This document shows positions 1 to 64,000 of a DNA stretch of 64,000 nt, one piece after another; position 1 is the stretch's first letter; every line of letters begins with the position of its first letter. Below the pieces are notes generated by a model, which did no database searches, had not been told where the DNA came from, and saw nothing but the letters and a program-made list of their open reading frames with translations. Both the position numbers and the translations under genes were made by a program. This DNA is from Oscillospiraceae bacterium (GTDB lineage Bacteria; Bacillota; Clostridia; Oscillospirales; Acutalibacteraceae), in the NCBI GenBank assembly GCA_022508805.1, contig JAFLUM010000010.1, positions 1 through 64,000 of the forward strand. Reading direction: 5' to 3'.

Positions 1-62
1 GGGCTCGAACCTGTGACCCTCTGCTTGTAAGGCAGATGCTCTCCCAGCTGAGCTATGCTCCC
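1..62 (-). tRNA. tRNA-Val (anticodon UAC), 3' end cut by window edge
   Basis: Read on the minus strand, the sequence folds as a tRNA. The acceptor 5' strand GGGAGCA begins at position 62. A D-arm with AGCTCAGCTGGGAGAGC follows, then an anticodon stem TCTGC/GCAGA closing the loop CTTACAA, which gives anticodon TAC (valine). The T-arm contains GGTTCGAGCC. The window edge falls inside the 3' half of the T stem, so the acceptor 3' strand and any CCA are missing. The gene points away from metG. Confidence 0.93.
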
Positions 63-181
63 AACTTTGCAATTTGCTGCTGTTTTCAGCGGCTTATATA
101 ATTTACCACAATAATTAAATCTTGTCAACAACTTTTTTAAAATTTTTTCAAAAAAATCTGTGGGGTTTTATATTCCAAATC

Positions 182-210
182 TTGAAATAACTACCTCTAT
201 TTAGTATAAT
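182..210 (+). promoter_or_regulatory. sigma-A promoter of metG operon
   Basis: TTGAAA at 182-187 and a perfect TATAAT at 205-210 are separated by exactly 17 bases. Transcription would start near 217 and leave a leader of about 55 bases. That is too short for a T-box, so this aminoacyl-tRNA synthetase gene is not T-box controlled here. Confidence 0.7.
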
Positions 211-272
211 AACAATAATATGCGGTGAAATTATGTTTATGACCGCAAATTTTTCGGAAAGGGGCGTTTTCT

Positions 273-2213
273 ATGTGTGAAAAGCCTAAGTTTTACATCA
301 CAACAGCCATTGCTTACACTTCCCGTAAGCCGCACATCGGCAACAGCTATGAAATAGTCTTGACTGATGCAATTGCGAGGTACAAGCGAATGCAGGGCTA
401 TGATGTTTTCTTTCTGACGGGTACGGACGAGCACGGTCAAAAAATTGAGGAATATGCGAAAGATGCAGGAGTAAGTCCCAAGGAATACGTGGACAAGGTT
501 GCAGGCGAGATAAAAGATATATGCAATCTGCTTAACACCACCTATGATCATTTTATCCGCACCACGGATGAATATCACGAAAAAGCCGTTCAAAAGATAT
601 TTAAGAAGCTCTACGATCAGGGTGATATATACAAAAGCGAGTACGAGGGGCTTTACTGCACTCCCTGCGAGTCCTTCTGGACTGAAAGTCAGCTTGTGGA
701 CGGCAAGTGCCCCGACTGCGGCAGAGAGGTTAAAAAGGCTAAGGAGGAGGCGTATTTCCTTCGACTTTCAAAATATCAAAAGCAGCTTGAAGAGTTTATT
801 GAGAGCAACGAGAACTTCATTTATCCCGAAGCCCGTAAAAAAGAGATGCTCAATAACTTTATTAAGCCGGGACTTCAGGATCTCTGCGTTTCAAGAACAT
901 CTTTTAAATGGGGTATCCCTGTGTCCTTTGACGACAGGCACGTTGTCTATGTTTGGATAGATGCGCTTTCAAACTATATCACGGCTCTCGGTTATGACTC
1001 CGACGGCAGCGGTGAAAAATATAAAAAATATTGGCCTGCCGACGTTCACATAATCGGTAAGGATATTGTAAGATTCCACACGATTTACTGGCCCATTATG
1101 CTTATGGCGCTGGGCGAGCCCTTGCCGAAACAGGTCTACGGTCATCCGTGGCTGCTTTTCGGTGAGGATAAAATGAGTAAATCCCGCGGGAACGTGATTT
1201 ATGCCGACGATTTAACGAGCGTTTTCGGCGTTGATGCGGTGCGTTACTATCTGCTGTCCGAAATGCCTCACGCAAACGACGGCTCAATAACGTATGAGGC
1301 GATGATAGAGCGCTTTAACTCCGACCTTGCCAACACTCTCGGCAATCTTGTAAATAGAACCGTTGCGATGCAGAATAAGTATTTCGGCGGAGTTATTCAG
1401 TCTCCTGTGTGCCACGGCGACTTTGACGGTGATTTAAAAGAATGTGCAAAAGTTGCGCTTAACGACTTTGATAAGAATATTTCGGAATACAAAATGAGTG
1501 ATGCGGTGGAAAGCGTTATGAAATTCGCCCGTCGCTGCAACAAGTATATTGACGAGACTATGCCGTGGGCGCTTGCCAAGGACGAGAGCCAAAAAGAGAG
1601 ACTGGGAACAGTGCTTTATAATCTTTTAGAGGGTATTCGCATTCTTTCAGTCCTTATTGCTCCCATTATGCCTGAGGCATCGCTGAAAATCGCCGAACAG
1701 CTGGGTATAGAGCCTGCCACATTCGACAGTATTCAAGATTTCGGCGGACTTGAGGCAGGCAAAAAGGTTACGGAAAAGGCTGTGCCGCTGTTCTCAAGAA
1801 TAGACGGTGACAAGTTGATTGCCGAATTGCAGGCGAAAAAAGAGGCTGAAAAGAAGGCAGAACAGCCGAAAATCGAGGGACTTGCTCAAATAGGCATCGA
1901 CGATTTTATGAAGGTTGAGCTTCGAGTTGCCCAGGTCAAGGACTGTGAGCCCGTTAAACGTGCTAAAAAGCTTTTAAAGCTCACTCTTGAAGACGGAACG
2001 GGCACCGACCGCATTGTGGCAAGCGGAATAGCACAGTGGTATTCTCCCGACGACCTGATCGGCAAAAAAGTAATCGTTGTTGCCAACTTAAAGCCTGCCG
2101 TTCTTTGCGGAGTTGAGTCCAACGGAATGATTCTTGCCGCTGACTGCTCGGACGGCGACGTTAAAGTGCTGTTCCCCGACCCGTCTATGCCTAACGGAGC
2201 GAGAATAAGGTGA
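273..2213 (+). CDS. metG: Methionyl-tRNA synthetase with C-terminal tRNA-binding domain
   Basis: It charges tRNA-Met with methionine in the cytosol. The 646-residue length fits the bacterial form that carries a Trbp111/EMAP-II-like domain, seen here from about residue 540 to the end. The HIGH motif reads PHIGN (20-24), with asparagine in place of the final histidine. A zinc knuckle is visible (CTPC near 129 and CPDC near 147), and the KMSKS loop is intact at 300-304. The ATG at 273 follows a GGAAAGGGG ribosome binding site. The stop codon overlaps the tatD start in a TGATG arrangement, so the two are translationally coupled. Confidence 0.96.
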   Translation: MCEKPKFYITTAIAYTSRKPHIGNSYEIVLTDAIARYKRMQGYDVFFLTGTDEHGQKIEEYAKDAGVSPKEYVDKVAGEIKDICNLLNTTYDHFIRTTDEYHEKAVQKIFKKLYDQGDIYKSEYEGLYCTPCESFWTESQLVDGKCPDCGREVKKAKEEAYFLRLSKYQKQLEEFIESNENFIYPEARKKEMLNNFIKPGLQDLCVSRTSFKWGIPVSFDDRHVVYVWIDALSNYITALGYDSDGSGEKYKKYWPADVHIIGKDIVRFHTIYWPIMLMALGEPLPKQVYGHPWLLFGEDKMSKSRGNVIYADDLTSVFGVDAVRYYLLSEMPHANDGSITYEAMIERFNSDLANTLGNLVNRTVAMQNKYFGGVIQSPVCHGDFDGDLKECAKVALNDFDKNISEYKMSDAVESVMKFARRCNKYIDETMPWALAKDESQKERLGTVLYNLLEGIRILSVLIAPIMPEASLKIAEQLGIEPATFDSIQDFGGLEAGKKVTEKAVPLFSRIDGDKLIAELQAKKEAEKKAEQPKIEGLAQIGIDDFMKVELRVAQVKDCEPVKRAKKLLKLTLEDGTGTDRIVASGIAQWYSPDDLIGKKVIVVANLKPAVLCGVESNGMILAADCSDGDVKVLFPDPSMPNGARIR

Positions 2214-2980
2214 TGTATCACAATATTTTTGACTCCCACGCCCACTATGACGATGAACGCTTTGAAAGTGACCGCCATGAGCTGCTGTCGTCATTCCCTG
2301 AAAAGGGAGTTTCGGGTGTGATATGCTGCGGAGTGGACGTTCCCACGTCGGAATTCTCAGTACAGCTTTCAAAAAAATATGATTTTATATACAGTGCGGT
2401 GGGATTTCACCCACTGGACCATAGGGATTTTTATGACGGTGCTTTTGAAGATATAAAAAAACTTGCCGCCGACGAAAAATGCGTGGCGATAGGCGAAGTA
2501 GGGCTTGATTATCACTATGAAAAGGACAGCCGTGACATCCAACTAAAGCTTTTGGAAGAACAGCTTATTCTTGCAAACGAGCTGTCACTGCCTGTGATAA
2601 TCCACGATCGCGAGGCTCACGAGGATACGCTGAATTTACTGAAAAAGCATAAGCCTCGGGGCGTTGTGCACTGTTTTTCGGGCAGTGTAGAGGTGGCTCG
2701 GGAAGTACTGAAGCTGGGAATGTATATCGGATTGGGCGGAGCAGTCACCTTTAAAAATGCCGTAAAGCCCTGCGAGGTCGCAAAAATTGTGCCTGACGAC
2801 AGACTGCTTGTGGAGACGGATGCACCTTATATGACGCCTGTTCCGTTCAGAGGTCAGCGGTGCACGTCACTGCATATTCCGTATACGGCAGAGAAGCTTG
2901 CCGAGCTGCGCGGTATGACGGCGCAGGAAATATTGGATATGACCGACAGAAACTCACGCACGCTTTTCAGAATTCGATAA
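2213..2980 (+). CDS. tatD: TatD-family metal-dependent DNase/deacylase
   Basis: A 255-residue amidohydrolase-fold nuclease of the TatD/YcfH family, which acts on DNA 3' ends or D-aminoacyl groups. Metal ligands are visible: the D-S-H-A-H motif at residues 7-11, a GEVGLDYH motif with the bridging glutamate, VIIHDRE, a VHCFSGS motif and the ETDAPYM aspartate. The start is the ATG in the TGATG overlap with metG; a GTG one codon upstream (2210) is the alternative. metG-tatD adjacency is common in Firmicutes, although the functional link is unclear. Confidence 0.92.
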   Translation: MYHNIFDSHAHYDDERFESDRHELLSSFPEKGVSGVICCGVDVPTSEFSVQLSKKYDFIYSAVGFHPLDHRDFYDGAFEDIKKLAADEKCVAIGEVGLDYHYEKDSRDIQLKLLEEQLILANELSLPVIIHDREAHEDTLNLLKKHKPRGVVHCFSGSVEVAREVLKLGMYIGLGGAVTFKNAVKPCEVAKIVPDDRLLVETDAPYMTPVPFRGQRCTSLHIPYTAEKLAELRGMTAQEILDMTDRNSRTLFRIR

Positions 2981-2994
2981 AAAGAGGTACCGTA

Positions 2995-3294
2995 ATGCTC
3001 AAGCATATAGTAATGTGGAAATTTAAGGATGCCGAGGGACACACAAAGGACGAAAATATTGATATCGTCAAAGCGGGTCTTGAGGCTCTGCCGCCTAAAA
3101 TAGGTCACATCAAAAAGCTGACCTTTTTGAAAAATCAAGTGGACTGCGACCGTAACTTTGATGCGCTTTTGTTGGTCGAAACCGAAAATGCCGAGGAGCT
3201 TGAAAAATACAAGGTTCACCCCGAACACAAAAAGGTCGCCGCATATGTGGCTAAAGTCACCGAAGGTCGCGGCGCGGTGGATATTTTTGATTGA
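2995..3294 (+). CDS. Dabb (stress-responsive alpha/beta barrel) domain protein
   Basis: A 99-residue protein beginning MLKHIVMWKFKD, the typical opening of the Dabb ferredoxin-like fold. These proteins form small dimeric barrels of mostly unknown function, and some are stress-induced or are small cyclases. The conserved VHPEHK-type segment (KVHPEHKKV) lies near residue 77. The start was chosen because AAAGAGG sits just upstream of the ATG; the reading frame extends further upstream, but only inside tatD. It follows tatD by 14 bases and is probably co-transcribed with metG-tatD. Confidence 0.85.
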   Translation: MLKHIVMWKFKDAEGHTKDENIDIVKAGLEALPPKIGHIKKLTFLKNQVDCDRNFDALLLVETENAEELEKYKVHPEHKKVAAYVAKVTEGRGAVDIFD

Positions 3295-3393
3295 GTAATT
3301 TTTGTAAGAATGAAATCAGTTACCTCTTTGAGGAATTTAGATTTATCGCGGATTTCAGTTGCTTTCTTACTGGGAGAAAGTTCTATTTTTATC

Positions 3394-3422
3394 TTGAAAT
3401 ATCATATTTGTTATGATAAAAT
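3394..3422 (+). promoter_or_regulatory. Putative sigma-A promoter of zinc-ribbon/TM2 gene
   Basis: TTGAAA at 3394-3399 and TAAAAT at 3417-3422 with a 17-base spacer, about 35 bases upstream of the start codon. The -10 is one base off consensus. Confidence 0.45.
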
Positions 3423-3456
3423 GATTACACAATGTGATTTGAGAGGAGAAATCAAT

Positions 3457-3873
3457 ATGTTTTGTAAAAATTGCGGCGCAGAAATGAACGATATGGCTGC
3501 TGTGTGCGTAAGCTGCGGTACTGCAAAAGGCGTAGGCGAGAATTACTGCCCGAATTGCGGTGCTTCCACTGCTCCCGGAGCAGCTGTTTGCCTTACATGC
3601 GGTGTTGCTTTGACCCAACAGGCTGCTGCGGCTGTCAGCGGAAATCAAAAGAGTAAAACAGTAGCAGGAATTCTTGCTATTCTTTTAGGTCAACTGGGCA
3701 TACATAATTTCTATTTAGGCTACACCAAAAAAGCAATTATCCAGCTTCTTGTAACTCTCTTGCTTTCATGGACATTTATCGCACCTATGGGCATTTGGGT
3801 ATGGGCGGTCATTGAAGCGGTACAGATATTCCAGGGAAAGATCAACGACGCAAACGATGTTCCGTTGGCATAA
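3457..3873 (+). CDS. Double zinc-ribbon TM2-domain membrane protein
   Basis: A 138-residue protein. Two zinc ribbons open it (CKNCG/CVSCG, then CPNCG/CLTCG, residues 3-50). A TM2 domain follows, with two hydrophobic helices joined by the family's short turn and a GIHNFYLGY motif just before the first. The family is widespread in Firmicutes and of unknown biochemical role; ribbon-TM2 proteins are thought to couple a cytosolic metal-binding head to the membrane. The ATG at 3457 has GAGAGGAG upstream. An in-frame extension back to 3310 crosses the promoter and is rejected. The gene stands alone between its promoter and a terminator. Confidence 0.85.
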   Translation: MFCKNCGAEMNDMAAVCVSCGTAKGVGENYCPNCGASTAPGAAVCLTCGVALTQQAAAAVSGNQKSKTVAGILAILLGQLGIHNFYLGYTKKAIIQLLVTLLLSWTFIAPMGIWVWAVIEAVQIFQGKINDANDVPLA

Positions 3874-3889
3874 AGTAATTTGAAACAAT

Positions 3890-3923
3890 AAAAACGGAGA
3901 GCTTTGCGGCTCTCCGTTTTTTG
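3890..3923. terminator. Bidirectional rho-independent terminator
   Basis: A perfect 9-bp stem, ACGGAGAGC (3894-3902) with GCTCTCCGT (3909-3917), is flanked by an A-run on the left and a T-run on the right. It can end both the TM2 gene (plus) and the long minus-strand operon whose last gene is the alcohol dehydrogenase. Confidence 0.85.
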
Positions 3924-3932
3924 TTTATCGTT

Positions 3933-5141
3933 TTATTCTGCGAGCATAAGAGATTTTACTATGGCGGTGATCTCCTCTTTGCCGAAGATCACGGGAACGG
4001 GATAAAGGGGATTGCCCTCTTTAAGCGCTCTCTCGACGATTGTGGGGATATCCTCTTCCTTTATCTGTGTAAAGCCGGTGGGGATATTCATTCTCTCGTT
4101 CATAGCATAGATTCCAGCGATAAACGCCTTTGCTTTGTCGGCGTTTGTCTCGCCTGCGATGCCTACTATATCTGCAAGAGCAGCCAACTTATCATAAATA
4201 GCCTCTCCGAAAGCTTCAAGAACCACGGGAAGGATTATGGCATTGGCAAGTCCGTGGGGCACTCCGTACATTCCGCCTAAATTATGGGCGATAGCGTGAA
4301 CGTAGCCCACATACGCTCTTGTGAATGCCATTCCTGCATAGAAGGATGCTAAGAGCATCTGATTTCTTGCCTCAATATTTTTGCCGTCGTTATAAGCTGT
4401 TTCAATATTTTCAAAAATCATTTTTACAGCTTTTTCGGAATAGTCAACAGTAGCTTTTACGTTGCTCTTACCTATATAAGCTTCAACAGCGTGGGTGAGA
4501 GCATCCATACCCGTTGTGGAGGTGATGTGCGGGGGAAGTCCTACCGTAAGCTCGGGATCAAGCACCGCATATTTGGGACGGAGAACAGGGTCGTTGCAGG
4601 CATTTTTCTCGTGAGTTTTCGTATTAGTAACAACAGCGGCAAGGGTGGTCTCCGAGCCAGTTCCCGCAGTTGTGGGAACTGCGAAAAGTGGCGGTATCTT
4701 TTTCATTATCTTCATAACGCCACGCATTTTTTCAACGGGCATATTGGGACGTACCACTCTTGCGCCTGCGATCTTCGCGCAATCCATAGGTGAACCGCCG
4801 CCGAAGGCGATAATGCCCTGACAGCCGTTTTCGTTATACATATCCTTGGCTTCCTCAATATTTTCAATCGAGGGGTTGGGCTGAACTCCGTCATAAACCA
4901 CATAGCCGATACCTGTTTTGTCGAGTTCCTCAAAAAGTCCGTTCAAAAGTCCAAGACCCATAAGGCCCTTATCCGTTACGACAAGAACCTTAGAAAGACC
5001 TTTTTCCTTGATGAGTGCAGGGAGCTTTTTCACGCTTCCCGGTCCTGTGAGAGTCTGAGGCTCAGACCAATCAAGGAAAAGCGTAAAAACGAACATTACC
5101 TTTTGGTAAACTCTGCAAAACGCTTTTTCAAAAATTGTCAT
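3933..5141 (-). CDS. Iron-containing (group III) alcohol dehydrogenase
   Basis: A 402-residue NAD(P)-dependent dehydrogenase of the FucO/AdhB/butanol dehydrogenase family. It shows the dinucleotide-binding GGGSPMD (114-120), a TTAGTGSE segment near 157-164, and the four iron ligands D213, H217, H282 and H296, whose spacing matches the family. It would reduce an aldehyde or oxidise an alcohol in fermentation; the substrate cannot be told from sequence. It starts 26 bases after ribF with no intervening terminator, so it is probably the last gene of the rimP-nusA-infB operon. That is an unusual neighbour for a fermentative enzyme. Confidence 0.9.
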   Translation of the reverse strand: MTIFEKAFCRVYQKVMFVFTLFLDWSEPQTLTGPGSVKKLPALIKEKGLSKVLVVTDKGLMGLGLLNGLFEELDKTGIGYVVYDGVQPNPSIENIEEAKDMYNENGCQGIIAFGGGSPMDCAKIAGARVVRPNMPVEKMRGVMKIMKKIPPLFAVPTTAGTGSETTLAAVVTNTKTHEKNACNDPVLRPKYAVLDPELTVGLPPHITSTTGMDALTHAVEAYIGKSNVKATVDYSEKAVKMIFENIETAYNDGKNIEARNQMLLASFYAGMAFTRAYVGYVHAIAHNLGGMYGVPHGLANAIILPVVLEAFGEAIYDKLAALADIVGIAGETNADKAKAFIAGIYAMNERMNIPTGFTQIKEEDIPTIVERALKEGNPLYPVPVIFGKEEITAIVKSLMLAE

Positions 5142-5167
5142 TTAATCATACCCTTCCATTAAATTTT

Positions 5168-6052
5168 TTATTTGTTGCCGCTGAAAAGCTCGGCGGCTTT
5201 TTTGCTGTCGATATCTATCTGTGCACGTAATTCCTCTGCGGAGTTAAATTTTTTCTCACTGCGCAAAAAAGAGAGAAGCTCCACTCTTATTCGGCGGTAA
5301 TAGAGATCGCCGTCAAAACCTAATATGCACGTTTCGCTCTGCACTTCGGTCTCCCCTACGGTGGGGTGATTGCCGAAATTGGTCACGGACGGAAAAAGCT
5401 CACCGTCCACAAGTGTCTGTGATGCATAAACGCCGTGCTTTAAATCTATAAAATCCGCCGGAAAGCGCTGATTTATGGTGGGAAAGCCGAAAAACTTTTT
5501 TCCTATTTTATTTCCCTCGACAACGAGAAAATCATAGGAAAAATTTCGACCGAGCATCGCGTTAACTCTCTCTATATCGCCGTTTTTAAGGGCATTTCGT
5601 ATCCGTGTGGCGCTTATAAGCTCGCCGTCAAAGGTAACGCTCTCGGCAGTTTTATATATTATACCATATTTTTCACATAATGTACAGAGAACCTTGCTGT
5701 CGCCGCAGCCGTTTTTCCCGAAACGGAAATTTTCTCCGCTGACGACTGCTCCGGCTCCCAGCTTTTCTATAAGGATATCCCTTACGAATTCCTCGGGTGA
5801 AAGGTCACGAATATCGCCAAAGCTTACGGGGACAGGATTTAATCCCATTTCACGCACAAAATTCTCTTTATCTTCATTAGTTATAAGCAGCGGAGGGGAA
5901 ATTCCGCTGATCGCCTTTTGCGGATGACAGTCAAAGAGCAGCACGGACGGAGTAAATCCGCTTTCTACGAGCTTTTTTGTCTCATTTAAAACGTTTATGT
6001 GCCCTCTGTGCAGTCCGTCAAAGGTGCCCAGAGCCAATGCCAGCTTATTCAT
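5168..6052 (-). CDS. ribF: Bifunctional riboflavin kinase/FAD synthetase
   Basis: A 294-residue enzyme converting riboflavin to FMN and then FAD. The N-terminal adenylyltransferase half has the nucleotidyl-transferase signature GTFDGLHRGH (9-18) and an S/T-x-x-R-type segment (SATRIR). The C-terminal kinase half (about 170-290) contains the GKKFGFPTIN-like PTxN motif and NFGNHPTVG. The ATG lies 8 bases inside the truB 3' end, indicating coupling. truB-ribF is a classic Firmicutes pair downstream of infB-rbfA. Confidence 0.95.
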   Translation of the reverse strand: MNKLALALGTFDGLHRGHINVLNETKKLVESGFTPSVLLFDCHPQKAISGISPPLLITNEDKENFVREMGLNPVPVSFGDIRDLSPEEFVRDILIEKLGAGAVVSGENFRFGKNGCGDSKVLCTLCEKYGIIYKTAESVTFDGELISATRIRNALKNGDIERVNAMLGRNFSYDFLVVEGNKIGKKFFGFPTINQRFPADFIDLKHGVYASQTLVDGELFPSVTNFGNHPTVGETEVQSETCILGFDGDLYYRRIRVELLSFLRSEKKFNSAEELRAQIDIDSKKAAELFSGNK

Positions 6053-6932
6053 TATACACTCTCTTTACCGTCAGGTCGCCGCCGTCCTCGATTATTTCTC
6101 CCAGCCCCAAAAAGACTTTTTCAGGCGAATACACGCGGTAACGTCCTTTTTGTGGGGCAATATTAATCCTATTTCCGTCCAGTGCTCCGCCATTGTGAAA
6201 ACGCTTTGCCTGAGCCGCAGTTACGGTAACCTCATTATATTCTTCCAGCGCTTTTTCCAAAGAAACGGTATATTTATTTATTTCGCCGCTATTTACGGCG
6301 TTTTCAAGCTCTTCGAGCGTTAACGCCGTTTCCACGGAAAATCCGTTGGCAGAGGTTCGGCGAAGGTCGGTCATACACGCTCCGCAGCCAAGCTCACGAC
6401 CTATATCGTCACACAGTGAACGGATATATGTACCTGCCGAGCAAGTGACCTCTATTGTGAAATCTTTTCCGTCAAAATTACTGATTTTTAAGTTTTCAAC
6501 CGTGATTTTACGTTGCTCACGGGGGATATCAATGCCTTTACGTGCCAAATCGTAAAGCCGTTCGCCGTCTTTTTTAAGAGCAGAATACATCGGGGGTGTT
6601 TGCAAAATTTCCCCCTTGAATTTTTCTGCTGCCTCAAGAAGCTGACATTCCGTAACGTTTACATCCTTTTGAGAAAGAATTTCCCCAGTAATATCAAGAG
6701 TGTCGGTGGTAACGCCCAGCCTTGCGCGGGCTATGTAGCTTTTTTTATGCTCGGGCAACAGCTCAATAAACCGTGTACAGTTTGAAAGCATTATAACGAG
6801 CACTCCCGTAGCCATCGGGTCAAGAGTCCCCGTATGTCCCGCTTTTTTTACGCCCAGTATTCTCGACGCCCGTTTTACTGCGGAAAACGAGGTCATCCCC
6901 GCAGGCTTATCAAGACAGATTATCCCCGTCAT
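6045..6932 (-). CDS. truB: tRNA pseudouridine(55) synthase
   Basis: A 295-residue enzyme that makes the universal psi-55 in the tRNA T-loop. The family opening GIICLDKPAGMTS and the catalytic motif GHTGTLDPMATGVL, with the nucleophilic aspartate near residue 38, are intact. The later motif GTYIRSLCDDIG is also present. A short C-terminal PUA-like extension follows. The start overlaps the preceding phosphoesterase stop in ATGA. Confidence 0.96.
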   Translation of the reverse strand: MTGIICLDKPAGMTSFSAVKRASRILGVKKAGHTGTLDPMATGVLVIMLSNCTRFIELLPEHKKSYIARARLGVTTDTLDITGEILSQKDVNVTECQLLEAAEKFKGEILQTPPMYSALKKDGERLYDLARKGIDIPREQRKITVENLKISNFDGKDFTIEVTCSAGTYIRSLCDDIGRELGCGACMTDLRRTSANGFSVETALTLEELENAVNSGEINKYTVSLEKALEEYNEVTVTAAQAKRFHNGGALDGNRINIAPQKGRYRVYSPEKVFLGLGEIIEDGGDLTVKRVYNE

Positions 6933-7879
6933 ACAAGCTCCGCCTCTATATTTTTAAGTAAAATGGATTTTACCTCATCGAGCGAACAGTCAAAATCACA
7001 GCCTGCCGCACGGCTGTGTCCCCCGCCGCCGAGAGCGGCACATATTTTCGCCGCATCGTAGGGAGCAACCGTTCGCAGAGAGACTTTATACGTTCCGTCA
7101 ACGCGTTCACGGACGGTAACGCCTATCATTACGCCCTCGATTTTGCGCGGGAGCGAAGCTATACCGTCACATTCGCCCTCATTTGAGCCGCTTTCCTCAA
7201 ACATTTTTTGAGTTACGGTCATAAGGGCACATCTGCCGTTAAAATATGTCTCGATGGTAGACAGCGCCATTTGCTCCAGCTTAATATACGACATTGTGTG
7301 AGTTTCAAACATAAGACGGTTGATAAGGGCGAAATCAGCACCCTTTTCCATCATTTCAGCCGCTATTCTGTGTGTAGACGGCTCCGTATTTGAAAACGTA
7401 AAGCAGCCTGTGTCGGTGGCAATTCCAGTGTAAATGCAATCGGCAATACCGCTGTCGATTTCTACCCCTAACGCGTTTACAAGCTCGTAAATCACCTCAG
7501 CCGTCGCCGCCCTGTCCCCGAACAAAAGATTTTCGGCGTACTCACGGTGGGACATATGGTGGTCGATGCAGATGAACACATCTTCACCGTAAAGACGGTT
7601 AAAGCTGTCACCTAAAAGCTTTCTGTCAGCAATGTCAACGGCTATTATCTTTTCGAATTTGATATCACCGTTATCCGTATTCTCCCATAAATACGAATAC
7701 TTTGCAGGGATATCGTCAATACAGCGTACCATTGAGCTTTTATTAAGCTTCGAAAGGGCACGGTGCAAAGCAAAAGCACTGCCGAGAGTATCTCCGTCGG
7801 GATTACGGTGTGTAAGAATAAGATAATTGTCATATTCTTTCAGGAGTTCAGCACATCTGTCAACACTGATATTAGTCAT
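6929..7879 (-). CDS. nrnA: DHH/DHHA1 phosphoesterase, NrnA-like (nanoRNase/pAp phosphatase)
   Basis: A DHH-superfamily hydrolase of about 316 residues. It degrades short oligoribonucleotides, 3'-phosphoadenosine 5'-phosphate or cyclic dinucleotide products in Firmicutes. The manganese motifs are HRNPDGDTLGS near residue 25, a VDIAD segment, and CIDHHMSH containing the DHH triad near 112. The DHHA1 domain ends with GGGGHSRAAGCDF. The ATG at 7879 is preferred because GAGG lies 7 bases upstream; the ATG at 7885 is crowded against it. It overlaps rbfA by several bases. This rbfA-nrnA-truB order is shared by many Clostridia. Confidence 0.9.
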   Translation of the reverse strand: MTNISVDRCAELLKEYDNYLILTHRNPDGDTLGSAFALHRALSKLNKSSMVRCIDDIPAKYSYLWENTDNGDIKFEKIIAVDIADRKLLGDSFNRLYGEDVFICIDHHMSHREYAENLLFGDRAATAEVIYELVNALGVEIDSGIADCIYTGIATDTGCFTFSNTEPSTHRIAAEMMEKGADFALINRLMFETHTMSYIKLEQMALSTIETYFNGRCALMTVTQKMFEESGSNEGECDGIASLPRKIEGVMIGVTVRERVDGTYKVSLRTVAPYDAAKICAALGGGGHSRAAGCDFDCSLDEVKSILLKNIEAELV

Positions 7880-8231
7880 TTTCATCCCTCACCGTGCTGC
7901 TGTCGATCTTTTTAAAAAGCTCCATACCGTGTTCAACGGAATCGTCCGCAATAAATTTAAGCTCGGGGGTTTTGCGAAGATGCAGCTTGCTTCCCACCTC
8001 GCGGCGGATAAGTCCGGTCGCACTTTTTAAGCCCTCGACGGCCTCTTTTGCATCACCTATGCCGCTCATTGAGCTTATATACACCTTGGCGTAGGACAGA
8101 TCGGAGCTTACCTCCACACGGACTACCGTCAAAATCTTATCACGCACACGCGGATCCTTTAATTCGCGGATGATTGCCACGATTTCTCGCTTAATATCCT
8201 CCGAAGCCCTGTCAACACGATAACCTGCCAT
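7872..8231 (-). CDS. rbfA: 30S ribosome-binding factor A
   Basis: A 119-residue KH-fold assembly factor for the 30S 5' domain, acting on late 16S rRNA maturation. The family pattern is clear: an early R-x-x-x-x-I-K-R-E segment, DPRV at about 27-30, the DLSYAKVYIS strand and a C-terminal LRKTPELKF. A strong CGGAGG site precedes the ATG by 5-6 bases. It lies 17 bases downstream of infB, its usual partner. Confidence 0.95.
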   Translation of the reverse strand: MAGYRVDRASEDIKREIVAIIRELKDPRVRDKILTVVRVEVSSDLSYAKVYISSMSGIGDAKEAVEGLKSATGLIRREVGSKLHLRKTPELKFIADDSVEHGMELFKKIDSSTVRDEND

Positions 8232-8248
8232 TTTTTACCTCCGGGAAA

Positions 8249-10633
8249 TCAGTCCCTGTATTCTTCCATAATGAAGGCCTCTAAAATGTCGCCCTCTTTA
8301 ATATCGTTGAATTTTTGAAGTCCAATACCGCACTCATAGCCTGCCGCGACCTCTTTCATATCGTCCTTAAAGCGCTTGAGCGATGCGATCTCGTCCTCGG
8401 TAATAACTATACCGTCGCGTACAACACGGATTTGGGCATTTCTTGCAACCTTGCCTGAAAGCACATAGCTACCCGCAACGGTTCCTGCGCTGGAAAGCTT
8501 GAACACGTTTCTGACCTCGATCCTGCCCAGTGCCACCTCGCGGAACTTGGGAGCGAGCATACCCTTGATAGCGCTCTCTATCTCCTCAATGCAGTCGTAG
8601 ATTATGCGGTACATTCTCATATCAACGCCGTCGCGCTCGGCAATTTCAGCCGCAACGGGATCGGGACGGACGTTAAAGCCGACTATGATGGCATTTGACG
8701 CGTTGGCAAGCATAATATCAGACTCGCTGACAGCTCCCACGCCGCCGTGAATGACCTTGACGGCAACCTCGTCGTTGGAGAGCTTTTCAAGACTTTGCTT
8801 AACAGCCTCGACCGAGCCCTGAACGTCCGCCTTGACGATGATATTGAGTGTCTTTATTTTGCCCTCGTTGATGGATGAGAACAGATTATCCAGCGTAACC
8901 TTTTTAAACTGGCTGAACTGTTCCTCTTTAGCCTCCTGCTTACGCTGTTCAACGAGCTCGCGTGCAAGACGCTCATCGGAAACGGCGTCAAATGTATCTC
9001 CTGCCTGCGGAACTGAGTCAAGTCCCATTATCTCAACGGGAACGGAAGGACCTGCAGAATTTATCTTGCGACGTCTGTCGTCCGCCATAACGCGGACACG
9101 ACCCACCGCTGAGCCTGCGACTATTGTGTCGCCTGATTTAAGCGTACCGTTCTGAACAAGAAGCGTTGCAACGGGACCTCTGCCCTTATCAAGACGCGCC
9201 TCGATAACGATACCCTTTGCCGCTCTGTTGGGGTTGGCCTTGAGCTCTCTCATTTCTGCAACAAGCAGTATATTTTCAAGCAGACTGTCGATATTCATTT
9301 TGGTTTTTGCCGAAACGGGTACGCAGATAATGTCGCCGCCCCATTCCTCGGGCACAAGCTCATGCTCGGTAAGCTGCTGCATTATTCTGTCAACGGAGGC
9401 TCCCGGCTTATCCATTTTATTTATAGCTACGATTATGCTGACATCTGCCGCCTTAGCGTGGTTTATCGCCTCAATGGTTTGGGGCATAATACCGTCGTCT
9501 GCCGCAACTACGAGAACGGCAATATCCGTAGCCTGTGCGCCGCGGGCACGCATTGACGTGAACGCCGCGTGACCGGGAGTATCCAAAAACGTTATCTTTT
9601 GACCGTTAAGATCAACTCTGTACGCACCGATATGCTGGGTAATGCCGCCTGCCTCGGTCTCGGTCACGCTTGTATTTCTGATAGCGTCAAGCAGTGACGT
9701 CTTACCGTGGTCAACGTGACCCATAACAACGACAACGGGGTCACGGGGAAGAAGATCCTCTTCGCTGTCAACGGAGTCGTCGATGATACGCTCCTCGATA
9801 GTGACAACTACCTCGCGGTTGACCTTTGCTCCAAGCTCAGTAGCAACGATCTCGGCGGTGTCATAGTCAATTATCTCGTTGACAGTAGCCATCATTCCCA
9901 GTGAGAAGAGCTTTTTGATGACCTCGGCGGCAGTCATTTTAAGACGTGATGCCAATTCGCCGACAGTTATCTCGTCGCCTACGGTGATGACGGGCGGCTT
10001 CTTGGCACGTTCCGCCGCAATTCTCTTAAGGCGCTCCTGCTCAGTCTCACGCTTGCCGCTGCGCATACCCTGCTTGCGGTACTGCTGAGATTTTTGCTTG
10101 AGCTTTTGCTTTTTGACCATATTGTCCTGATTATGAGAATTTGCAGGAGCAATATTTTCATACTTCTCGTTATATTTTTCAATATCAAAGGAGCTGGATC
10201 TTGTGTCGATATGGCGCATTTCGCCCTTTGTACGAGCCTGCATAGGCTTGTTCTCTTTTTCCTTTTTCTTCTGCTCGGGACGTTTTTGCTCAGGTGCGGG
10301 GGCTTTTTTGTCAGCCGTGCGATCGGCAGGGGCTTTAGGCGCTTTGTCCTTTGACTGCTCTGCCTTCTTTTCTCCCTTTTCCTTGGCGGGAGATGCTTCC
10401 TTTTTCGGCTCCGGCTTCGCCTTTTCCTTGGGAACGGCATTAAAATAATCGTCAAAGCTCGTCACCGAGTTATCCTTTGTTATCACGTCAAAAATAAAGT
10501 CAAGCTCCTTGTCATCAAGGACGGTCTGCGACTTTTTTTCTCCCTCAAAGGCCTTTGAAAGATTTTCTATAATATATTTGCTTTGGATATCGAAATCCTT
10601 TGCAAGCTCGTGTACCTTATACTTTTTTATCAT
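8249..10633 (-). CDS. infB: Translation initiation factor IF-2
   Basis: An initiation GTPase that positions fMet-tRNA on the ribosome. An N-terminal IF2N-type region is followed by a Lys/Glu/Pro/Ala-rich low-complexity linker (about 65-130), a second IF2N domain, and the G domain with [23 protein letters not shown] and SAK motifs intact. Domains II to C2 complete it at about 794 residues. Two ATG codons lie six bases apart. The downstream one (10633) is chosen because GGGAGG is 8 bases before it, while 10639 has only a 2-base spacing. The start overlaps the ylxQ stop. Confidence 0.97.
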
Positions 10634-10952
10634 ACTCATAACCTCCCGTTAAATACTCATAAAGCCTGTCTGCAAAACCGCTTTCCTCCACTGCTATGAC
10701 TCCGGCTCTTGCTCCGATGGCAGTGAAAAGCTCCTGCATAGTGAGATCCGTGTCCGCATACTTAATGTTTCGCCCCTTATATGTGCATTCGTCGGCGATC
10801 TCTTTTTTAAGGCGCTGCGAGGAATCGGCACAGGTGACGGCGAGAAAAGCTTTTCCGCTCTTTATCGAGGCGACTGCCGCATCGTGTCCCACAGAAAGCT
10901 TACCTGCTCGGCGGCACAGACCTAAAAGTCCCTTTAATTTTTCAGCCATCAT
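10617..10952 (-). CDS. L7Ae-family ribosomal/K-turn RNA-binding protein YlxQ
   Basis: A 111-residue L7Ae/L30e-like protein, always found between ylxR and infB in Firmicutes. The family binds kink-turn RNA; the exact ribosomal or RNase P partner is unsettled. Visible features are [14 protein letters not shown] near the start and the conserved K-SGKAFLAV strand. Two consecutive ATGs open it (10952 and 10949). It overlaps ylxR by 11 bases and infB by about 17-23 bases, so the three are tightly coupled. Confidence 0.88.
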
Positions 10953-11214
10953 TACCTTTTATCGTTTCCTCCATATGTTCATAGACACTGTTAGGTATAG
11001 TTATTCCGAACACCCTGTCTATCCTGCGCGATTTTGCCGCTTTTTTAAGGCAATCGGGATCGTTGCAGATATACGCTCCCCTGCCCGAGGCCTTGCCCGT
11101 AAGGTCGATAAAGACCTCACCGTCAGGCGCTCTGACGATTCTCACAAGCTCTTTTTTCGGCTTTTGCTCATTACAGCCGCAGCATCTTCTTAGGGGGATC
11201 TTTTTCTGCTTCAA
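10942..11214 (-). CDS. rnpM: YlxR-family RNA-binding protein (RnpM)
   Basis: A 90-residue YlxR protein. In Bacillus subtilis the homologue modulates RNase P. The conserved pattern RRCCGCNEQKPKKEL (a paired-Cys CxGC-like motif), the IVRAPDG strand and the GRGAYIC motif are all visible. No ATG or GTG exists near the right position. The TTG at 11214 is the start, with AGGAG 10 bases upstream, so translation initiation may be deliberately weak. It lies 38 bases after nusA. Confidence 0.9.
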   Translation of the reverse strand: MKQKKIPLRRCCGCNEQKPKKELVRIVRAPDGEVFIDLTGKASGRGAYICNDPDCLKKAAKSRRIDRVFGITIPNSVYEHMEETIKGNDG

Positions 11215-11252
11215 CTCCGTATTGCTCCTTTCATTATATATAATGTATTCTA

Positions 11253-12302
11253 TCAGCCCTCGTAAAATCCGCTTTCGGGTTTAATATCTATATTCCAACC
11301 CGTAAGTCTTGCGGCAAGACGGGCGTTCTGACCCTTATTGCCGATTGCAAGCGAAAGCTGATGGTCGGGAACGGTTACCTGGCACGTCTTTTTCTCCGCA
11401 TCCGTTATCTCAACGGCGAGAACGTTTGCAGGAGCCAGAGCCGCGCCTATAAATTCAGCGGGATCTTCGCTGTATTTTACTATATCTATTTTTTCTCCGC
11501 CGAGAATATCAACTATGTTGTTGACACGTGCTCCGCGCTGACCGATGCAGGCACCGATGGGATCAACGTTTTCATCCTTACTGCTGACAGCCATCTTGGT
11601 TCTTGCGCCCGCCTCGCGGGAAACGGAGTGTATGGTAACTATACCGTCATATATTTCGGGAACCTCCTGCTCAAACAGGCGTTTAACAAGACCCGAATGT
11701 GTTCTGGAAATCATCACTCGGGTGCCTCTGTCAGTCTCGCGTACATCCACAACGTAAACCTTTGTGAGGTCGCCCTCGGTGAATTCCTCGCCGGGCACCT
11801 GCTCACCCTTGGGAAGCACAGCCGTGCCCTTGCCGATTTCAAGTGTGACATTACCGTTTACAGGGTCTATTCTGCTGACCTTCGCAGTGACAAGATCCTG
11901 ACTCTTTGACTGGAATTCTCTAATTATCTGTCCGCGTTCGGCATCCTTGATGCCCTGTCTGATAACGTGCTTTGCTGTCTGAGCGGCGATACGTCCGAAC
12001 TTCATAGTGTCGAGATCAATCTCCAGCACCTGACCGACCTCCGCGTCCTCGCGGTATTTCTTTGCCTCGTCAAGAAGGATATCGGTATCCTCGTCCTCAA
12101 TTTCTTCTACAATGTTTTGGCGAAGGTACACACGCATCTCTCTTTTTTCGGGATCGATGTCACAGGATATTACGTCCTTACCGTTGTAATCCTTTCTCGC
12201 CGCCACAACGATCGCGTTGCTTATTTTTTCATAAAGATACTCGGCCATAATGCCTTTTTCTTTTTCCATCAACTCGACCGCTTCAAAAAATTCTTTATTC
12301 AT
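11253..12302 (-). CDS. nusA: Transcription termination/antitermination factor NusA
   Basis: A 349-residue protein, normal for the Firmicutes form that lacks C-terminal acidic repeats. The N-terminal RNAP-binding domain opens NKEFFEAVELMEKEKG. An S1 domain follows around 135-200, then two KH domains containing DPIGACIGQRGARVN and SLAIGNKGQNARLAARLTG. It binds RNA polymerase and modulates pausing and termination. The ATG at 12302 is chosen over the longer frame from 12326 because GGAGG lies 11 bases upstream within the rimP end, giving an 8-base overlap. Confidence 0.96.
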   Translation of the reverse strand: MNKEFFEAVELMEKEKGIMAEYLYEKISNAIVVAARKDYNGKDVISCDIDPEKREMRVYLRQNIVEEIEDEDTDILLDEAKKYREDAEVGQVLEIDLDTMKFGRIAAQTAKHVIRQGIKDAERGQIIREFQSKSQDLVTAKVSRIDPVNGNVTLEIGKGTAVLPKGEQVPGEEFTEGDLTKVYVVDVRETDRGTRVMISRTHSGLVKRLFEQEVPEIYDGIVTIHSVSREAGARTKMAVSSKDENVDPIGACIGQRGARVNNIVDILGGEKIDIVKYSEDPAEFIGAALAPANVLAVEITDAEKKTCQVTVPDHQLSLAIGNKGQNARLAARLTGWNIDIKPESGFYEG

Positions 12303-12771
12303 TTTCTTCAAAACCTCCAAAATCATCGGCCTTTATCCACGATGTTTCTTTTTTAAAAACGTGAAGCTCGGTTTCCTCGTCAACTGCGATCGTTAACGCG
12401 TCGCCGTCATAGGAAGTAAGTATACCCTTGTAATCCCGGTTACCCTCAAACGCTTTGATAAGCCTTACCTGTATGCGCTCGCCGAGATACGCCTCAAAGT
12501 GAAAATCACGGCAGAGCTCCCGCTCGATTCCGGGCGACTGGACCTGCAGATTATAGCTCTGCTCTATAAGATCAGCCTCGTCAAGCGGACCGTCGATGGC
12601 TCGGTGCATTGCTACGCAGTCGTCAATGCCGACTCCGCCCTCCTTGTCAATGGTTATTCGCAGGTACCAGCGGCTACCCTCCTTAAGAAATTTTACGTCC
12701 CAAAGGATAAGTCCCAGCGACTCTGCTATCGGTTCGGCAATGTCCCAAACCGCGGAAGCGGTATTTTTCAT
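12295..12771 (-). CDS. rimP: Ribosome maturation factor RimP
   Basis: A 30S assembly factor of 158 residues. The N-terminal domain has the family pattern of a WDIAEPIAESLGL helix then WDVKFLKEG, followed by the LRITIDKEGGVGIDDC strand and LQVQSPGIERELC. An SH3-like C-terminal domain ends it. Two starts compete because the upstream sequence repeats ATGGGAGGTT in tandem; each ATG has its own GGAGG. The second (12771) gives the usual N-terminus, while 12783 adds four residues (MGGY). Confidence 0.92.
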   Translation of the reverse strand: MKNTASAVWDIAEPIAESLGLILWDVKFLKEGSRWYLRITIDKEGGVGIDDCVAMHRAIDGPLDEADLIEQSYNLQVQSPGIERELCRDFHFEAYLGERIQVRLIKAFEGNRDYKGILTSYDGDALTIAVDEETELHVFKKETSWIKADDFGGFEENE

Positions 12772-12799
12772 ATAACCTCCCATAAACCTCCCATTAAAC

Positions 12800-12828
12800 T
12801 CAAGAGAGCGGGTCGCCCCACTCTCTCA
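12800..12828 (-). promoter_or_regulatory. Leader hairpin upstream of rimP
   Basis: On the minus strand AGAGAG...CTCTCT arms enclose a GGG/CCC inner stem with a CGA-containing loop, between the promoter and the rimP ribosome binding site. No T-run follows, so it is not a terminator. It may be a stabilising or regulatory 5' UTR hairpin. Confidence 0.4.
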
Positions 12829-12855
12829 AAATCACGAATATTCTTACCGTAAAAG

Positions 12856-12884
12856 AATATAACATACAATTTATATAAAATCAA
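12856..12884 (-). promoter_or_regulatory. sigma-A promoter of the rimP-nusA-infB operon
   Basis: Minus strand: -35 TTGATT (12884-12879) and -10 TATATT (12861-12856), spacer exactly 17. It sits directly after the stop codon of the 62-residue gene. Confidence 0.7.
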
Positions 12885-12892
12885 GTATTTTT

Positions 12893-13081
12893 TTACAAAT
12901 CGTCTGAATCCTGCTCGGGAATTTCATAGCCTATCGGATTCCCCGTATAGCTGCCGCTGACATCAGTGTGCTCCTTTTTGTTTTCGCCGCTCCATATTTC
13001 GGATATCTCGGCGCTCATTTTTTCTATATTTTTTCGTGCCTGTGCTCTTTTTTCGGTATTTCTTTTGTTTTTAAAAAACAT
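12893..13081 (-). CDS. Small hypothetical protein, 62 residues
   Basis: I do not recognise the family. Coding is supported by an almost perfect AGGAGG site 7 bases before the ATG and by the position between two promoters. The protein is hydrophilic. It starts MFFKNKRNTEKR, with a basic N-terminal helix (residues 4-30) followed by an acidic, Ser/Gly-rich tail ending DSDDL. No membrane segment or cysteines are seen. Transcription may read on into rimP since no terminator separates them. Confidence 0.65.
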   Translation of the reverse strand: MFFKNKRNTEKRAQARKNIEKMSAEISEIWSGENKKEHTDVSGSYTGNPIGYEIPEQDSDDL

Positions 13082-13188
13082 TATTTCACCTCCTGTTCAT
13101 TTATTATTTGTTTGCGCCGCAAATTTTCACGCAGAAAAAACAGGTAAATTATTCCGACGAAAATATGTGAAATTTTAAAAAATAATTG

Positions 13189-13217
13189 TTGACTTTTGAC
13201 AATGCATAATGTATAAT
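13189..13217 (+). promoter_or_regulatory. sigma-A promoter of the secreted acidic protein gene
   Basis: TTGACT (13189-13194) and perfect TATAAT (13212-13217), spacer 17, about 58 bases before the start codon. Confidence 0.75.
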
Positions 13218-13274
13218 CAGTTCGTATAAAGGTTTAATGCCTAATCTTTTATGAATTATGAAAGGATTTTAGTT

Positions 13275-13958
13275 ATGAAAAAAGCAATTTCAATTGTTTT
13301 GGCACTGGCTATGGTTTTTGTTATGAGCCTTTCAGTCTTTGCCGCAGAGAAACCCGAAGATCCCGATGATGTTCAGGGATGGATTGATTATTTCACTGAG
13401 CTTTTCGCTGACGAAGAAGCTGAGGTTGATCCTGCTGAATTTCTTAATGACTTTATGAGTATGAGTCAGGAGACAAGACTCGCGGTTTTGAGAGCTTTGG
13501 TTGAACAGACCGACGATCCCGAGCTTAAAGATATGCTTGATAGGCTTGAGGGTATCATCGGCGGAAGCGGCGACGATGAAGGCGACGACGACAACGGCAG
13601 CTTCCTTCCCGATTTCGGCGGCTTAGAGCTTCCCGAGTTCAATTTCGACGGTATAAAGGACACTCTCGGCACTATCTTTGATACTGTTTTCGGTGCTCTC
13701 GGCGGAATCGTTGGTATGCTCTTCGGCGGCAACAGCGGTGAAGAAGATCCCACTACTCCCACAGAGCCTGATGACGATCCTTGGGGCGATGAAGGCGACG
13801 GCGGCTTAGGCGATGACGGCTTCGGTGATGGTTTTGACGACTTTAACGGCAACAGCCTTGGCGATACCACGGTATTTTCAGTTGCAGCAATAGCAGCAGT
13901 TGCAGGTGTTGCACTTGTTCTCACAAGAAAAAAGAGCAAGGAAGACGATGCTGAATAA
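13275..13958 (+). CDS. Secreted acidic protein with C-terminal membrane anchor
   Basis: A 227-residue protein of unknown function. A signal peptide is clear (MKKAIS, hydrophobic core, cleavage after VFAA near residue 23). The middle is very acidic and Gly/Asp-rich, with long runs of GDD and GDDGFGD type. Near the C-terminus a hydrophobic helix (about 198-215) is followed by RKKSK, a cell-surface anchor layout, but no LPxTG motif is present. The ATG at 13275, after AAAGGA, gives the signal peptide; the in-frame ATG at 13251 would spoil it. It has its own promoter and terminator. Confidence 0.75.
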   Translation: MKKAISIVLALAMVFVMSLSVFAAEKPEDPDDVQGWIDYFTELFADEEAEVDPAEFLNDFMSMSQETRLAVLRALVEQTDDPELKDMLDRLEGIIGGSGDDEGDDDNGSFLPDFGGLELPEFNFDGIKDTLGTIFDTVFGALGGIVGMLFGGNSGEEDPTTPTEPDDDPWGDEGDGGLGDDGFGDGFDDFNGNSLGDTTVFSVAAIAAVAGVALVLTRKKSKEDDAE

Positions 13959-13980
13959 TCTACATAGATTATAAACTTTT

Positions 13981-14010
13981 AAGACGGAAGCTTTCGCTTC
14001 CGTCTTTTTT
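13981..14010 (+). terminator. Rho-independent terminator
   Basis: An 11-bp perfect stem, AAGACGGAAGC with GCTTCCGTCTT, has a TTTC loop and is followed by TTTT. It ends the secreted-protein gene. Confidence 0.88.
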
Positions 14011-14039
14011 ATGTCCTTTTGCTTGATGCGTAGTTGTAC

Positions 14040-14235
14040 CCCTTGGCTCCCTCTAACGAAGGAAATTGGTTATCTTGTAGGGGCAGGTGCCCACACCTGC
14101 CCGTGAGTTACTGATAAAATTTAATTTTGTAGGGGACGATGCTCACATCGTCCCCTACAAAATTGTTTCTTTAAATTATGTCGAATGAAAAAACTCCCTC
14201 AGCCGGCTACGCCGCCAGCTCCCTCAAAAAGGGAG
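14040..14235. repeat. Cluster of intergenic hairpin repeats
   Basis: Within a 506-base gene-free stretch (13959-14464) three repeat-like palindromes occur in a row. The first is GGGCAGGTG/CACCTGCCC (14081-14102). The second is a 19-bp perfect stem, AATTTTGTAGGGGACGATG (14123-14141) with its complement (14146-14164). The third is a CTCCCTCAGCCGGCTACGCC element (14194-14235). The last recurs in inverted orientation at 24545-24597, and GGCTCCCTCTAACGAAGGAA (14045-14064) recurs at 36761-36780. These look like dispersed non-autonomous repeats. Confidence 0.75.
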
Positions 14236-14239
14236 CGTA

Positions 14240-14270
14240 AAGCCTTTCTCTGATGAGAAGGGCTTTTTTC
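14240..14270 (+). terminator. Terminator-like hairpin
   Basis: AAGCCTTTCTC pairs with GAGAAGGGCTT around a TGAT loop, followed by a T-run. It insulates the downstream cassette from upstream transcription. Confidence 0.65.
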
Positions 14271-14323
14271 TGTCCAAAAATTAGGACACAGAAAAAACTA
14301 CAAAATAAAATATCAAAAAAATA

Positions 14324-14352
14324 TTGACACACAGAAAACACCTTGCTACAAT
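14324..14352 (+). promoter_or_regulatory. Strong sigma-A promoter of the lysis cassette
   Basis: Consensus TTGACA (14324-14329) and TACAAT (14347-14352), spacer exactly 17. Transcription would start near 14359, just ahead of the LexA-type box. Confidence 0.78.
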
Positions 14353-14365
14353 AATAATTGCAAGG

Positions 14366-14379
14366 CGAACAAATGTTCT
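14366..14379 (+). promoter_or_regulatory. LexA/DinR-type SOS operator
   Basis: CGAACAAATGTTCT matches the Gram-positive LexA consensus CGAACRNRYGTTYC at every position except the last. It lies about 7 bases downstream of the predicted transcription start, a repressing position. Confidence 0.65.
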
Positions 14380-14398
14380 GCGAAAAACTGTAATACAG

Positions 14399-14450
14399 GA
14401 ACGCTTGTATTAAGGCTTAGCCTTATGTATGCGTTCTTAATTTTTCTTTC
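14399..14450 (+). terminator. Leader hairpin, possible attenuator
   Basis: GAACGC/GCGTTC outer and TAAGGC/GCCTTA inner stems form a long bulged hairpin between the promoter and the first gene. It is followed by TTAATTTTTCTTT. It resembles a terminator placed inside the 5' leader. Confidence 0.45.
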
Positions 14451-14464
14451 AAAGGGAGCAAAAA

Positions 14465-14875
14465 ATGCTAATAACCGAACAGGACGAAAAAATATCAACG
14501 CTGGGGACGGATGAATACTTTTTTCTGACCGAAAACCTTGAATCTATTGATCCGCAGTCAGTAAGAAAAGCCGTTAGATACATCGTATTCAATAAACGGC
14601 GGAGGCTTTTGGAAATCGTAAAAGAAGTTATGAATAACGAGCTGAGTGAGCTTGAGAGGCACATAGCTCTTGATTTTTGGGATAAAAAAATCTCTGCAGA
14701 CGATATTGCAAAAATGAACGGTATCGGTCGTTCATCTGTTTACAGAAATATCGGTAACATCCGAAAAAAGCTTGAAAAATCGCTTAAATACGTTTTACTG
14801 TATGATTTGAGCTCTCTTCCGACTTCGGCAGATGAGCTTTTAGAATTCGTTAAGGGGGAGTACGTTGAAAACTGA
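14465..14875 (+). CDS. Sigma-70 region 4-like regulator (phage/bacteriocin type)
   Basis: A 136-residue protein. The C-terminal half has a region 4-like helix-turn-helix: a LSELERHIALDFWDKK helix, then DDIAKMNGIGRSSVYRNIGNI as recognition helices, followed by a basic amphipathic helix. The N-terminal 60 residues are charged and helical, and no region 2 is evident. It is likely a DNA-binding activator or an alternative sigma factor fragment controlling this operon or related promoters. AAGGGAG lies 6 bases before the ATG. As the first gene behind a LexA-type box, it parallels UviA of C. perfringens in position only; sequence similarity was not tested. Confidence 0.72.
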   Translation: MLITEQDEKISTLGTDEYFFLTENLESIDPQSVRKAVRYIVFNKRRRLLEIVKEVMNNELSELERHIALDFWDKKISADDIAKMNGIGRSSVYRNIGNIRKKLEKSLKYVLLYDLSSLPTSADELLEFVKGEYVEN

Positions 14876-15098
14876 AAATATATCACTGTTCCGACTTGGA
14901 GAGGAATATGAAAAGAATGCAAAAATACAGCAGTTTTTCATCGACCGCTGCAACGAGGATATAAAAAAGGCTGAAAAGTCACACGACAGAGATGCCGTTC
15001 GCGAGCTTCGTTCAAATTTATATAAATTTTACGAAATAAAGCGGGAGATGGAAGAAACGGCACAAATTTTGAAAAATTATTATAAAGGAGAGGCTTAA
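14865..15098 (+). CDS. Small helical (coiled-coil) protein of the cassette
   Basis: A 77-residue charged, entirely helical-looking protein with heptad-like spacing from about residue 10 to 72. The family is not recognised. The start is a TTG at 14865 with GGGGGAG 4-6 bases upstream; it overlaps the regulator by 11 bases and its stop overlaps the next ATG by one base. This tight coupling suggests a structural or chaperone partner of the fibre protein that follows, but that is a guess. Confidence 0.65.
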   Translation: MKTENISLFRLGEEYEKNAKIQQFFIDRCNEDIKKAEKSHDRDAVRELRSNLYKFYEIKREMEETAQILKNYYKGEA

Positions 15099-16768
15099 TG
15101 GAAAGAAAAACGATTTCTATTGACATATCGCCTGACACGCTTGACGAAGCCTACCGGGAAAAAGCAGGTGTTATGTGGGAGCATAACGCCGTCTCAATAA
15201 CCTTTAACATTGATTCTCGTTTTGTAGGTGATTATAGATATTACATCGAATACCGTTCATTTTTGGGAACGCTCGTCAGAACGGTAAATTTGACCTTAAA
15301 CAAAGCCGACAACACTGTCACTTATGCTATTCCTGCCGGGATGAGCTCGCTTATGAGTGTGGAATGCTTTTTCAATATCGTCTCCGTTGACGGCGACGGA
15401 AACACTTTGCAAATAATCAAGCCGAAAAGATTTTGTCTTGATTTTGACCGTGCGCCCGATACGGACAACACTCTTTCAAAGATAAACGATTTTACCGTTA
15501 ATTCATTGCTTGAGGCCATAAGAAACGGCACTTTTAAAGGGGAAAAGGGCGACAAGGGGGATTCGTATGTCCTTACTGATGATGACCGCGCGGATATAGC
15601 GCTTAGAATAAACGGTGATATTTACGGTTTGCCGTATATCCGTGAATTTGAGTCCTCCGACAAAACGCCTATTAAGGCAGTATCAAGCAACGGCACCGTC
15701 AAAAAGTTCACAATAAGACCCGCAACGAGTGATTTGTCTGCTGCAAGCGAGGACGAGCCTGTGCCGTATACATCATTTTCAAAAATAAAGCTGTTTATCG
15801 GCAAAAATGAGATCGAATATCTGCTTGATCCTGATATGTACAGTACATTTAAATATTATTCGGATGCATGTCCAACCGTAAATTACAGAGCTGTTCCCAT
15901 TTCGCTGAAGCCCAATACAAAATATGCGCTTGTTAGGTATAGCGCAGATCTTAACAACTCAGCCAGCTGCATAATCAATTCCGGTGCCACCCGCCATTTC
16001 GCCCATAAAAGTAACGCAGGTGTGCAGATCGACTATATGGAAATCAATACGGATGAAAGCGGACTGATATACATCTCCACAACAGGTCTGGCAGCGAGCA
16101 ACGCTTACGATGAGTATAGAAAAATGCTTGCTTGCAGCTTTTACGGACTGGGAATCTATGAGCTGCCAAAATCCATGATCATATCGGTCGAAGTTTCGAA
16201 TAATCTGTGTGCAATTGCAGACAACACTGCCGACACAGCGGAGATGACAAGCGGAAAAGTAACATACAACATTGAGCAGTTTGCTGTTCCGAAGAAATTT
16301 TCAGAGGATGCGGTAAGGTCCTTTAAGTCGGCTGATGCGACGGTTTACCGCTATAATTTGCCGCTTACAGTCACTCCCGACTGCCGAAATGATTATGATA
16401 TAGTATCGACTCATTATAAGCAGACGGAGAGTTTTGTTGATTCCGACAGCGATTTATCGGAACCGGTTGCATCGGAAGAGGGATACAAGGGAATCTACCT
16501 TGACCGTGTAAACGCAAAAATTTATCTTTATACGGATAAAGACCCTGAAGCGTTTGCGGAGTTTATCACCAAGCAGCAGGCAGCGGGAACACCCGTCACA
16601 GTGCTTTACAGAATGAAATATCCGCTCGATGAGTCGATAACACCTACGGAAATAACTTTGAATAAAGAAAACGAATATATACACGGCTTCCCGCAGGAAG
16701 CGGTATACAGTGTCAGCGTGAACGGAGATATTTCCGCCGCGTTGAACGAGGTAATGAACAAAATCTAA
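15098..16768 (+). CDS. BppU-like phage baseplate/tail-fibre protein
   Basis: A 556-residue protein. Residues 1-120 resemble the N-terminal domain of phage upper baseplate proteins (BppU), a beta-rich fold. A DNTLSKINDFTVNSLLEAI-type helix and a short collagen-like GEKGDKGDS (148-156) follow, then YVLTDDDRADIA, a linker common in tail-associated proteins of Firmicutes phages. The rest is a long beta-rich, receptor-binding-like region with no recognised catalytic motif. The ATG overlaps the upstream stop by one base and has AAGGAGAGG. It is the only virion-like protein in the island. Confidence 0.72.
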   Translation: MERKTISIDISPDTLDEAYREKAGVMWEHNAVSITFNIDSRFVGDYRYYIEYRSFLGTLVRTVNLTLNKADNTVTYAIPAGMSSLMSVECFFNIVSVDGDGNTLQIIKPKRFCLDFDRAPDTDNTLSKINDFTVNSLLEAIRNGTFKGEKGDKGDSYVLTDDDRADIALRINGDIYGLPYIREFESSDKTPIKAVSSNGTVKKFTIRPATSDLSAASEDEPVPYTSFSKIKLFIGKNEIEYLLDPDMYSTFKYYSDACPTVNYRAVPISLKPNTKYALVRYSADLNNSASCIINSGATRHFAHKSNAGVQIDYMEINTDESGLIYISTTGLAASNAYDEYRKMLACSFYGLGIYELPKSMIISVEVSNNLCAIADNTADTAEMTSGKVTYNIEQFAVPKKFSEDAVRSFKSADATVYRYNLPLTVTPDCRNDYDIVSTHYKQTESFVDSDSDLSEPVASEEGYKGIYLDRVNAKIYLYTDKDPEAFAEFITKQQAAGTPVTVLYRMKYPLDESITPTEITLNKENEYIHGFPQEAVYSVSVNGDISAALNEVMNKI

Positions 16769-16795
16769 ATATTTTAACTGTGAGGAGATGATATT

Positions 16796-17659
16796 ATGAC
16801 AGCTTATAAAGGAATTGACGTATCAAAATGGCAGGGAGAGATCAACTGGTCAAGGGTCAAAAACAGCGGTATTCAGTTTGCGATGATTCGCTCAGGCTAC
16901 GGCAGCGGTCAGGAGGATGTTTGCTTTAAATACAACTACGAACAGGCAAAAAGAGTAGGCATTTGTGTGGGGGCTTACCATTATTCTTACGCTAAAACTC
17001 CAGAAGAGGCAGTAAAAGAGGCAGAATTCTGTCTTTCAGTGCTGAAAGGCAAAAAATTTGAATATCCTATAGCATACGATATGGAAGACAGCACAGTCGC
17101 CACGCTCGGCAAGGAAAAAATATCGGAAATAGCAAAGGCATTCTGCAGTAAAATGGAAGAAAACGGCTATTATGTATGCATCTATGCAAATCTTTACTGG
17201 CTGAACAACTATTTTACCGACGAAATTTTTGAAAAATATGATATTTGGCTTGCCCAGTGGGCGGCTAAACCCACCTTTACACGTGCTTACGGCATATGGC
17301 AAAACAGCTCCAAGGGCAGAGTGGACGGAATAAACGGCAACATGGATACAGATGAGTCGTATAAAAATTACCCGTCCATTATGAAATACAACGGACTTAA
17401 CGGCTACGGCAGTACAGATCCTGTTGAGCCCCCGAAAAAAGGCTTTAAGGCAGGGCAAAAGGTCACGCTCAAAAACGCCAAGCTATATTCCTCGGCAACG
17501 TCTGAGCGTGTTGCAAACACAATAAGCGGCACCTATTATATTTACGACGGTATTTATTTTGACGGACGCTACAGAGTGACAAACTCAATCGAAAATGTTG
17601 AGCGCAAGCCGATCGGGAACTATGTCACCGGTTTTGTGGACCGCGACGAGCTGAGGTGA
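16796..17659 (+). CDS. GH25 lysozyme (endolysin)
   Basis: A 287-residue peptidoglycan muramidase. The GH25 fold opens GIDVSKWQGEINW with catalytic D8; the second acidic cluster YDMED supplies D95 and E97. The catalytic domain ends around 195. After a Pro-rich linker a C-terminal domain (about 215-287) looks like an SH3-type cell-wall binding module. There is no signal peptide, so export depends on a holin, and two holin-like genes follow directly. GAGGAG lies 9 bases before the ATG. Confidence 0.93.
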   Translation: MTAYKGIDVSKWQGEINWSRVKNSGIQFAMIRSGYGSGQEDVCFKYNYEQAKRVGICVGAYHYSYAKTPEEAVKEAEFCLSVLKGKKFEYPIAYDMEDSTVATLGKEKISEIAKAFCSKMEENGYYVCIYANLYWLNNYFTDEIFEKYDIWLAQWAAKPTFTRAYGIWQNSSKGRVDGINGNMDTDESYKNYPSIMKYNGLNGYGSTDPVEPPKKGFKAGQKVTLKNAKLYSSATSERVANTISGTYYIYDGIYFDGRYRVTNSIENVERKPIGNYVTGFVDRDELR

Positions 17660-17663
17660 TACA

Positions 17664-17930
17664 ATGTCGGAGGATGAAGTTTCAAAGCACAGACTTGATA
17701 TGCTGGAGGAGGACGTAAAAATCCTTTATAAAAAAATCAACGATGTGACTTTAACACAGGTTCAAAGCACAACAAAGCTTGACAGTGTGCTGGCGACTCT
17801 CAGCGAATTAAAGGAGAGTATAGAGACGTTGAAAAGACGTCCCGGTTGGCTGTGGGATAAGCTGATGGTCGCGCTTATGGGTGCGATCTGCGGCGCTTTG
17901 ATTAGTGGATTTGCATCGTTTATTATGTAG
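17664..17930 (+). CDS. XhlA-like holin-associated protein
   Basis: An 88-residue protein. An N-terminal coiled coil (about 5-57) precedes a basic RRPGWLWDK stretch and one C-terminal transmembrane helix (about 66-87), the layout of the XhlA family (hemolysin XhlA of phage-like element PBSX). XhlA works with a holin and endolysin to lyse cells. It begins 4 bases after the lysozyme stop, with GAGGTGA as its binding site. Confidence 0.8.
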   Translation: MSEDEVSKHRLDMLEEDVKILYKKINDVTLTQVQSTTKLDSVLATLSELKESIETLKRRPGWLWDKLMVALMGAICGALISGFASFIM

Positions 17931-17938
17931 GAGGCTAA

Positions 17939-18184
17939 ATGACGGAATATATTTTTGATAATGCGCTTTTGCTTATACCTGTGTTGAATATTATAGGTCT
18001 TATTATTAAGAATACGGAGAAAATACCTGATAAATATATCCCGCTTATCTTGCTGGGGTTCGGGATATTAGGAGCTGTGGCAATACTTGGGCTTTCAGCA
18101 CAAAGCGTTATACAGGGAGTTCTTGTATGCGGCGCGGCGGTGTTCGGCAATCAGGTTGTAAAACAGTTTAAAAAAGAAGAATAA
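17939..18184 (+). CDS. Phage holin
   Basis: An 81-residue membrane protein with about three hydrophobic helices (7-23, 34-53, 57-72) and a basic tail QFKKEE. The IIKNTEKIPDKYIPLIL segment is typical of Firmicutes phage holins of the Hol44-like group. It forms the pore that lets the GH25 enzyme reach the wall. AGGAGG lies 4 bases before the ATG. It is the last gene before the terminator. Confidence 0.82.
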   Translation: MTEYIFDNALLLIPVLNIIGLIIKNTEKIPDKYIPLILLGFGILGAVAILGLSAQSVIQGVLVCGAAVFGNQVVKQFKKEE

Positions 18185-18208
18185 GAGCGCGTAAGTGGTG
18201 ATTTACGG

Positions 18209-18240
18209 GGTCGGTGGGCATAACGTCCACCGACCTTTTT
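18209..18240 (+). terminator. Terminator of the lysis cassette
   Basis: A 9-bp stem, GGTCGGTGG with CCACCGACC, followed by TTTTT. It closes the transcription unit that begins at 14324. Confidence 0.87.
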
Positions 18241-18382
18241 GTGTTATGAAATAAAATAGGAAACAACTCTTTGACTCCCCTTGTCAGGGAATGCCGTTAA
18301 CTCAATAAAGAAGGACAGACGTTTTCCGCGCCCTCTTTGAAGGAGCAAAAGTTGGTGTCTCACTGTCTAACACCTACATATA

Positions 18383-18417
18383 AAAAATTGAACGGTATCC
18401 GAATGGATACCGTTCAA
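18383..18417 (-). terminator. Terminator of the paralogous anchored-protein genes
   Basis: A 13-bp perfect stem, TTGAACGGTATCC with GGATACCGTTCAA. On the minus strand it is followed by TTTTTTA. A degenerate GCTCCTTCAAAG-type repeat lies beyond it (about 18270-18350). Confidence 0.82.
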
Positions 18418-18449
18418 GGTCAGTTTTTGTTTTTAAGCGTTCAAATAAA

Positions 18450-19526
18450 TCAATATTTGAAGTTGGAGTAAGATTCCTCAACCGTACCTGCGCCGCTGCC
18501 GTTGATCGGAACAACCGCCGCTCTGAGCTCAAGAGCCTTAACTGTCATTACATAAGACATATCAAGCTTAGTAAGTGTGCCGTTTTCAATAACAGCAGTA
18601 ATAACTATCGAAGAATACTGAACGTCAGAGCTCTTAACTGAAAGCAATGATGAGAACGAACCGAGTGCGTCTGCAACTCCGTCGACCACTTCTTGATGTG
18701 TTATAAAGTCGTTTGTTGCTCTGCTGAGAGCGTTTTTGCCGTCCTTCTGCGGGTTGGAGCACGGATTAAGCTGGAACTTATATGTATTGTCTTTTACCTG
18801 ATACTGCTTTATGTCGCCCTCAGTAAGAGTCATAGCCTTAAGGAGGAACTTATCCTTCTTCATATCATCAGGCATGCCTGCGCCTTTAGCCTTTGTAGCA
18901 GTCTTAGCATTATCACCGGTAATATCAAGGAAACCGCCGACAACCGAGTCAATAGATGCATTCTCGTCTACTTTTGCAATAATGCCGTTGAGTGTATCCT
19001 TACCCGAAACCTGGAGGGGCTGTGAATAATAGCACTTTCTTGACCAGTCATAGCCTGCGCTTGCAGCCTTCTTGGTAGCATCGTTAAGGGCCTTTACTGC
19101 GTCAGCCTTGGAAACGCTTGTGGGCGTTGTAGAAGGAGTCTGTGTGCCGCTGTCACCGGAAGGAGTCTGTGTGCCGCTGTCGCCGGAAGGAGCCTGTGTG
19201 CCGCTGTCGCCGGAAGGAGCCTGAACATCGCCGCTGCCGTTATCAGTAGATGTAGCGCCGCCGGGAGTAGTATCAGTATTATTGTCCCAATCTACATTGT
19301 CGTTAATGGGATCATCCGTTGTTTGACCGGGTTCATTGTTGTTACTGCCGGGTACAGCTTCGATGTTTTTTTCAGCCATGGACTTACCTGCAAAAACTAC
19401 GCTTAACGTAAGAACAAGCGCCAAAACAACTGCCCAAAACTTAGTTGCTCTCTCGCCTCTTCTTTTTTTCTTCATAGCCTTTATCTCTGCCTGTTCGGGA
19501 GTCAAAGCTTTCTTTTCTTTTGCCAT
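18450..19526 (-). CDS. Membrane-anchored extracellular protein, paralogue A
   Basis: A 358-residue protein of unrecognised family. A basic cytosolic segment of about 29 residues (KKKRRGERATK) precedes one transmembrane helix (about 30-48). Next comes a Gly/Ser/Thr/Pro-rich linker with a nine-residue repeat of APSGDSGTQ type (27-base units, 19132-19222), then a globular domain of about 210 residues ending YSNFKY. The ATG at 19526 follows AAAGGAGA; the longer frame from 19559 lacks a site. Its globular domain is clearly related to the next gene's, indicating tandem duplication. Shared motifs include KAASAGY, NSVVGGF-like (DSVVGGF), KDGKNAL and ATNDFI. Confidence 0.75.
   Translation of the reverse strand: MAKEKKALTPEQAEIKAMKKKRRGERATKFWAVVLALVLTLSVVFAGKSMAEKNIEAVPGSNNNEPGQTTDDPINDNVDWDNNTDTTPGGATSTDNGSGDVQAPSGDSGTQAPSGDSGTQTPSGDSGTQTPSTTPTSVSKADAVKALNDATKKAASAGYDWSRKCYYSQPLQVSGKDTLNGIIAKVDENASIDSVVGGFLDITGDNAKTATKAKGAGMPDDMKKDKFLLKAMTLTEGDIKQYQVKDNTYKFQLNPCSNPQKDGKNALSRATNDFITHQEVVDGVADALGSFSSLLSVKSSDVQYSSIVITAVIENGTLTKLDMSYVMTVKALELRAAVVPINGSGAGTVEESYSNFKY
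19132..19222. repeat. 27-base tandem repeat coding a nine-residue linker repeat
   Basis: Three full copies plus a partial copy, starting at 19132, 19159, 19186 and 19213, with one or two base differences between units. They lie in the linker of paralogue A; copy number is likely variable between strains. Confidence 0.85.
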
Positions 19527-19562
19527 TGTATGTTCTCCTTTCACTTTTTCAAGAAACAACCA

Positions 19563-20639
19563 TTAATATTTAAAGTTGGAATAATGGATCTCAGTGTCAG
19601 CCTTACCTTCACCGGTAACATTCGCAACAGCTACCTTAAGACCAAGCGTTGCCGCAAAGCGATAAGTAATTACAAGATCTGTCAAATTACCGTTATCAAT
19701 TGTCGCTTTGATTATGATTCTGTTAAAGGTGACGTTTGAAGTATCAAGTTTAATCGCTGAACCTATGGCATCGGTAATGGCAGTTGCTACCTCTTCGTGT
19801 ACTATGAAGTCGTTCGTAGCGTGATGAAGCGCATTTTTTCCGTCCTTCTTAGGATTGTTGCAATCCTTAAGCTGAACCTGATATACGTTGCCTTGTACCT
19901 GAGTCTTCTGGAAATCACTTGCAGAAAGATTCATTGCCCTGAGCATATATTTTGCATCCATACCCTCGACTTCTTTTGCGCCCTTGGGTACATCAGCCTC
20001 TTTTTTACCGTGACCGATAAAGCCGCCGACAACGGAGTTAATATCCTCTTCCGGGTAAATGGCCTGAATAGCACTGTTCAAAATACCGGTTGCATCGCCA
20101 AGCTTGGTAGTAACCTTGATCACACCGTCTTTTGTATACTCGCAGTTTCTTGCCCAGTGATAGCCTGCGCTGGCAGCTTTTGCGGTAGCATTGTTAAGTG
20201 CCGTTGCAATCTCAGCGTCCGTAGGCTTAGCGGAAGTCTGAGTGTTGCCGCCTGTGGTGTTGCCGCCTGTAGAGCTGTTGTCGCCCGCAGCGGTGCTGTC
20301 GCCGCCTGCAGCAGCATTGTCGTCACCTGCAGCGGTGCTGCCGCCGCCTGTAACGTCACCCGACGTCTGGTTGTCACCGGATGCCTGATCGCCGCCGATA
20401 TCGCCCCATAAATCGTCGTCATCGTCGCCGCCGTCAGTAGAAGTACCCTGATCATTTCCTGCTGCCGTACCTGTAGCTGGAGCGGGAGAAAAGGCGATCA
20501 TTGCAAGCGTAAAAGTCAACGCAACTGCAAGGAAAAACGCCAGTGCCTTTGTGAATGTTCCGAAAAAGAGCTTTCTGCGAGCACTCTTCTTTTCCTGAGA
20601 GGCCTGAACTTCTTCGGGTGTTTTAACCTTTTTTGCCAT
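19563..20639 (-). CDS. Membrane-anchored extracellular protein, paralogue B
   Basis: A 358-residue protein with the same architecture as its downstream neighbour: a basic cytosolic tail (KKSARRK), one transmembrane helix (about 29-50), a low-complexity Asp/Gly/Ala/Ser/Thr linker (about 60-135) and a globular domain ending HYSNFKY. It shares KAASAGY, NSVVGGF, LRAMNLS, KKDGKNAL and HATNDFI with paralogue A. GGGGAG precedes the ATG. The function is unknown. The linker suggests the domain is displayed away from the membrane. It is separated from paralogue A by 36 bases and likely co-transcribed. Confidence 0.75.
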   Translation of the reverse strand: MAKKVKTPEEVQASQEKKSARRKLFFGTFTKALAFFLAVALTFTLAMIAFSPAPATGTAAGNDQGTSTDGGDDDDDLWGDIGGDQASGDNQTSGDVTGGGSTAAGDDNAAAGGDSTAAGDNSSTGGNTTGGNTQTSAKPTDAEIATALNNATAKAASAGYHWARNCEYTKDGVIKVTTKLGDATGILNSAIQAIYPEEDINSVVGGFIGHGKKEADVPKGAKEVEGMDAKYMLRAMNLSASDFQKTQVQGNVYQVQLKDCNNPKKDGKNALHHATNDFIVHEEVATAITDAIGSAIKLDTSNVTFNRIIIKATIDNGNLTDLVITYRFAATLGLKVAVANVTGEGKADTEIHYSNFKY

Positions 20640-20681
20640 GTGTGGCTCCCCTTTCGTTTATGTCTAACATAATACATATTA

Positions 20682-20710
20682 AATTTACAACAAATTCGCT
20701 AAAATGTCAA
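20682..20710 (-). promoter_or_regulatory. Promoter of the paralogous anchored-protein pair
   Basis: Minus strand: TTGACA (20710-20705) and TAAATT (20687-20682), spacer 17. It sits immediately downstream of maf. Confidence 0.6.
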
Positions 20711-20717
20711 TCTAAAA

Positions 20718-21281
20718 TTAACTATTTTTTAAAATCTTTTCATAAATACTGGAAATCGGCAGTCCGACCACATTAAAATAATCGCCGTTTATTGATTTTA
20801 CAAATTTCGACGCAAATCCCTGTATTCCATAGGCTCCCGCCTTGTCAAAGGGCTCTCCCGTATCAATATATCCGTTTATTTCGCTGTCTGAAATTTCCAG
20901 AAACGTTACGTCGGTTTTTTCAAAAAAGGTTTCTGTTTTTTCGTCAGTGACGGCACATACTCCCGTATAAACGCTGTGAGTTTTGCCCGAAAGTGCCCGG
21001 AGCATTGAAAACGCCTGTTCGCGGGAGCAGGGTTTTCCCAAAATTTTGCCGTCTGATACTACAACCGTGTCCGCGCCGAGAACCGTCTCACCCTTTTTGC
21101 GCTTTACGGCGTTCGCTTTGACAGAGGCTAAATACATTACGGCATTTTCCGGGGAAATACCATCGGGCAGAGTTTCGTCCGCGTCCTGAACGCGTACGGT
21201 AAAATCAACACCTGCATTTTTAAGTATCTCTGCACGGCGGGGAGATTTTGACGCGAGCACAAGACTTAATTTTCCGCTCAT
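20718..21281 (-). CDS. maf: Maf nucleoside triphosphate pyrophosphatase
   Basis: A 187-residue house-cleaning NTPase of the Maf/HAM1 fold, acting on dTTP, UTP or modified pyrimidine nucleotides. The signature LASKSPRRAEIL (10-21) and the GADTVV and GKP motifs are visible, as is the DKAGAYGIQG motif. The ATG overlaps the NUDIX gene stop by four bases. It is the last gene of the murL-murD-NUDIX-maf run. Confidence 0.94.
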   Translation of the reverse strand: MSGKLSLVLASKSPRRAEILKNAGVDFTVRVQDADETLPDGISPENAVMYLASVKANAVKRKKGETVLGADTVVVSDGKILGKPCSREQAFSMLRALSGKTHSVYTGVCAVTDEKTETFFEKTDVTFLEISDSEINGYIDTGEPFDKAGAYGIQGFASKFVKSINGDYFNVVGLPISSIYEKILKNS

Positions 21282-21829
21282 ATTCTGCCCTCATTTTTAA
21301 GACACCGTATTTTAAGTATTGCCGTCTGTGTTTTGCTGTCCTTCAGCTCATTATTTAGCACCATTTCTACCGCTTTACTGAGAGGAATTTTGAACACCTC
21401 CAAGAACTCGTCCTCATCGGGGCACTGCTCGCCAAATGTAAGTTCAGTGGCAAGATACATATGTATTATCTCTCCGCAGTAGCCGGGAGTGGGATAAAGC
21501 TCACCGAGAAACGTATATTTACCCGCCACGGCACCTGTTTCCTCTTTTAATTCGCGTTTGCCTGCCTCAAAGGGATCCTCTCCCTTTTCAAGCTTGCCCG
21601 CGGGGAGCTCCGTCACTACCTCCATATAAGGATAGCGGAATTGCTTTACAAAATAAAGATTGCCGTCACTGTCGAGAGGTGCCACCATAACGCCGCCGTT
21701 ATGCTCCACTACCTCGCGCTTGGCGACCGTTCCGTCGGGAAGCAACGCATCGTCAACACGCATATTGACTATTTTACCCTTGAACTTGTATTCTTGATTC
21801 AACGGCTTTTCGGTCAAGTTATCGCACAT
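21278..21829 (-). CDS. NUDIX hydrolase, ADP-ribose pyrophosphatase type
   Basis: A 183-residue hydrolase. The Nudix box GKLEKGEDPFEAGKRELKEE, followed by TG, is complete with its REx2EE glutamates. The preceding region with FVKQFRYPYMEVVTELPAG is typical of ADP-ribose pyrophosphatases (NudF-like). The ATG at 21829 is preferred: AGGAG lies 8 bases upstream, while the GTG at 21838 abuts that site. It overlaps murD slightly. Confidence 0.9.
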   Translation of the reverse strand: MCDNLTEKPLNQEYKFKGKIVNMRVDDALLPDGTVAKREVVEHNGGVMVAPLDSDGNLYFVKQFRYPYMEVVTELPAGKLEKGEDPFEAGKRELKEETGAVAGKYTFLGELYPTPGYCGEIIHMYLATELTFGEQCPDEDEFLEVFKIPLSKAVEMVLNNELKDSKTQTAILKIRCLKNEGRI

Positions 21830-21834
21830 ATCTT

Positions 21835-23127
21835 TCACTCCTCGCCTACCGTGCGTACAAGCTCCTTGTAGCGCCTGCCCTTTTCTTCAAAATTCTTGTA
21901 TTCGTTATAGCTGGATGCCGCAGGTGACAAGATACATATTTCGCCATTTTTAGTGTTAGTATACGCACTCTCAACGGCTTTCTCAAGGTTTTCCGCCTTA
22001 ATAAGCGTTTTCTCGGTACCGTTCGCTGTCATCATATCAATTATTTTATGACCTGTCGTCTTTGTGCCGATTATTACTGATAATCCGCTTTTTTCAAGGT
22101 CTACGGCAAATTCGGAATAATCAAGTCCTCTGTCCATTCCGCCCATTATAAGCGTATCCGCGTTCAAAGCGGCTACGGCGCACATCACCGCATGGGGAAT
22201 AGTTGCGATGCAGTCATTATAAAAGGTTATACCTTTATATGTCCCCACCTTTTCCATACGGTGTTCTATACCTTCAAAATCATCTATTGCCTTTTTTGCA
22301 CTTTCGGCAGTCACACCCAACTGTGATGCGGCGGCAAAGGCATATAAAATGTCGTGACGGTTATGCACGCCCGCAAGATGAATATTATCATATTCAAAAG
22401 CCAACGGGGCATCCTCACGCACGGCGATTTTTTTCGATTTTACCGTATCTAAATTTAGATACGGCTCGGTGCCCTGAGTGCCGTTATATATGAAAATGCC
22501 GTTTTCGCTCTGATGCTTTACTATATTGAGCTTTGCGTTCACATAGCCTGACATTCCGCCCTTGTAATGCTCCAAATGCTCCTCATAAATGTTTGTGAAT
22601 ACGGCGATATCGGGCGAAGAACGGGTGAACTCAAGCTGATGTGACGAAAGCTCGATGACGGCAGTTGTATCATCAGTCATATTATCAATATAGTCAAATA
22701 CAGGCAGTCCCATATTGCCCATAAGCTCACATTTTATATCCCCTGCACAGAGCATTTTGAAAATGAGCGTTGAGGTGGTGGTTTTGCCCTTTGAGCCTGT
22801 CACACCGATTTTTTTACACGGAGCATATCTCATAAACAGGTCGGTTTGACAGGTAACAAGGGTATTTTCGGGAACAGTTACGTCACGGAAAGAGATGCCG
22901 GGACTTTTCATTACAATATCAAACTCCCCAACGTGTGAAAGATAATCTTCACCGCAAATGTACCGTACATTGGGGTCGTCAATATTCTGTTCCCTCGCAT
23001 CGCCGACAGCAAGCGCTTTTTCGGGCAGATATTTTCTTATATATTTATACGTCGACCTGCCTTCTCTGCCGAAGCCTAAGATAAGCACTGATTTGTCGCG
23101 TAAAAATTCAATTATCGGAGGCAACAT
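21835..23127 (-). CDS. murD: UDP-N-acetylmuramoyl-L-alanine--glutamate ligase (MurD/MurD2)
   Basis: A 430-residue Mur ligase. It shows the N-terminal UDP-binding Rossmann motif LGFGREGRS, the ATP loop GVTGSKGKTTTS (108-119), a central TNIYEEHLEHY and an HNRHD motif. It adds glutamate to UDP-MurNAc-L-Ala in the cytosol. It lies outside a dcw cluster and overlaps, by 20 bases, the upstream gene that I identify as murL. In known MurD2-MurL pairs the ligase adds L-Glu rather than D-Glu, and the epimerase then inverts it. Sequence alone does not prove the stereospecificity here. Confidence 0.92.
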   Translation of the reverse strand: MLPPIIEFLRDKSVLILGFGREGRSTYKYIRKYLPEKALAVGDAREQNIDDPNVRYICGEDYLSHVGEFDIVMKSPGISFRDVTVPENTLVTCQTDLFMRYAPCKKIGVTGSKGKTTTSTLIFKMLCAGDIKCELMGNMGLPVFDYIDNMTDDTTAVIELSSHQLEFTRSSPDIAVFTNIYEEHLEHYKGGMSGYVNAKLNIVKHQSENGIFIYNGTQGTEPYLNLDTVKSKKIAVREDAPLAFEYDNIHLAGVHNRHDILYAFAAASQLGVTAESAKKAIDDFEGIEHRMEKVGTYKGITFYNDCIATIPHAVMCAVAALNADTLIMGGMDRGLDYSEFAVDLEKSGLSVIIGTKTTGHKIIDMMTANGTEKTLIKAENLEKAVESAYTNTKNGEICILSPAASSYNEYKNFEEKGRRYKELVRTVGEE

Positions 23128-24490
23128 ATGTATACATCTCCTTGATTTCTTCCAAAAATTCGTCGGGCACGTTATGACGTGGGTTATATTCTTTTAGTAA
23201 ATTTTTATCTACAGTGTCAAAGTCCGCTTTCTCGCAAAAGCGTTCAAGCAAAAGCGGTTTTTGTTTATTCTCACGCTCAAATTTTTGACTGAGAAGATAA
23301 AGAGCAAGTCTTATTTCCCCGGGAGTTCCCACGCACTCAAAGGGCTTTATGCCTGCAAAGTCCGCAAGTCCGTCAAAATCGGTGAGCATATCGGTATCGT
23401 TCAGCATATCACCGGCGAAAATCTCAACGAGTTTTTCATATTCAACAAAGGGTGAAAGCATTATGAACACGAAAAGGCATTTAGCACATTTGCCGCACCA
23501 TTTATTCTCCTTACTGCCCCTGTTGCAACTCCTAAAAATATAATGGAACTGACTGCATTTCGAAAAATACTTTGCGATTTGCAACTCGTTAAATGGGCGA
23601 AGAAGCGAAAAATACCGTATCTCATTCATAATATTCTTTTCAACGTATTCGGTGAAATCCTCTTCAAAGGCAAAGGATTTTGAATACTGATGATTGACCG
23701 CGGCGCCCTTTATATTGGACTCGTTGGCGCTGCTCTCGTTTGAAAGAACGATATTTTTTCCGCCGACGAGGAATGCACAGTAAAGGGATAAAAATGCCAC
23801 TATGGCAGAAAAGGGCGTGTGACCGTTGAGATAGCCCTGAGCGTTGAGAGCAAGTAAATTCGCGTCGATTTTGCGGTAGGTTTTTATTATTCTGTCCTCG
23901 CTGTAACCGCCTTTCAGCACCGTCTCGGTTCGGGCCCTTTGATCGTTAACGGTGAAAAACAGGTTTTTATCTTTATAATTTTTCAAAAGATCGGTGGTGA
24001 CTGCCGAATCCTTGCCGCCACCTACGGTTACGATATTATAATCGTCGCAATTATAGGCGAAAAGAGGGTAATCCTTTCTCTCTGCACGACAGACGATATT
24101 CATAAACGTATCTTTGTTCGCCGATATGCCGTTGCGGTAAAAGAATTCGCCCAATCCGCCGAAATAGAGCTTTTTCCACCAGCGGATGTCCCAATCGTCA
24201 AGGTATCCGCAGTCCACATATACTGTGGGCGGGCAAGCACATTTCCAATAGCTGACAAGCTCTACCATACCGAGGGAGAAAACCATTTTTTTGCCTGCCT
24301 CGCTGTCAAAGCTGTTCAAAAGTTCCAAATTATCAGTCAAAATTTCGGTCGTAGGGTGAAATTCACAGCCGTTTTCCAATGAAAAATCATATTTTATATG
24401 TATTCTGTCCTCTTTTTTTAAAAGAGTAAAGCCCCTGTATGTAAAGGACGGGTGTTTTTTTCGCAAAGTCTCAAAGGTGTTCTGTTCCAT
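23108..24490 (-). CDS. murL: UDP-MurNAc-L-Ala-L-Glu epimerase (MurL)
   Basis: A 460-residue protein that resembles MurL, the ATP-dependent epimerase described in Xanthomonas that converts the terminal L-Glu of UDP-MurNAc-L-Ala-L-Glu to D-Glu. Recognisable segments are GGLGEFFYRNG (111-121), the ATP-loop-like VGGGKDS (156-162), LNGHTPFSA (221-229), VNHQYSKS (265-272), SLLRPFNEL (295-303) and a cysteine cluster SCNR...WCGKCAKC (321-338). Its direct overlap with murD supports the call. GGAGG lies 5 bases before the ATG. Identification is from memory of the family, not a search. Confidence 0.82.
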   Translation of the reverse strand: MEQNTFETLRKKHPSFTYRGFTLLKKEDRIHIKYDFSLENGCEFHPTTEILTDNLELLNSFDSEAGKKMVFSLGMVELVSYWKCACPPTVYVDCGYLDDWDIRWWKKLYFGGLGEFFYRNGISANKDTFMNIVCRAERKDYPLFAYNCDDYNIVTVGGGKDSAVTTDLLKNYKDKNLFFTVNDQRARTETVLKGGYSEDRIIKTYRKIDANLLALNAQGYLNGHTPFSAIVAFLSLYCAFLVGGKNIVLSNESSANESNIKGAAVNHQYSKSFAFEEDFTEYVEKNIMNEIRYFSLLRPFNELQIAKYFSKCSQFHYIFRSCNRGSKENKWCGKCAKCLFVFIMLSPFVEYEKLVEIFAGDMLNDTDMLTDFDGLADFAGIKPFECVGTPGEIRLALYLLSQKFERENKQKPLLLERFCEKADFDTVDKNLLKEYNPRHNVPDEFLEEIKEMYTYVASDN

Positions 24491-24790
24491 TGCCGCCTCC
24501 GATTAGATGTTATAACAGCAACACAATAACTAAAGCAAAGAACTCGCCCTCAGCTCCCTCTTGGATGGAGCTGTCAGCGTAGCTGACTGAGGGAGTAATT
24601 TACTCTTCATAGGATTATCTGTTGCTCCCTCCGTCTCGCTGTCGCGAGCCACCTCCCTCAGGGAGTGAGGGGATTTAAGCTTCATCACTCTAGTTACTGT
24701 TTCACAGTTATTTTTATTATATATTTATTATACATTTTGATATGTGAAAAATCAACAGAAAAAGGTCATATGAAATATTGAAAATAACAG
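24491..24790. repeat. Gene-free stretch with GCTCCCTC-type repeats
   Basis: There is no gene between murL and the EF-G-like gene. Bases 24545-24597 hold the element GGAGCTGTCAGCGTAGCTGA plus CTGAGGGAG, the inverted counterpart of the one at 14194-14235. Bases 24630-24672 hold a second degenerate unit with GCTCCCTCCGTCTCGCTGTC and CTCCCTCAGGGAG. The remainder is AT-rich and leads into the next promoter. Confidence 0.7.
24509..24538 (-). promoter_or_regulatory. Putative promoter of murL-murD operon
   Basis: Minus strand: TTGCTT (24538-24533) and TATAAC (24514-24509), spacer 18, close to the start codon. Confidence 0.45.
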
Positions 24791-24819
24791 TTGCATCATA
24801 TGGGCAATTATGCTATAAT
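24791..24819 (+). promoter_or_regulatory. sigma-A promoter of the EF-G-like gene
   Basis: TTGCAT (24791-24796) and perfect TATAAT (24814-24819), spacer 17, about 64 bases before the ATG. Confidence 0.72.
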
Positions 24820-24882
24820 TTTTCTAAACTATTTAAAAAAATTATGAATTTTTAATAAATTCGGAAAGGGAGGAATGCTTCT

Positions 24883-26937
24883 ATGAAGGCTTATACCTCA
24901 AACAATATCAGAAATATTGCCGTGCTCGGTCACGGCGGAAAAGGAAAAACAACGCTTTGTGAGGCATTGCTTTACATATCAGGTGCATCCGACAGACTCG
25001 GTAAGGTTGCGGACGGCAACACGGTGCTTGACTTTGACGCTGAGGAAAAACGCAGAAAATCCTCGGTGTCCTCGGCTATGGCGGCTATTGAGTGGGATAA
25101 CACAAAGCTCAATATCATTGACGCTCCCGGACTTTTCGACTTTGAAAACGGCTCGGCTGAGGCAGTCAGAGCAGCGGAAGCAGTGCTTATCGTAACCAGC
25201 GCAGGCTCAGGCATTGACGTGGGAACGGAAAAAGCATTTAAGGCAGCCGACAAACGCGGTCTTTCCAAAATTTTTGCCATTACAAAAACCGACTCTGACC
25301 ACAGAAGCTTTTACAAGACCTTTGACGCTCTTAAGGCTGCTTACGGCAGCAGCCTTTGCCCCACCGTTATCCCTTATATGGAGGGCAACATCACAAAATG
25401 CTACGTTAACCTTATCACAGGCACGGCATTTGAGTATAAGGACGGCAAGGCGACAAGCGTTCCCGTACCCTCCGACCCGGTCATTGAAGATATGACGGCT
25501 GTATTTATGGAAGCTGTAGCATCTACTGACGACGAGCTGATGGAAAAATTCTTTGAGGGTGATTCTTTCACAAAAGAAGAGATACTCCGCGGACTTAACG
25601 CAGGTATCGCTGACGGCTCAATTTATCCTGTATACGCCGTATCGGGACTTACCTGTGCCGCTGTTGATCAGCTTCTTAACGGTCTTGCATGGTCTGCCCC
25701 TTGCTGCACCGGTGAAACCGCTAAAAACTCAAACGGTGATGACGTTAAACTTGCTTGCGACGTTAATGCGCCACTTGCGGCAGTTTGCTTTAAGACCGTT
25801 GCAGACCCGTTTGTCGGTAAGATGTCATTCTTCAAAGTCGTATCAGGCAAGCTCTCCGGTGACACTCAGGGCTACAACGTCCGTACGGGCGAGACCGAAA
25901 AAATGGGTAAGATCGTCACTGTTAAGGGTGCTAAACAAGAGGATGCTAAAGAGATCGTCGCAGGCGATATCGGCGTTGTCACAAAGCTCGCGGGCGTAAA
26001 GACAGGCGACACTATCTGCGACGGCAAAAACGTTGTTACTTTGGACGGTGTTGACTGCCCGAAATCTTGCCTTTCAATGGCTGTTAAGGTTCGCAAAAAG
26101 GGTGAAGAAGAAAAGGTCGCACAGGGACTTGTCCGCCTGATGGAAGAAGACCCCTCCATCACCTTTGCCACAAATAAAGAGACTAAAGAGCAGGTTCTCT
26201 CAGGTATGGGTGAACAGCATCTTGACGTTATCGTTTCTAAGCTTAAAAATAAATTCGGCGTTGAGGTAGATCTCACTGTTCCGAAGGTAGCGTACAGAGA
26301 GACTATCCGCAAAACTGCCGAGGCACAGGGCAAGCACAAAAAGCAGTCCGGCGGTCACGGTCAGTACGGTGACGTTTGGGTTCGCTTTGAGCCCTGCGAC
26401 AGCGAAACGCTTATCTTTGCCGAAGAGGTATTCGGCGGAGCTGTTCCGAAGAACTTCTTCCCCGCAGTCGAAAAGGGACTTCGTGACTGCGTAACTAAGG
26501 GCGTTTTGGCGGGCTACCCGATGGTCGGAGTTAAGGCTACTCTTTACGACGGCTCTTACCACCCCGTTGACTCCTCGGAAATGGCATTCAAAACGGCTGC
26601 GTCACTTGCCTACAAGGCGGCTATCCCGAAGGCAGATCCCACCATTCTTGAGCCTGTCGGCACACTGACGGTTCTTATGCCCGACGACAACCTTGGCGAC
26701 ATTATGGGCGACATCACCAAGCGCCGCGGCAGAGTTCTCGGTATGGGTCCGGCTAATGAGCCGAAGATGCAGGAGCTCACCGCTGAGGTTCCCATGGCTG
26801 AGATGGGCGACTTCACGACCGTTCTCCGTTCCGTAACGGCAGGCAGAGGCTCATTCAGCTTTGAGTTCACCCGCTATGAGCAGGCTCCGCAGAACGTAGT
26901 TGAAAAGGTTATCGCAGAATCCGCTACTGAGGAATAA
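24883..26937 (+). CDS. EF-G-like translational GTPase paralogue
   Basis: A 684-residue protein with all five EF-G domains, but it diverges from canonical FusA at the G motifs. The P-loop is GHGGKGKTT (16-24). Switch II reads DAPGL (80-84), with leucine where translational GTPases carry the catalytic histidine. G4 is TKTD (134-137) rather than NKMD. Domain IV begins near the conserved GGHGQYGDV. It belongs to the bacterial EF-G-like subfamily of uncertain role; ribosome recycling or stress functions have been proposed for relatives. Monocistronic, with its own promoter and terminator. GGGAGG lies upstream of the ATG. Confidence 0.88.
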   Translation: MKAYTSNNIRNIAVLGHGGKGKTTLCEALLYISGASDRLGKVADGNTVLDFDAEEKRRKSSVSSAMAAIEWDNTKLNIIDAPGLFDFENGSAEAVRAAEAVLIVTSAGSGIDVGTEKAFKAADKRGLSKIFAITKTDSDHRSFYKTFDALKAAYGSSLCPTVIPYMEGNITKCYVNLITGTAFEYKDGKATSVPVPSDPVIEDMTAVFMEAVASTDDELMEKFFEGDSFTKEEILRGLNAGIADGSIYPVYAVSGLTCAAVDQLLNGLAWSAPCCTGETAKNSNGDDVKLACDVNAPLAAVCFKTVADPFVGKMSFFKVVSGKLSGDTQGYNVRTGETEKMGKIVTVKGAKQEDAKEIVAGDIGVVTKLAGVKTGDTICDGKNVVTLDGVDCPKSCLSMAVKVRKKGEEEKVAQGLVRLMEEDPSITFATNKETKEQVLSGMGEQHLDVIVSKLKNKFGVEVDLTVPKVAYRETIRKTAEAQGKHKKQSGGHGQYGDVWVRFEPCDSETLIFAEEVFGGAVPKNFFPAVEKGLRDCVTKGVLAGYPMVGVKATLYDGSYHPVDSSEMAFKTAASLAYKAAIPKADPTILEPVGTLTVLMPDDNLGDIMGDITKRRGRVLGMGPANEPKMQELTAEVPMAEMGDFTTVLRSVTAGRGSFSFEFTRYEQAPQNVVEKVIAESATEE

Positions 26938-26952
26938 TTCGAATAAAAAGTT

Positions 26953-26991
26953 AAGCGGTATACGCCAAATCGGTGTATACCGCCTTTTTTT
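26953..26991 (+). terminator. Terminator of the EF-G-like gene
   Basis: GCGGTATAC (26955-26963) pairs with GTATACCGC (26975-26983), followed by a run of seven T. Confidence 0.88.
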
Positions 26992-27032
26992 GCCGCTTTT
27001 TTAATTTCTACTTTAATTCTACCTTGATTTTC

Positions 27033-27061
27033 TTGATAACTCAGAGTCGTTTTGCTATAAT
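27033..27061 (+). promoter_or_regulatory. sigma-A promoter of the XRE membrane regulator
   Basis: TTGATA (27033-27038) and perfect TATAAT (27056-27061), spacer 17. Confidence 0.72.
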
Positions 27062-27146
27062 TCAACTGCAAACTCAGCATATTTTGACGGAAAGGAGCAG
27101 TACACAGGCAGTTATCTCTTTTAGATTTTTTACCGCTTGTGTAATT

Positions 27147-28454
27147 ATGGCATTGAATATGGATTACTATAAATTCGGCAACGCTTTATGCAGTCTCAGA
27201 GAAGAAAAGGGAATGACGCAAAAAGAGCTTGCACAAATTCTTGACGTTTCCGACAAAGCGGTGTCAAAATGGGAAAACGGTCAGGCGATTCCGAGGATTA
27301 ATGTTCTTGAAAAAATTGCCGAGGTTTTTGACACATCTGTTGAAGATTTAATTTCAAACGGAAAAAGCAATGTTAAAAGAATTTACATACATAACAATTA
27401 CGGTTCGGTTATTCACGTTAAATCCAAAGAAACGGTAACAAGCATTACAGCCGACGACTGTAAATGGATCGAGATCCCTCAGACAACAAATGAATATGAA
27501 CTCACCGTATACGGCGAGTTAGATTTAAACGATATTTACAACGACTTACCCGAAAGTCCATCAGACAAGCCGAAATCGCTGAAAGAGCGAATAATAGATA
27601 AGGGTATTTCCAAGTGGCTTAAGCATTTATCAAATTTTATCGACCGCAATGTTATACAAACAAAATGCACATACCGCCTTTCCGATATTTTAAGCGACTG
27701 TAAGATTTCAGTTGACTTGGAATCGTTTTCAATCGGTGACAGAATGTGGATACTGGACAATATTTGTATTTCCTATCCAAAGCTCATTTGCGACGGCTGT
27801 AACCGCATTTTAATAAACGCAGTCTGCATCAACAACACGCAAATAATGAAATCCTTCAAAAAATCTGCCTTAACAAGCGAATTGGGTATTTCAATTCCCT
27901 TTATGCTCTTTGCCTACCCCATAAGAAAAATGTATTTTAAAAGTGTTTTGAAGCCAAAGGGCTTAATGAAATTCATAAACAAAGCGGACTATTATATTGA
28001 AAAGGAGAAAGAATCCAACAAAAAATGGGCAAGAACCAAACACCCGATAATCAAGTCATTTTTTATCATTATTTTCGCCATCATTGCTTTAATCGCAATG
28101 AACGTGGGCTTTGGTATACTGAATGTTGAGATTGATAAGCCCGTTTTGGTGTCCGCCGATTTAAGCCAAATTAAATTTTACCGTGAAGATTACATTAGAA
28201 TAGATGCTTTGCCGTATGACGCTATGCCTGATAAAATAGCAGGCGCAGAAATTTGGCACGATGCGCGCACGGAAGGTCTTTCAAAAACCGATCAATATCT
28301 TGAAGACAATAAAGCCACCGTTTATATTGATTCACAGGGCAACAAATATCTTTGGCTTGTTTTAAATTATACCGACACAATACTCGGTGACGACGGGTAT
28401 AGAGAGTATGCGGATTTTGAAGAACCTTTGTGTTATAAGCAGGTTAAAGAATAA
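27147..28454 (+). CDS. XRE-family helix-turn-helix protein with membrane segment
   Basis: A protein of about 435 residues. A Cro/CI-type helix-turn-helix occupies the first 70 residues (LREEKGMTQKELAQIL, VSDKAVSKWENGQAIP). A long middle region of unknown fold follows, then one hydrophobic helix (about 300-320, FFIIIFAIIALIAMN) and an extracytoplasmic tail of about 110 residues. The layout suggests a membrane-tethered regulator sensing something outside. No ribosome binding site precedes either candidate ATG (27147 or 27159); the only AAGGAG is about 50 bases upstream (27092), so the true start is uncertain. Confidence 0.78.
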   Translation: MALNMDYYKFGNALCSLREEKGMTQKELAQILDVSDKAVSKWENGQAIPRINVLEKIAEVFDTSVEDLISNGKSNVKRIYIHNNYGSVIHVKSKETVTSITADDCKWIEIPQTTNEYELTVYGELDLNDIYNDLPESPSDKPKSLKERIIDKGISKWLKHLSNFIDRNVIQTKCTYRLSDILSDCKISVDLESFSIGDRMWILDNICISYPKLICDGCNRILINAVCINNTQIMKSFKKSALTSELGISIPFMLFAYPIRKMYFKSVLKPKGLMKFINKADYYIEKEKESNKKWARTKHPIIKSFFIIIFAIIALIAMNVGFGILNVEIDKPVLVSADLSQIKFYREDYIRIDALPYDAMPDKIAGAEIWHDARTEGLSKTDQYLEDNKATVYIDSQGNKYLWLVLNYTDTILGDDGYREYADFEEPLCYKQVKE

Positions 28455-28480
28455 CATAACGCAACTTAATATAAATTATG

Positions 28481-28519
28481 AAAAAATCCGCCCTTTTCTA
28501 ATGAGAAAGGCGGATTTTT
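28481..28519. terminator. Bidirectional terminator
   Basis: AAATCCGCC and GGCGGATTT arms, with a TTTTCT/AGAAA inner stem, are flanked by A-rich and T-rich runs. It lies between convergent genes. Confidence 0.82.
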
Positions 28520-28544
28520 CCGTTTTAATCGCTGTTTTACCTTT

Positions 28545-29594
28545 TTAATTTTTACTTGCAAAATCCTGCCAATTTGAGTCGGTGGCAAGCTTGCCGCCGT
28601 CGGCAAAAACCGCCATAGCTGTGCTGTCATTTTTGAGATAAGCGTCAAACCAGCTTATGCAGTAATCCGAAAGCTTTTCGGGATTTGTCATACAGGTAGT
28701 GTGTACAGCGCCTTTAAGTGAGGCATAGACCGCTCTGCCTACCGTTGCATCATACGAGGGCTTGACCCACTGCGACGAAACGACTACCATATCAGATGTG
28801 CCCGTCAAGTAAAGAGTCGGAGCTTTAAGCCCCTTCGCCTCGTCCGCTGAAGATGCTCCCGCAATGGAAACAATACATTTTATTCTTGAATCCGCCTGCG
28901 CTGCATTAACACAGCTTCTGCCGCCCTGGGAATGTCCCGATGCACCGACTTTTTGGGTATCTATCTTGCTATAAAATACTGAGGATGAATTCCCTGCCTC
29001 TTTTATTATAAAGTCAATGGAATTTCTTTGGGAGGTTCCGTCGGCGGTCATTACACTTGAATCTGCAACTACAACGTAGCCTGCATTTGCAAATTTTTCA
29101 AGCAAAGACATATAAGTCGAGGTCGGACAGCCCGTTCCGTTTGCCCAAACTATTACAGGATAGCGTTTAGAAGAGGTTTCAAGCGCTTTTGGATAAACGA
29201 CTGTTTTATTTCCGCTTGTAAGTGTCTTAGTCCCCGTAACCTCAGGCTTTGCCGCTTCTGTGGTGGTTGTGCTGTCATGTTTCCCACCCGATGCAGTAGT
29301 TCCGGCCGCTTTTGTTGTGGTAGGAGCTGCCGTGCTTTGCTGTTCGGAAGGCTCTGCGCCTTGCGGCTCAGTCGTCTGCGTACTTTCCGACTCAGAGGGG
29401 TCTGTTTCCTCTGTTTTGGGATCCTCATCAGGGGCAAACACGTCCTGAAAATCGTCTGTGGATATTTCGGGATCGGCATTTGTTTGGTCTCCCGTTTTTG
29501 ATTTGCATCCGCCCAGCGTAAAGCACATCAAAACGAAAGTAAGTGCCAACACCACGGAAATGAGTTTGTGAATATGTATTTTTTTACTATCCAT
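28545..29594 (-). CDS. Lipoprotein alpha/beta-hydrolase (esterase)
   Basis: A 349-residue secreted enzyme. A signal peptide ends at a lipobox (LGGC, cysteine near residue 30), so it is tethered to the outer face of the membrane. A Thr/Ser/Glu-rich linker (about 35-118) leads to an alpha/beta-hydrolase domain with the nucleophile elbow GHSQGG, a likely acid residue in LTGTSDMVV and a histidine in GAVHTT. The arrangement resembles the chlorophyllase/dienelactone hydrolase/cutinase-like branch. The substrate is unknown. AGGGGA precedes the ATG. It is downstream of an MFS sugar-type symporter. Confidence 0.85.
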   Translation of the reverse strand: MDSKKIHIHKLISVVLALTFVLMCFTLGGCKSKTGDQTNADPEISTDDFQDVFAPDEDPKTEETDPSESESTQTTEPQGAEPSEQQSTAAPTTTKAAGTTASGGKHDSTTTTEAAKPEVTGTKTLTSGNKTVVYPKALETSSKRYPVIVWANGTGCPTSTYMSLLEKFANAGYVVVADSSVMTADGTSQRNSIDFIIKEAGNSSSVFYSKIDTQKVGASGHSQGGRSCVNAAQADSRIKCIVSIAGASSADEAKGLKAPTLYLTGTSDMVVVSSQWVKPSYDATVGRAVYASLKGAVHTTCMTNPEKLSDYCISWFDAYLKNDSTAMAVFADGGKLATDSNWQDFASKN

Positions 29595-29608
29595 ATATAT
29601 TCCCCTAT

Positions 29609-29646
29609 TTTTCAGGCTCCCTCATTATAATAAGGGAGCCTGAAAA
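29609..29646. repeat. 14-bp perfect inverted repeat between MFS and esterase genes
   Basis: TTTTCAGGCTCCCT (29609-29622) and its exact complement (29633-29646). No clear T-run follows on the minus strand, so it is at best a weak terminator or an mRNA-processing/stability hairpin between the two genes. Confidence 0.55.
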
Positions 29647-29667
29647 GTTTTTGATTAGACCGGATTA

Positions 29668-31194
29668 TCAGTCAGCGTTTTCTTCTTCGATCTTGTCAAT
29701 TATCTCCTGCGGAATGGCCTCGCCGTGCTTAACAACGAGAATGCAGAGAGCCGAAAGGATAAACGCTACCGGGCAATAGTAGAACAGCGACATATATGTA
29801 CCCGTGAACATACGGACAATACCGTAAACTATGGGAGTAGCTATCTGTGCTGAGAATGTTGCCGTGTAATAATAGCCTGTGAATGTGCCGACTTTATCAA
29901 CTCCGCCGATTTCAAGAACCAGCGGGAGAGTGTTGACCGTAATGAACATATTGGCAGCACCGCCCACAATAAGAGCTACCCAAATAAGTGCTCCGCTGAG
30001 AGCGTCAATGCCCAGTAACTGTGTTCCAAGATAAGCACTGAATGCTACGATGAAAAGAGTAAGTCCGCAGAGAATAGTTTTCTTTCTTCCGAACTTTTTG
30101 CCCAAAAATCCTGCCGGAATTGCGGCAACTGCGGAGGCGGCTGCAAATGCGGTAGTCATAACCGTTGCCTGAGCTGTGGTCTTATGAAGAATTTCATCAG
30201 CAAACAATGCAAAGAAGGTTGTAACAGCGTTTGTTCCGCAGAAGAGGAAGAAAAGTCCGCCCAGCATAAAGATAAGGCTCTTTCTTTCGCTGCCCGTGAG
30301 TTTTTCGGCTTTTCTCTTTGCTTTTTCTTCTTTTTTTGCCTGCTTTTCAGCCTCGCGCATTGCTTTTTCATCGGCAATTTGATTTTTCTCTGCCTGGATT
30401 TTTATTCTGCTGTCAGGCTCCTTAACAAAGAAGAAAATAACAAGCATACCGGCTATCATTACGATGGCGCCAATAAGGAAAACATATGGGAATGTTACGT
30501 ATTCGTCCCAATCCGCTGCTTTTGAGTCAGCGCCTGTTATCGCACAGTAAATGCCGGTAGCTATAGTACCTGCCACAAGACCGATTGCGCTGCCTATGCC
30601 GCCCATAAGGTTGATAACGGCATTGCCTTCCGAACGTAGCTCGTTGGGAGTGAGATCAGGCATAAGGGCTACAACGGGAGCTCTCCACAGTGACATTACA
30701 AAGACGAACAAAATAATGAACATCATTGTAAGGGGCAGTGAGCCGACCTTCAGTGCAACGATGGGAATAATGGCAAATAAAATTGCCGAAACGGGTGCGC
30801 CGAAAATTACATAAGGACGGCGTTTACCGAAGCGTGAATGTGTGTTATCGGAAATTTTGCCGAATGTGGGCTGGAATATAACGCCGAAGATGTTGTCAAA
30901 GGTCATAATAATACCTATAAACAAAGGAACAAGCGTTATTCCGCCTGCGGCTGTTGCAACATTTTCACCGTTTGCCTCGGCAAATTTTGCAAGCGTGGGG
31001 AAAAGCTCGTTAAGCTTTGTGCTCCAGCTGGTGATAAGTGCGCTTTCATTAAGAAGCCTGTTTAAAATTTTTGTTATGAACGGATCATAAATTGCCCAAG
31101 CAATTGATGACGCCAAAAAGCCGAAGCCGGTCAGTATGGTGTGGCCGTAATTCAGCTTTCCGTTTTTTTCGCAGAAAAACTCTTGTTTACTCAT
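29668..31194 (-). CDS. MFS transporter, GPH/SLC45-like sugar symporter
   Basis: A 508-residue membrane protein with about 12 transmembrane segments. The conserved loop KISDNTHSRFGKRRPYV between helices 2 and 3 and the RSEGNAV segment are characteristic of glycoside-pentoside-hexuronide and SLC45-type cation symporters. A highly charged cytosolic loop rich in Lys/Glu/Ala (about 268-297) separates the two halves. It probably imports a sugar or glycoside; the substrate is unknown. GGAGGAAG precedes the ATG. An 18-base palindrome overlaps the likely transcription start. Confidence 0.88.
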   Translation of the reverse strand: MSKQEFFCEKNGKLNYGHTILTGFGFLASSIAWAIYDPFITKILNRLLNESALITSWSTKLNELFPTLAKFAEANGENVATAAGGITLVPLFIGIIMTFDNIFGVIFQPTFGKISDNTHSRFGKRRPYVIFGAPVSAILFAIIPIVALKVGSLPLTMMFIILFVFVMSLWRAPVVALMPDLTPNELRSEGNAVINLMGGIGSAIGLVAGTIATGIYCAITGADSKAADWDEYVTFPYVFLIGAIVMIAGMLVIFFFVKEPDSRIKIQAEKNQIADEKAMREAEKQAKKEEKAKRKAEKLTGSERKSLIFMLGGLFFLFCGTNAVTTFFALFADEILHKTTAQATVMTTAFAAASAVAAIPAGFLGKKFGRKKTILCGLTLFIVAFSAYLGTQLLGIDALSGALIWVALIVGGAANMFITVNTLPLVLEIGGVDKVGTFTGYYYTATFSAQIATPIVYGIVRMFTGTYMSLFYYCPVAFILSALCILVVKHGEAIPQEIIDKIEEENAD

Positions 31195-31205
31195 AACTTC
31201 CTCCT

Positions 31206-31223
31206 ATGTATAAATTTATACAT
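31206..31223. promoter_or_regulatory. 18-bp perfect palindrome, probable operator
   Basis: ATGTATAAATTTATACAT is perfectly self-complementary. It lies just downstream of a TATAAT on the minus strand (31233-31228), so a repressor bound here would block the transporter promoter. Confidence 0.6.
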
Positions 31224-31307
31224 CTTGATTATACATTATTTTTATGCAAATAAACACAGTTAAAATAGCCTAAAAATGTTTATGTTTTTTGTACACACTG
31301 TCAATAA

Positions 31308-31336
31308 TTGCCTTTTTGACAAAAAAATAGTATAAT
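31308..31336 (+). promoter_or_regulatory. Promoter of the 31411 gene
   Basis: TTGCCT (31308-31313) and TATAAT (31331-31336), spacer 17, 75 bases before the ATG. Confidence 0.5.
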
Positions 31337-31410
31337 TTTATTTATTTCCCGACACTTTTGTTTTTTTATTCGTCTTATATAGTGAAACACTTAAAAAGGG
31401 AGAAATTAAA

Positions 31411-32115
31411 ATGTTATTTAAAAAGAAAAAATCAATTTCAGCAGTACCGACTCTTGACCTGCGTCAGTATACACCTGAGGCGCTTAATGAGATAAGATCC
31501 ATAAGCGCGGTAGCTCTTATTCTTCTGCCGAAAAATCCAAGTCCTGAATTTGTGAGCGCATACGCGCAGATAAAAAAATCGGCTGTAGCCCAAGAGCTTA
31601 ATGTGTCTGCGGATGCAACCATAAATTCAATTAACGGTTCTGCCATTTTGAACAACAACTCCGCCGCCCCGAACAGTATTTATATGGTAAACGGTATGCT
31701 GATTGCCGGTATGATAGAAGCAGAAAGAAATGTATCCGTTATTGTAAACGGAACGGTGATCGTGAAAAAAGGCTCAGCTATAAGACCAATATCCGTAAAC
31801 GGTGAAGTTTTTGAAACGGATTTTGATGAGAATAACATAATAATGTTCGATAAAAAACTGGAAATTGACAAAAACTTTATCCGTTGCGCCAAGCAAGGTG
31901 TATTCGTCGTTGTTGATAACAAAATAATTATTGATAAAGACGTGACCGAAGACGAAATAATCGAAAAGGATATTCGCTTTGCCGTCGGAAACAAGATAAT
32001 TTGCAGTAAAGAGCTTTTCGGTTGTATTCAGAACAGAGCTCATGTGGGCAATAAAATTATAACGCACGAAGAATATTATGAGTTTGAAAAGAAAAAATAT
32101 GGCAAGCACGCGTGA
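31411..32115 (+). CDS. Hypothetical protein upstream of an ECF sigma factor
   Basis: A 234-residue protein I do not recognise. It opens with a basic MLFKKKKS. The central and C-terminal parts are beta-rich, with repeating VNG and NGTVIV/SVNG segments and Lys/Ile/Asp-rich strands, somewhat reminiscent of a polymer-forming or beta-helical fold; this is an impression only. There is no signal peptide or membrane helix. GGGAG precedes the ATG. Its last 17 bases overlap the ECF sigma gene, which suggests the two act together. Confidence 0.7.
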   Translation: MLFKKKKSISAVPTLDLRQYTPEALNEIRSISAVALILLPKNPSPEFVSAYAQIKKSAVAQELNVSADATINSINGSAILNNNSAAPNSIYMVNGMLIAGMIEAERNVSVIVNGTVIVKKGSAIRPISVNGEVFETDFDENNIIMFDKKLEIDKNFIRCAKQGVFVVVDNKIIIDKDVTEDEIIEKDIRFAVGNKIICSKELFGCIQNRAHVGNKIITHEEYYEFEKKKYGKHA

Positions 32116-32569
32116 TTTTGAGGAAATTTACGAAGCATATTACCCCGCGGTGCAGGCATATTTTATCAAGCGTTTTGACCCGTCAGAATCCGAGGACCTT
32201 GCCCAACAGACCTTTATGCGCCTGTGGGCGTGGCTCCCGAACGGCCAAAAGGTGAAAAACGAAAAATCGCTCATATTCAGTATTGCCAAAAGCGTTTTAT
32301 GCGACCGTCTGCGGCAAAAAACGGCGCTGGACGGCTATGTGTCCGTATATGAGCTGTTCGATATCCCCGACACGGCGGATTTTGCGTCGGAAATCGAGCT
32401 TAGAGCGACTTTACGCACACTGACGGAAGCCGACAGGATGCTGATAGACCTTAAAAACCGCGGATTAAAAAGCCGTGAGATAGGCGATATCCTTGGGATA
32501 TCCTCCTCCGCAGTGCGGACAAGATTGCAGGCTTTGAGAAAGACCGTGGACAAACTGCTGAAAGAATAA
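32099..32569 (+). CDS. ECF-type sigma-70 family factor
   Basis: A 156-residue sigma factor with region 2 (FEEIYEAYYPAVQAYF, then EDLAQQTFMRLW) and region 4 (LTEADRMLIDLKNRGLKSRE, then ILGISSSAVRTRLQALRK). It would redirect RNA polymerase to a small regulon. The ATG at 32099 matches the usual N-terminus; 32078 is an alternative adding seven residues. No anti-sigma gene follows, and the preceding unknown gene is the only obvious partner. Confidence 0.85.
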   Translation: MASTRDFEEIYEAYYPAVQAYFIKRFDPSESEDLAQQTFMRLWAWLPNGQKVKNEKSLIFSIAKSVLCDRLRQKTALDGYVSVYELFDIPDTADFASEIELRATLRTLTEADRMLIDLKNRGLKSREIGDILGISSSAVRTRLQALRKTVDKLLKE

Positions 32570-32586
32570 TCGTCTGACAACTATTC

Positions 32587-32626
32587 AAACCCCGTCCTTC
32601 CAAAAGGAAAGACGGGGTTCTTTTTT
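32587..32626 (+). terminator. Terminator after the ECF sigma gene
   Basis: AACCCCGTC pairs with GACGGGGTT, with an inner CTTCC/GGAAA stem, followed by CTTTTTT. Confidence 0.86.
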
Positions 32627-32702
32627 ACGTTATAGAATTATTGATTACCGAGTTTTATACCATAGCGGTCAAAATCTTTGATTTTGGGCACCGCAGAGAT
32701 TA

Positions 32703-33551
32703 TTATACTGTTCCTGTTACAACAAGCGTTGCCGTGCCGGGTGTTACCGACCATGCGCCGGTTTTTTTGTTCTGCTTGTAGGTTGCTGCAGGAACTGTGA
32801 TCTTTCCCGCTACAGTGGCGAATTCGCCGGTATTCTCATTATAGGTGTACTTCGTGGGGGATGTCCATGCTGTACCGTTAAATGTTACTGTAAGATCTGA
32901 CAGCTTCGGATCAAATGTGTCCGTTACGGTAGCAAGGTCACACTCTTCAACCGCTGTGTTGCCCGTATTGGAAATCACAAAGGTGTAAGTCAGTCTGCCG
33001 TTTTCTGCTACGGGAATGGGGCTTATCGACTTTGTGATAGAAAGAAGCGGCGCATCGGTCGTCTTGATCGTTTCGCTCACGTTGACAGGAGTGATACAAT
33101 CTCCGCTGATGGTAGCCCTATTCACTATTCTGTCTTTCACACCGAGAGGTGCATACTGATTTACTTTTACCTCATAAACAATGACTGCGCTTCCGCCTGC
33201 GGGAATGTTAATGCCCGTGACGGTAAACGGGTCTGCTGTGACCGTGGGAGTATTCTGAATTTTGCCATTGACATAATAAAGAATCGCGTCGGGAACATAG
33301 GTGAGCGGAGTGAGCGGTCCGCAGTGCGAAGAGTATTCGCCAAGGTTATCGGTTATTGTCAGTCCGTTTAGCGGCGTTGTGCCCGAGTTGACCATTGATA
33401 TCACATAAGTGACCGTTCCGTTCTGTTCATAAGATGTTCTGACCGCTGTTTTTTTTGCCGAGAGAACCTCAAGGATCTCACCGACAGCTATATTTGAATT
33501 AGTTACCGAGTTGTTATATGATAACTGTGCCTGATTAGTAAACTGTGCCAT
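32703..33551 (-). CDS. DUF11-repeat protein without signal peptide
   Basis: A 282-residue protein with two DUF11-type beta-sandwich repeats (about 30-140 and 165-280). Each has a VTYVISMVNSGTTPL-like or LTYTFVISNTGNTAV-like strand pair followed by a T-D-x-F/L motif. DUF11 domains usually occur in very large surface proteins, but this one is short and begins MAQFTNQAQLSY with no export signal or anchor. It may be a cytosolic or spore-associated structural protein. A perfect AAGGAGG lies before the ATG. It is monocistronic. Confidence 0.78.
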   Translation of the reverse strand: MAQFTNQAQLSYNNSVTNSNIAVGEILEVLSAKKTAVRTSYEQNGTVTYVISMVNSGTTPLNGLTITDNLGEYSSHCGPLTPLTYVPDAILYYVNGKIQNTPTVTADPFTVTGINIPAGGSAVIVYEVKVNQYAPLGVKDRIVNRATISGDCITPVNVSETIKTTDAPLLSITKSISPIPVAENGRLTYTFVISNTGNTAVEECDLATVTDTFDPKLSDLTVTFNGTAWTSPTKYTYNENTGEFATVAGKITVPAATYKQNKKTGAWSVTPGTATLVVTGTV

Positions 33552-33573
33552 AATTTCCTCCTTTTAAAGTAAC

Positions 33574-33617
33574 CGATGATTAAATGTGACTTCAGAACTT
33601 TGCGAATTTAATCATCG
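33574..33617 (-). promoter_or_regulatory. Inverted repeat in the leader of the DUF11 gene
   Basis: 12-bp perfect arms (CGATGATTAAAT at 33574-33585 and its complement at 33606-33617) with a 20-base loop, ending about 22 bases before the start codon. It could be an operator or an mRNA hairpin. Confidence 0.5.
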
Positions 33618-33706
33618 CTTACTGCATTTTTATTTACGGAGCATATCTGTTCCGCAATATAATTATATGTATTCGGACAAAGCCTTGTGACACAGTAAGT
33701 GTAAGC

Positions 33707-33737
33707 ATAAAAAAGGAGCTGTGAAAAACACAGCTCC
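33707..33737 (-). terminator. Terminator of the P-type ATPase gene
   Basis: Minus strand: GGAGCTGTG stem pairing with CACAGCTCC, then TTTTTT. Confidence 0.87.
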
Positions 33738-33756
33738 CGATATTTTTATAATAAAT

Positions 33757-36420
33757 TTATGCCTTTTTCTTTGCTGCCACGCGTTGGATAGCCTTAACTA
33801 TTTCGACTATCGGAATAACGAGGAACGCAAGTCCCATTGCAACTCCGTACTCTGCAATATCTATCGAGGTGAATTCAAACGCGTTCTTTAAGAACGGGAT
33901 ATAAATGACTGCGGTGGTCAGCACCAACGAAACGACTGTGGCAAGATAGATAAACTTGTTATGACTGCCGCCGAAGGTCATTTTTATTACCGACTGACGC
34001 TGTGAACGCATATTAAACGCGTGGAATATCTCGCACATTGACATTGTAAGGAACGCCATCGTCATACCGTCGGGGCTGGCAGTGCCCACGTTCCAGTTGC
34101 CCGTTTCCATAAAGTGACCGATGAAATACGCCGCCACGGTAAGTATTGTAACGACTATTCCCTGATATGCCACGTCAAGACCTAATCCGCCTGCGAAAAT
34201 GCCGTCTTTAGAGTTTCTCGGCTTACGGCACATTATATCCGCTTCCGGCTTTTCCATACCGAGAGCCAGCGCGGGAAGCGAATCTGTGATAAGGTTTATC
34301 CATAACAGGTGTACGGGCTTTAAAATCGTAAAACCTATAAGATTTGCCACGAATATGGACATAACCTCGGAAAGGTTTGAGCCCAACAGGAACTGAATGG
34401 CCTTTCTGATATTATCGTATATTCTTCTGCCCTCGGAAACCGCCGAGACGATAGTCGCAAAGTTATCGTCGGCAAGCACCATATCTGCGACATTTTTCGT
34501 AACGTCCGTGCCCGTGATGCCCATGCCTATGCCTATGTCGGCGCTCTTAATTGACGGAGCGTCGTTTACGCCGTCGCCTGTCATTGCGGTGATATATTTT
34601 TTCTCACGCCAAGCGTTGACTATTCTTACCTTGTGCTCAGGCTGAACGCGGGCGTAAACCGAATAATTTACTACCTTTTCGAGGAATTCCCCGTCGGACA
34701 TTTCATTAAGCTCTGCGCCTGTTATCGCCTGTGAGGCATCGGTGATAATGCCGAGCTCCATAGCAATAGCGACTGCCGTATCCTTATGGTCGCCCGTTAT
34801 CATAATGGGTCTGATGCCCGCTGTTCCGCATTCCTCGATAGCCGACTTTACCTCGGGTCTTACTGGGTCGATCATACCCGTAAGTCCGCAGAACACAAGC
34901 TCATTTTCAAGCTGTTCAGGTTCGCAGTCGGCAGGGATATCTTGGAGTGCCTTGAAGCTTGATGCAAGCACGCGCAATGCTCTGTCCGCAAAGCTTTTGT
35001 TTGCCGCCAAAATCGCTTTTTTGTCCTCGTCGGTAATTTCTACGATTTGACCGCCTTTAAGAATATACGCACAGCGTTTGAGTATCTCGTCGGGCGCACC
35101 CTTTGTGAACTGAAGTATACCGTCCTCAGTCTTATGGACAGTGGTCATCATTTTGCGCATGGAGTCAAAGGGAGCCTCGGCAACCCTCGGCGCACTCACC
35201 AGCATATCGTTTTTGTTAAGCCCTAAGCTGAGCGCAAAGTTTACCAGCGCACATTCCGTCGGTTCGCCTGTCACGTTGCCCTCGTCGTCAACGCTTACGT
35301 CGGTGCAAAGAGCCATACTCTTTGCCAGCAGGTTTTTATTGTCGGTGAAGGTGTCCACAACAGTCATTTTGTTCTGTGTGAGAGTACCTGTTTTGTCTGA
35401 GCAGATTATCTGTGCACAGCCAAGTGTCTCGACCGCGGTAAGTCTGCGGATAATTGCGTTTTTCCTTGACATATTCGTAACGCCGATGGAAAGCACAATG
35501 GTGACCACCGCCGCAAGTCCTTCGGGAATCGCCGCAACGGCGAGAGACACTGCAAGCATAAAGGTGTCAAGGTAGAATGCAAAATCGGGCGTGTTGCCTG
35601 TGATAAATTCTCTTGCCACGCCGAATGCAAATATGAAAATGCAAATTCCGATGACAACGTAACTGAGTATCTTGCTGAGCTGTGCAAGCTTTATCTGTAG
35701 GGGTGTCTGACTGTCCTCGGCATTTGCGAGCGAGTCGGCAATCTTGCCCATTTCGGTGTTCATACCCGTGCCCGTAACGACGGCAGTGCCCCGTCCGTAA
35801 ACCACGGTCGAACCCATATACATCATATTTTTACGGTCGCCTAAGGGAATATCCTTCTCTCCGCCTAAAGCGAGTATATTCATTATCTTGTTGACGGGTA
35901 CGGATTCGCCTGTCAGTGCGGCCTCCTCAATTTTAAGGCTGGCTCCTTCAAATATTCTTGCATCCGCAGGAACGGCGTCGCCCGCCTCTAAGAGAATGAC
36001 GTCACCGACCACAAGATCCTCGCTGTGTATCTGCACGACCTTGCCGTCACGCAGCACCTTTGAGGTCGCCGCAGCCATTTCCTGGAGTGCCTCAATGGCC
36101 GCCTCAGCTTTACTCTCCTGATAAACGCCCAAAACAGCGTTTATTATAACGACTGCCAAAATAATAATAACGTCTGTGGGGAATTCCTGCTGCATTACCG
36201 CAGTAATAGCGGAAATGACCGCCGCCACAATAAGAATAATTATCATTGGATCCATAAACTGTTCCAAAAGTCTTTTTGCGACGGATTTCTTTTTGCCCTC
36301 TTTCAGCTTGTTTTTGCCGTTTTCCGCAAGGCGTTTTTCCGCTTCATGTGAGGTAAGCCCCTCTTTGGAGCTGCCCACAGCCTCAAAAACCTCTTCAGCC
36401 GTCTGAAGATAATACTTCAT
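33757..36420 (-). CDS. Cation-transporting P-type ATPase (PMCA/SERCA-like, probable Ca2+)
   Basis: An 887-residue type II P-ATPase. The cation-ATPase N-domain opens it. The actuator TGES motif lies near 168-171, the phosphorylated aspartate in DKTGTLT near 342, and TGDGVNDAP in the hinge is intact. The PEGL motif in transmembrane helix 4 and the C-terminal cation-ATPase domain are present, giving about ten membrane helices. It is likely to pump Ca2+ or Mn2+ out of the cell. The ATG at 36420 has AAAGG 11 bases upstream; 36429 is the alternative with only 2 bases spacing. A long structured leader precedes it. Confidence 0.92.
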   Translation of the reverse strand: MKYYLQTAEEVFEAVGSSKEGLTSHEAEKRLAENGKNKLKEGKKKSVAKRLLEQFMDPMIIILIVAAVISAITAVMQQEFPTDVIIILAVVIINAVLGVYQESKAEAAIEALQEMAAATSKVLRDGKVVQIHSEDLVVGDVILLEAGDAVPADARIFEGASLKIEEAALTGESVPVNKIMNILALGGEKDIPLGDRKNMMYMGSTVVYGRGTAVVTGTGMNTEMGKIADSLANAEDSQTPLQIKLAQLSKILSYVVIGICIFIFAFGVAREFITGNTPDFAFYLDTFMLAVSLAVAAIPEGLAAVVTIVLSIGVTNMSRKNAIIRRLTAVETLGCAQIICSDKTGTLTQNKMTVVDTFTDNKNLLAKSMALCTDVSVDDEGNVTGEPTECALVNFALSLGLNKNDMLVSAPRVAEAPFDSMRKMMTTVHKTEDGILQFTKGAPDEILKRCAYILKGGQIVEITDEDKKAILAANKSFADRALRVLASSFKALQDIPADCEPEQLENELVFCGLTGMIDPVRPEVKSAIEECGTAGIRPIMITGDHKDTAVAIAMELGIITDASQAITGAELNEMSDGEFLEKVVNYSVYARVQPEHKVRIVNAWREKKYITAMTGDGVNDAPSIKSADIGIGMGITGTDVTKNVADMVLADDNFATIVSAVSEGRRIYDNIRKAIQFLLGSNLSEVMSIFVANLIGFTILKPVHLLWINLITDSLPALALGMEKPEADIMCRKPRNSKDGIFAGGLGLDVAYQGIVVTILTVAAYFIGHFMETGNWNVGTASPDGMTMAFLTMSMCEIFHAFNMRSQRQSVIKMTFGGSHNKFIYLATVVSLVLTTAVIYIPFLKNAFEFTSIDIAEYGVAMGLAFLVIPIVEIVKAIQRVAAKKKA

Positions 36421-36429
36421 AATTACCAT

Positions 36430-36627
36430 AGCCTTTCCGGCTACAAAAGCTTTGAAACATCACATTTGATCCTTGCGTAGCCGAACAAGGCGTGACGGCA
36501 ATTTAGTCCGTCTCAAAATTTGTGCTTGTACAAATTTTGATGGACATACAATTCTATAGCGTGATTTATCACGCTTAACACCTCTAATATTATATTTATC
36601 GGTAAATAAATAACTTATTCCTAAAAT
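36430..36627 (-). ncRNA. Highly structured leader RNA of the P-type ATPase (candidate riboswitch)
   Basis: This is part of a 369-base gene-free stretch. Reading towards the gene, successive hairpins are AGCGTGAT/ATCACGCT, TCAAAATTTGT/ACAAATTTTGA, GACGG/CCGTC and CCTTG/CAAGG. A competing long-range helix CGGCTAC/GTAGCCG overlaps the loop of the last one and ends directly at the GGAAAGG ribosome binding site. Mutually exclusive helices that reach the binding site are riboswitch-like. It does not show the GGGGAGUAG core of the yybP-ykoY Mn2+ class. Confidence 0.45.
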
Positions 36628-36630
36628 AAA

Positions 36631-36660
36631 GACCCACGGCAGCATTTTCTGCCGTGGGTC
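36631..36660 (-). terminator. Terminator/attenuator just downstream of the ATPase promoter
   Basis: A 12-bp perfect stem, GACCCACGGCAG with CTGCCGTGGGTC, then TTTATTTT on the minus strand. It lies about 13 bases after the likely start site, so it either ends the upstream beta-propeller operon or attenuates the ATPase transcript. Confidence 0.75.
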
Positions 36661-36685
36661 CTGCTGCCTTATTGGAATGTAGTAT

Positions 36686-36714
36686 ACCACAAAAGGTTAA
36701 AAAAGTCAACGGTA
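36686..36714 (-). promoter_or_regulatory. sigma-A promoter upstream of the ATPase leader
   Basis: Minus strand: TTGACT then TATACT with a 17-base spacer, followed within about 25 bases by the terminator-like hairpin. Confidence 0.6.
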
Positions 36715-36734
36715 GTGCTAAGCGTACCGATCCG

Positions 36735-36785
36735 TTCCCTCAAAGAGTAGGCGAAAAAACGGCTCCCTCTAACGAAGGAACCGAA
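36735..36785. repeat. Copy of the GCTCCCTC-type dispersed repeat
   Basis: CGGCTCCCTCTAACGAAGGAAC matches 14044-14065 almost exactly, except at the first base; to its left is a CCCTCAAAGAGTAGGC unit of the same repeat style. Confidence 0.6.
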
Positions 36786-36798
36786 TTCTCAATTAATT

Positions 36799-37023
36799 CT
36801 ATTTTTTAGCTCTCCGCTGCTCATAAATGAATACCGAAAAGAGTGCAAAGATTACGGTTATGACCGTTTTAAGCGGTATCATATGGAGCATTGTCTTTGT
36901 AAAGTAGACGTCGGGAGCGGCTGCAAGCTTTATCGGGAAGAATAAATAGCTGAGCATAAACCAACAAGCAAAGGCAACGCTCGCCGCTATGAGCAATTTT
37001 TTTACTGTTTCCAAGGCTTTCAC
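36799..37023 (-). CDS. Small two-helix membrane protein
   Basis: A 74-residue protein with two transmembrane helices (about 8-30 and 50-67) and a basic tail EQRRAKK. No family is recognised. The start is either GTG (37023) or the TTG at 37014, which has AGGTGA 5 bases upstream. It begins 6 bases after the beta-propeller gene and is therefore probably co-transcribed with that gene and its sigma factor. Confidence 0.65.
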   Translation of the reverse strand: MKALETVKKLLIAASVAFACWFMLSYLFFPIKLAAAPDVYFTKTMLHMIPLKTVITVIFALFSVFIYEQRRAKK

Positions 37024-37029
37024 CTGCCG

Positions 37030-39108
37030 TTAAAGCTTAATTCTGCCGATTTCTTCGTTGGTTTCAAGGCTGAATGCGACCAGCGAGGTTTTATCGGATC
37101 TTCCGCTGTAATCATATACGAGTGCGTAAAACGTATCGCCGATATAGGTGGCTCCCAGCGTCGCCGTATCGTCACCTAAATTGTACCTTGCAACCTCTTG
37201 AAGTTCACCGTCCGATATTTTGTACCGTATATAAAGGCTGTTGCGGAAAAAGTCATAATCATTCACCCAATAAAGAGCATTTGTATAGAACGATACGGCA
37301 AACTCACCGTTCGGTAAGTTTATAAACAGCTTGTGATTATGATCCAAATCGGAATCGGCATATCCCTTGCCGTTCATAACCTTGAGATTAGATACTTCAG
37401 CAGGAGCGGACGGGTCGCTCACGTCAAAGAGCGAGACCTTGCAGTCGTCATTTATGCCTGTTTCAGTGCCGTCACGACCGACTCCCACCAAAAATCCGTC
37501 AGCTATGGGGTGAAGATACTGTGAAAATCCGGGTAATTTCAGTTCGCTTTTCACCTGCGGGTCAGTGGGGTCGCTTACGTCTATTACAAACAGCGGGTCT
37601 GTCTGAACAAACGTGACGATATACGCCGTATTGCCGATAAATCGAGCCGATTTGATAAGCTCACCGTTTGCAAGATCATCCACCTTGCCCACTGTCTGCA
37701 TATCACCGTCAAGGATATAAAGCGTATTTGTAGTGTTGTTCCAAGGGCCTTCCGCTACATTCTGCGTTGTGGCAACACGGAGATAGCCGTCATAAAGGCT
37801 CATTGAGAACTGATCGTGGAGATATCCGCCGATTTCACCTTTGCATTTATAGTCCACGCCCGTGTCGGTATAGTCAAATTTATAAATTTTCGTGGTTTGT
37901 GTGGCACCGTACTTAGTTTCGCACACGAAAAGGTTTTCGGTGGTGGCGTAAAGCTCCTCACAGCTGCCCAGAACCGCCTCAACAGTGGGCTCTGTTCCAC
38001 CGTTTGTATCAAGCACGGTGATGACCGCATAGGACGGGGACTCCGTACCGCTGATGACCGAAATGCAGTCTGCAGGGACTTGTTGCTCCTGACCGTTTAT
38101 GCCGATTTCGGGAATACATCTGTCCTTAATATCCTTCACACCTAAATCAACGTAATAGGTGCTTACGCAGTAAAGCTTTGAGCCTATCATTCGCGAAGAA
38201 TAATATCCGCCCTGTTGGAAATAATTCGTATCTTCTTTTGGCTCAGTTCTGTCGCTTATGTCATATACATACACGGCGGTATCCCCTGAGTAACCGCTAT
38301 ATATGCTGTCAACGATCGCGTAAGAGGAGTTGTATACTTTTACATCGCTGTCGTCGTCATATGTCTTGAACTTGTGCCCCACAAGTACGGCACAGTCCCC
38401 GTTTATATACATTTCGCTGACACCCATTTTGCCGGTAAGGTCAACGGTGGAGACAACCGCCATTTTTCCGCCCGTGCAGTCGATTATTGAAAAGGTATTT
38501 TCCAATGTGTTGACTGCGTAAATATATTTGCCGTCAGTCTTGATTATATCGCCCTCGTCAACGCCCACCTCCTGGGTGTTCGTCTCACCGTGGGAGGTCC
38601 CGTATGTCTTGTCAAAAAGGCTCTCGTTCGTATTCACACTTGCAGACGCTCCCGGAACCCCTGTACTTTCAGTGTCAGATAGGAGTCCGCCGGAAGCCTC
38701 CGCCATATCAGCAGCATCTTCTTTCGCATATTCATTAAACAAGCCGCCAAAGATATTATAAGTATGATTTTGTTTATCAAAATCCGACTTAAGCTTTTGG
38801 AATTTTGCGTATATTTCGCTGTAATCGTCATACCGCATGACCTCGACTGCATTCTCAGACGGTTCTTGTGTGTCTATTTTCTCCCTGCTTGTGCCGAAAT
38901 ACAGACCGGCAAGTCCCAGCACAAGTGCCAATGAGGCGGCTATGGGTATAAGCCTTTTTGCATAGGATTTTTTAACCGGCATGACCGTATTAACCTCGTT
39001 CTGCTCTGCATCGCCGAGCATTTCAAGTATATTTTCTTTTCGGAGAGCCTCGGGAAGCTCTGTTTTTGTCAATTTATCAAGAGATTTCAAAGTTTTCTTG
39101 TTTCTCAT
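37030..39108 (-). CDS. Membrane-anchored beta-propeller protein, probable anti-sigma partner
   Basis: A 692-residue protein. A cytosolic N-terminus of about 50 residues (K/E-rich, ending SYAKRL) precedes one transmembrane helix (about 51-70). The large extracytoplasmic part (from about 150) matches the secreted beta-propeller domain family (Beta_propel): VGVDEGDIIKTDGKYIY, repeated VYDISD and LFDVSDPSAP-type blades. The ATG overlaps the ECF sigma stop by four bases. The cytosolic segment may sequester the sigma factor, with the propeller as sensor; this is an inference from gene order and topology. Confidence 0.82.
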   Translation of the reverse strand: MRNKKTLKSLDKLTKTELPEALRKENILEMLGDAEQNEVNTVMPVKKSYAKRLIPIAASLALVLGLAGLYFGTSREKIDTQEPSENAVEVMRYDDYSEIYAKFQKLKSDFDKQNHTYNIFGGLFNEYAKEDAADMAEASGGLLSDTESTGVPGASASVNTNESLFDKTYGTSHGETNTQEVGVDEGDIIKTDGKYIYAVNTLENTFSIIDCTGGKMAVVSTVDLTGKMGVSEMYINGDCAVLVGHKFKTYDDDSDVKVYNSSYAIVDSIYSGYSGDTAVYVYDISDRTEPKEDTNYFQQGGYYSSRMIGSKLYCVSTYYVDLGVKDIKDRCIPEIGINGQEQQVPADCISVISGTESPSYAVITVLDTNGGTEPTVEAVLGSCEELYATTENLFVCETKYGATQTTKIYKFDYTDTGVDYKCKGEIGGYLHDQFSMSLYDGYLRVATTQNVAEGPWNNTTNTLYILDGDMQTVGKVDDLANGELIKSARFIGNTAYIVTFVQTDPLFVIDVSDPTDPQVKSELKLPGFSQYLHPIADGFLVGVGRDGTETGINDDCKVSLFDVSDPSAPAEVSNLKVMNGKGYADSDLDHNHKLFINLPNGEFAVSFYTNALYWVNDYDFFRNSLYIRYKISDGELQEVARYNLGDDTATLGATYIGDTFYALVYDYSGRSDKTSLVAFSLETNEEIGRIKL

Positions 39109-39605
39109 AATTCCAGCTCCTCTCTCATTTTTTCAAGGGCTCGCCGCCGCTTTGTACGCACTGTCGCGGCAGGCATTTTCAGTATTTCTCCTATCTCGTG
39201 GGACTTAAATCCTCCTGCTACCGAGAGCATAAGTATCTCACGGGACTGACCGTCAAGCTTACCCAGCGCCTCACGCACGGAAAGGGACAGCTCAATACCG
39301 CTGTCATCGTCCGCCGTATCCGCAAGCTCTTCGGCAGAGACGTTTTCCGTCAGTCTCTTTTTACAGGCGTTGGAAAGAGACGTAAACAGATAAGACTTGA
39401 ACTTTTCGGGATTTTTAAGTGTACCAATGCTCTTAAAGACCGACAAAGCGGTGTCCTGAACGGCATCCTGTGCATCGTATGTATTCTTGCATATACTCAA
39501 AGCAAATCGGTACATATCGGCGGCGTATTCTTCATAAATCACGCCGTATGCCTGTCTGTCCCCCTGCATTGCCGAGAGCACAAACGGTTTCAAATCCTTT
39601 CTCAT
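39105..39605 (-). CDS. ECF-type sigma-70 family factor
   Basis: A 166-residue sigma factor. Region 2 includes YGVIYEEYAADMYRFAL and DAQDAVQDTALSVF. Region 4 has LDGQSREILMLSVAGGFKSHEIGEIL and PAATVRTKRRRAL. It is coupled by an ATGA overlap to the membrane beta-propeller gene, a typical sigma/anti-sigma arrangement. Upstream, a TGAAAC (39669-39664 on the minus strand) resembles the -35 of ECF-type autoregulated promoters, though a clear -10 is lacking. Confidence 0.88.
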   Translation of the reverse strand: MRKDLKPFVLSAMQGDRQAYGVIYEEYAADMYRFALSICKNTYDAQDAVQDTALSVFKSIGTLKNPEKFKSYLFTSLSNACKKRLTENVSAEELADTADDDSGIELSLSVREALGKLDGQSREILMLSVAGGFKSHEIGEILKMPAATVRTKRRRALEKMREELEL

Positions 39606-39768
39606 AGCTTATACCTCGTTTAAAAGCGCTTTCATAATATAAGAGTATCAAAAATGACCTTTTGTTTCAATATAATAAATTTTTTCTTTGTGCCTGTCCG
39701 TTTTTTCTTTACAGTGGATGTTTTAATATGGTAAACTTAATATATATTAAATGTTCGGAGGAATTATT

Positions 39769-40083
39769 TTGATAGGACTGGGTAAATGGACAGGCGATAT
39801 CGACACATCTTTTGCCAAGGGTACGGCTATCGTTGATGTTACGGAAAGCGGCGGCAAATATGCGTTTAAGGTCTCCGTCCCCGGGGCGGCGAATCTCCCC
39901 GATTTTTCCGTTTTTGACATTAAAGAAAGCGGCAACAACTTAAGCGGCAAGGCGAGAGTAGAAATTATGGGCGGTATAACCGTCGATGTGGCTGTCACCT
40001 TCCACGGCGACACCTTTGACGGCTCATTAAAAGTTCCGTTTTTAGGCAGTATTCCCATTAAAAACGGCAGGCGGATAGGTTAA
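39769..40083 (+). CDS. Conserved-looking hypothetical protein, 104 residues
   Basis: A short beta-rich, Gly-rich protein (GLGKWTGDIDTSFAKG, then alternating strands such as YAFKVSV and VDVAVTFHGDTFDGSLK). The family is not recognised; it looks like a small lipocalin- or steroid-carrier-like beta fold without export signal. The TTG at 39769 is the start because GGAGG is 7 bases upstream; the in-frame ATG at 39751 overlaps that site. The next gene begins one base after its stop. Confidence 0.65.
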   Translation: MIGLGKWTGDIDTSFAKGTAIVDVTESGGKYAFKVSVPGAANLPDFSVFDIKESGNNLSGKARVEIMGGITVDVAVTFHGDTFDGSLKVPFLGSIPIKNGRRIG

Positions 40084-40084
40084 A

Positions 40085-41239
40085 ATGGATAAACACGTTT
40101 GCAAATATGCAAAAAAATGCGGCGGATGCCAGCTTTTGAACCTGTCCTATGAAGAACAGCTCCGCCACAAGCAGGTCAAGGTAATAAGACTTTTAGGGAA
40201 ATTCTGCCGTGTCAACGAAATAATCGGTATGGATGACCCATACCACTACCGAAACAAGGCTCAATATGCTTTCGGCACGGATCGCGGCGGAAAAACTATT
40301 GCGGGGGTATACCAGTCCTCCTCCCACCGTATAGTCGATATTGACAGCTGTATGCTCACTGACCCACAGGCGGATGCCATTGTCGGGACAGTCAAGGCGC
40401 TTATCAAAAGCTTTAAGCTAAAGCCCTACAACGAGGATACAAAACAGGGCTTTTTACGCCATATACTTGTAAAAACCGCCTTCAAAAGCGGTGAAGTGAT
40501 GGTCGTTCTCGTAACGGGAACGCCCGTATTCCCGTCAAAGCGGTCTTTTGTAAATGCTCTTGTGGGCAGACACCACGAAATCACCACAGTAATACAAAAT
40601 ATAAACAATAAATCCACAAGTATGGTGCTTGGTGACCGCAGCGAGGTGCTTTACGGCGACGGTAAGATTACCGAGGAGCTTTGCGGCTATAAATTCCGCA
40701 TTTCACCCAAGGCGTTTTATCAAATAAACCCTGCGGGAACTGAAATACTGTATAATAAGGCCTTGGAATTTGCCGATTTTAAGGGAAATGAGAATATAAT
40801 CGACGCCTATTGCGGAACGGGAACTATCGGCATAATCGCAAGCAGTCACGTTAAAAGCGTAATGGGCGTTGAAATAAATAAGGACGCCGTAAAGGACGCG
40901 AAAGAGAACGCAAAGCTGAACAGCATCGAAAATATCAAGTTTTTTGCCGCCGATGCAGGCAAATTCATGACTGATTTGGCACAAAGCGGTGAGAAAATTG
41001 ATGCAGTAATTATGGACCCTGCGAGAGCGGGCAGTGATATACCCTTTTTGTCATCACTCGTTAAACTGTCACCCAAAAAGGTAGTTTACGTCTCCTGCAA
41101 CCCCGAAACGCTTGCCAGAGACCTTATGTATCTTGTGAGAAACGGATATAAGGTAAGAAAAATCCAACCTATTGATATGTTCCCGCATACGGATCACGTG
41201 GAATGTGTGGCTTTGCTGTCGAATACCATAAATACATAA
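40085..41239 (+). CDS. RlmD/RumA-type 23S rRNA (uracil-5)-methyltransferase, TRAM-less
   Basis: A 384-residue SAM-dependent methyltransferase making 5-methyluridine in 23S rRNA. The N-terminal Fe-S cysteines (CKYAKKCGGC, residues 6-15, plus DIDSCM) are present. The SAM motif DAYCGTGTIGI, DPARAG and the catalytic VSCNPETLARDL are intact. The usual TRAM domain is absent, as the protein starts at the cysteine cluster. A second, TRAM-containing relative occurs at 47491-48849. Confidence 0.92.
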   Translation: MDKHVCKYAKKCGGCQLLNLSYEEQLRHKQVKVIRLLGKFCRVNEIIGMDDPYHYRNKAQYAFGTDRGGKTIAGVYQSSSHRIVDIDSCMLTDPQADAIVGTVKALIKSFKLKPYNEDTKQGFLRHILVKTAFKSGEVMVVLVTGTPVFPSKRSFVNALVGRHHEITTVIQNINNKSTSMVLGDRSEVLYGDGKITEELCGYKFRISPKAFYQINPAGTEILYNKALEFADFKGNENIIDAYCGTGTIGIIASSHVKSVMGVEINKDAVKDAKENAKLNSIENIKFFAADAGKFMTDLAQSGEKIDAVIMDPARAGSDIPFLSSLVKLSPKKVVYVSCNPETLARDLMYLVRNGYKVRKIQPIDMFPHTDHVECVALLSNTINT

Positions 41240-41277
41240 ACTCTGTAAATATTTTTTATAAAAATAGGGGGAATTTT

Positions 41278-42783
41278 ATGAAAAAAAGAACGGTTATTCT
41301 GTCAGCGGTATTTACGGCTGTGTCCGTACTTATATCGCTTGTGTTCTGCGGATTCCGCTTCGGCTTTGTGTTCGTGGATCACCTTGTATTCGACGGCTTT
41401 TGCTACTGCGTTTGGGCACTGTTTATTCTTAATTCGTGCTTTATGTTTGCCCATTTGCGGTCGGCTCTGACCCGTGAAAAGCTCTGCGGGAAAGCCCTTT
41501 TCGCAGTCAACTGCGCCGTTACCGTGCTGTCGGTGGTGGCAAGCATAACGTTTCTTATCATCGGCAAAAACGACATCAAAAATTATGTGTATATGTCCTT
41601 TGAGTGGCTTCCCATCCTTGCCGTTATATACGGGCTTGTCTTTTTTATTGCGATTTTTCCACTGTGCAAAGGACTTTTCAAAAAATGTACGGCAGTTGTA
41701 GCGGCTCTCGCTATAGTAACAGCGGCATTAGTGCATCTTTTCCCCGTGGGCGGTTTTGATTTTGAGGCTGCACCAACCGTATTTGACACGGGCGACAGTT
41801 ACCACGTTGTGTTTGCAACAAACCGTGACTCCGTCGGCTACATTTCCTACAGCTACGGCGGAGAGGACTATTTTGTTTGGGATACGACCACGGGCAGAAA
41901 GGACTCTTCCACCGTTCACAGCATAGAGGTTGCGTATGAGCACCTTGATAACAACTCCTATACCATCGGCGCGGTAAGGGCAACTGAGGATATTGCCTAC
42001 GGCGGACATCTCGGCAAAGATATTACATATAAAGTCGACAAATTTTCGCCCTGCCCCGACGATGGTTTTAATATGGCAATTGTTACCGACAATCACGACA
42101 GTCAGGTCGATTGGAGTTCTGTCGGCAGCGGCGCACAGCTTTGTGTGTTCTTAGGTGACATTTCCAACGGACTTTATTCCTATGCCAATTTTGTCGATAA
42201 CCTTATCGTCCCCGCAGGTAAAGCAACAGGCGGAGCTATCCCCGTTATTTATGCCCGCGGAAATCACGACCATCGCGGCAGTGCGGTCAAGGATATGCTT
42301 AAAGAGCTTGATTTTGACGAGTATTATTACCGTGTGAGAATAGGCAACTACGTGTTCACTGTTCTTGACACGGGCGAGGATAAGGACGACGGCAATTACG
42401 AATACGCAGGGTATAACGACTACGTTTCGTATTTTGCCGAGCAGACCGCGTGGGCACAGTCGCTGGAAAAAGAAACAGGCTACAACGTGGTTATTGCCCA
42501 CAGTCACGAACCTTTCCACGGTGCATCGGAGCCTATATCAAGTATTCTTAAAGATCTCGGTGTCGGCTTTTCAATAAACGGACATCAGCACACCGAGGAA
42601 TTTGTGTCCGCACAGGACAGCGTGAGCGGAATACCCTATTACATCTGCGGTCATTATGTAAATAAAAACGATTTGTATTACACCGTAATGCATTTTGAGA
42701 ACGGCAAAATAGATATTGTCACGCAAAACACCGCGGGAGATACGATCAATTCAGCGGAAATTCAGCTTGAAGAAGTAAAATGA
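41278..42783 (+). CDS. Membrane-anchored metallophosphoesterase
   Basis: A 501-residue protein. The N-terminal third has about four or five transmembrane helices (5-27, 35-55, 75-97, 110-130 and 137-155). An extracellular calcineurin-like phosphatase domain follows with DNHDSQ, GDISNG, RGNHDH, AHSHEP and NGHQHTE motifs, which supply the two-metal site. The substrate is unknown; a cell-surface phosphoester is likely. The ATG at 41278 follows AGGGGGAA; the frame open from 41203 only overlaps the methyltransferase. Confidence 0.85.
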   Translation: MKKRTVILSAVFTAVSVLISLVFCGFRFGFVFVDHLVFDGFCYCVWALFILNSCFMFAHLRSALTREKLCGKALFAVNCAVTVLSVVASITFLIIGKNDIKNYVYMSFEWLPILAVIYGLVFFIAIFPLCKGLFKKCTAVVAALAIVTAALVHLFPVGGFDFEAAPTVFDTGDSYHVVFATNRDSVGYISYSYGGEDYFVWDTTTGRKDSSTVHSIEVAYEHLDNNSYTIGAVRATEDIAYGGHLGKDITYKVDKFSPCPDDGFNMAIVTDNHDSQVDWSSVGSGAQLCVFLGDISNGLYSYANFVDNLIVPAGKATGGAIPVIYARGNHDHRGSAVKDMLKELDFDEYYYRVRIGNYVFTVLDTGEDKDDGNYEYAGYNDYVSYFAEQTAWAQSLEKETGYNVVIAHSHEPFHGASEPISSILKDLGVGFSINGHQHTEEFVSAQDSVSGIPYYICGHYVNKNDLYYTVMHFENGKIDIVTQNTAGDTINSAEIQLEEVK

Positions 42784-42795
42784 TAAAATAAAAGT

Positions 42796-42844
42796 TTACT
42801 CCCCCTGGGGCAGACTGATTTGTCTGTTGCAGGGGGAGTTTTCT
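42796..42844. terminator. Bidirectional terminator
   Basis: AACTCCCCCTG pairs with CAGGGGGAGTT, with an inner CAGAC/GTCTG stem, and T-runs or A-runs on both sides. It separates the convergent phosphoesterase and beta-galactosidase genes. Confidence 0.82.
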
Positions 42845-42846
42845 AT

Positions 42847-44652
42847 TTATCCTAATTCGTGTTTGTCGGTAATTTCAATATGGGGTTTTGAATATTTCTC
42901 CGTTTCAAGAACTATTATCTCGTTTTCGTCATTTAAAAGCGCACCCGGGAGATACAGGGATTTTTGCGGACCTACGCTCCAATATCTGCCGAGATTAAAG
43001 CCGTTGACAAAGACATAGCCTTTCGTAAAGCCGTTAAGATGAATAAAGCAGTCGGCTTTTTTATCCGCTTTAAATTTGCCCTTTAAGAATACGGGATAAT
43101 TCTTGTGTTTAAAGTCTGAAACGCTTGTATATTCAAGCTCTTCAAGGTTATCAAGGGGCAGCGTCCACACGTCATAGCCCATTTGCCGCTGATCGCCTAT
43201 ATAAATATCGCTGATGCCCTTGCGGTCGTTCATTTTTTCGCCGTAGTTGACTCTGCCGAAGGTGTCGACCAGTACGCCTACCTTCTTTTTGCCGTTTATG
43301 GGGGGCATAAGTATGGATACACCGTCATCTTCACCGTCATGTTTACCCAAAAGAGACGGTAAAATATGCTTTTTCGGCTGAGTGTAGACCGTGCGGTCGA
43401 TTATCTTTTTAAGCTCGCCGTCAATATAAACGTGACCGTAGTCGTGAACGTCTTTGAACGTAAGACGGGATATGTCATATTTTCCCTCTAAAACTGTCTC
43501 GTAATAGATCATACCGAAATTTTGCCCGAAATACTCCATTCCCTCAGGAACGGGAGCACGGTGCTTTTCGCCGATATTATTAAGATTATCAAAAAGCGGT
43601 GCCGCGGCAGTAAGCTCTACTTTGCCGATAGTCTGCAATTCAGGTGAAGCAGGCAATTCCCCGAGCTCCAGTCCCTGATGCTCGTGCAAGAGCTTTCTCA
43701 CGGCGTGGTAAGCGGGAGTGTAGTCGCCCCATTCATTAAGCAGAGCACAGTAATCATAGCTTGTGACATCCGGCTCGTAGCATTTGCCGGGACTGTGATT
43801 CGCTCCTGCGGTAAAGCCGAAATTCGTTCCGCCGTGGAACATATAAAAGTTAAAATTAGCGTCGGTATCGAGAAAATCCTTGACTTCGTTTACTATTTCA
43901 TCGGCGTTTCGCGTATGATGCTCACCGCGCCAGGCATCAAACCATCCGCACCAGAACTCGCCGCACATATTCGGTCCGTCATTCTCGAAATCCTTTAAGC
44001 AGCCGAAGGCGGTTTTCGCCTTTGAGCCGAAATTCAGCACCTTATAAATGTGTGGGAGAGAGCCGCCGGACAGCATATTTTTCCAGTTGCCGTCAGATGT
44101 GAACAAAAGGCAGTTTATACCGCAGTCACGCATGAGCTTTTCAATAAACAACAGGTATTCCTTGTCGTTACCGTATGAACCGTACTCGTTTTCTACCTGC
44201 ATTGCGATAATATTTCCGCCTGCCGACTGCTGTAACGGTGCTAATCTGCCCAGCAGCTCGCGGTAAAAGCGCTCAACTGCCGCGGTGTAGTCGGGATAGC
44301 TGCAGCGAATCTGCATATTTTTATCCTTTAACAGCCACGCGGGCAGTCCGCCGAAATCCCACTCGGCGCATATGTACGGACCGGGACGGACAATGCAGTA
44401 CAGTCCTACTTTTGCGGCAGTTTTTACGAATCTTTCAATATCGAGCCTGCCGTCAAAGCAAAATTCACCCGGCTTAGGCTCGTGAAGATTCCAGCAGACG
44501 TAAGTTTCGACAGTATTAAAGCCTGCGGCCTTCAGCTTTTTCAGCCTGTCCTCCCAATATTCGGGCAGTATTCTGAAATAGTGCATAGCGCCCGAATAAA
44601 TTCTAAAGGGCTTGCCGTCCATATAAAATTCTTTGTTTTTGATTTCTAACAT
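42847..44652 (-). CDS. Beta-galactosidase, glycoside hydrolase family 35
   Basis: A 601-residue cytosolic exo-beta-galactosidase. The GH35 barrel includes SGAMHYFRILPEYW, GPYICAEWDFGGLPAWL (91-107) and the acid/base motif QVENEYG with E156. The nucleophile is probably E232 in GEFWCGWFDAW. C-terminal jelly-roll domains follow, containing WTLPL and KGYVFVNGFNLGRYW. There is no signal peptide, so it acts on imported oligosaccharides. AAGGTGA precedes the ATG. It lies directly downstream of a DUF2804 protein. Confidence 0.94.
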   Translation of the reverse strand: MLEIKNKEFYMDGKPFRIYSGAMHYFRILPEYWEDRLKKLKAAGFNTVETYVCWNLHEPKPGEFCFDGRLDIERFVKTAAKVGLYCIVRPGPYICAEWDFGGLPAWLLKDKNMQIRCSYPDYTAAVERFYRELLGRLAPLQQSAGGNIIAMQVENEYGSYGNDKEYLLFIEKLMRDCGINCLLFTSDGNWKNMLSGGSLPHIYKVLNFGSKAKTAFGCLKDFENDGPNMCGEFWCGWFDAWRGEHHTRNADEIVNEVKDFLDTDANFNFYMFHGGTNFGFTAGANHSPGKCYEPDVTSYDYCALLNEWGDYTPAYHAVRKLLHEHQGLELGELPASPELQTIGKVELTAAAPLFDNLNNIGEKHRAPVPEGMEYFGQNFGMIYYETVLEGKYDISRLTFKDVHDYGHVYIDGELKKIIDRTVYTQPKKHILPSLLGKHDGEDDGVSILMPPINGKKKVGVLVDTFGRVNYGEKMNDRKGISDIYIGDQRQMGYDVWTLPLDNLEELEYTSVSDFKHKNYPVFLKGKFKADKKADCFIHLNGFTKGYVFVNGFNLGRYWSVGPQKSLYLPGALLNDENEIIVLETEKYSKPHIEITDKHELG

Positions 44653-44683
44653 AGTGTCACCTTTTATATGATTTATATATTTA

Positions 44684-45703
44684 TTACCAGCGGTTATCCG
44701 AGTGTTCGCAAAATGCGATCATATCTTTGATGTCAAGCTCTGTGCCGTCGTCAAGAATACACTTTCCGTTCCATTTTCCGAATACCTGATGGCATTTGTT
44801 GCCGATCACTCCTAACACGCGTGTGCTTGTGTAATTATCGTAAAACGGTGTCATAGTCATATCAAAGCGTCCGTCGTCACTGACAAAATGCCAGGGCGAC
44901 ATTGGGTCTGCCTCGTTATGGTCAAGGGTTATGTAGCCGATTTTATGACCTTTTCCGTTGAAGAAAAGCATATTTTCGCTTGCCGCCGACATATCACCGA
45001 AGCCCCAGCCGATTTCAAAGCCGAAAAGGTCACCGTTTTCGAGCCTGTGAGTGCCGTTGCCCCAATACCAGTCGCCTTTATAAGGCCAAACGCCTCTGCC
45101 CCAGTCGAGCACGCAAAAGCTGTCCTGCGGGTCGAACTCCACCGTCATATCACGAACGGTGACACGACCTTTGACGGGCATAAGATTCATTTTGTCGTTA
45201 AGATAAAAGTGCTTTTCCTCTTTAAAGGGAACTGCCATAACGAGCGATTCGTGATTCTCGAAAAGCTCCATTCTTATGTCTACGTCCACGACGTCCTTTT
45301 TCTTAGCGGTTATGGTTCGGAACGTGGGACGTGTCGCGTCAATGACAAGCTGAAAATCCTTGCTCATTTTAACCGTAGCGTGCGGCTTGTGGGTATTGTC
45401 GCTCATTTTAAGCTTGCCGAAGGTGAGCAGTGAAATATCCATATAATCACGCTTTTGGCCGGTTTGCATATCAAAAATCGCAATATTCGCCGCTCCGCCG
45501 AGGGATATATCCGCAACGGTTATTTGCACAGTGTAGCGCGGATTGGTGATTTGGTAAAAATCCCATTCCTTGATACGCGTTTTGCCCGCCTTGATTTTTG
45601 AGCGGTCATAAACATAGTTGTTGGTAAAGCAGAATCCCGGCTCTGCCACGTTTCCCTTTTCGTCAAGCAGAACGGTCTCTTTCGTGATCTCGTGCTGTGC
45701 CAT
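44684..45703 (-). CDS. DUF2804 domain protein
   Basis: A 339-residue protein of the DUF2804 family (hydroxyneurosporene-synthase-like beta fold, function unknown). Recognisable are the N-terminal GNVAEPGFCFTNNYVYDR, the KIKAGKTRIKEWDFY segment and a central VLDWGRGVWPYKGDWYWG motif. No membrane helix or signal is seen. AAGGGGA precedes the ATG. It sits between the HAD-Ham1 fusion and the GH35 enzyme in one minus-strand unit. Confidence 0.85.
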   Translation of the reverse strand: MAQHEITKETVLLDEKGNVAEPGFCFTNNYVYDRSKIKAGKTRIKEWDFYQITNPRYTVQITVADISLGGAANIAIFDMQTGQKRDYMDISLLTFGKLKMSDNTHKPHATVKMSKDFQLVIDATRPTFRTITAKKKDVVDVDIRMELFENHESLVMAVPFKEEKHFYLNDKMNLMPVKGRVTVRDMTVEFDPQDSFCVLDWGRGVWPYKGDWYWGNGTHRLENGDLFGFEIGWGFGDMSAASENMLFFNGKGHKIGYITLDHNEADPMSPWHFVSDDGRFDMTMTPFYDNYTSTRVLGVIGNKCHQVFGKWNGKCILDDGTELDIKDMIAFCEHSDNRW

Positions 45704-45723
45704 AATGTTATCCCCTTTATTTT

Positions 45724-46977
45724 TTATGTAATATGTTTTTTGAAGAATTGTAAAAATCCGTCTTCTTCGTTATATACTTTTTCGCGTTCCGCCGTTAAAT
45801 CATAATAATATTTCTTTGTGCCGATGTCAACTGAAAGGCTGTCAAGCGGAAAGCCTTTTCTGACTGTCGGGTGCGGCCTTGACGTGATTATGAACGGCTC
45901 GCTCTCCATAGATTTATCCATCGCACTGTATATGTGATCTCCGTCTTTCACAAAGCATACGGCGTTTTTGTATCTTGCCGTAAGGTCACCGTATTTTTCG
46001 GCAAGTCCCGAATAATACGCAAGCATTTCATCATCATTCAAATACTTTCCGTTTACAGTTCTAACATGAACGCCCGGTTGTAAATCATCGGGCAGTCCGT
46101 CAATATACAAGCCCGAATCGCAGGAGAATACGGGAGTTTTGAATGCGGCAAAATACCCCAAAGCCTTTTTTTGGGCATTTTCAAGGGGGGAATTTCCGTC
46201 CTCCGCTATGTCGGGAATATCCGCCTCCACATCATTTAATCCTATGATATCAACGTCCAATGTTTGCAGACGCCTGCGCATATCGTCGATTTTCGCAGGA
46301 TTCTTTGTGCCGTATAACAGCTTTATGGTTTTACGGCTTTCAAAATACTCTCTCACGCCGTCAAGATCGTCGAATTTTGCGACTGTGATTTTTAAAATTT
46401 CTTCGGTAGGCTCCCATAGATCGGGCACCATAATCGGCTTACACCCCGCGCGGTATGCAGAGAGCAGACCGTTTCTTGAATCCTCAAGAGCATAGCAGTC
46501 GCACGGCTTTTCACCTATCTGTTCACACGCTTTAAGATATATTTCCGGCTCGGGCTTTGAATTTTCCACCATATCTCCGCACACGACCGCCTGAAAATAA
46601 TCGAATACGCCTGCATCCTTTAAATGCGCCTCCACGTCGCGCCTTGCGGTAGATGAAGCCACCGCCAGCTTGTATCCGTTCGCTTTAAGATACCGGAGCA
46701 ACTCGTAAAGCCCCTTTTTTACAGGCACTTTATTTTTACCGTAATATTCCTTTAAAAACCCGTCGGAGTATTTGCGGAGCGCCTGCTCGTCATATCTGTC
46801 GCCGAATTCCGCCATCCACACCTCACGTACGGCATTGGCGTTTATTCCGAGGGTCTTGAGCACCATATATCCCGTTTGACCGAGCCCCAGCTTTTCACCG
46901 GCATAGTTCCACGCCTCAACGCATATTCGCTCCGTGTCGAACATAAGCCCATCCATATCAAATATTACCGCTTGCAT
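45724..46977 (-). CDS. HAD phosphatase fused to Ham1/RdgB-type NTP pyrophosphatase
   Basis: A 417-residue two-domain protein. Residues 1-213 are a HAD hydrolase of the beta-phosphoglucomutase type: FDMDGLMFD with D7/D9, SSTARRD, KPEPEIY and ALEDSRNG. Residues 218-417 resemble the Ham1/RdgB inosine triphosphate pyrophosphatase fold: LLYGTKNPAKIDDM, EDGNSPLENAQKKA and FSCDSGLYIDGLP. A separate canonical rdgB is at 56696, so this domain is an extra copy. The ATG at 46977 has GAGG 7 bases upstream; the frame from 47025 overlaps the acetyltransferase. Confidence 0.85.
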   Translation of the reverse strand: MQAVIFDMDGLMFDTERICVEAWNYAGEKLGLGQTGYMVLKTLGINANAVREVWMAEFGDRYDEQALRKYSDGFLKEYYGKNKVPVKKGLYELLRYLKANGYKLAVASSTARRDVEAHLKDAGVFDYFQAVVCGDMVENSKPEPEIYLKACEQIGEKPCDCYALEDSRNGLLSAYRAGCKPIMVPDLWEPTEEILKITVAKFDDLDGVREYFESRKTIKLLYGTKNPAKIDDMRRRLQTLDVDIIGLNDVEADIPDIAEDGNSPLENAQKKALGYFAAFKTPVFSCDSGLYIDGLPDDLQPGVHVRTVNGKYLNDDEMLAYYSGLAEKYGDLTARYKNAVCFVKDGDHIYSAMDKSMESEPFIITSRPHPTVRKGFPLDSLSVDIGTKKYYYDLTAEREKVYNEEDGFLQFFKKHIT

Positions 46978-46987
46978 ATCAGTACCT

Positions 46988-47494
46988 CTAAAGAGTTTTT
47001 TCAGCCAACAGAAGAACCCCGTCATCCTTTACTACTTCTTTAAGCACGGCAAAGCCGTTCTTTTTCCAAAAATGATTCGATTGGGGGTTATCCTTGTCAA
47101 TTCCCAATCGGACTTTTGTAAAACCGACGCTTTTAAGATAATCGCAAATTTCCGTTACCATAAGGCTTCCGAGACCTTGCCCCTGGCGCTCCTTTGCAAG
47201 CATAAAAAAGCCTATAAAGGCAATACCGTCCTCGGGGTAGCCGTCGATAAGATCAAGCACCGCTATGAGCTTTTCCCTGTCAAAAAAACCGACGTAATAT
47301 TTATCTGACGTACTTTTCCCGGGCGGTGTTACCGTCAAATCGTCTTTAATAAGCTCTGTTGACGGCTGTTTGGCACAGTACTCATAGTATTGCCCGTTGC
47401 CGAGACATAAATCGTATATAAGCCCGATATCCGATTCCGTCATCCCTCGCACTTTATATTTTTGAGTTAATTTACTTATATCTATTTTTCTCAT
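46988..47494 (-). CDS. GNAT-family N-acetyltransferase
   Basis: A 168-residue acetyl-CoA-dependent acetyltransferase. The core is clear: GFFMLAKERQGQGLGSLMVTEICDYL contains the Q-x-x-G-x-G/A pyrophosphate loop (RQGQGLG), and the C-terminal LGIDKDNPQSNHFWKKNGF is a standard beta-5/alpha-4 motif. The acceptor is unknown. The ATG overlaps the methyltransferase stop in ATGA. Confidence 0.9.
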   Translation of the reverse strand: MRKIDISKLTQKYKVRGMTESDIGLIYDLCLGNGQYYEYCAKQPSTELIKDDLTVTPPGKSTSDKYYVGFFDREKLIAVLDLIDGYPEDGIAFIGFFMLAKERQGQGLGSLMVTEICDYLKSVGFTKVRLGIDKDNPQSNHFWKKNGFAVLKEVVKDDGVLLLAEKTL

Positions 47495-48849
47495 AGTTTT
47501 TTCATCACCAGTGCTACACACTCCACGTGGTGGGTTTTTGGAAACATATCCACCGGGGTGGCTTCGCGGGTAGTGTAGCCTAATTCTGTTAAAATTTCGC
47601 AGTCACGGGCAAGAGTTGACGCGTTACAGGAAACATAGACAATTTTTTTCGGGTTCATTTGAACGGCGTACTCCAGCACATCACGGCTGCAGCCCTTTCT
47701 GGGCGGATCAAGCACTATCACATCGGGTCGTATATCCCGTTCTTTCAGCATTTTTGCCGCAGCGCCTGCATCCATACAGTAAAACTCACAATTTTCGATT
47801 TTATTTAACTCTGCGTTTTTCTTGGCATCCTCTATCGCCTCAGGGACTATTTCCACGCCGATTACTTTTTTCGCTTTGTCAGCCATAGAAAGCCCTATTG
47901 TTCCTGCTCCGCAATAGAGGTCGAGCACCGTTTCACTGCCCGATAGTGAGGCATACTCAGCCGCTTTTTTGTAAAGCAGCTCTGCTGTGTCACGGTTGAC
48001 CTGATAAAACGACAGCGGAGATATCCTCACACGCACACCGCAGAGAATATCCTCAATGCAGTCCTCGCCGCCGAGAGTTATACATTTTTTGCCCAATATC
48101 ACGTTAGTCTTTTCTCGGTTTTCGTTAAGAATTACGCTTTTTACTCCCTCAATTTTAAAAAGCCTTTCGCAAAGAGGGTCGGAGTAGGGCAGTTTTGAGC
48201 CGTTTACCACAAGACAGACCATTATTTCTCCCGTGGCAAAGCCTTTTCTTATGTATATATGGCGAACAAGCCCTTGCCCTGTCTCTGCATCATAGGGCAA
48301 AATTTTGTATTCCGTCATCCAGCTTTTTACCGTATCAACGATATGGGCGAATTCCGTCGGTTGCAGTGCACAGTCGGCGGAGTTTATTATTCTGTGGCTC
48401 TTTTGAGCGTAAAAGCCTGCCACAATTCCATTATCAAAGCCAACGGGATACTGTGCTTTGTTGCGGTATCTGAGCGTGTTTGCCGTCACTATCTCGCGCA
48501 CGGGAACGTTCATATGACCGATACGCAAAAAGGCATCCTTTACCCAGCCCGTTTTGATGCGCTTTTCCGCCTCATATGAAATATGCCTGAAGGAGCATCC
48601 GCCGCAGGAGCGAAAAGCCGTGCAGTCAACGTCAATTCTGTCCGGCGACGGGGTAATAATATCCTTAACAATTCCCACGGCGTACGTCTTTTTGACCTTG
48701 ATTATATGTGCAGTAACCGTATCGCCCGCCGCCGTGCCCGATACGAACACAGCCATACCGTCAAAACGCCCTACGCCGCTGCCCTCAGACGTTACAGAGT
48801 CAATATGCAGTTGTATGTCCTGATTTTTACTAAGCGGCAAAGCCAACAC
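47491..48849 (-). CDS. rlmD: RlmCD-type 23S rRNA (uracil-5)-methyltransferase with TRAM domain
   Basis: A protein of about 452 residues. An N-terminal TRAM domain (about 8-62: VTSEGSGVGRFDGMAVFV) precedes the Fe-S cysteines (CTAFRSCGGCSF). The SAM motif DLYCGAGTIGL, DPPRKGC and VSCNASTLARDC with the nucleophilic cysteine are intact. In Firmicutes such enzymes methylate U747 and U1939. The start is a GTG (48849) without a clear binding site; TTG codons just inside (48846 and 48840) are alternatives. It heads the unit running to the GH35 gene. Confidence 0.92.
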   Translation of the reverse strand: MLALPLSKNQDIQLHIDSVTSEGSGVGRFDGMAVFVSGTAAGDTVTAHIIKVKKTYAVGIVKDIITPSPDRIDVDCTAFRSCGGCSFRHISYEAEKRIKTGWVKDAFLRIGHMNVPVREIVTANTLRYRNKAQYPVGFDNGIVAGFYAQKSHRIINSADCALQPTEFAHIVDTVKSWMTEYKILPYDAETGQGLVRHIYIRKGFATGEIMVCLVVNGSKLPYSDPLCERLFKIEGVKSVILNENREKTNVILGKKCITLGGEDCIEDILCGVRVRISPLSFYQVNRDTAELLYKKAAEYASLSGSETVLDLYCGAGTIGLSMADKAKKVIGVEIVPEAIEDAKKNAELNKIENCEFYCMDAGAAAKMLKERDIRPDVIVLDPPRKGCSRDVLEYAVQMNPKKIVYVSCNASTLARDCEILTELGYTTREATPVDMFPKTHHVECVALVMKKL

Positions 48850-48869
48850 CGTCCGTTATGTAAACAATA

Positions 48870-49010
48870 ATTGAATTGACAAGAGTGATTTGCGAGAGAT
48901 TTTTCGTCGTAAAAAGACGTAAAATTGCAGTAATACTTTGTGTATTGCAAAATTTTACAACGCATTTACGGCGGAAAAGGTTCGCAAAGCACCGCAGTCG
49001 CATTTAATCA
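48870..49010. repeat. Structured intergenic element between the rlmD and chrA units
   Basis: The 168-base gap holds GTAAAATTGCAGTAATAC followed within 5 bases by GTATTGCAAAATTTTAC, a near-perfect inverted repeat. Flanking GTCGTAAAAAGACG and a CGCATTTACGGCG segment are also present. The style resembles the hairpins in the ATPase leader (36480-36600). It may be a dispersed structured repeat. Confidence 0.4.
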
Positions 49011-49017
49011 TTGTTTA

Positions 49018-49587
49018 CTATAATTTAAGGATTATTCCCGTTACTGCTCCCAACGCAAGCCAAAAGGCAGGATGCAGTTTTTTGAGTTTTTTAATGAACA
49101 TCAGCGCAAATGCGATTATTGAGATGATAATTACCTGCCACGCAAAAGCACCGTTCTGATAATACGTCTGCGAAACTATGCCGTACACGGCAAAAAGCAC
49201 GATGGCGGTGACTATGGGTCTGATTCCGTAAAACGCCGATTTAACGTATTTATTTTCGGAAAAGGATTTTAAAAATCCTGCGATCAAAATTATCACTATT
49301 ATTGACGGCACTACAAGTCCTGCAGTCGCTGTTATGCCGCCTAAAATACCGCCCACAAGTCCCATTTCTCTGTAACCTGCATTATATCCCGCATAGGTAG
49401 CCATATTTACGCCGATAGGTCCGGGTGTGCTCTCGCTTATGGCTATCATATCGGCAAGCTGTGTGGGAGTAAACCAGCCGTAATCACTGTTGGCAAGCTT
49501 TGAGAGAAACGGTATGGTGGCAGGACCTCCACCCACGGCGAAAAGTCCGATTTTGAAAAATTCCCAAAAGAGGTGCAAAAAAGTCAT
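49018..49587 (-). CDS. Chromate transporter family protein (half B)
   Basis: A 189-residue membrane protein with about five or six helices. It is one half of a split CHR transporter: FFKIGLFAVGGGPATIPF, then ESTPGPIGVNMATYAGY, the two conserved motifs of the family. CHR proteins export chromate, or perhaps other anions in anaerobes. It overlaps the other half by four bases, so the two form a hetero-dimer. Confidence 0.9.
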   Translation of the reverse strand: MTFLHLFWEFFKIGLFAVGGGPATIPFLSKLANSDYGWFTPTQLADMIAISESTPGPIGVNMATYAGYNAGYREMGLVGGILGGITATAGLVVPSIIVIILIAGFLKSFSENKYVKSAFYGIRPIVTAIVLFAVYGIVSQTYYQNGAFAWQVIIISIIAFALMFIKKLKKLHPAFWLALGAVTGIILKL

Positions 49588-50132
49588 TTGTCGCGCGCCT
49601 CCCTAAACTTATTGATAAGTATGCCGATGACTGCACCGACGATCACTGTAAGTATGGGGGTAACGTCGAATACAAAGCTTAAAACGATACCGATTATGAA
49701 TATCATTGCGGCAATTATATCCACAAGGCTTTTTCTTGCCAGCGTTATTACCGTATGCATTAAAAGTGCACAGACAACGGCTCTGATACCCATAAGGGCA
49801 CTTGCGACGATTTGATATTCCATAAATTGCTGTAAAACTGCCGCGACCGCGATAATAATTATGAGCGACGGCGTGACCATTCCAACGGTTGCAAAAATGC
49901 CGCCCATCACGCCTGCCTGACTGTAGCCGATAAACGTTGCAGTGTTCACCGCGATAATTCCGGGGGTGCACTGACCGACCGCGTAATAGTCCAAGAGCTG
50001 TTCCTCTGTTGCCCATTTTCTTTTTGCGACTATTTCACGGGTCAACAGCGGGAGCATTGTCAGTCCGCCGCCGAAGGTCAAAACGCCTATTTTTGCAAAG
50101 GCCAAAAACAGACTTAAAAGTTTTTTAACCAT
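49584..50132 (-). CDS. Chromate transporter family protein (half A)
   Basis: A 182-residue membrane protein matching the other half of a split CHR transporter: FAKIGVLTFGGGLTMLPLL and GQCTPGIIAVNTATFIGY. The ATG at 50132 follows GGAGAAG; the longer open frame (to 50300) lies within the upstream oxidoreductase gene. It is co-transcribed with half B. Confidence 0.9.
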   Translation of the reverse strand: MVKKLLSLFLAFAKIGVLTFGGGLTMLPLLTREIVAKRKWATEEQLLDYYAVGQCTPGIIAVNTATFIGYSQAGVMGGIFATVGMVTPSLIIIIAVAAVLQQFMEYQIVASALMGIRAVVCALLMHTVITLARKSLVDIIAAMIFIIGIVLSFVFDVTPILTVIVGAVIGILINKFREARDK

Positions 50133-50133
50133 T

Positions 50134-51669
50134 TCACTTCTCCTCGTGATATACTTTCTCAGTATTGACGCTCCACAAAGCCGTTTTATCCTTATTTCCC
50201 GATAAAATGTTATCAACAGCACAAAAAGCCGTCGCCATTGAGTGGTCCATGTTGTTATATCGGTGCTGACCGTTCCTGCCCACACAGAAAAGGTTGCCAA
50301 AAGTGTTTAGATAATTTATAACTACAGGCAACTCGTCATAGCTGTCAAAATATGCAGGGTAAGCCTTTTGTACCCTCTCGACGTGACAGTCGCGAACATT
50401 TCCCGCCTCCAAAATTCCTATTTCTACAAGTTCTTTTTCGGCAAGGTCACGAAGTTCACTGTCACTCATATTCCAAAGCCCGTCGCCCTCGCGGCAAAAG
50501 TATTCAAGCCCCAAAAAAACGGTATTTTGAAAATCCTTCACCATATACGGCGACCAGTTGTTAAAAATCTGCACACGTCCTAACTTTACAGAGCGATCCT
50601 GAACGTATATCCAGCAGTCGGGGATAATATCCCCCACCGTTTTGAGCTTTGTCTCATTTTTCACGGCAAGCTTATTTATTAATAAACCGACTGTTAAAAA
50701 GTCACGGTAGGGCAAATCATCTGCAATTTTCCGTACACTGTCGGGACAGTCGTCGAAGCCGTTTATTAAATCCTTTATTGCCATAGAGGAGATAAAAATA
50801 TCCCCCGTAATCATAAGTCTTTCGCCGTTTTTTTCATATTCCACAGCGGAAATTTTTCCGTTTTCGGTACAGATTTTCTTGACCTCGGCAGAGAATATTA
50901 TTTCCCCGCCACGGTCGGTAAGTTCATCCGCCGCCGCCTGCCACATCTGACCCGGACCGAATTTGGGATATTTGAATTCTTCAATGAGCGACGTTTCGTT
51001 TGATTTTTTACCTAATGCTTTTTTCAGGGTATCCCTTAAAAGTGCGGTTACGGACAGCCCCTTGACCCGCTGTGCTCCCCAGTCGGCAGAAATATCACGC
51101 GGATGTCTGCCCCAAAGTTTTTCGGTGTAGCTCTCAAAAAACATTGAATAAAGCTCTTTACCGAAGCGGTTTATATAAAAGTTTTCAAGATTATCCTCAT
51201 TTTTCTTGTGTACCATCGACACACCGTATGAAAAAACCGACCTAACTGTGGAAGAAAATCCCATATTTATAAAGGTCTGCGGTTTTACCGTTACGGGATA
51301 GTCAAAAAACTTCTTTTTAAAATATATTCTTGAGACTCTGCGGCGCTTTAAAAAGACCTTGTCCTGTGTCTCGGGGTCAGCGGTACCGTCAAACTCCTTT
51401 TTCGTATTCGTAATTATATCATCCGCCGAAGGACTGCCCTGATTCGGTAAAAGACTCTCCCACCAACGGTTTACGCGCTCGTCCTTTGAAAAAAAGCGGT
51501 GACCGCCCATATCCATACGGTTACCGTTATGGACTGCTGTACGCGAAATTCCGCCCACGGTGTCCGATTTCTCAAGCACTGTGACCGAATATTCGCCGCT
51601 TTGTCTCAAAAGCTCCAGTCCGGCAGTCAAACCCGCAGGACCTGCGCCGATGATAATTACTTTTTTCAT
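50134..51669 (-). CDS. FAD-dependent amine-oxidase/UDP-galactopyranose mutase-like protein
   Basis: A 511-residue flavoprotein. The N-terminal FAD-binding GAGPAGLTAGLELL and the downstream VLEKSDTVGGISRT are intact, and a second segment MDMGGHRFFSK follows. The C-terminal FAD motif is around NGQHRYNNMDHSMATAFCAV. The family is often annotated as protoporphyrinogen-oxidase-like or UDP-galactopyranose-mutase-like and tends to sit near glycan genes, though none is visible here. The ATG lies in an ATGA overlap with the cyclase gene; its stop adjoins the ChrA pair. Confidence 0.85.
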   Translation of the reverse strand: MKKVIIIGAGPAGLTAGLELLRQSGEYSVTVLEKSDTVGGISRTAVHNGNRMDMGGHRFFSKDERVNRWWESLLPNQGSPSADDIITNTKKEFDGTADPETQDKVFLKRRRVSRIYFKKKFFDYPVTVKPQTFINMGFSSTVRSVFSYGVSMVHKKNEDNLENFYINRFGKELYSMFFESYTEKLWGRHPRDISADWGAQRVKGLSVTALLRDTLKKALGKKSNETSLIEEFKYPKFGPGQMWQAAADELTDRGGEIIFSAEVKKICTENGKISAVEYEKNGERLMITGDIFISSMAIKDLINGFDDCPDSVRKIADDLPYRDFLTVGLLINKLAVKNETKLKTVGDIIPDCWIYVQDRSVKLGRVQIFNNWSPYMVKDFQNTVFLGLEYFCREGDGLWNMSDSELRDLAEKELVEIGILEAGNVRDCHVERVQKAYPAYFDSYDELPVVINYLNTFGNLFCVGRNGQHRYNNMDHSMATAFCAVDNILSGNKDKTALWSVNTEKVYHEEK

Positions 51670-52274
51670 TGGTTATCGCCGCTCCAAAAAATATAGTCTG
51701 AAATAAGTATTGCTCTTACGGGCGCTGCCTCAGCGCCGCTGATTTTTATGGGCGCGGCGGAGAGAAAATAGTCACCCGGTGAAACAGAGTCAAGATCAAG
51801 ATTTTCAAGCACAGCAATGTTATCCAGCATAAGCATACGGTGGCTTCTGCCGTCGGAACCTTCAGGCTCAACGGTCAAAGCGTCCGTGCCTACAAGATAA
51901 TAGCCCATGTAGCTGAGCTCCGATGCCGCCGACTCGTGCAAAAATGCTTTACCGCCCGACTTTATAAGCACTCTTTTCGTATTTCTCGGGAAATATTCTT
52001 CAACGTATGAGCCTGTTATAAGTATCGGCGGAACCTCAACCACAACGCACGGCCCGAAAAATGCGTCCGGCGGTACGGTGCAGATATCGTTGCCGTCAGG
52101 CAAAAAATGCAAGGGTGCATCCATGTGAGTGCCATTGTGCAGGCACATACTTATTTTGCTCAGATTATACTCGGAATTTTCATCAATTTTTTGAACCCGC
52201 TCAAGTTTTGGTGCAGGATCGCCCTTGAAAACCTCAGCGGTCATTACATCCCTTGAAATATCAATAAATTTCAC
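51666..52274 (-). CDS. Cyclase-family (kynurenine formamidase-like) hydrolase
   Basis: A 202-residue metal-dependent hydrolase. The family signature HNGTHMDAPLHF (N-G-T-H-x-D-x-P-x-H metal ligands) is complete near residues 49-60, and LIKSG and VGTDALTVEP segments follow. Relatives hydrolyse N-formylkynurenine or isatin, or act as polyketide cyclases; here the substrate is unknown. The GTG at 52274 is chosen because AGAGG lies 8 bases upstream; the GTG at 52283 abuts it. Confidence 0.85.
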   Translation of the reverse strand: MKFIDISRDVMTAEVFKGDPAPKLERVQKIDENSEYNLSKISMCLHNGTHMDAPLHFLPDGNDICTVPPDAFFGPCVVVEVPPILITGSYVEEYFPRNTKRVLIKSGGKAFLHESAASELSYMGYYLVGTDALTVEPEGSDGRSHRMLMLDNIAVLENLDLDSVSPGDYFLSAAPIKISGAEAAPVRAILISDYIFWSGDNQ

Positions 52275-52316
52275 ACGCGTCACCTCTGATTTTTACCGTA
52301 TCATAGCTATTAAATA

Positions 52317-52345
52317 ATTGTACCATATTCTTAAAAGCAATTCAA
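52317..52345 (-). promoter_or_regulatory. Promoter of the cyclase-FAD-ChrA unit
   Basis: Minus strand: TTGAAT (52345-52340) and TACAAT (52322-52317), spacer 17. Confidence 0.65.
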
Positions 52346-52370
52346 TGAAAAAAGCAGTATATTTCCCGTT

Positions 52371-52410
52371 AAAAAGCAAGAGGGACAGAAAGTATCTTTC
52401 CGTCCCTCTT
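52371..52410 (-). terminator. Terminator of the leuS operon
   Basis: Minus strand: AAGAGGGAC arm pairing with GTCCCTCTT, with an inner GAAAG/CTTTC stem, then GCTTTTTAAC. Confidence 0.85.
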
Positions 52411-52422
52411 ATTTATATTTAG

Positions 52423-54831
52423 TTATCTTGCAACTATATTGACAAGTCTGCCCTTGACGTAAATTTCTTTAATGATATTTTTGCCGTCAAGCTCGGCTTT
52501 TATCTTTTCGTCGGCCTTTGCAAGTGCAATAGCATCTGCCTGCTCGATATCGGCAGGTACGTTGATTTTTGCACGGACCTTTCCGTTTATCTGAACGGCT
52601 ATCTCAATAGTCTCGTCAACACATTTTGTCTCGTCGTAGGACGGCCATTCGCCGTCGGAAGCCAACATATCGCCGAAACCGCATTTTTCCCACATTTCCT
52701 CAGTAACGTGAGGAGCAAAGGGGTTTGTGAGAACAAGCAGCGTTTTAAGCTCTGCACGGTTGATGGCACCCTTGTCGTAAATCGCGTTGAGAAGCGTCAT
52801 AAGAGCCGCTATTGCCGTGTTGTATTTGAGGGTTTCAATGTCCTCGGTGACCTTTTTAACGGTCTTGTGGAATGAGGATGAAAGCTCTGCCGAATACTCA
52901 TCGCCGTCGGTAAGAATATCCTGCAAATTCCAAATTCTGTCGATAAAGCGTTTACAGCCCTTAACGCTGCTCTCCGACCAGGGAGCCGCCTTTTCGTAGT
53001 CACCCATAAACAGAACGTAGGTGCGAAGCACGTCTGCGCCGAAGGCCTCAACCACCTCGTTGGGATCGATAACGTTTCCGCGTGATTTGCTCATTTTCAC
53101 GCCGTCGGGACCTAAGATAAGACCCTGCGCCGTTCTTTTTGCATACGGTTCTTCGTAAGGCACAACGCCCAAATCGTAAAGGAATTTATACCAAAAACGT
53201 GAATAGATAAGGTGGCGTGTAACGTGCTCCATACCGCCGTTATACCAATCAACGGGCATCCAATATTTAAGCTTTTCGGCATTTGCAAATTCGTCGTCGT
53301 TGTGGGGGTCGACGTAGCGCAGGAAATACCAAGATGAGCCCGCCCACTGAGGCATTGTGTCGGTCTCACGTTTTGCATCCGCTCCGCACTTGGGACATTT
53401 GCAGTTGACGTATGAGTCGATTTTTGCAAGAGGACTTTCGCCGTCCGTTCCCGGCTCAAAATTCTGCATCTCGGGGAGTCTCAACGGAAGCTCATCATAG
53501 GGAACAGCCACCATTCCGCAGTGGGGACAGTGAACTATAGGGATAGGCTCGCCCCAATAACGCTGACGGTTGAACGCCCAGTCCTTCATCTTGTACTGAA
53601 CGCCGCCCTCGCCGATGCCTTTTTCCTGCAAGTGGTCTATCATTTTGGCAATGGAGTCTTTTTTATTGTCCATACCGTTGAGGAAGCCTGAATTCACCAT
53701 TTCGCCGTCACCGGTATATGCCGCAGTGCTTATATCGCCGCCCTTTATGACCTCGATTATGTCAATGCCGAATTTTTTTGCAAAATCGTAGTCGCGGTCG
53801 TCGTGCGCGGGAACAGCCATAATAGCGCCCGTGCCGTAGCCCATCATAACGTAATCCGATATGTAGATCGGAATATCCTTTCCGTTGACGGGATTCTTTG
53901 CCGTGATTCCGCTGATTTTAACGCCTGTTTTATCTTTGACAAGCTGTGTACGCTCGAACTCGGTCTTTTTGGCACACTCTGCACGGTAAGCGAGAATTTC
54001 GTCCATATTGCCGATTTTTTCGCTGTATTTGTCAATAAGCGGATGCTCGGGAGCCATTACCATAAAGGTCACGCCGAAAAGTGTGTCGGGACGGGTGGTA
54101 TAAATTCTCAATTCCTCGGGGATCTCGTTAAGTCCGAAATTGACGAACGCACCGCGGGATTTGCCTATCCAGTTGACCTGCTGCAGCTTGATATTTGGCA
54201 GGTAGTCTACTTTTTCAAGTCCCTCTAAAAGCTTGTCGGCATATTCGGTAATGCGAAGATACCAAACGTCCTTTGCCTTCTGAACCACGTCGCTGTGGCA
54301 GATGTCGCACTTGCCGCCCTGTGAGTCCTCGTTGGAAAGGACGACCTTGCAGGAGGGGCAGTAGTTTACAAGTGTCTTGTCACGGAAGGCCAAGCCCTTT
54401 TCAAACATTTTGAGGAATATCCACTGGGTCCATTTATAATATTTTTCGTCCGTGGTATCGATTACTCTGTTCCAGTCAAAAGAAAAACCGACTTTTTTAA
54501 GCTGACCCGTGAATTTTTCAATATTGATGTCCGTCACCTTGCGAGGGTGAATGCCCGTTTTTATGGCATAATTCTCTGTGGGCAGACCGTATGCATCAAA
54601 GCCGATGGGAAAAAGTACGTTGTAGCCCTGTAACCGCCTTTTTCTTGAGACGACCTCAAGTCCGCTGTACGCCTTTATGTGACCCACGTGCATTCCTGCT
54701 CCGCTGGGATAGGGAAACTCCACAAGTCCGTAAAATTTAGGCTTGTCGGAGTCGTCCTGAGCGTTGAAAACGCCTGCCTCCTCCCATTTTTTCTGCCATT
54801 TTTCTTCGATTTGTTTAAAATTGTATTCCAT
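52423..54831 (-). CDS. leuS: Leucyl-tRNA synthetase
   Basis: An 802-residue class I synthetase. The HIGH motif reads HVGHIKAY, the editing domain follows, a zinc-type CPSC/CDIC pair lies near 160-175 and another C-P-x-C pair near 440, and the KMSKSRGN loop is intact. The C-terminal domain is complete. The ATG at 54831 has GAAGG 10 bases upstream; a TTG nine bases earlier (54840) is the alternative. It is the last gene of the long trmFO-to-leuS run. Confidence 0.96.
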   Translation of the reverse strand: MEYNFKQIEEKWQKKWEEAGVFNAQDDSDKPKFYGLVEFPYPSGAGMHVGHIKAYSGLEVVSRKRRLQGYNVLFPIGFDAYGLPTENYAIKTGIHPRKVTDINIEKFTGQLKKVGFSFDWNRVIDTTDEKYYKWTQWIFLKMFEKGLAFRDKTLVNYCPSCKVVLSNEDSQGGKCDICHSDVVQKAKDVWYLRITEYADKLLEGLEKVDYLPNIKLQQVNWIGKSRGAFVNFGLNEIPEELRIYTTRPDTLFGVTFMVMAPEHPLIDKYSEKIGNMDEILAYRAECAKKTEFERTQLVKDKTGVKISGITAKNPVNGKDIPIYISDYVMMGYGTGAIMAVPAHDDRDYDFAKKFGIDIIEVIKGGDISTAAYTGDGEMVNSGFLNGMDNKKDSIAKMIDHLQEKGIGEGGVQYKMKDWAFNRQRYWGEPIPIVHCPHCGMVAVPYDELPLRLPEMQNFEPGTDGESPLAKIDSYVNCKCPKCGADAKRETDTMPQWAGSSWYFLRYVDPHNDDEFANAEKLKYWMPVDWYNGGMEHVTRHLIYSRFWYKFLYDLGVVPYEEPYAKRTAQGLILGPDGVKMSKSRGNVIDPNEVVEAFGADVLRTYVLFMGDYEKAAPWSESSVKGCKRFIDRIWNLQDILTDGDEYSAELSSSFHKTVKKVTEDIETLKYNTAIAALMTLLNAIYDKGAINRAELKTLLVLTNPFAPHVTEEMWEKCGFGDMLASDGEWPSYDETKCVDETIEIAVQINGKVRAKINVPADIEQADAIALAKADEKIKAELDGKNIIKEIYVKGRLVNIVAR

Positions 54832-54861
54832 ATATGCCAAACCTTCTTTGAAGTGTATTTT

Positions 54862-55221
54862 TTACTCGCTAATGTATTCACTGATGTCCATATCGGTGGC
54901 ATCCGCCCAAAGATGCTCAAGATTAAAATGCTCACGCTGATCGGCGGTGAAAAGGTGTACTATCACCGTGCCGTAATCAAGGAGTATCCAGCCTGTGGCT
55001 TTACCCTCGATATGACCGGGCTCAACGCCCAGCTGTGACAGTCTGTCCTCAACCTCGTCGGCAAGGGAACGCAGATGTGTGCCCGAAGTACCCGTTGCGA
55101 TAACAAAGTAGTCGGCGACCACCGTTAAATCGGTTATTTCAAGTGATTTTATATCCGTCGCTTTCTTTTTGTCAAGAGTTTCGACGATATTTTTAAGAAG
55201 CTCTTTTCTATCCATAATCAT
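54862..55221 (-). CDS. rsfS: Ribosomal silencing factor RsfS
   Basis: A 119-residue protein that binds L14 of the 50S subunit and blocks subunit joining during starvation. The signature is complete: VVADYFVIATGTSGTHLRSLAD, GHIEGKATGWILLDYGTVIVHLF and the final EHFNLEHLWADA. The ATG overlaps the yqeK stop in ATGA and has GAAAGG 5 bases upstream. The nadD-yqeK-rsfS order is standard in Firmicutes. Confidence 0.96.
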   Translation of the reverse strand: MIMDRKELLKNIVETLDKKKATDIKSLEITDLTVVADYFVIATGTSGTHLRSLADEVEDRLSQLGVEPGHIEGKATGWILLDYGTVIVHLFTADQREHFNLEHLWADATDMDISEYISE

Positions 55222-55793
55222 TTTATCCTTTCCACTAAATGATTGTATGCTTTTACCGTGTCAAGATGAATCGGTCTGTTTTTGCGGGCGTTATCCTCAA
55301 TTGTGAAGGACAGTCCGCGAAGTACCGCTTTATCCAAATCTTTTTCTGCCAATTCCCGAACCTCAGCCACATCAGGATATTCTCTGTCCTCAGAGGTAAG
55401 GTCGGCAACGTAAATAATTTTTTCAAGAAGCGTCATATTTTCTCTGCCCGTGGTGTGATACCTTACGGCGGAAAGTATCTCGTTGTCGGTCACACCCAGC
55501 TCTGTTCGCAAATATGCCTCGCCCGCCGCGGCGTGGAGCGTTACGGTTATCTTTTTTTCACTGTCAGTGAGAGCAGTTCCGCCGTTCTCGATGATTTTTA
55601 TCATACTCTCGGGCGGTTCATAACGCATAATGTCGTGTATAAGCCCCGCCGTGTACGCTTTTTCACTGTCCGAATCATAGATTTCTGCAAGCCTTTTCGC
55701 CTGCTCGGCAACGCATATAGAATGATAAAGCCGCCCCGGAGTAAGCCGCTTTTTGAGTATTTCGAGAAATTCACCGTTTCTTTGCGTATCCAT
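55218..55793 (-). CDS. yqeK: HD-domain phosphohydrolase YqeK (symmetrical Ap4A hydrolase)
   Basis: A 191-residue metal-dependent phosphohydrolase that cleaves diadenosine tetraphosphate to two ADP in Firmicutes homologues. The HD-domain ligands are visible: the RLYHSICVAEQA histidine, the GLIHDIMR HD pair, TLHAAAGE and YHTTGRENM. The ATG at 55793 lies 23 bases inside nadD; the frame extends upstream only within nadD. No good ribosome binding site is seen, so translation is probably coupled. Confidence 0.9.
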   Translation of the reverse strand: MDTQRNGEFLEILKKRLTPGRLYHSICVAEQAKRLAEIYDSDSEKAYTAGLIHDIMRYEPPESMIKIIENGGTALTDSEKKITVTLHAAAGEAYLRTELGVTDNEILSAVRYHTTGRENMTLLEKIIYVADLTSEDREYPDVAEVRELAEKDLDKAVLRGLSFTIEDNARKNRPIHLDTVKAYNHLVERIK

Positions 55794-56400
55794 ACAGTCC
55801 GCGACTCTCCATATATTCAATAATTTCCGGCTCCACATAGCCGTAAACGCTCTTACCCTTGCTTATCATATCACGTATCTCGCCGGAGCTTATAATATAC
55901 GCATCCATAGGCGAGATATGTATATTCTTGCCGTCAAGTCCGTTAATATATATTCCCAACCGCTCAAAGGCGTATGCGCGAAGTACCTTTACGCTGTCCT
56001 CCGTATTGCGGGAGGCAACACAAACGGTACATTTTTCCAAAATTTCCCTGTGCTTATACCACTTGTGGAATATTAAAAACATATCGGACCCGATTATTAA
56101 GTACAGTTTGTCATTGGGATATTTTTTTATCAGCTCGTCCACGGTATAAATAGTATAGCTGTCGCTTTCCCTATCCATTTCGACGGTGCTGACCTCAAAT
56201 TTAGGGTCACGGAACGCCATACGGCACATATTAAGTCTATCTTGGTTGTCCGCCAAATCGTCACACCGCTTATGTGTGGGGACTTTGTTGGGTATTATGA
56301 GAACCTTGTCAAGCTCCAGCTCCGCCGCCAGCTTTTCTATCATTCTCGCGTGTCCCTTATGCGGTGGATTGAATGTGCCGCCGAAAATACCGATTTTCAT
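55771..56400 (-). CDS. nadD: Nicotinate-nucleotide adenylyltransferase
   Basis: A 209-residue enzyme making nicotinic acid adenine dinucleotide in NAD synthesis. The nucleotidyltransferase motif GGTFNPPHKGH (7-17), a VPTHKR segment and the C-terminal ISSGEIRDM (ISSxxIR) are intact. The ATG overlaps the yhbY stop in ATGA. Confidence 0.96.
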   Translation of the reverse strand: MKIGIFGGTFNPPHKGHARMIEKLAAELELDKVLIIPNKVPTHKRCDDLADNQDRLNMCRMAFRDPKFEVSTVEMDRESDSYTIYTVDELIKKYPNDKLYLIIGSDMFLIFHKWYKHREILEKCTVCVASRNTEDSVKVLRAYAFERLGIYINGLDGKNIHISPMDAYIISSGEIRDMISKGKSVYGYVEPEIIEYMESRGLYGYAKKR

Positions 56401-56699
56401 CTGCTTTTGCCCTTCTTTTCGTCCTTATGAAGCTCGGGATTATATCTGTAAAAAATCATACTGCCGCCCACAACGCCCACACATTCACTGTTTGTCTCCT
56501 CGGCAAGACACGCCGCAACCTCTTTCGGTTTTTGTGGACTTGTCTCTAAAAGCACCTTTATTTTTATAAGCTCACGGGCAGTCAGTGCATCGTCAGTCTG
56601 CTTGATAAGTGCATCGGAGATTCCTCCCTTACCCACCTGAAACAGGGGCTGTAAGCCGTTCGCCTGCCCTCTGAGCCTTGCTCGTTCTTTACTGGTCAT
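56397..56699 (-). CDS. yhbY: YhbY-family (CRM domain) RNA-binding protein
   Basis: A 100-residue CRM-domain protein associated with pre-50S particles. It begins TSKERARLRGQANGLQPLFQVGKGG, the usual opening with the GxxG-type loop (GKGG), and has KIKVLLE and a final GSMIFYRYNPE. It overlaps rdgB by four bases. Confidence 0.92.
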   Translation of the reverse strand: MTSKERARLRGQANGLQPLFQVGKGGISDALIKQTDDALTARELIKIKVLLETSPQKPKEVAACLAEETNSECVGVVGGSMIFYRYNPELHKDEKKGKSR

Positions 56700-57295
56700 T
56701 TGCTTTCTCCTATATACTTTGGTAACTCTTCCACGAATTTTCTAAGTGCATTTCCTCGGTGACTGATTTTGTCCTTTTCCTCGGCAGACAGTTCTCCGAA
56801 GGTCTTTTCACCCACTAAGAATACAGGGTCATAGCCGAACCCTCCGCTGCCGTGTTCTTCAAAAGCAATAACGCCTTCACACTCTCCGCGAACGGTAAAA
56901 TGTCTGCCGTCGGGGAAGCAGCAGCAAACGGCGCTTACGAATCTTGCGGTTCTCTTTTCGGTAGGTACGCCGCTAAGCTCGCCTAAAAGCTTTTCGATGT
57001 TTTTCTTATCGTTTCCGTGGTCGCCGCTGTACCGTGCCGAGTAAACTCCCGGGGCTCCGTCAAGATAATCCACCGAAAGACCCGAATCATCGGCAACGCA
57101 GACCATTCCGCTCTCTTTACAGCCGCTGTCCGCCTTTAAAAATGCGTTCTCCTCAAAAGTAGTACCCGTTTCCTCAACATCCGATAAGTCTATTCCCGCC
57201 ATATCGGCAGTGAGCACCCGTATACCGAGCGGCTCCAAAATCCTTTGAAGCTCCGCCTGTTTTTTCATATTATGAGTTGCGATTAAAAAGTCCAA
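56696..57295 (-). CDS. rdgB: XTP/dITP diphosphatase (RdgB/HAM1)
   Basis: A 199-residue house-cleaning pyrophosphatase that removes deaminated purine nucleotides. The motifs THNMKKQAELQ, TFEENAFLKA, VADDSGLSVDYLDGAPGVYSARY and GGFGYDPVF, SHRGNAL are intact. The start is a TTG at 57295 with GAGGAG 5-6 bases upstream, both lying inside the 3' end of ftsY (26-base overlap). Confidence 0.95.
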   Translation of the reverse strand: MDFLIATHNMKKQAELQRILEPLGIRVLTADMAGIDLSDVEETGTTFEENAFLKADSGCKESGMVCVADDSGLSVDYLDGAPGVYSARYSGDHGNDKKNIEKLLGELSGVPTEKRTARFVSAVCCCFPDGRHFTVRGECEGVIAFEEHGSGGFGYDPVFLVGEKTFGELSAEEKDKISHRGNALRKFVEELPKYIGESK

Positions 57296-58454
57296 AGAAT
57301 CTCCTCTTCTCTTTCTTTTTCTCAGTTTCTTCTTCGATATTTTCCTCTTCGGTTATCTCTTCTTGCGGTTCGTCTTCCGCAATTGTCTCCTCAACTCCGT
57401 CTATATCTGCCGCAGTGTCATCGGCGGTTTGTTCTTCGTATTGTACGGATGCGTTTTCTTCCTGTTCGGATATTTCACCGTCGCCTTCAGAGCTTTCTTT
57501 AACTTCTGCGACGGGTTCATCCGTATCATCTTCTTCCCTATAATCTATTTTGTCGAACAGTCCGTCGGCAAAAGCGGCAGGATTAAATGGCTGCAGGTCG
57601 TCTATTTTTTCGCCCACACCGATGAATTTTACGGGTATTCCCAATTCATTCTTTATTGCCAGCACCACGCCGCCGCGAGCCGTTCCGTCAAGCTTTGTGA
57701 GCACGATTCCCGTTATGTCGGCGACCGTTTTAAACTCTCTTGCCTGATTTACGGCATTCTGTCCTGTGGTAGCATCAAGGACTAAAAGCACCTCGCGGTC
57801 GGAATAGGGCAGCTCACGGTCGATAACGCGGTAAATTTTGTTAAGCTCATCCATAAGATTTTTCTTGTTATGGAGTCTGCCTGCCGTGTCGATTATAACT
57901 ATCTCGCTGTCCCTTGCCTTTGCGGCATTTATGGTGTCAAAAACCACCGCCGCAGGGTCAGCGCCCTCTTTATGTCTGATTATATCCACCCCTGCGCGCT
58001 CCGCCCAGACCTGTAGCTGGTCGATAGCCGCCGCGCGGAAGGTGTCAGCCGCGCCGAGGATAACCTTTTTGCCCTGCGACTTATACATCATAGCCATTTT
58101 GCCGATGGTGGTCGTTTTTCCCGCCCCGTTTACGCCGATAAGCAGTATTATTGACGGCACGGTGAGAAGTCCCATATCCTCGCCGCCGTAAAGCATTTCG
58201 GCAACGATGTCCTTTATCTTTTGACGGATGAGGTCGGAGGACTTGAGCTTGCCTTTTGCCGCCTCCGCACGAAGTCGCTCGGTTATCTCCACCGCCGTGG
58301 TGACACCCACGTCGCCCATTACCAGTATTTCTTCCAGCTCCGTGTATAAATCGTCGGTTATCTCGTCAAAGCTGTCAAGCATATCGTCAATGGCTCCTGC
58401 CATTTTATTGCGTGTTTTTGTCAGTCCGAAATTTATTTTTTTGAAAATTCCCAT
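57270..58454 (-). CDS. ftsY: Signal recognition particle receptor FtsY with acidic C-terminal extension
   Basis: A 394-residue SRP-GTPase that docks ribosome-SRP complexes at the membrane. The N domain, the GVNGAGKTT P-loop (107-115), DTAGR, TKLDG and GVGEKIDDL motifs are intact to about residue 300. Unusually, the acidic region normally at the N-terminus is at the C-terminus (about 305-378, very Glu/Asp-rich), ending in a basic, aromatic tail KKKEKRRFFGLFNRNS that looks membrane-binding. The N-terminus MGIFKKINFG is short and normal. GAAAGGAG precedes the ATG. Confidence 0.95.
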   Translation of the reverse strand: MGIFKKINFGLTKTRNKMAGAIDDMLDSFDEITDDLYTELEEILVMGDVGVTTAVEITERLRAEAAKGKLKSSDLIRQKIKDIVAEMLYGGEDMGLLTVPSIILLIGVNGAGKTTTIGKMAMMYKSQGKKVILGAADTFRAAAIDQLQVWAERAGVDIIRHKEGADPAAVVFDTINAAKARDSEIVIIDTAGRLHNKKNLMDELNKIYRVIDRELPYSDREVLLVLDATTGQNAVNQAREFKTVADITGIVLTKLDGTARGGVVLAIKNELGIPVKFIGVGEKIDDLQPFNPAAFADGLFDKIDYREEDDTDEPVAEVKESSEGDGEISEQEENASVQYEEQTADDTAADIDGVEETIAEDEPQEEITEEENIEEETEKKKEKRRFFGLFNRNS

Positions 58455-58478
58455 TGCCGTACTCCTTTCGGAAATATC

Positions 58479-61400
58479 TTATGCTAAGCCCAGTTTCCGC
58501 GCCATTTCGGCGGTTTGCAGCTCGAGGATCTTTGAAACGCCCTCTTCCTGCATTGTTACGCCGTAGAGCATATCCGCCTCTTCCATTGTGCCGCGGCGGT
58601 GAGTTATAAGTATAAACTGTGTGTTCTTGGTCATTCGGCGAACGTACTGAGCGTAACGTGCCACGTTGACATCGTCAAGAGCCGCCTCGACCTCGTCAAA
58701 AATTACGAAGGGAGCGGGCGTGACCTTAAGTATTGCGAACAGCAGCGCGATAGCCGAAAGTCCCTTTTCTCCGCCTGAAAGCAAATTGATGTTCTGCACG
58801 TTTTTGCCCGGCGGCTGAACCTTTATCTCGATATCGCATTCAAGTATGTTCATCTCGTCCTCAAGCACCAGCTCCGCTCTTCCGCCGCCGAAAAGCTCCG
58901 AGAAGGTCTCTCCGAAGGACACGTTGATTTTTTGGAACTGCTCGCGGAACTGAATACTCATTTTCGTGGTCAGGTCGTCGATAAGCTTTAGAAGCTCTGC
59001 TTTCGATTTTTCCACGTCGCCTATCTGCTCCGACATAAACTCATACCGTTCGGATACCTCTTTGTACTCGTCAATAGCCGAAACATTGACACTGCCAAGC
59101 CCTCTTATCTCATTTTTAAGGGATGCCAGGCGTGTTCTTGCCTCACCGATATTTTCGATAACTATCTCGAGAGCCGCCGCCTCACGGCGGGTGAGCTGAT
59201 ATTCGTCATAAAGCTTTGAGTTAAAGTCCTCGAACTCGTTGAGCATAGCCGCTTTGCGCTCCTCAAGACGGGCTAACTCGCCGCTGACACGCTCACGCTC
59301 GGATGATTTTTCTTTTTCGAGATTTCTAAGATCTGTGCTCTCTTTTTCAAGCTGTTCACGCTGTGACAAAAGGTCGTCAACAGACGCTTTTGCGCCCGCG
59401 CTCTGACTCCTCAACTCCTCAGCTGAGGCATTCAGGCTCTCAATATCCTTAGAGAGCCAAATATTTTTATTTTTAAAGCCTTCGATTTCGGCGTCCAGCT
59501 CCTCAATACGGGAGCTGTGTGAGGTCTTGCGCACGGTAAGACGGCGGATATTGTCGTCGGCAGACTCCGCATCCTTTTGGTAACCCAAAATCAGGAGCCT
59601 TATATTCTCGGCGTTTTGCGAAAGCTCCTCGCGGTTTTTAGCAAGGCTCTCCATATCGCCGCTGACATTTTCAAGCTCTTTTTCTTTTTCGGCAAGACTC
59701 TTTGTAAGCTCCTCGACCTTTTCCCGTGCCGCAAAGCTTTCTGTATTTATTTTTTCGATTCGCCCGTTTAAAATTTTCTCTTCGGTGAGCAGTTCGTCTG
59801 CCGCACCCTGAGCCGTATCGTACTGCTCACAGGCAAGCTTATACTCACCCTCAAGCCTTATTTTTTCCTCATTGGCGGAAAGTATGTCACCCTCAATACC
59901 GTTTAAATCGGCAACTGCCGCCGCAAGCTCAGCGCCCAGCGCCCTTTGCGCGGCTTCCAATGTCTGTTTTTTATCCTCGAGGGTCTTTACATCGGCTTTG
60001 AGTCGCTCGATCTCATTTCCGCGGCTCAGCATTCCGACGCCGTGAGCCTTACTGCCGCCCGTCATTGAGCCGCCTGCGTTTATGACCTGACCGTCAAGAG
60101 TGACGATTTTAAAGCGGTTGTTATATTTTTTAGCCATAGTCACGGCGGAATCCATATCGTCACAGATAACCGTTTTTGCAAGCAGGTTTTCGATTATATC
60201 CCCGTATTTTTTATCGGCAGTCACAAGCTTTGACGCTATGCTGACAAAGCCGTAGCAGTCGTCAAGTCCCTTTTCGTCAAGACTCCTCACTCTTATTGCT
60301 GTAAGCGGCAAAAACGTGGCTCTGCCGCCGTGTGTCTCTTTAAGAAACGCTATGGCTCGCTTTGCATCGTTCTCGCTGTCGACTACAACATTCTGAATAG
60401 CCGCTCCAAGCGCTGTTTCAACGGCAACGGAATATTTATCCTTGACCGTTATAAGCTGTGACAGCGGTCCGTGAATACCGCGCAGAGCACCGCGTTTTTT
60501 CTCGCGCATAACGCTCCTGACCGAGCCCTGATAGCCTTCCATATTCTTTTCAAGGTCGTCGAGCACACGGATTCGCTCGTTTTTGCGCTGAATGTCACTG
60601 TCCAGCACGGCAATATCCGACTTTAATTTCTCGTTTTTCTCGGTTCTGGTACCGACCTTTATACGGTAACCCTCCACGGCGTTTTTCAGTCCGCTGATTT
60701 TATCAATACACTCATTGAGTGCAATTTCGGCATCGGTCCGTTTTGCCGTCAGCTCTTTAACCGTTTCGTTTCGGTTACCCAGTGCTTCGCTCAAAGAGTC
60801 AAGACGTGCTTTTATCTCGTCAATTTGCGAACCCGCCGTTTCGCTTATAACGCGGTTATCCGCAAGGCTCATTGTAAGCAGTGATATTTCCTTTGAAAGT
60901 TCGGCGGAGAGATTTGTTATCTCGTCATTTTCCGTTCTGACCTTTTCAATCGCCTCAAGCTCTGCAGCAAGTCTTTCTTCAGCGGCTTTAAGTCCCTTTT
61001 GAGCCGATTCCTTTTGTTCCTCGGCGGCAGTTATCTGAGCGTCAATATCCGTTCCGCTCTCATTTTCAAGTGCTTTGTCCTTTTCGAGCCTTTCTATGGA
61101 CTCGAGGTTATGGGCGATAGAGTTTTCATAGACCTTCGCCTGAGCCAAAAGCTCTGCCGCCTGCTCCTCAAAATGAGACGATGAATTCCTAACCTCTTCG
61201 ATTCTTACGTTTATCTCACGGGTGCTTTCCAAAATCCCGTTCATTTTTTCTTCCGTTTCGGAAAGCTGTTTTTGCGCACTTTCATACTGTGCAGATGCAA
61301 TGTCTATTTTTCTGTCCTGCTCTTTGAGCCGTTCCTGTAATTTTTCAATATTGTTAAGCCAAATGCCGATTTCAAGTCTTTTGCGCTCCTCGGCAAGCAC

Positions 61401-62048
61401 CAAGAATTTTTGCGCTTTTTCGCTCTGTAATTTTAACGGTCCTACCCGACTTTCAAGCTCCGTTAAAATATCACGCAGACGGACAAGATTTTCCTCCGCC
61501 TGTGAAAGCCTTTTGAGAGCGTCTCCCCGTCTGTAGCGAAAATGGGATATTCCTGCCGCCTCCTCAAACATTTCACGGCGTTCGCCCGATTTTGAGGATA
61601 TTAGCTCGGCTATTTTGCCCTGGCTGACCATAGAGTATCCGTCACGACCCAGACCCGTGTCCATAAAAAGCTCGTTTATATCACGGAGTCTTACGGAGTC
61701 GCCGTTGATTTTATATTCACTGTCGCCCGAACGGTAAAAACGCCGTGTAATGCTGACCTCGTCCTTATCAATACTGAGACTTCTGTCGCTGTTATCAAGG
61801 CACAAGGTGACCTCCGCAAAGCCCGTTGCTCTGCGAAGTGAAGTTCCGCTGAATATGACGTCCTCCATTTTGGAGCCGCGCAGACTTTTAGTGGACTGCT
61901 CGCCCAGCACCCAACGAACCGCGTCGGAAATGTTGCTCTTTCCGCTGCCGTTGGGACCTACTACGCCTGTGATGCCCTTATTGAATTGAAGAACTGTTTT
62001 GTCGGGGCAGGATTTAAAGCCCTGCATTGTTATGGATTTTAAAATCAT
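58479..62048 (-). CDS. smc: Chromosome segregation protein SMC
   Basis: A 1189-residue SMC ATPase. The Walker A loop GPNGSGKSN (31-39) opens it. Two long coiled coils flank a hinge rich in glycine around GGSMTGGSKA (near 660). The ABC signature LLSGGEKGLSAIALLFAI and Walker B FVIFDEVEAALDD are intact. It organises and segregates the chromosome as a dimer with ScpA/ScpB. It lies between the radical SAM gene (four-base overlap) and ftsY (24-base gap). Confidence 0.97.
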   Translation of the reverse strand: MILKSITMQGFKSCPDKTVLQFNKGITGVVGPNGSGKSNISDAVRWVLGEQSTKSLRGSKMEDVIFSGTSLRRATGFAEVTLCLDNSDRSLSIDKDEVSITRRFYRSGDSEYKINGDSVRLRDINELFMDTGLGRDGYSMVSQGKIAELISSKSGERREMFEEAAGISHFRYRRGDALKRLSQAEENLVRLRDILTELESRVGPLKLQSEKAQKFLVLAEERKRLEIGIWLNNIEKLQERLKEQDRKIDIASAQYESAQKQLSETEEKMNGILESTREINVRIEEVRNSSSHFEEQAAELLAQAKVYENSIAHNLESIERLEKDKALENESGTDIDAQITAAEEQKESAQKGLKAAEERLAAELEAIEKVRTENDEITNLSAELSKEISLLTMSLADNRVISETAGSQIDEIKARLDSLSEALGNRNETVKELTAKRTDAEIALNECIDKISGLKNAVEGYRIKVGTRTEKNEKLKSDIAVLDSDIQRKNERIRVLDDLEKNMEGYQGSVRSVMREKKRGALRGIHGPLSQLITVKDKYSVAVETALGAAIQNVVVDSENDAKRAIAFLKETHGGRATFLPLTAIRVRSLDEKGLDDCYGFVSIASKLVTADKKYGDIIENLLAKTVICDDMDSAVTMAKKYNNRFKIVTLDGQVINAGGSMTGGSKAHGVGMLSRGNEIERLKADVKTLEDKKQTLEAAQRALGAELAAAVADLNGIEGDILSANEEKIRLEGEYKLACEQYDTAQGAADELLTEEKILNGRIEKINTESFAAREKVEELTKSLAEKEKELENVSGDMESLAKNREELSQNAENIRLLILGYQKDAESADDNIRRLTVRKTSHSSRIEELDAEIEGFKNKNIWLSKDIESLNASAEELRSQSAGAKASVDDLLSQREQLEKESTDLRNLEKEKSSERERVSGELARLEERKAAMLNEFEDFNSKLYDEYQLTRREAAALEIVIENIGEARTRLASLKNEIRGLGSVNVSAIDEYKEVSERYEFMSEQIGDVEKSKAELLKLIDDLTTKMSIQFREQFQKINVSFGETFSELFGGGRAELVLEDEMNILECDIEIKVQPPGKNVQNINLLSGGEKGLSAIALLFAILKVTPAPFVIFDEVEAALDDVNVARYAQYVRRMTKNTQFILITHRRGTMEEADMLYGVTMQEEGVSKILELQTAEMARKLGLA

Positions 62049-63046
62049 ACGGTTTGTGCGACCTCAACTTCAAAGTCTTGTAAAGAATTCTTACCCTTTA
62101 TTTTACAATAAAAGCCATCGTTTTTCAATGCTTTTTCGTTTCTTTTATTCTGTCCTTTTGCCTTTGACAAGGCTTTTTCGGGTACAAAAATATCGTATTC
62201 ACATTCTTTGTTTCTGTTCTTTAGTGCCTCACGCATTTTTTGAAGATATATATGTCCCTCACACAGCTCGCGGAAGGCCGGATGATATGCTCCGCCAAGC
62301 ATATCCGCCTCCAAGGTCTCACTGCTGTGCAGTCCCAATTTAATAACGCGTATTCCCTCGTTTTCGAACATCTGCAAAAGCTCGGCACAAAGGGAAACAC
62401 TCTCTTCCGCATTCGGCGGAGTGTACTCACCCTTTAGATACAATTCGCCGAGATATGTATTTTTAAGCACCACCGTCGGGTAAATTCTGACCGTGTCGGG
62501 ATGAAGGTCGATTATCCTCATCGCCGTGAGCCTATCTTTTTCAAAACTGCTTTTATAAAGCCCCGTCATCATCTGAAGTCCTAAAGAAAATCCGTATTCT
62601 CTTATGAGCGCGGACGACTCACACACCTGCCCGGCAGTATGCCCACGGTGGTTGTGAAGTAAAACGCTGTCATCCATACTCTGCGCACCAAGCTCAATGG
62701 CAGTTACACCGTAATTTTTGAGAATGTCCAATATTTCGCGGTCAATGCAGTCGGGACGGGTGGATATACGGATACCCGCAAAACCGTAAATGTCCGAAAA
62801 ATGCTTTGCGGCGGTCAGCAGGGAAAGCATATACCCCCGCTCGATCGCCGTAAAGCTTCCGCCGAAAAACGCAATTTCAGTGCTTTTCGGCTCTATATTA
62901 TGATTTATTGCCGTTTTCACGGCATCGGCAACGTCCTTTTCCGTGGCAGGAACGGTTTGACCGCTTATGGCACGCTGATTGCAAAAACTGCAGTCATTGG
63001 GACAGCCCTTATGCGGCACAAAAATGCTTATATTGGCGCGCCTCAT
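62045..63046 (-). CDS. Radical SAM protein, Elp3/TYW-like fold
   Basis: A 333-residue enzyme with an iron-sulphur site C-x3-C-x2-C in PHKGCPNDCSFCNQ (15-24), a GGSFTAI loop and STRPDC, matching the N-terminal half of Elp3-type radical SAM proteins but without the acetyltransferase half. It is therefore probably an RNA- or protein-modifying enzyme of unknown target. It overlaps both rnc and smc by four bases, showing tight coupling in an otherwise standard rnc-smc order. Confidence 0.88.
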   Translation of the reverse strand: MRRANISIFVPHKGCPNDCSFCNQRAISGQTVPATEKDVADAVKTAINHNIEPKSTEIAFFGGSFTAIERGYMLSLLTAAKHFSDIYGFAGIRISTRPDCIDREILDILKNYGVTAIELGAQSMDDSVLLHNHRGHTAGQVCESSALIREYGFSLGLQMMTGLYKSSFEKDRLTAMRIIDLHPDTVRIYPTVVLKNTYLGELYLKGEYTPPNAEESVSLCAELLQMFENEGIRVIKLGLHSSETLEADMLGGAYHPAFRELCEGHIYLQKMREALKNRNKECEYDIFVPEKALSKAKGQNKRNEKALKNDGFYCKIKGKNSLQDFEVEVAQTV

Positions 63047-63714
63047 AAGCCCATCAGCTCCAAGGCCGATCTTGCCGCCTCCTGCTCGGCGCGTTTTTTA
63101 CTGCTGCCCACGCCACGACCTATAACATTGCTGTTGAGATGCACCTCAACGGTGAACTGCTTGTTGTGGTCGGGTCCGCTTTCGCCCGTGACGATATATT
63201 CAAATTTTTCGGTGGGATTTTGCTGTAAAACCTCTTGCAATATGCTTTTATAGTCCTTGAAAACACGCTGTGTCTCGGTGGCGGTCTCAATAAAGGGCAG
63301 AACAAATTTTTTCGCTTCCTCTATGCCGCCGTCAAGATAGACAGCCGCCAAGAGAGCCTCAAAGGCATCGGATACCACCGACGGTCTGTGTCTGCCGCCT
63401 GTGCGTTCCTCTCCTTTACCCAGCTTTATCATATCGCCCAAGCCTATTTTTTCGGCATAGCCGAAAAGTGTCTTTTCACACACGGCGTATGCACGTTTTT
63501 TCGTGAGCTCGCCCTCGGGATTGTTCTTGTAATGCTCAAAAAGATACTCCGCCGTGATAAAGCCCAGCACGGAATCCCCCAAGAATTCAAGGCGTTCGTT
63601 GTCAAGTCCCGTGCCGTTTTCGTTGGCATAGGAAGAATGTGTCAACGCCCTGTCAAGCAGAGCAGTGTTCTTGAATTTGTATCCGATTTTTTTCTCGAAA
63701 TCCGTCATATTCAC
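63043..63714 (-). CDS. rnc: Ribonuclease III
   Basis: An endonuclease of about 223 residues for double-stranded rRNA and mRNA processing. The catalytic box NERLEFLGDSVLGFI, the second acidic motif SDAFEALLAAVYLDGG and a C-terminal double-stranded RNA-binding domain (GVGSSKKRAEQEAARSALE) are intact. The GTG at 63714 is preferred because AAGGAAG is 7 bases upstream; an ATG six bases later (63708) gives the usual MTDFEKK opening. Confidence 0.95.
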   Translation of the reverse strand: MNMTDFEKKIGYKFKNTALLDRALTHSSYANENGTGLDNERLEFLGDSVLGFITAEYLFEHYKNNPEGELTKKRAYAVCEKTLFGYAEKIGLGDMIKLGKGEERTGGRHRPSVVSDAFEALLAAVYLDGGIEEAKKFVLPFIETATETQRVFKDYKSILQEVLQQNPTEKFEYIVTGESGPDHNKQFTVEVHLNSNVIGRGVGSSKKRAEQEAARSALELMGL

Positions 63715-63735
63715 GGTTTCGCTTCCTTTCAACAT

Positions 63736-64000
63736 TTATAGGCTTAATTCAGCTACTGCTTTCTCAAGACTTTTCATTGCCCTGTCGGCTAATTCAGCGT
63801 AGCGCAACTGCTTGTCCCTTATTTTTTCACTTAGCGGCGGTAAAACACCGAAATTTGCGCCCATCGGCTGAAAATTCTTTACCGTACCGTCACTTATGTA
63901 ACGGCTGAGTGCCCCTATCATAGTGTCCTCGGGCAGAATAACCGTATCTTCACCGCGAAGCCTTCGGGCAAGATTCAGCCCTGCCATAAGTCCGCTTGCC
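63736..64000 (-). CDS. trmFO: tRNA (uracil-5)-methyltransferase TrmFO, C-terminal part
   Basis: The last 87 or so residues of a protein cut by the window edge. The folate/FAD enzyme TrmFO has the C-terminal signature seen here: ASGLMAGLNLARRL (at the edge), PEDTMIGALSRYI and FQPMGANFGVLPPL. It makes m5U54 in tRNA using methylenetetrahydrofolate. It precedes rnc by about 20 bases. Confidence 0.85.
   Translation of the reverse strand, partial: ASGLMAGLNLARRLRGEDTVILPEDTMIGALSRYISDGTVKNFQPMGANFGVLPPLSEKIRDKQLRYAELADRAMKSLEKAVAELSL

Follow-up and report, generated by a model that had tools for sequence, protein, structure and literature searches.

A LexA-boxed fibre-and-lysis operon as the probable release arm of a two-locus, gene-transfer-agent-like system in an Oscillospirales genus

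The six-gene cassette between positions 14324 and 18240 of the window (the whole stretch of 64,000 nucleotides of Oscillospiraceae DNA analysed here) is probably the fibre-and-lysis operon ("operon II") of a vertically inherited system, divided between two loci, that resembles a gene transfer agent and is known at present from its genes. It encodes a regulator (REG), a small, apparently helical protein (COIL), a fibre, a lysozyme and two membrane proteins, and it is apparently switched on by DNA damage, as suggested by a LexA box beside its promoter. The initial annotation had taken the cassette for a free-standing, domesticated lysis unit under LexA control. At the sequence level this is well supported by synteny, purifying selection, vertical descent and the conserved LexA box. 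The accompanying claim that capsid and terminase genes are absent holds locally but not genome-wide, where a conserved head operon is found. Because this operon is present elsewhere in the genome, the cassette is more likely to be a release-and-fibre arm than to serve by itself for lysis or as a bacteriocin.

All features of the cassette are on the forward (+) strand. In the promoter scan, a sigma-A type promoter, TTGACA-N17-TACAAT with TG preceding the -10 element (14324-14352), was the best sigma-70 match in the scanned region (11/12), and the weaker promoter-like sites there (13 found, 9.5 expected) were not above chance. A putative start-of-transcript element, TGCAAGG, was recognised by comparison of leaders (14359-14365). 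It is followed directly by the LexA box CGAACAAATGTTCT (14366-14379), which had been called near-perfect and indeed has one mismatch. REG (14465-14875) is a regulator of 136 residues with a sigma-region-4-like helix-turn-helix in its C-terminal half, and COIL (14865-15098; 77 residues, helical as judged by eye) starts with TTG and overlaps REG. The fibre (15098-16768; 556 residues) is composed of a conserved N-terminal domain, a short collagen-like linker and a variable C-terminal module. The GH25 lysozyme (16796-17659) has a DxE motif at residues 95-97 and an additional C-terminal domain. The XhlA-like membrane protein (17664-17930) has a single C-terminal hydrophobic segment, and the Hol44-type holin (17939-18184) has two hydrophobic segments above the threshold. 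An intrinsic terminator, located by the terminator scan, ends the operon (18207-18240), and a purine-rich stretch resembling a ribosome site precedes each of the six open reading frames. The tight spacing of the six genes behind one promoter and LexA box, the single terminator and the housekeeping genes on both sides were all as first described. Since the same layout recurs across the genus, this architecture is not a product of chance.

A single REG gene was present in 35 of 36 genomes of the genus and in none of 23 genomes from other families. The cassettes of G059 and G061 were detected via their LexA sites, which brought the genus total to 37 of 38 genomes. The synteny check proposed in the initial annotation showed the cassette to be conserved across the genus and, in the loci read, to have no phage neighbours and to lie in no prophage. 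No complete prophage was found at the cassette loci, where head genes were searched by model and tail and integration genes by eye; matches to capsid, sheath and portal were on contigs other than those of the cassettes or, in one genome, beyond a glycogen operon recognised by eye. Trees of the cassette genes were compared with that of RecA in 27-28 genomes, and the Mantel r values were 0.81 for REG, 0.83 for the lysozyme, 0.75 for the holin and 0.84 for XhlA (permutation maxima 0.24-0.35). The median dN/dS per gene was 0.06-0.17 (4-12 pairs with dS under 2), with one holin pair at 1.92 for a dS of 0.02. The cassette is inherited vertically, following RecA, and its genes are under purifying selection.

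A promoter of like type was observed in all 36 genus leaders examined. Of 35 cassette loci, 29 have the LexA box with no more than one mismatch and six have no box. The same motif is located at recA in 29 of 29 genomes read, a count that left out G016 and seven further recA matches, and in the window's genome it also lies upstream of genes identified by eye as dinB and uvrB. A promoter-proximal box having the motif of recA suggests that the cassette is in the LexA (SOS) regulon. In the seven loci where the box was lost or moved, the start-of-transcript element reads TGCGRGT. Not every leader has the element; those of G021, G027 and G006, for instance, differ.

The leader, downstream of the LexA box and ahead of REG, contains a hairpin followed by a T-tract (14398-14449; dG -16.1), a terminator-like candidate attenuator to which the initial annotation did not refer. 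The window's hairpin was missing from the simple terminator scan because its stem is imperfect. With a threshold of dG -8 or lower, a hairpin with T-tract was detected in 36 of 36 genus leaders and in 100 of 540 shuffles, and the stem and T-tract are retained in spite of large sequence divergence. A strict perfect-stem rule gave terminators in 12 of 36 genus leaders against 1.5 expected, the window's leader being unscored. In several leaders from outside the genus, inspection by eye showed a hairpin but no T-tract, and this weakens the leader terminator as a general rule.

The partner overlooked in the initial annotation is a free-standing head operon elsewhere in the genome. It was located by a portal model and contains TerS, TerL, portal, a protease/scaffold-like protein, a capsid matching PHROG 3922, and connectors. 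TerS, TerL, portal and F3 were present in all 11 fetched loci and the capsid in 10; in the eleventh, from the window's own genome, the contig ends. The portal was found in 35 of 39 genus genomes (15 of 19 via PHROG, and 20 others via a weak Pfam match, 11 of which were verified by fetching) and was not found in the remaining four. The cassette is nevertheless present in three genomes lacking a portal match, G016, G018 and G031, the last of which is 96% complete. The head genes follow RecA, with r of 0.64-0.93 in 8-9 genomes. In nearly all genomes read, the head operon is on a contig separate from the cassette, which says little about distance as the assemblies are fragmented. No integrase or replication gene was recognised by eye beside it in the 11 fetched loci, the loci read showed no recognisable lysis gene next to it, and no tail gene was identified, the sheath being the only one searched by model. 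In none of the ten head operons with a clear start did the 330 bases upstream contain a LexA box at one mismatch or fewer; G006 was left out of this count and of the hairpin count, as its TerS start is uncertain. A hairpin with T-tract upstream of the head operon was observed in 7 of 10 cases at -8 kcal/mol or lower (14 of 120 shuffles) and in 6 of 10 at -10 (8 of 120 shuffles), which is only suggestive of a leader terminator. Two other candidates for the partner were rejected: a tailocin (tail sheath in 2 of 39 genus genomes) and an HK97-type agent (HK97 capsid in 7 of 39).

The distribution of the genes over several loci, with the lysis genes apart from the head genes, is what would be expected of a gene transfer agent, and it might be inferred that both loci build one particle. 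Vertical inheritance, with purifying selection measured on the cassette genes, likewise agrees with such an agent. The SOS-induced PBSX of Bacillus subtilis (Xpf, XhlA, XhlB, XlyA) also combines a sigma-like regulator with XhlA-type lysis proteins. The genes of PBSX, a defective prophage, form a single cluster, whereas the head and lysis genes considered here are separate.

The closest likeness is to the gene transfer agent of Faecalibacterium prausnitzii, FpGTA I and II, published in 2026 (PMC12946183). As described there, it also has gut clostridial hosts and two separate operons, one with TerS, TerL, portal, scaffold and capsid, and a second of 5.5 kb with baseplate, tail fibre, receptor-binding protein, holin and endolysin (PMC12946183). 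The likeness to the present head operon is drawn from layout and from gene content as described (PMC12946183). The FpGTA particles are about 40 nm, no tails were seen and packaged DNA was shown (PMC12946183), whereas the present system is deduced from genes. In the main text of that report the words "LexA" and "regulator" do not occur and "SOS" occurs once, in a general sense; a LexA box, REG/COIL and a leader hairpin are described nowhere in that main text (PMC12946183). Apart from the Faecalibacterium agent, no earlier account of the cassette was seen among the open-licence PMC papers that the searches listed, in some cases out of far larger sets.

The Alp system of Pseudomonas aeruginosa is similar in its logic. 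According to the published description, DNA damage lifts repression, and self-lysis is controlled by a small regulator together with a terminator upstream of the lysis genes; a second operon, whose leader terminators are predicted, is another target of this regulator (PMC7969949). In the present system, a leader hairpin with T-tract was observed in 36 of 36 leaders, along with a conserved start element. AlpA is a demonstrated antiterminator and the Alp repressor is AlpR (PMC7969949), whereas the present system has a LexA box and REG is likened to AlpA by arrangement, no search having linked the two. The Faecalibacterium agent (PMC12946183) and the Alp system (PMC7969949), as described, are closer analogues than UviA/UviB and TcdR/TcdE, which the initial annotation had named. 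In UviA/UviB/Bcn of Clostridium perfringens, too, a regulator, a holin and an endolysin accompany a product that is released; according to the published description UviA is a sigma factor (PMC9527704), whereas REG has a region-4-like part only. Bcn is a bacteriocin, and no bacteriocin gene was recognised in the present cassette. In the Rhodobacter gene transfer agent, as reported, GafA is a direct activator of the GTA genes (PMC6363796, PMC9638019), whereas the role of REG is deduced.

The match of REG to the sigma region 4-like model covers residues about 43-110, so that this label is fair for its C-terminal half. Domain searches gave no match to sigma region 2; therefore, REG is not a full sigma-70 factor. 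In other families, outside the genus, REG and COIL are still found together as a pair of their own. Among 16 stand-alone pairs, five had a LexA box with no more than one mismatch, compared with 69 of 2000 background windows from the same loci; this means that most pairs are without a clear box. Profile searches of viral contigs with REG and COIL confirmed no relative, and a scan of genome contigs with REG alone led nowhere. In the phage collection, MT835647.1 is the sole match both of REG and of the fibre. It was rejected as a phage: the entry carries the mark UNVERIFIED, and the remaining genes on it look bacterial by eye (acyl-CoA ligase, glycosyltransferases and others). In a second genus (G413), cassette and head operons are both present. 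Outside the genus, 15 of 34 genomes with COIL and 9 of 27 without it had a portal, those without COIL having been hand-picked from three families. The link between COIL and portal is mixed: it is strong in family f14 (8 of 10 against 0 of 6; Fisher 0.007), not so in f1 (5 of 5 against 9 of 14; Fisher 0.26), where nine genomes have a portal and no COIL at E 1e-5, and in f13 no link is seen (0 of 17 against 0 of 7).

These observations lead to the following model. DNA damage would cause cleavage of LexA and open the cassette promoter, as the box implies, and REG, COIL, the fibre, the lysozyme and the membrane proteins would be made. This promoter has a consensus sequence and would need no REG as a sigma factor. 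The most likely role of REG is to pass the signal on to the unlinked head "operon I", upstream of which no LexA box was detected, and REG might act either by activation or by antitermination at the leader terminators. The heads would then be filled with DNA, the fibre would equip the particle for binding to recipients, and the holin and lysozyme would burst the producer cell, as their families and the Faecalibacterium agent suggest. A stronger proposal, that REG and COIL are the SOS relay of a split gene transfer agent, carrying polymerase past the leader terminators of both operons, and an old, widespread Oscillospirales regulator of capsid-mediated DNA release, is put forward as speculative and rather doubtful. 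It is possible, but not probable, that REG has no action in trans, that the hairpin stabilises the mRNA and that LexA is the sole control, which would fit either purpose of the operon. The leaders without T-tract outside the genus and the modest number of strict perfect-stem terminators are in keeping with this simpler control, but the stem and T-tract conserved throughout the genus and the REG/COIL pair persisting in other families speak against it.

The lysis genes bear on what the operon is for. The lysozyme was present in 37 of 37 genus cassettes and the Hol44 holin in 35 of 37; in G030 and G035 the holin is of another family (the Pfam run covered the G035 protein only). In the window, the last gene is clearly a holin of Hol44 type (8e-20), as had been assigned. 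The XhlA-like assignment is weak, its Pfam match (E=0.001) being below the cut-off and its PHROG match to hemolysin being 3e-7. The lysozyme has no segment above the hydropathy threshold. In distant relatives the gene order is broadly kept and the lysins are unrelated (M23, Amidase_3, NlpC/P60). Such exchange of lysins within a constant layout would suit a stand-alone SOS-programmed lysis, unlinked to the head operon, in which damaged or infected cells burst and thereby free DNA, enzymes or vesicles or stop a phage. In addition, a regulator, a lysin and a holin form the core kept in all cassettes, 10 of 37 cassettes have no fibre, three cassette genomes gave no portal match, and explosive lysis for vesicles and extracellular DNA is known in Pseudomonas, as reported (PMC4834629). 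We consider this unlikely, as it leaves unexplained both the parallel genus-wide head operon and a fibre with a conserved anchor domain and swapped tips.

The swap of the tips is evident in the sister loci G028 and G017, whose fibres share 82% identity in the N-terminal and 21% in the C-terminal region. Seven C-terminal classes were recognised among 28 fibre proteins, including lipase-like, phosphodiester-glycosidase-like and adhesin-like modules, and three of the 28 tips have enzyme domains. These swapped modules favour the suggestion, already made, that the fibre serves in targeting. The designation "BppU-like" was unsupported at the sequence level: the window's fibre has no Pfam match, the BppU_N model (PF10651) matched none of the 28 family members at E 0.01, and its two matches in the genus were on contigs other than cassette contigs. 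A profile comparison of fibre and BppU was also negative, and is weak evidence as only two sequences were compared. A PDB search with the N-terminal domain gave no match. The same domain is found in a long gene adjoining a Hol44 holin on two IMG/VR contigs. A fibre-type bacteriocin, in which the released fibre itself acts on neighbours through its swapped modules, would account for the constant N-terminus, the seven classes and the enzyme domains, but it is improbable: the fibre gene is optional, no immunity gene was noticed in passing, and the position of its N-terminal domain next to the holin on the viral contigs points to a role in attachment. A recent prophage remnant in decay, brought to mind by the phage-type fibre and lysis parts, is highly improbable and, unless the trees are wrong, already refuted by an intact, single-copy cassette under purifying selection, with RecA-congruent trees genus-wide and capsid, sheath and portal matches away from it.

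Capsid-borne host DNA is reported to be widespread in the human gut (PMC12946183). No switch for the Faecalibacterium agent is named in the passages considered (PMC12946183), and the LexA box and regulator on the release operon are a conserved candidate for one. If the cassette is the release arm of a gene-transfer-agent-like system, DNA-damaging drugs would be predicted to make these commensals release more particles. Genes of both operons, head and release, could then serve as markers for such systems in other gut families.

The cassette lies on the + strand of the window. A consensus promoter (14324-14352) is followed by the LexA box CGAACAAATGTTCT (14366-14379, one mismatch), a leader hairpin with a T-tract (14398-14449), six closely packed genes (14465-18184) and a terminator (18207-18240). 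The promoter, LexA box, six-gene run and terminator described in the initial annotation are all present at 14324-18240. The regulator, REG, has 136 residues with a helix-turn-helix resembling sigma region 4, as had been proposed: in the PDB it is closest in sequence to UPF0122 proteins and sigma factors. The second gene encodes COIL (77 residues). A fibre-like protein of 556 residues is accompanied by the lysis genes, which encode a GH25 lysozyme, an XhlA-like membrane protein and a Hol44-type holin. The housekeeping flanks were also confirmed: one unassigned gene and then rimP, nusA and infB are on the left, and two unassigned genes followed by maf, a Mur ligase gene and an EF-G-type gene are on the right, many neighbours being named by reading, without a model. 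It should be mentioned that a terminator scan found a 20-pair inverted repeat (TTTTGTAGGGGACGATG...) at 14122-14165, upstream of the promoter, which is terminator-like on both strands.

Among 59 relatives searched, 35 of 36 genus genomes have a single REG (G060 was left out), and the 23 genomes of other families gave none. Together with the cassettes of G059 and G061, added through LexA-site searches, this makes 37 of 38 genus genomes, the one in which it was not found being G005 (completeness 85%). The conserved synteny by which the cassette was to be checked was thus found in the genus, whereas beyond it the gene order is only broadly kept, with gaps and partly other lysins. In profile searches of the 37 cassettes, the lysozyme was present in all, the Hol44 holin in 35, the XhlA-like protein in 29, the fibre in 27 and COIL in 16. 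The cassettes of G030 and G035, without Hol44, have another small gene in common, whose product in G035 is a Phage_holin_1 protein. Gene maps of 34 loci, some ended by the contig, place the cassette at several chromosomal sites that are stable inside sub-clades: in the window's group it is next to rimP and nusA, on their side of the locus, and in another it is downstream of a clpC-like gene (by eye). The sequence distances of the cassette genes between genomes track those of RecA (Mantel r 0.75-0.84). Median dN/dS is 0.06-0.17; one holin pair gave 1.92, at a dS of only 0.02. The record MT835647.1 (L105), labelled "Bacteriophage sp.", appears to be a contig of bacterial origin that carries the cassette.

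When genomes were scanned with the holin alignment, the best 80 of 105 loci were kept. REG is near the holin in 42 of the 80; in ten of these, which lie beyond the genus, it is a distant form (L163, L165, L173, L177, L179, L181, L186, L187, L204 and L215). In these ten loci and in L282, which a separate search found in a second genus of the family, the order REG, COIL, tail-like genes, lysin, XhlA-like gene and holin is broadly retained; L163 has no COIL match and L204 no recognised lysin. LexA boxes, apparently two in some cases, are present at several distant cassettes. The lysins are of the GH25, Amidase_3, NlpC/P60 or M23 type, that of L173 being unassigned. Nine of the ten distant lysins examined, those of the ten loci except L204, have a type I dockerin domain at the C-terminus, usually a component of the cellulosome; the M23 lysin is without it. 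The lysins of L214 and L205, loci without REG, likewise have a dockerin, and an XkdX-like small gene (by eye) adjoining the L214 lysin suggests that this locus is a prophage. REG was found in none of 36 viral-contig holin loci; one viral GH25 locus gave a weak helix-turn-helix match (4e-4). The named records are mostly metagenome assemblies, and one rabbit-gut bin, Lapin-021 bin38, has at least seven Hol44-type holin loci (L165, L190, L191, L194, L195, L198 and L199).

The absence of capsid and terminase genes, as annotated initially, holds within the window, where the models used for the head operon found no head gene, but not for the genome: contig C29 bears a head operon at about 99757 to 103636, and C2 bears the cassette. 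Pfam portal matches, mostly weak, were obtained in 21 of 39 genus genomes, and a PHROG search was positive in 15 of 19 further ones; the portal total is 35 of 39 (15 PHROG and 20 Pfam, 11 of the 20 fetched individually). Three cassette-bearing genomes gave no portal match. All 11 fetched loci are free-standing operons of TerS, TerL, portal, F3 (protease/scaffold-like), the capsid protein F4 and small connector-like genes, followed by unrelated genes; the copy of the window's genome ends with its contig. In G027, PHROG matches identify the terminase small (3e-10) and large (6e-47) subunits, portal (1e-118) and major head protein (3e-78). F3 falls in a family without an assigned function and also has a weak match to a head maturation protease. 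Head-gene distances also track RecA (r 0.91 for TerL, 0.92 for portal, 0.93 for F3 and 0.64 for F4; 8-9 genomes). In G023 both operons lie within 20 kb, with glycogen synthesis genes (by reading) between them; in all other genomes having both, portal and cassette are on different contigs. G413, of the second genus, has both operons. In one family outside the genus, portal was present in 8 of the 10 COIL-positive genomes and in none of six hand-picked COIL-negative ones; this co-occurrence is supportive in that family, not in others. Elsewhere in the window's genome, at about 7843 of C8 and about 11175 of C11, a LexA-type site by repressor and integrase genes (by reading) and, on the other contig, a tail sheath gene were noted; these are probably prophage or mobile elements.

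The claimed LexA box recurs in 29 of 35 cassette loci at up to one mismatch: 24 have a perfect CGAAC-N4-GTTCG directly after the -10, and five have one mismatch, the box lying inside the promoter spacer in one of these. The other six (G001, G002, G023, G024, G030 and G035) have no box, and their promoters have a conserved stretch, TGTTGACAAGTAACA, which covers the -35 and could be an operator. Since it is common to all six, control may have passed there to another repressor. The recA LexA motif was found in all 29 genus genomes read, with one mismatch in 27; in the window's genome, exact or one-mismatch motifs precede recA, dinB and uvrB (the latter two by eye). A stronger box on the lethal operon than on recA would fit the need of tight, late SOS genes, although in the window the cassette box itself has one mismatch too. 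A TGCRRG element at the transcription start (14359-14365 in the window) is present in most of 36 leaders, even without a LexA box. When a hairpin with a T-tract was required, all 36 leaders folded at -8 kcal/mol or below (100 of 540 shuffles), and 25 at -12 kcal/mol or below (25 of 540). A strict perfect-stem rule found terminators in 12 of 36 versus 1.5 expected; the window leader, whose stem is imperfect, scores nothing under it. The stem sequence differs widely among loci with pairing retained, as judged without a formal covariation count.

The claimed likeness of the fibre to BppU was not supported by sequence, the BppU_N model matching none of 28 proteins (one from MT835647.1 and 27 genus proteins). 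Mean pair identity is 0.47 over the first 150 residues and 0.20 over the remainder (337 pairs), and single-linkage clustering gave one N-terminal and seven C-terminal classes. The sister loci G028 and G017 are 82% identical over the N-terminal part and 21% over the rest; other sister pairs, e.g. G023/G024, retain both. Tip domains include GDSL-lipase (two), phosphodiester-glycosidase (one) and YadA-head (one). Two IMG/VR contigs also encode the N-terminal domain, as part of a long gene close to a Hol44 holin gene; the intervening gene, on the contig that was read fully, is an amidase gene by reading.

A COIL profile has matches in 37 of the 39 genus genomes; in most, a match lies beyond the cassette, either in addition to one inside it or exclusively. 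COIL stands alone directly behind a LexA box in G009, G010, G011, G018, G005, G027, G034 and G061 (L060, L063, L061, L079, L078, L066, L064 and L076, respectively). In other Oscillospirales families, COIL-REG pairs occur without a nearby cassette lysis-gene match; five of 16 (L283, L288, L292, L295 and L301) have a LexA box at up to one mismatch, and 11 do not.

Borodovich and co-workers (PMC12946183) report that F. prausnitzii has its head genes in one operon and, in a separate one of 5.5 kb, genes for a baseplate, a fibre, a receptor-binding protein, a holin and an endolysin; the particles measure about 40 nm and contain about 9 kb of DNA. Because this operon split matches ours, we read the cassette as the fibre/lysis operon, or release arm, of a gene-transfer-agent-like system. 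The division of labour between the two operons is the same. None of ten head operons with a clear start has a LexA box (up to one mismatch) within 330 bases upstream, so a relay would be needed, and REG is the obvious candidate to carry the damage signal to the head operon. In the Alp system (PMC7969949), a lysis regulator induced by damage acts by antitermination on two operons that have terminators in their leaders; REG may act likewise. To the Faecalibacterium account the present analysis adds the conserved LexA box, the regulator pair and the leader hairpin on the fibre/lysis operon, and evidence for vertical inheritance throughout the genus.
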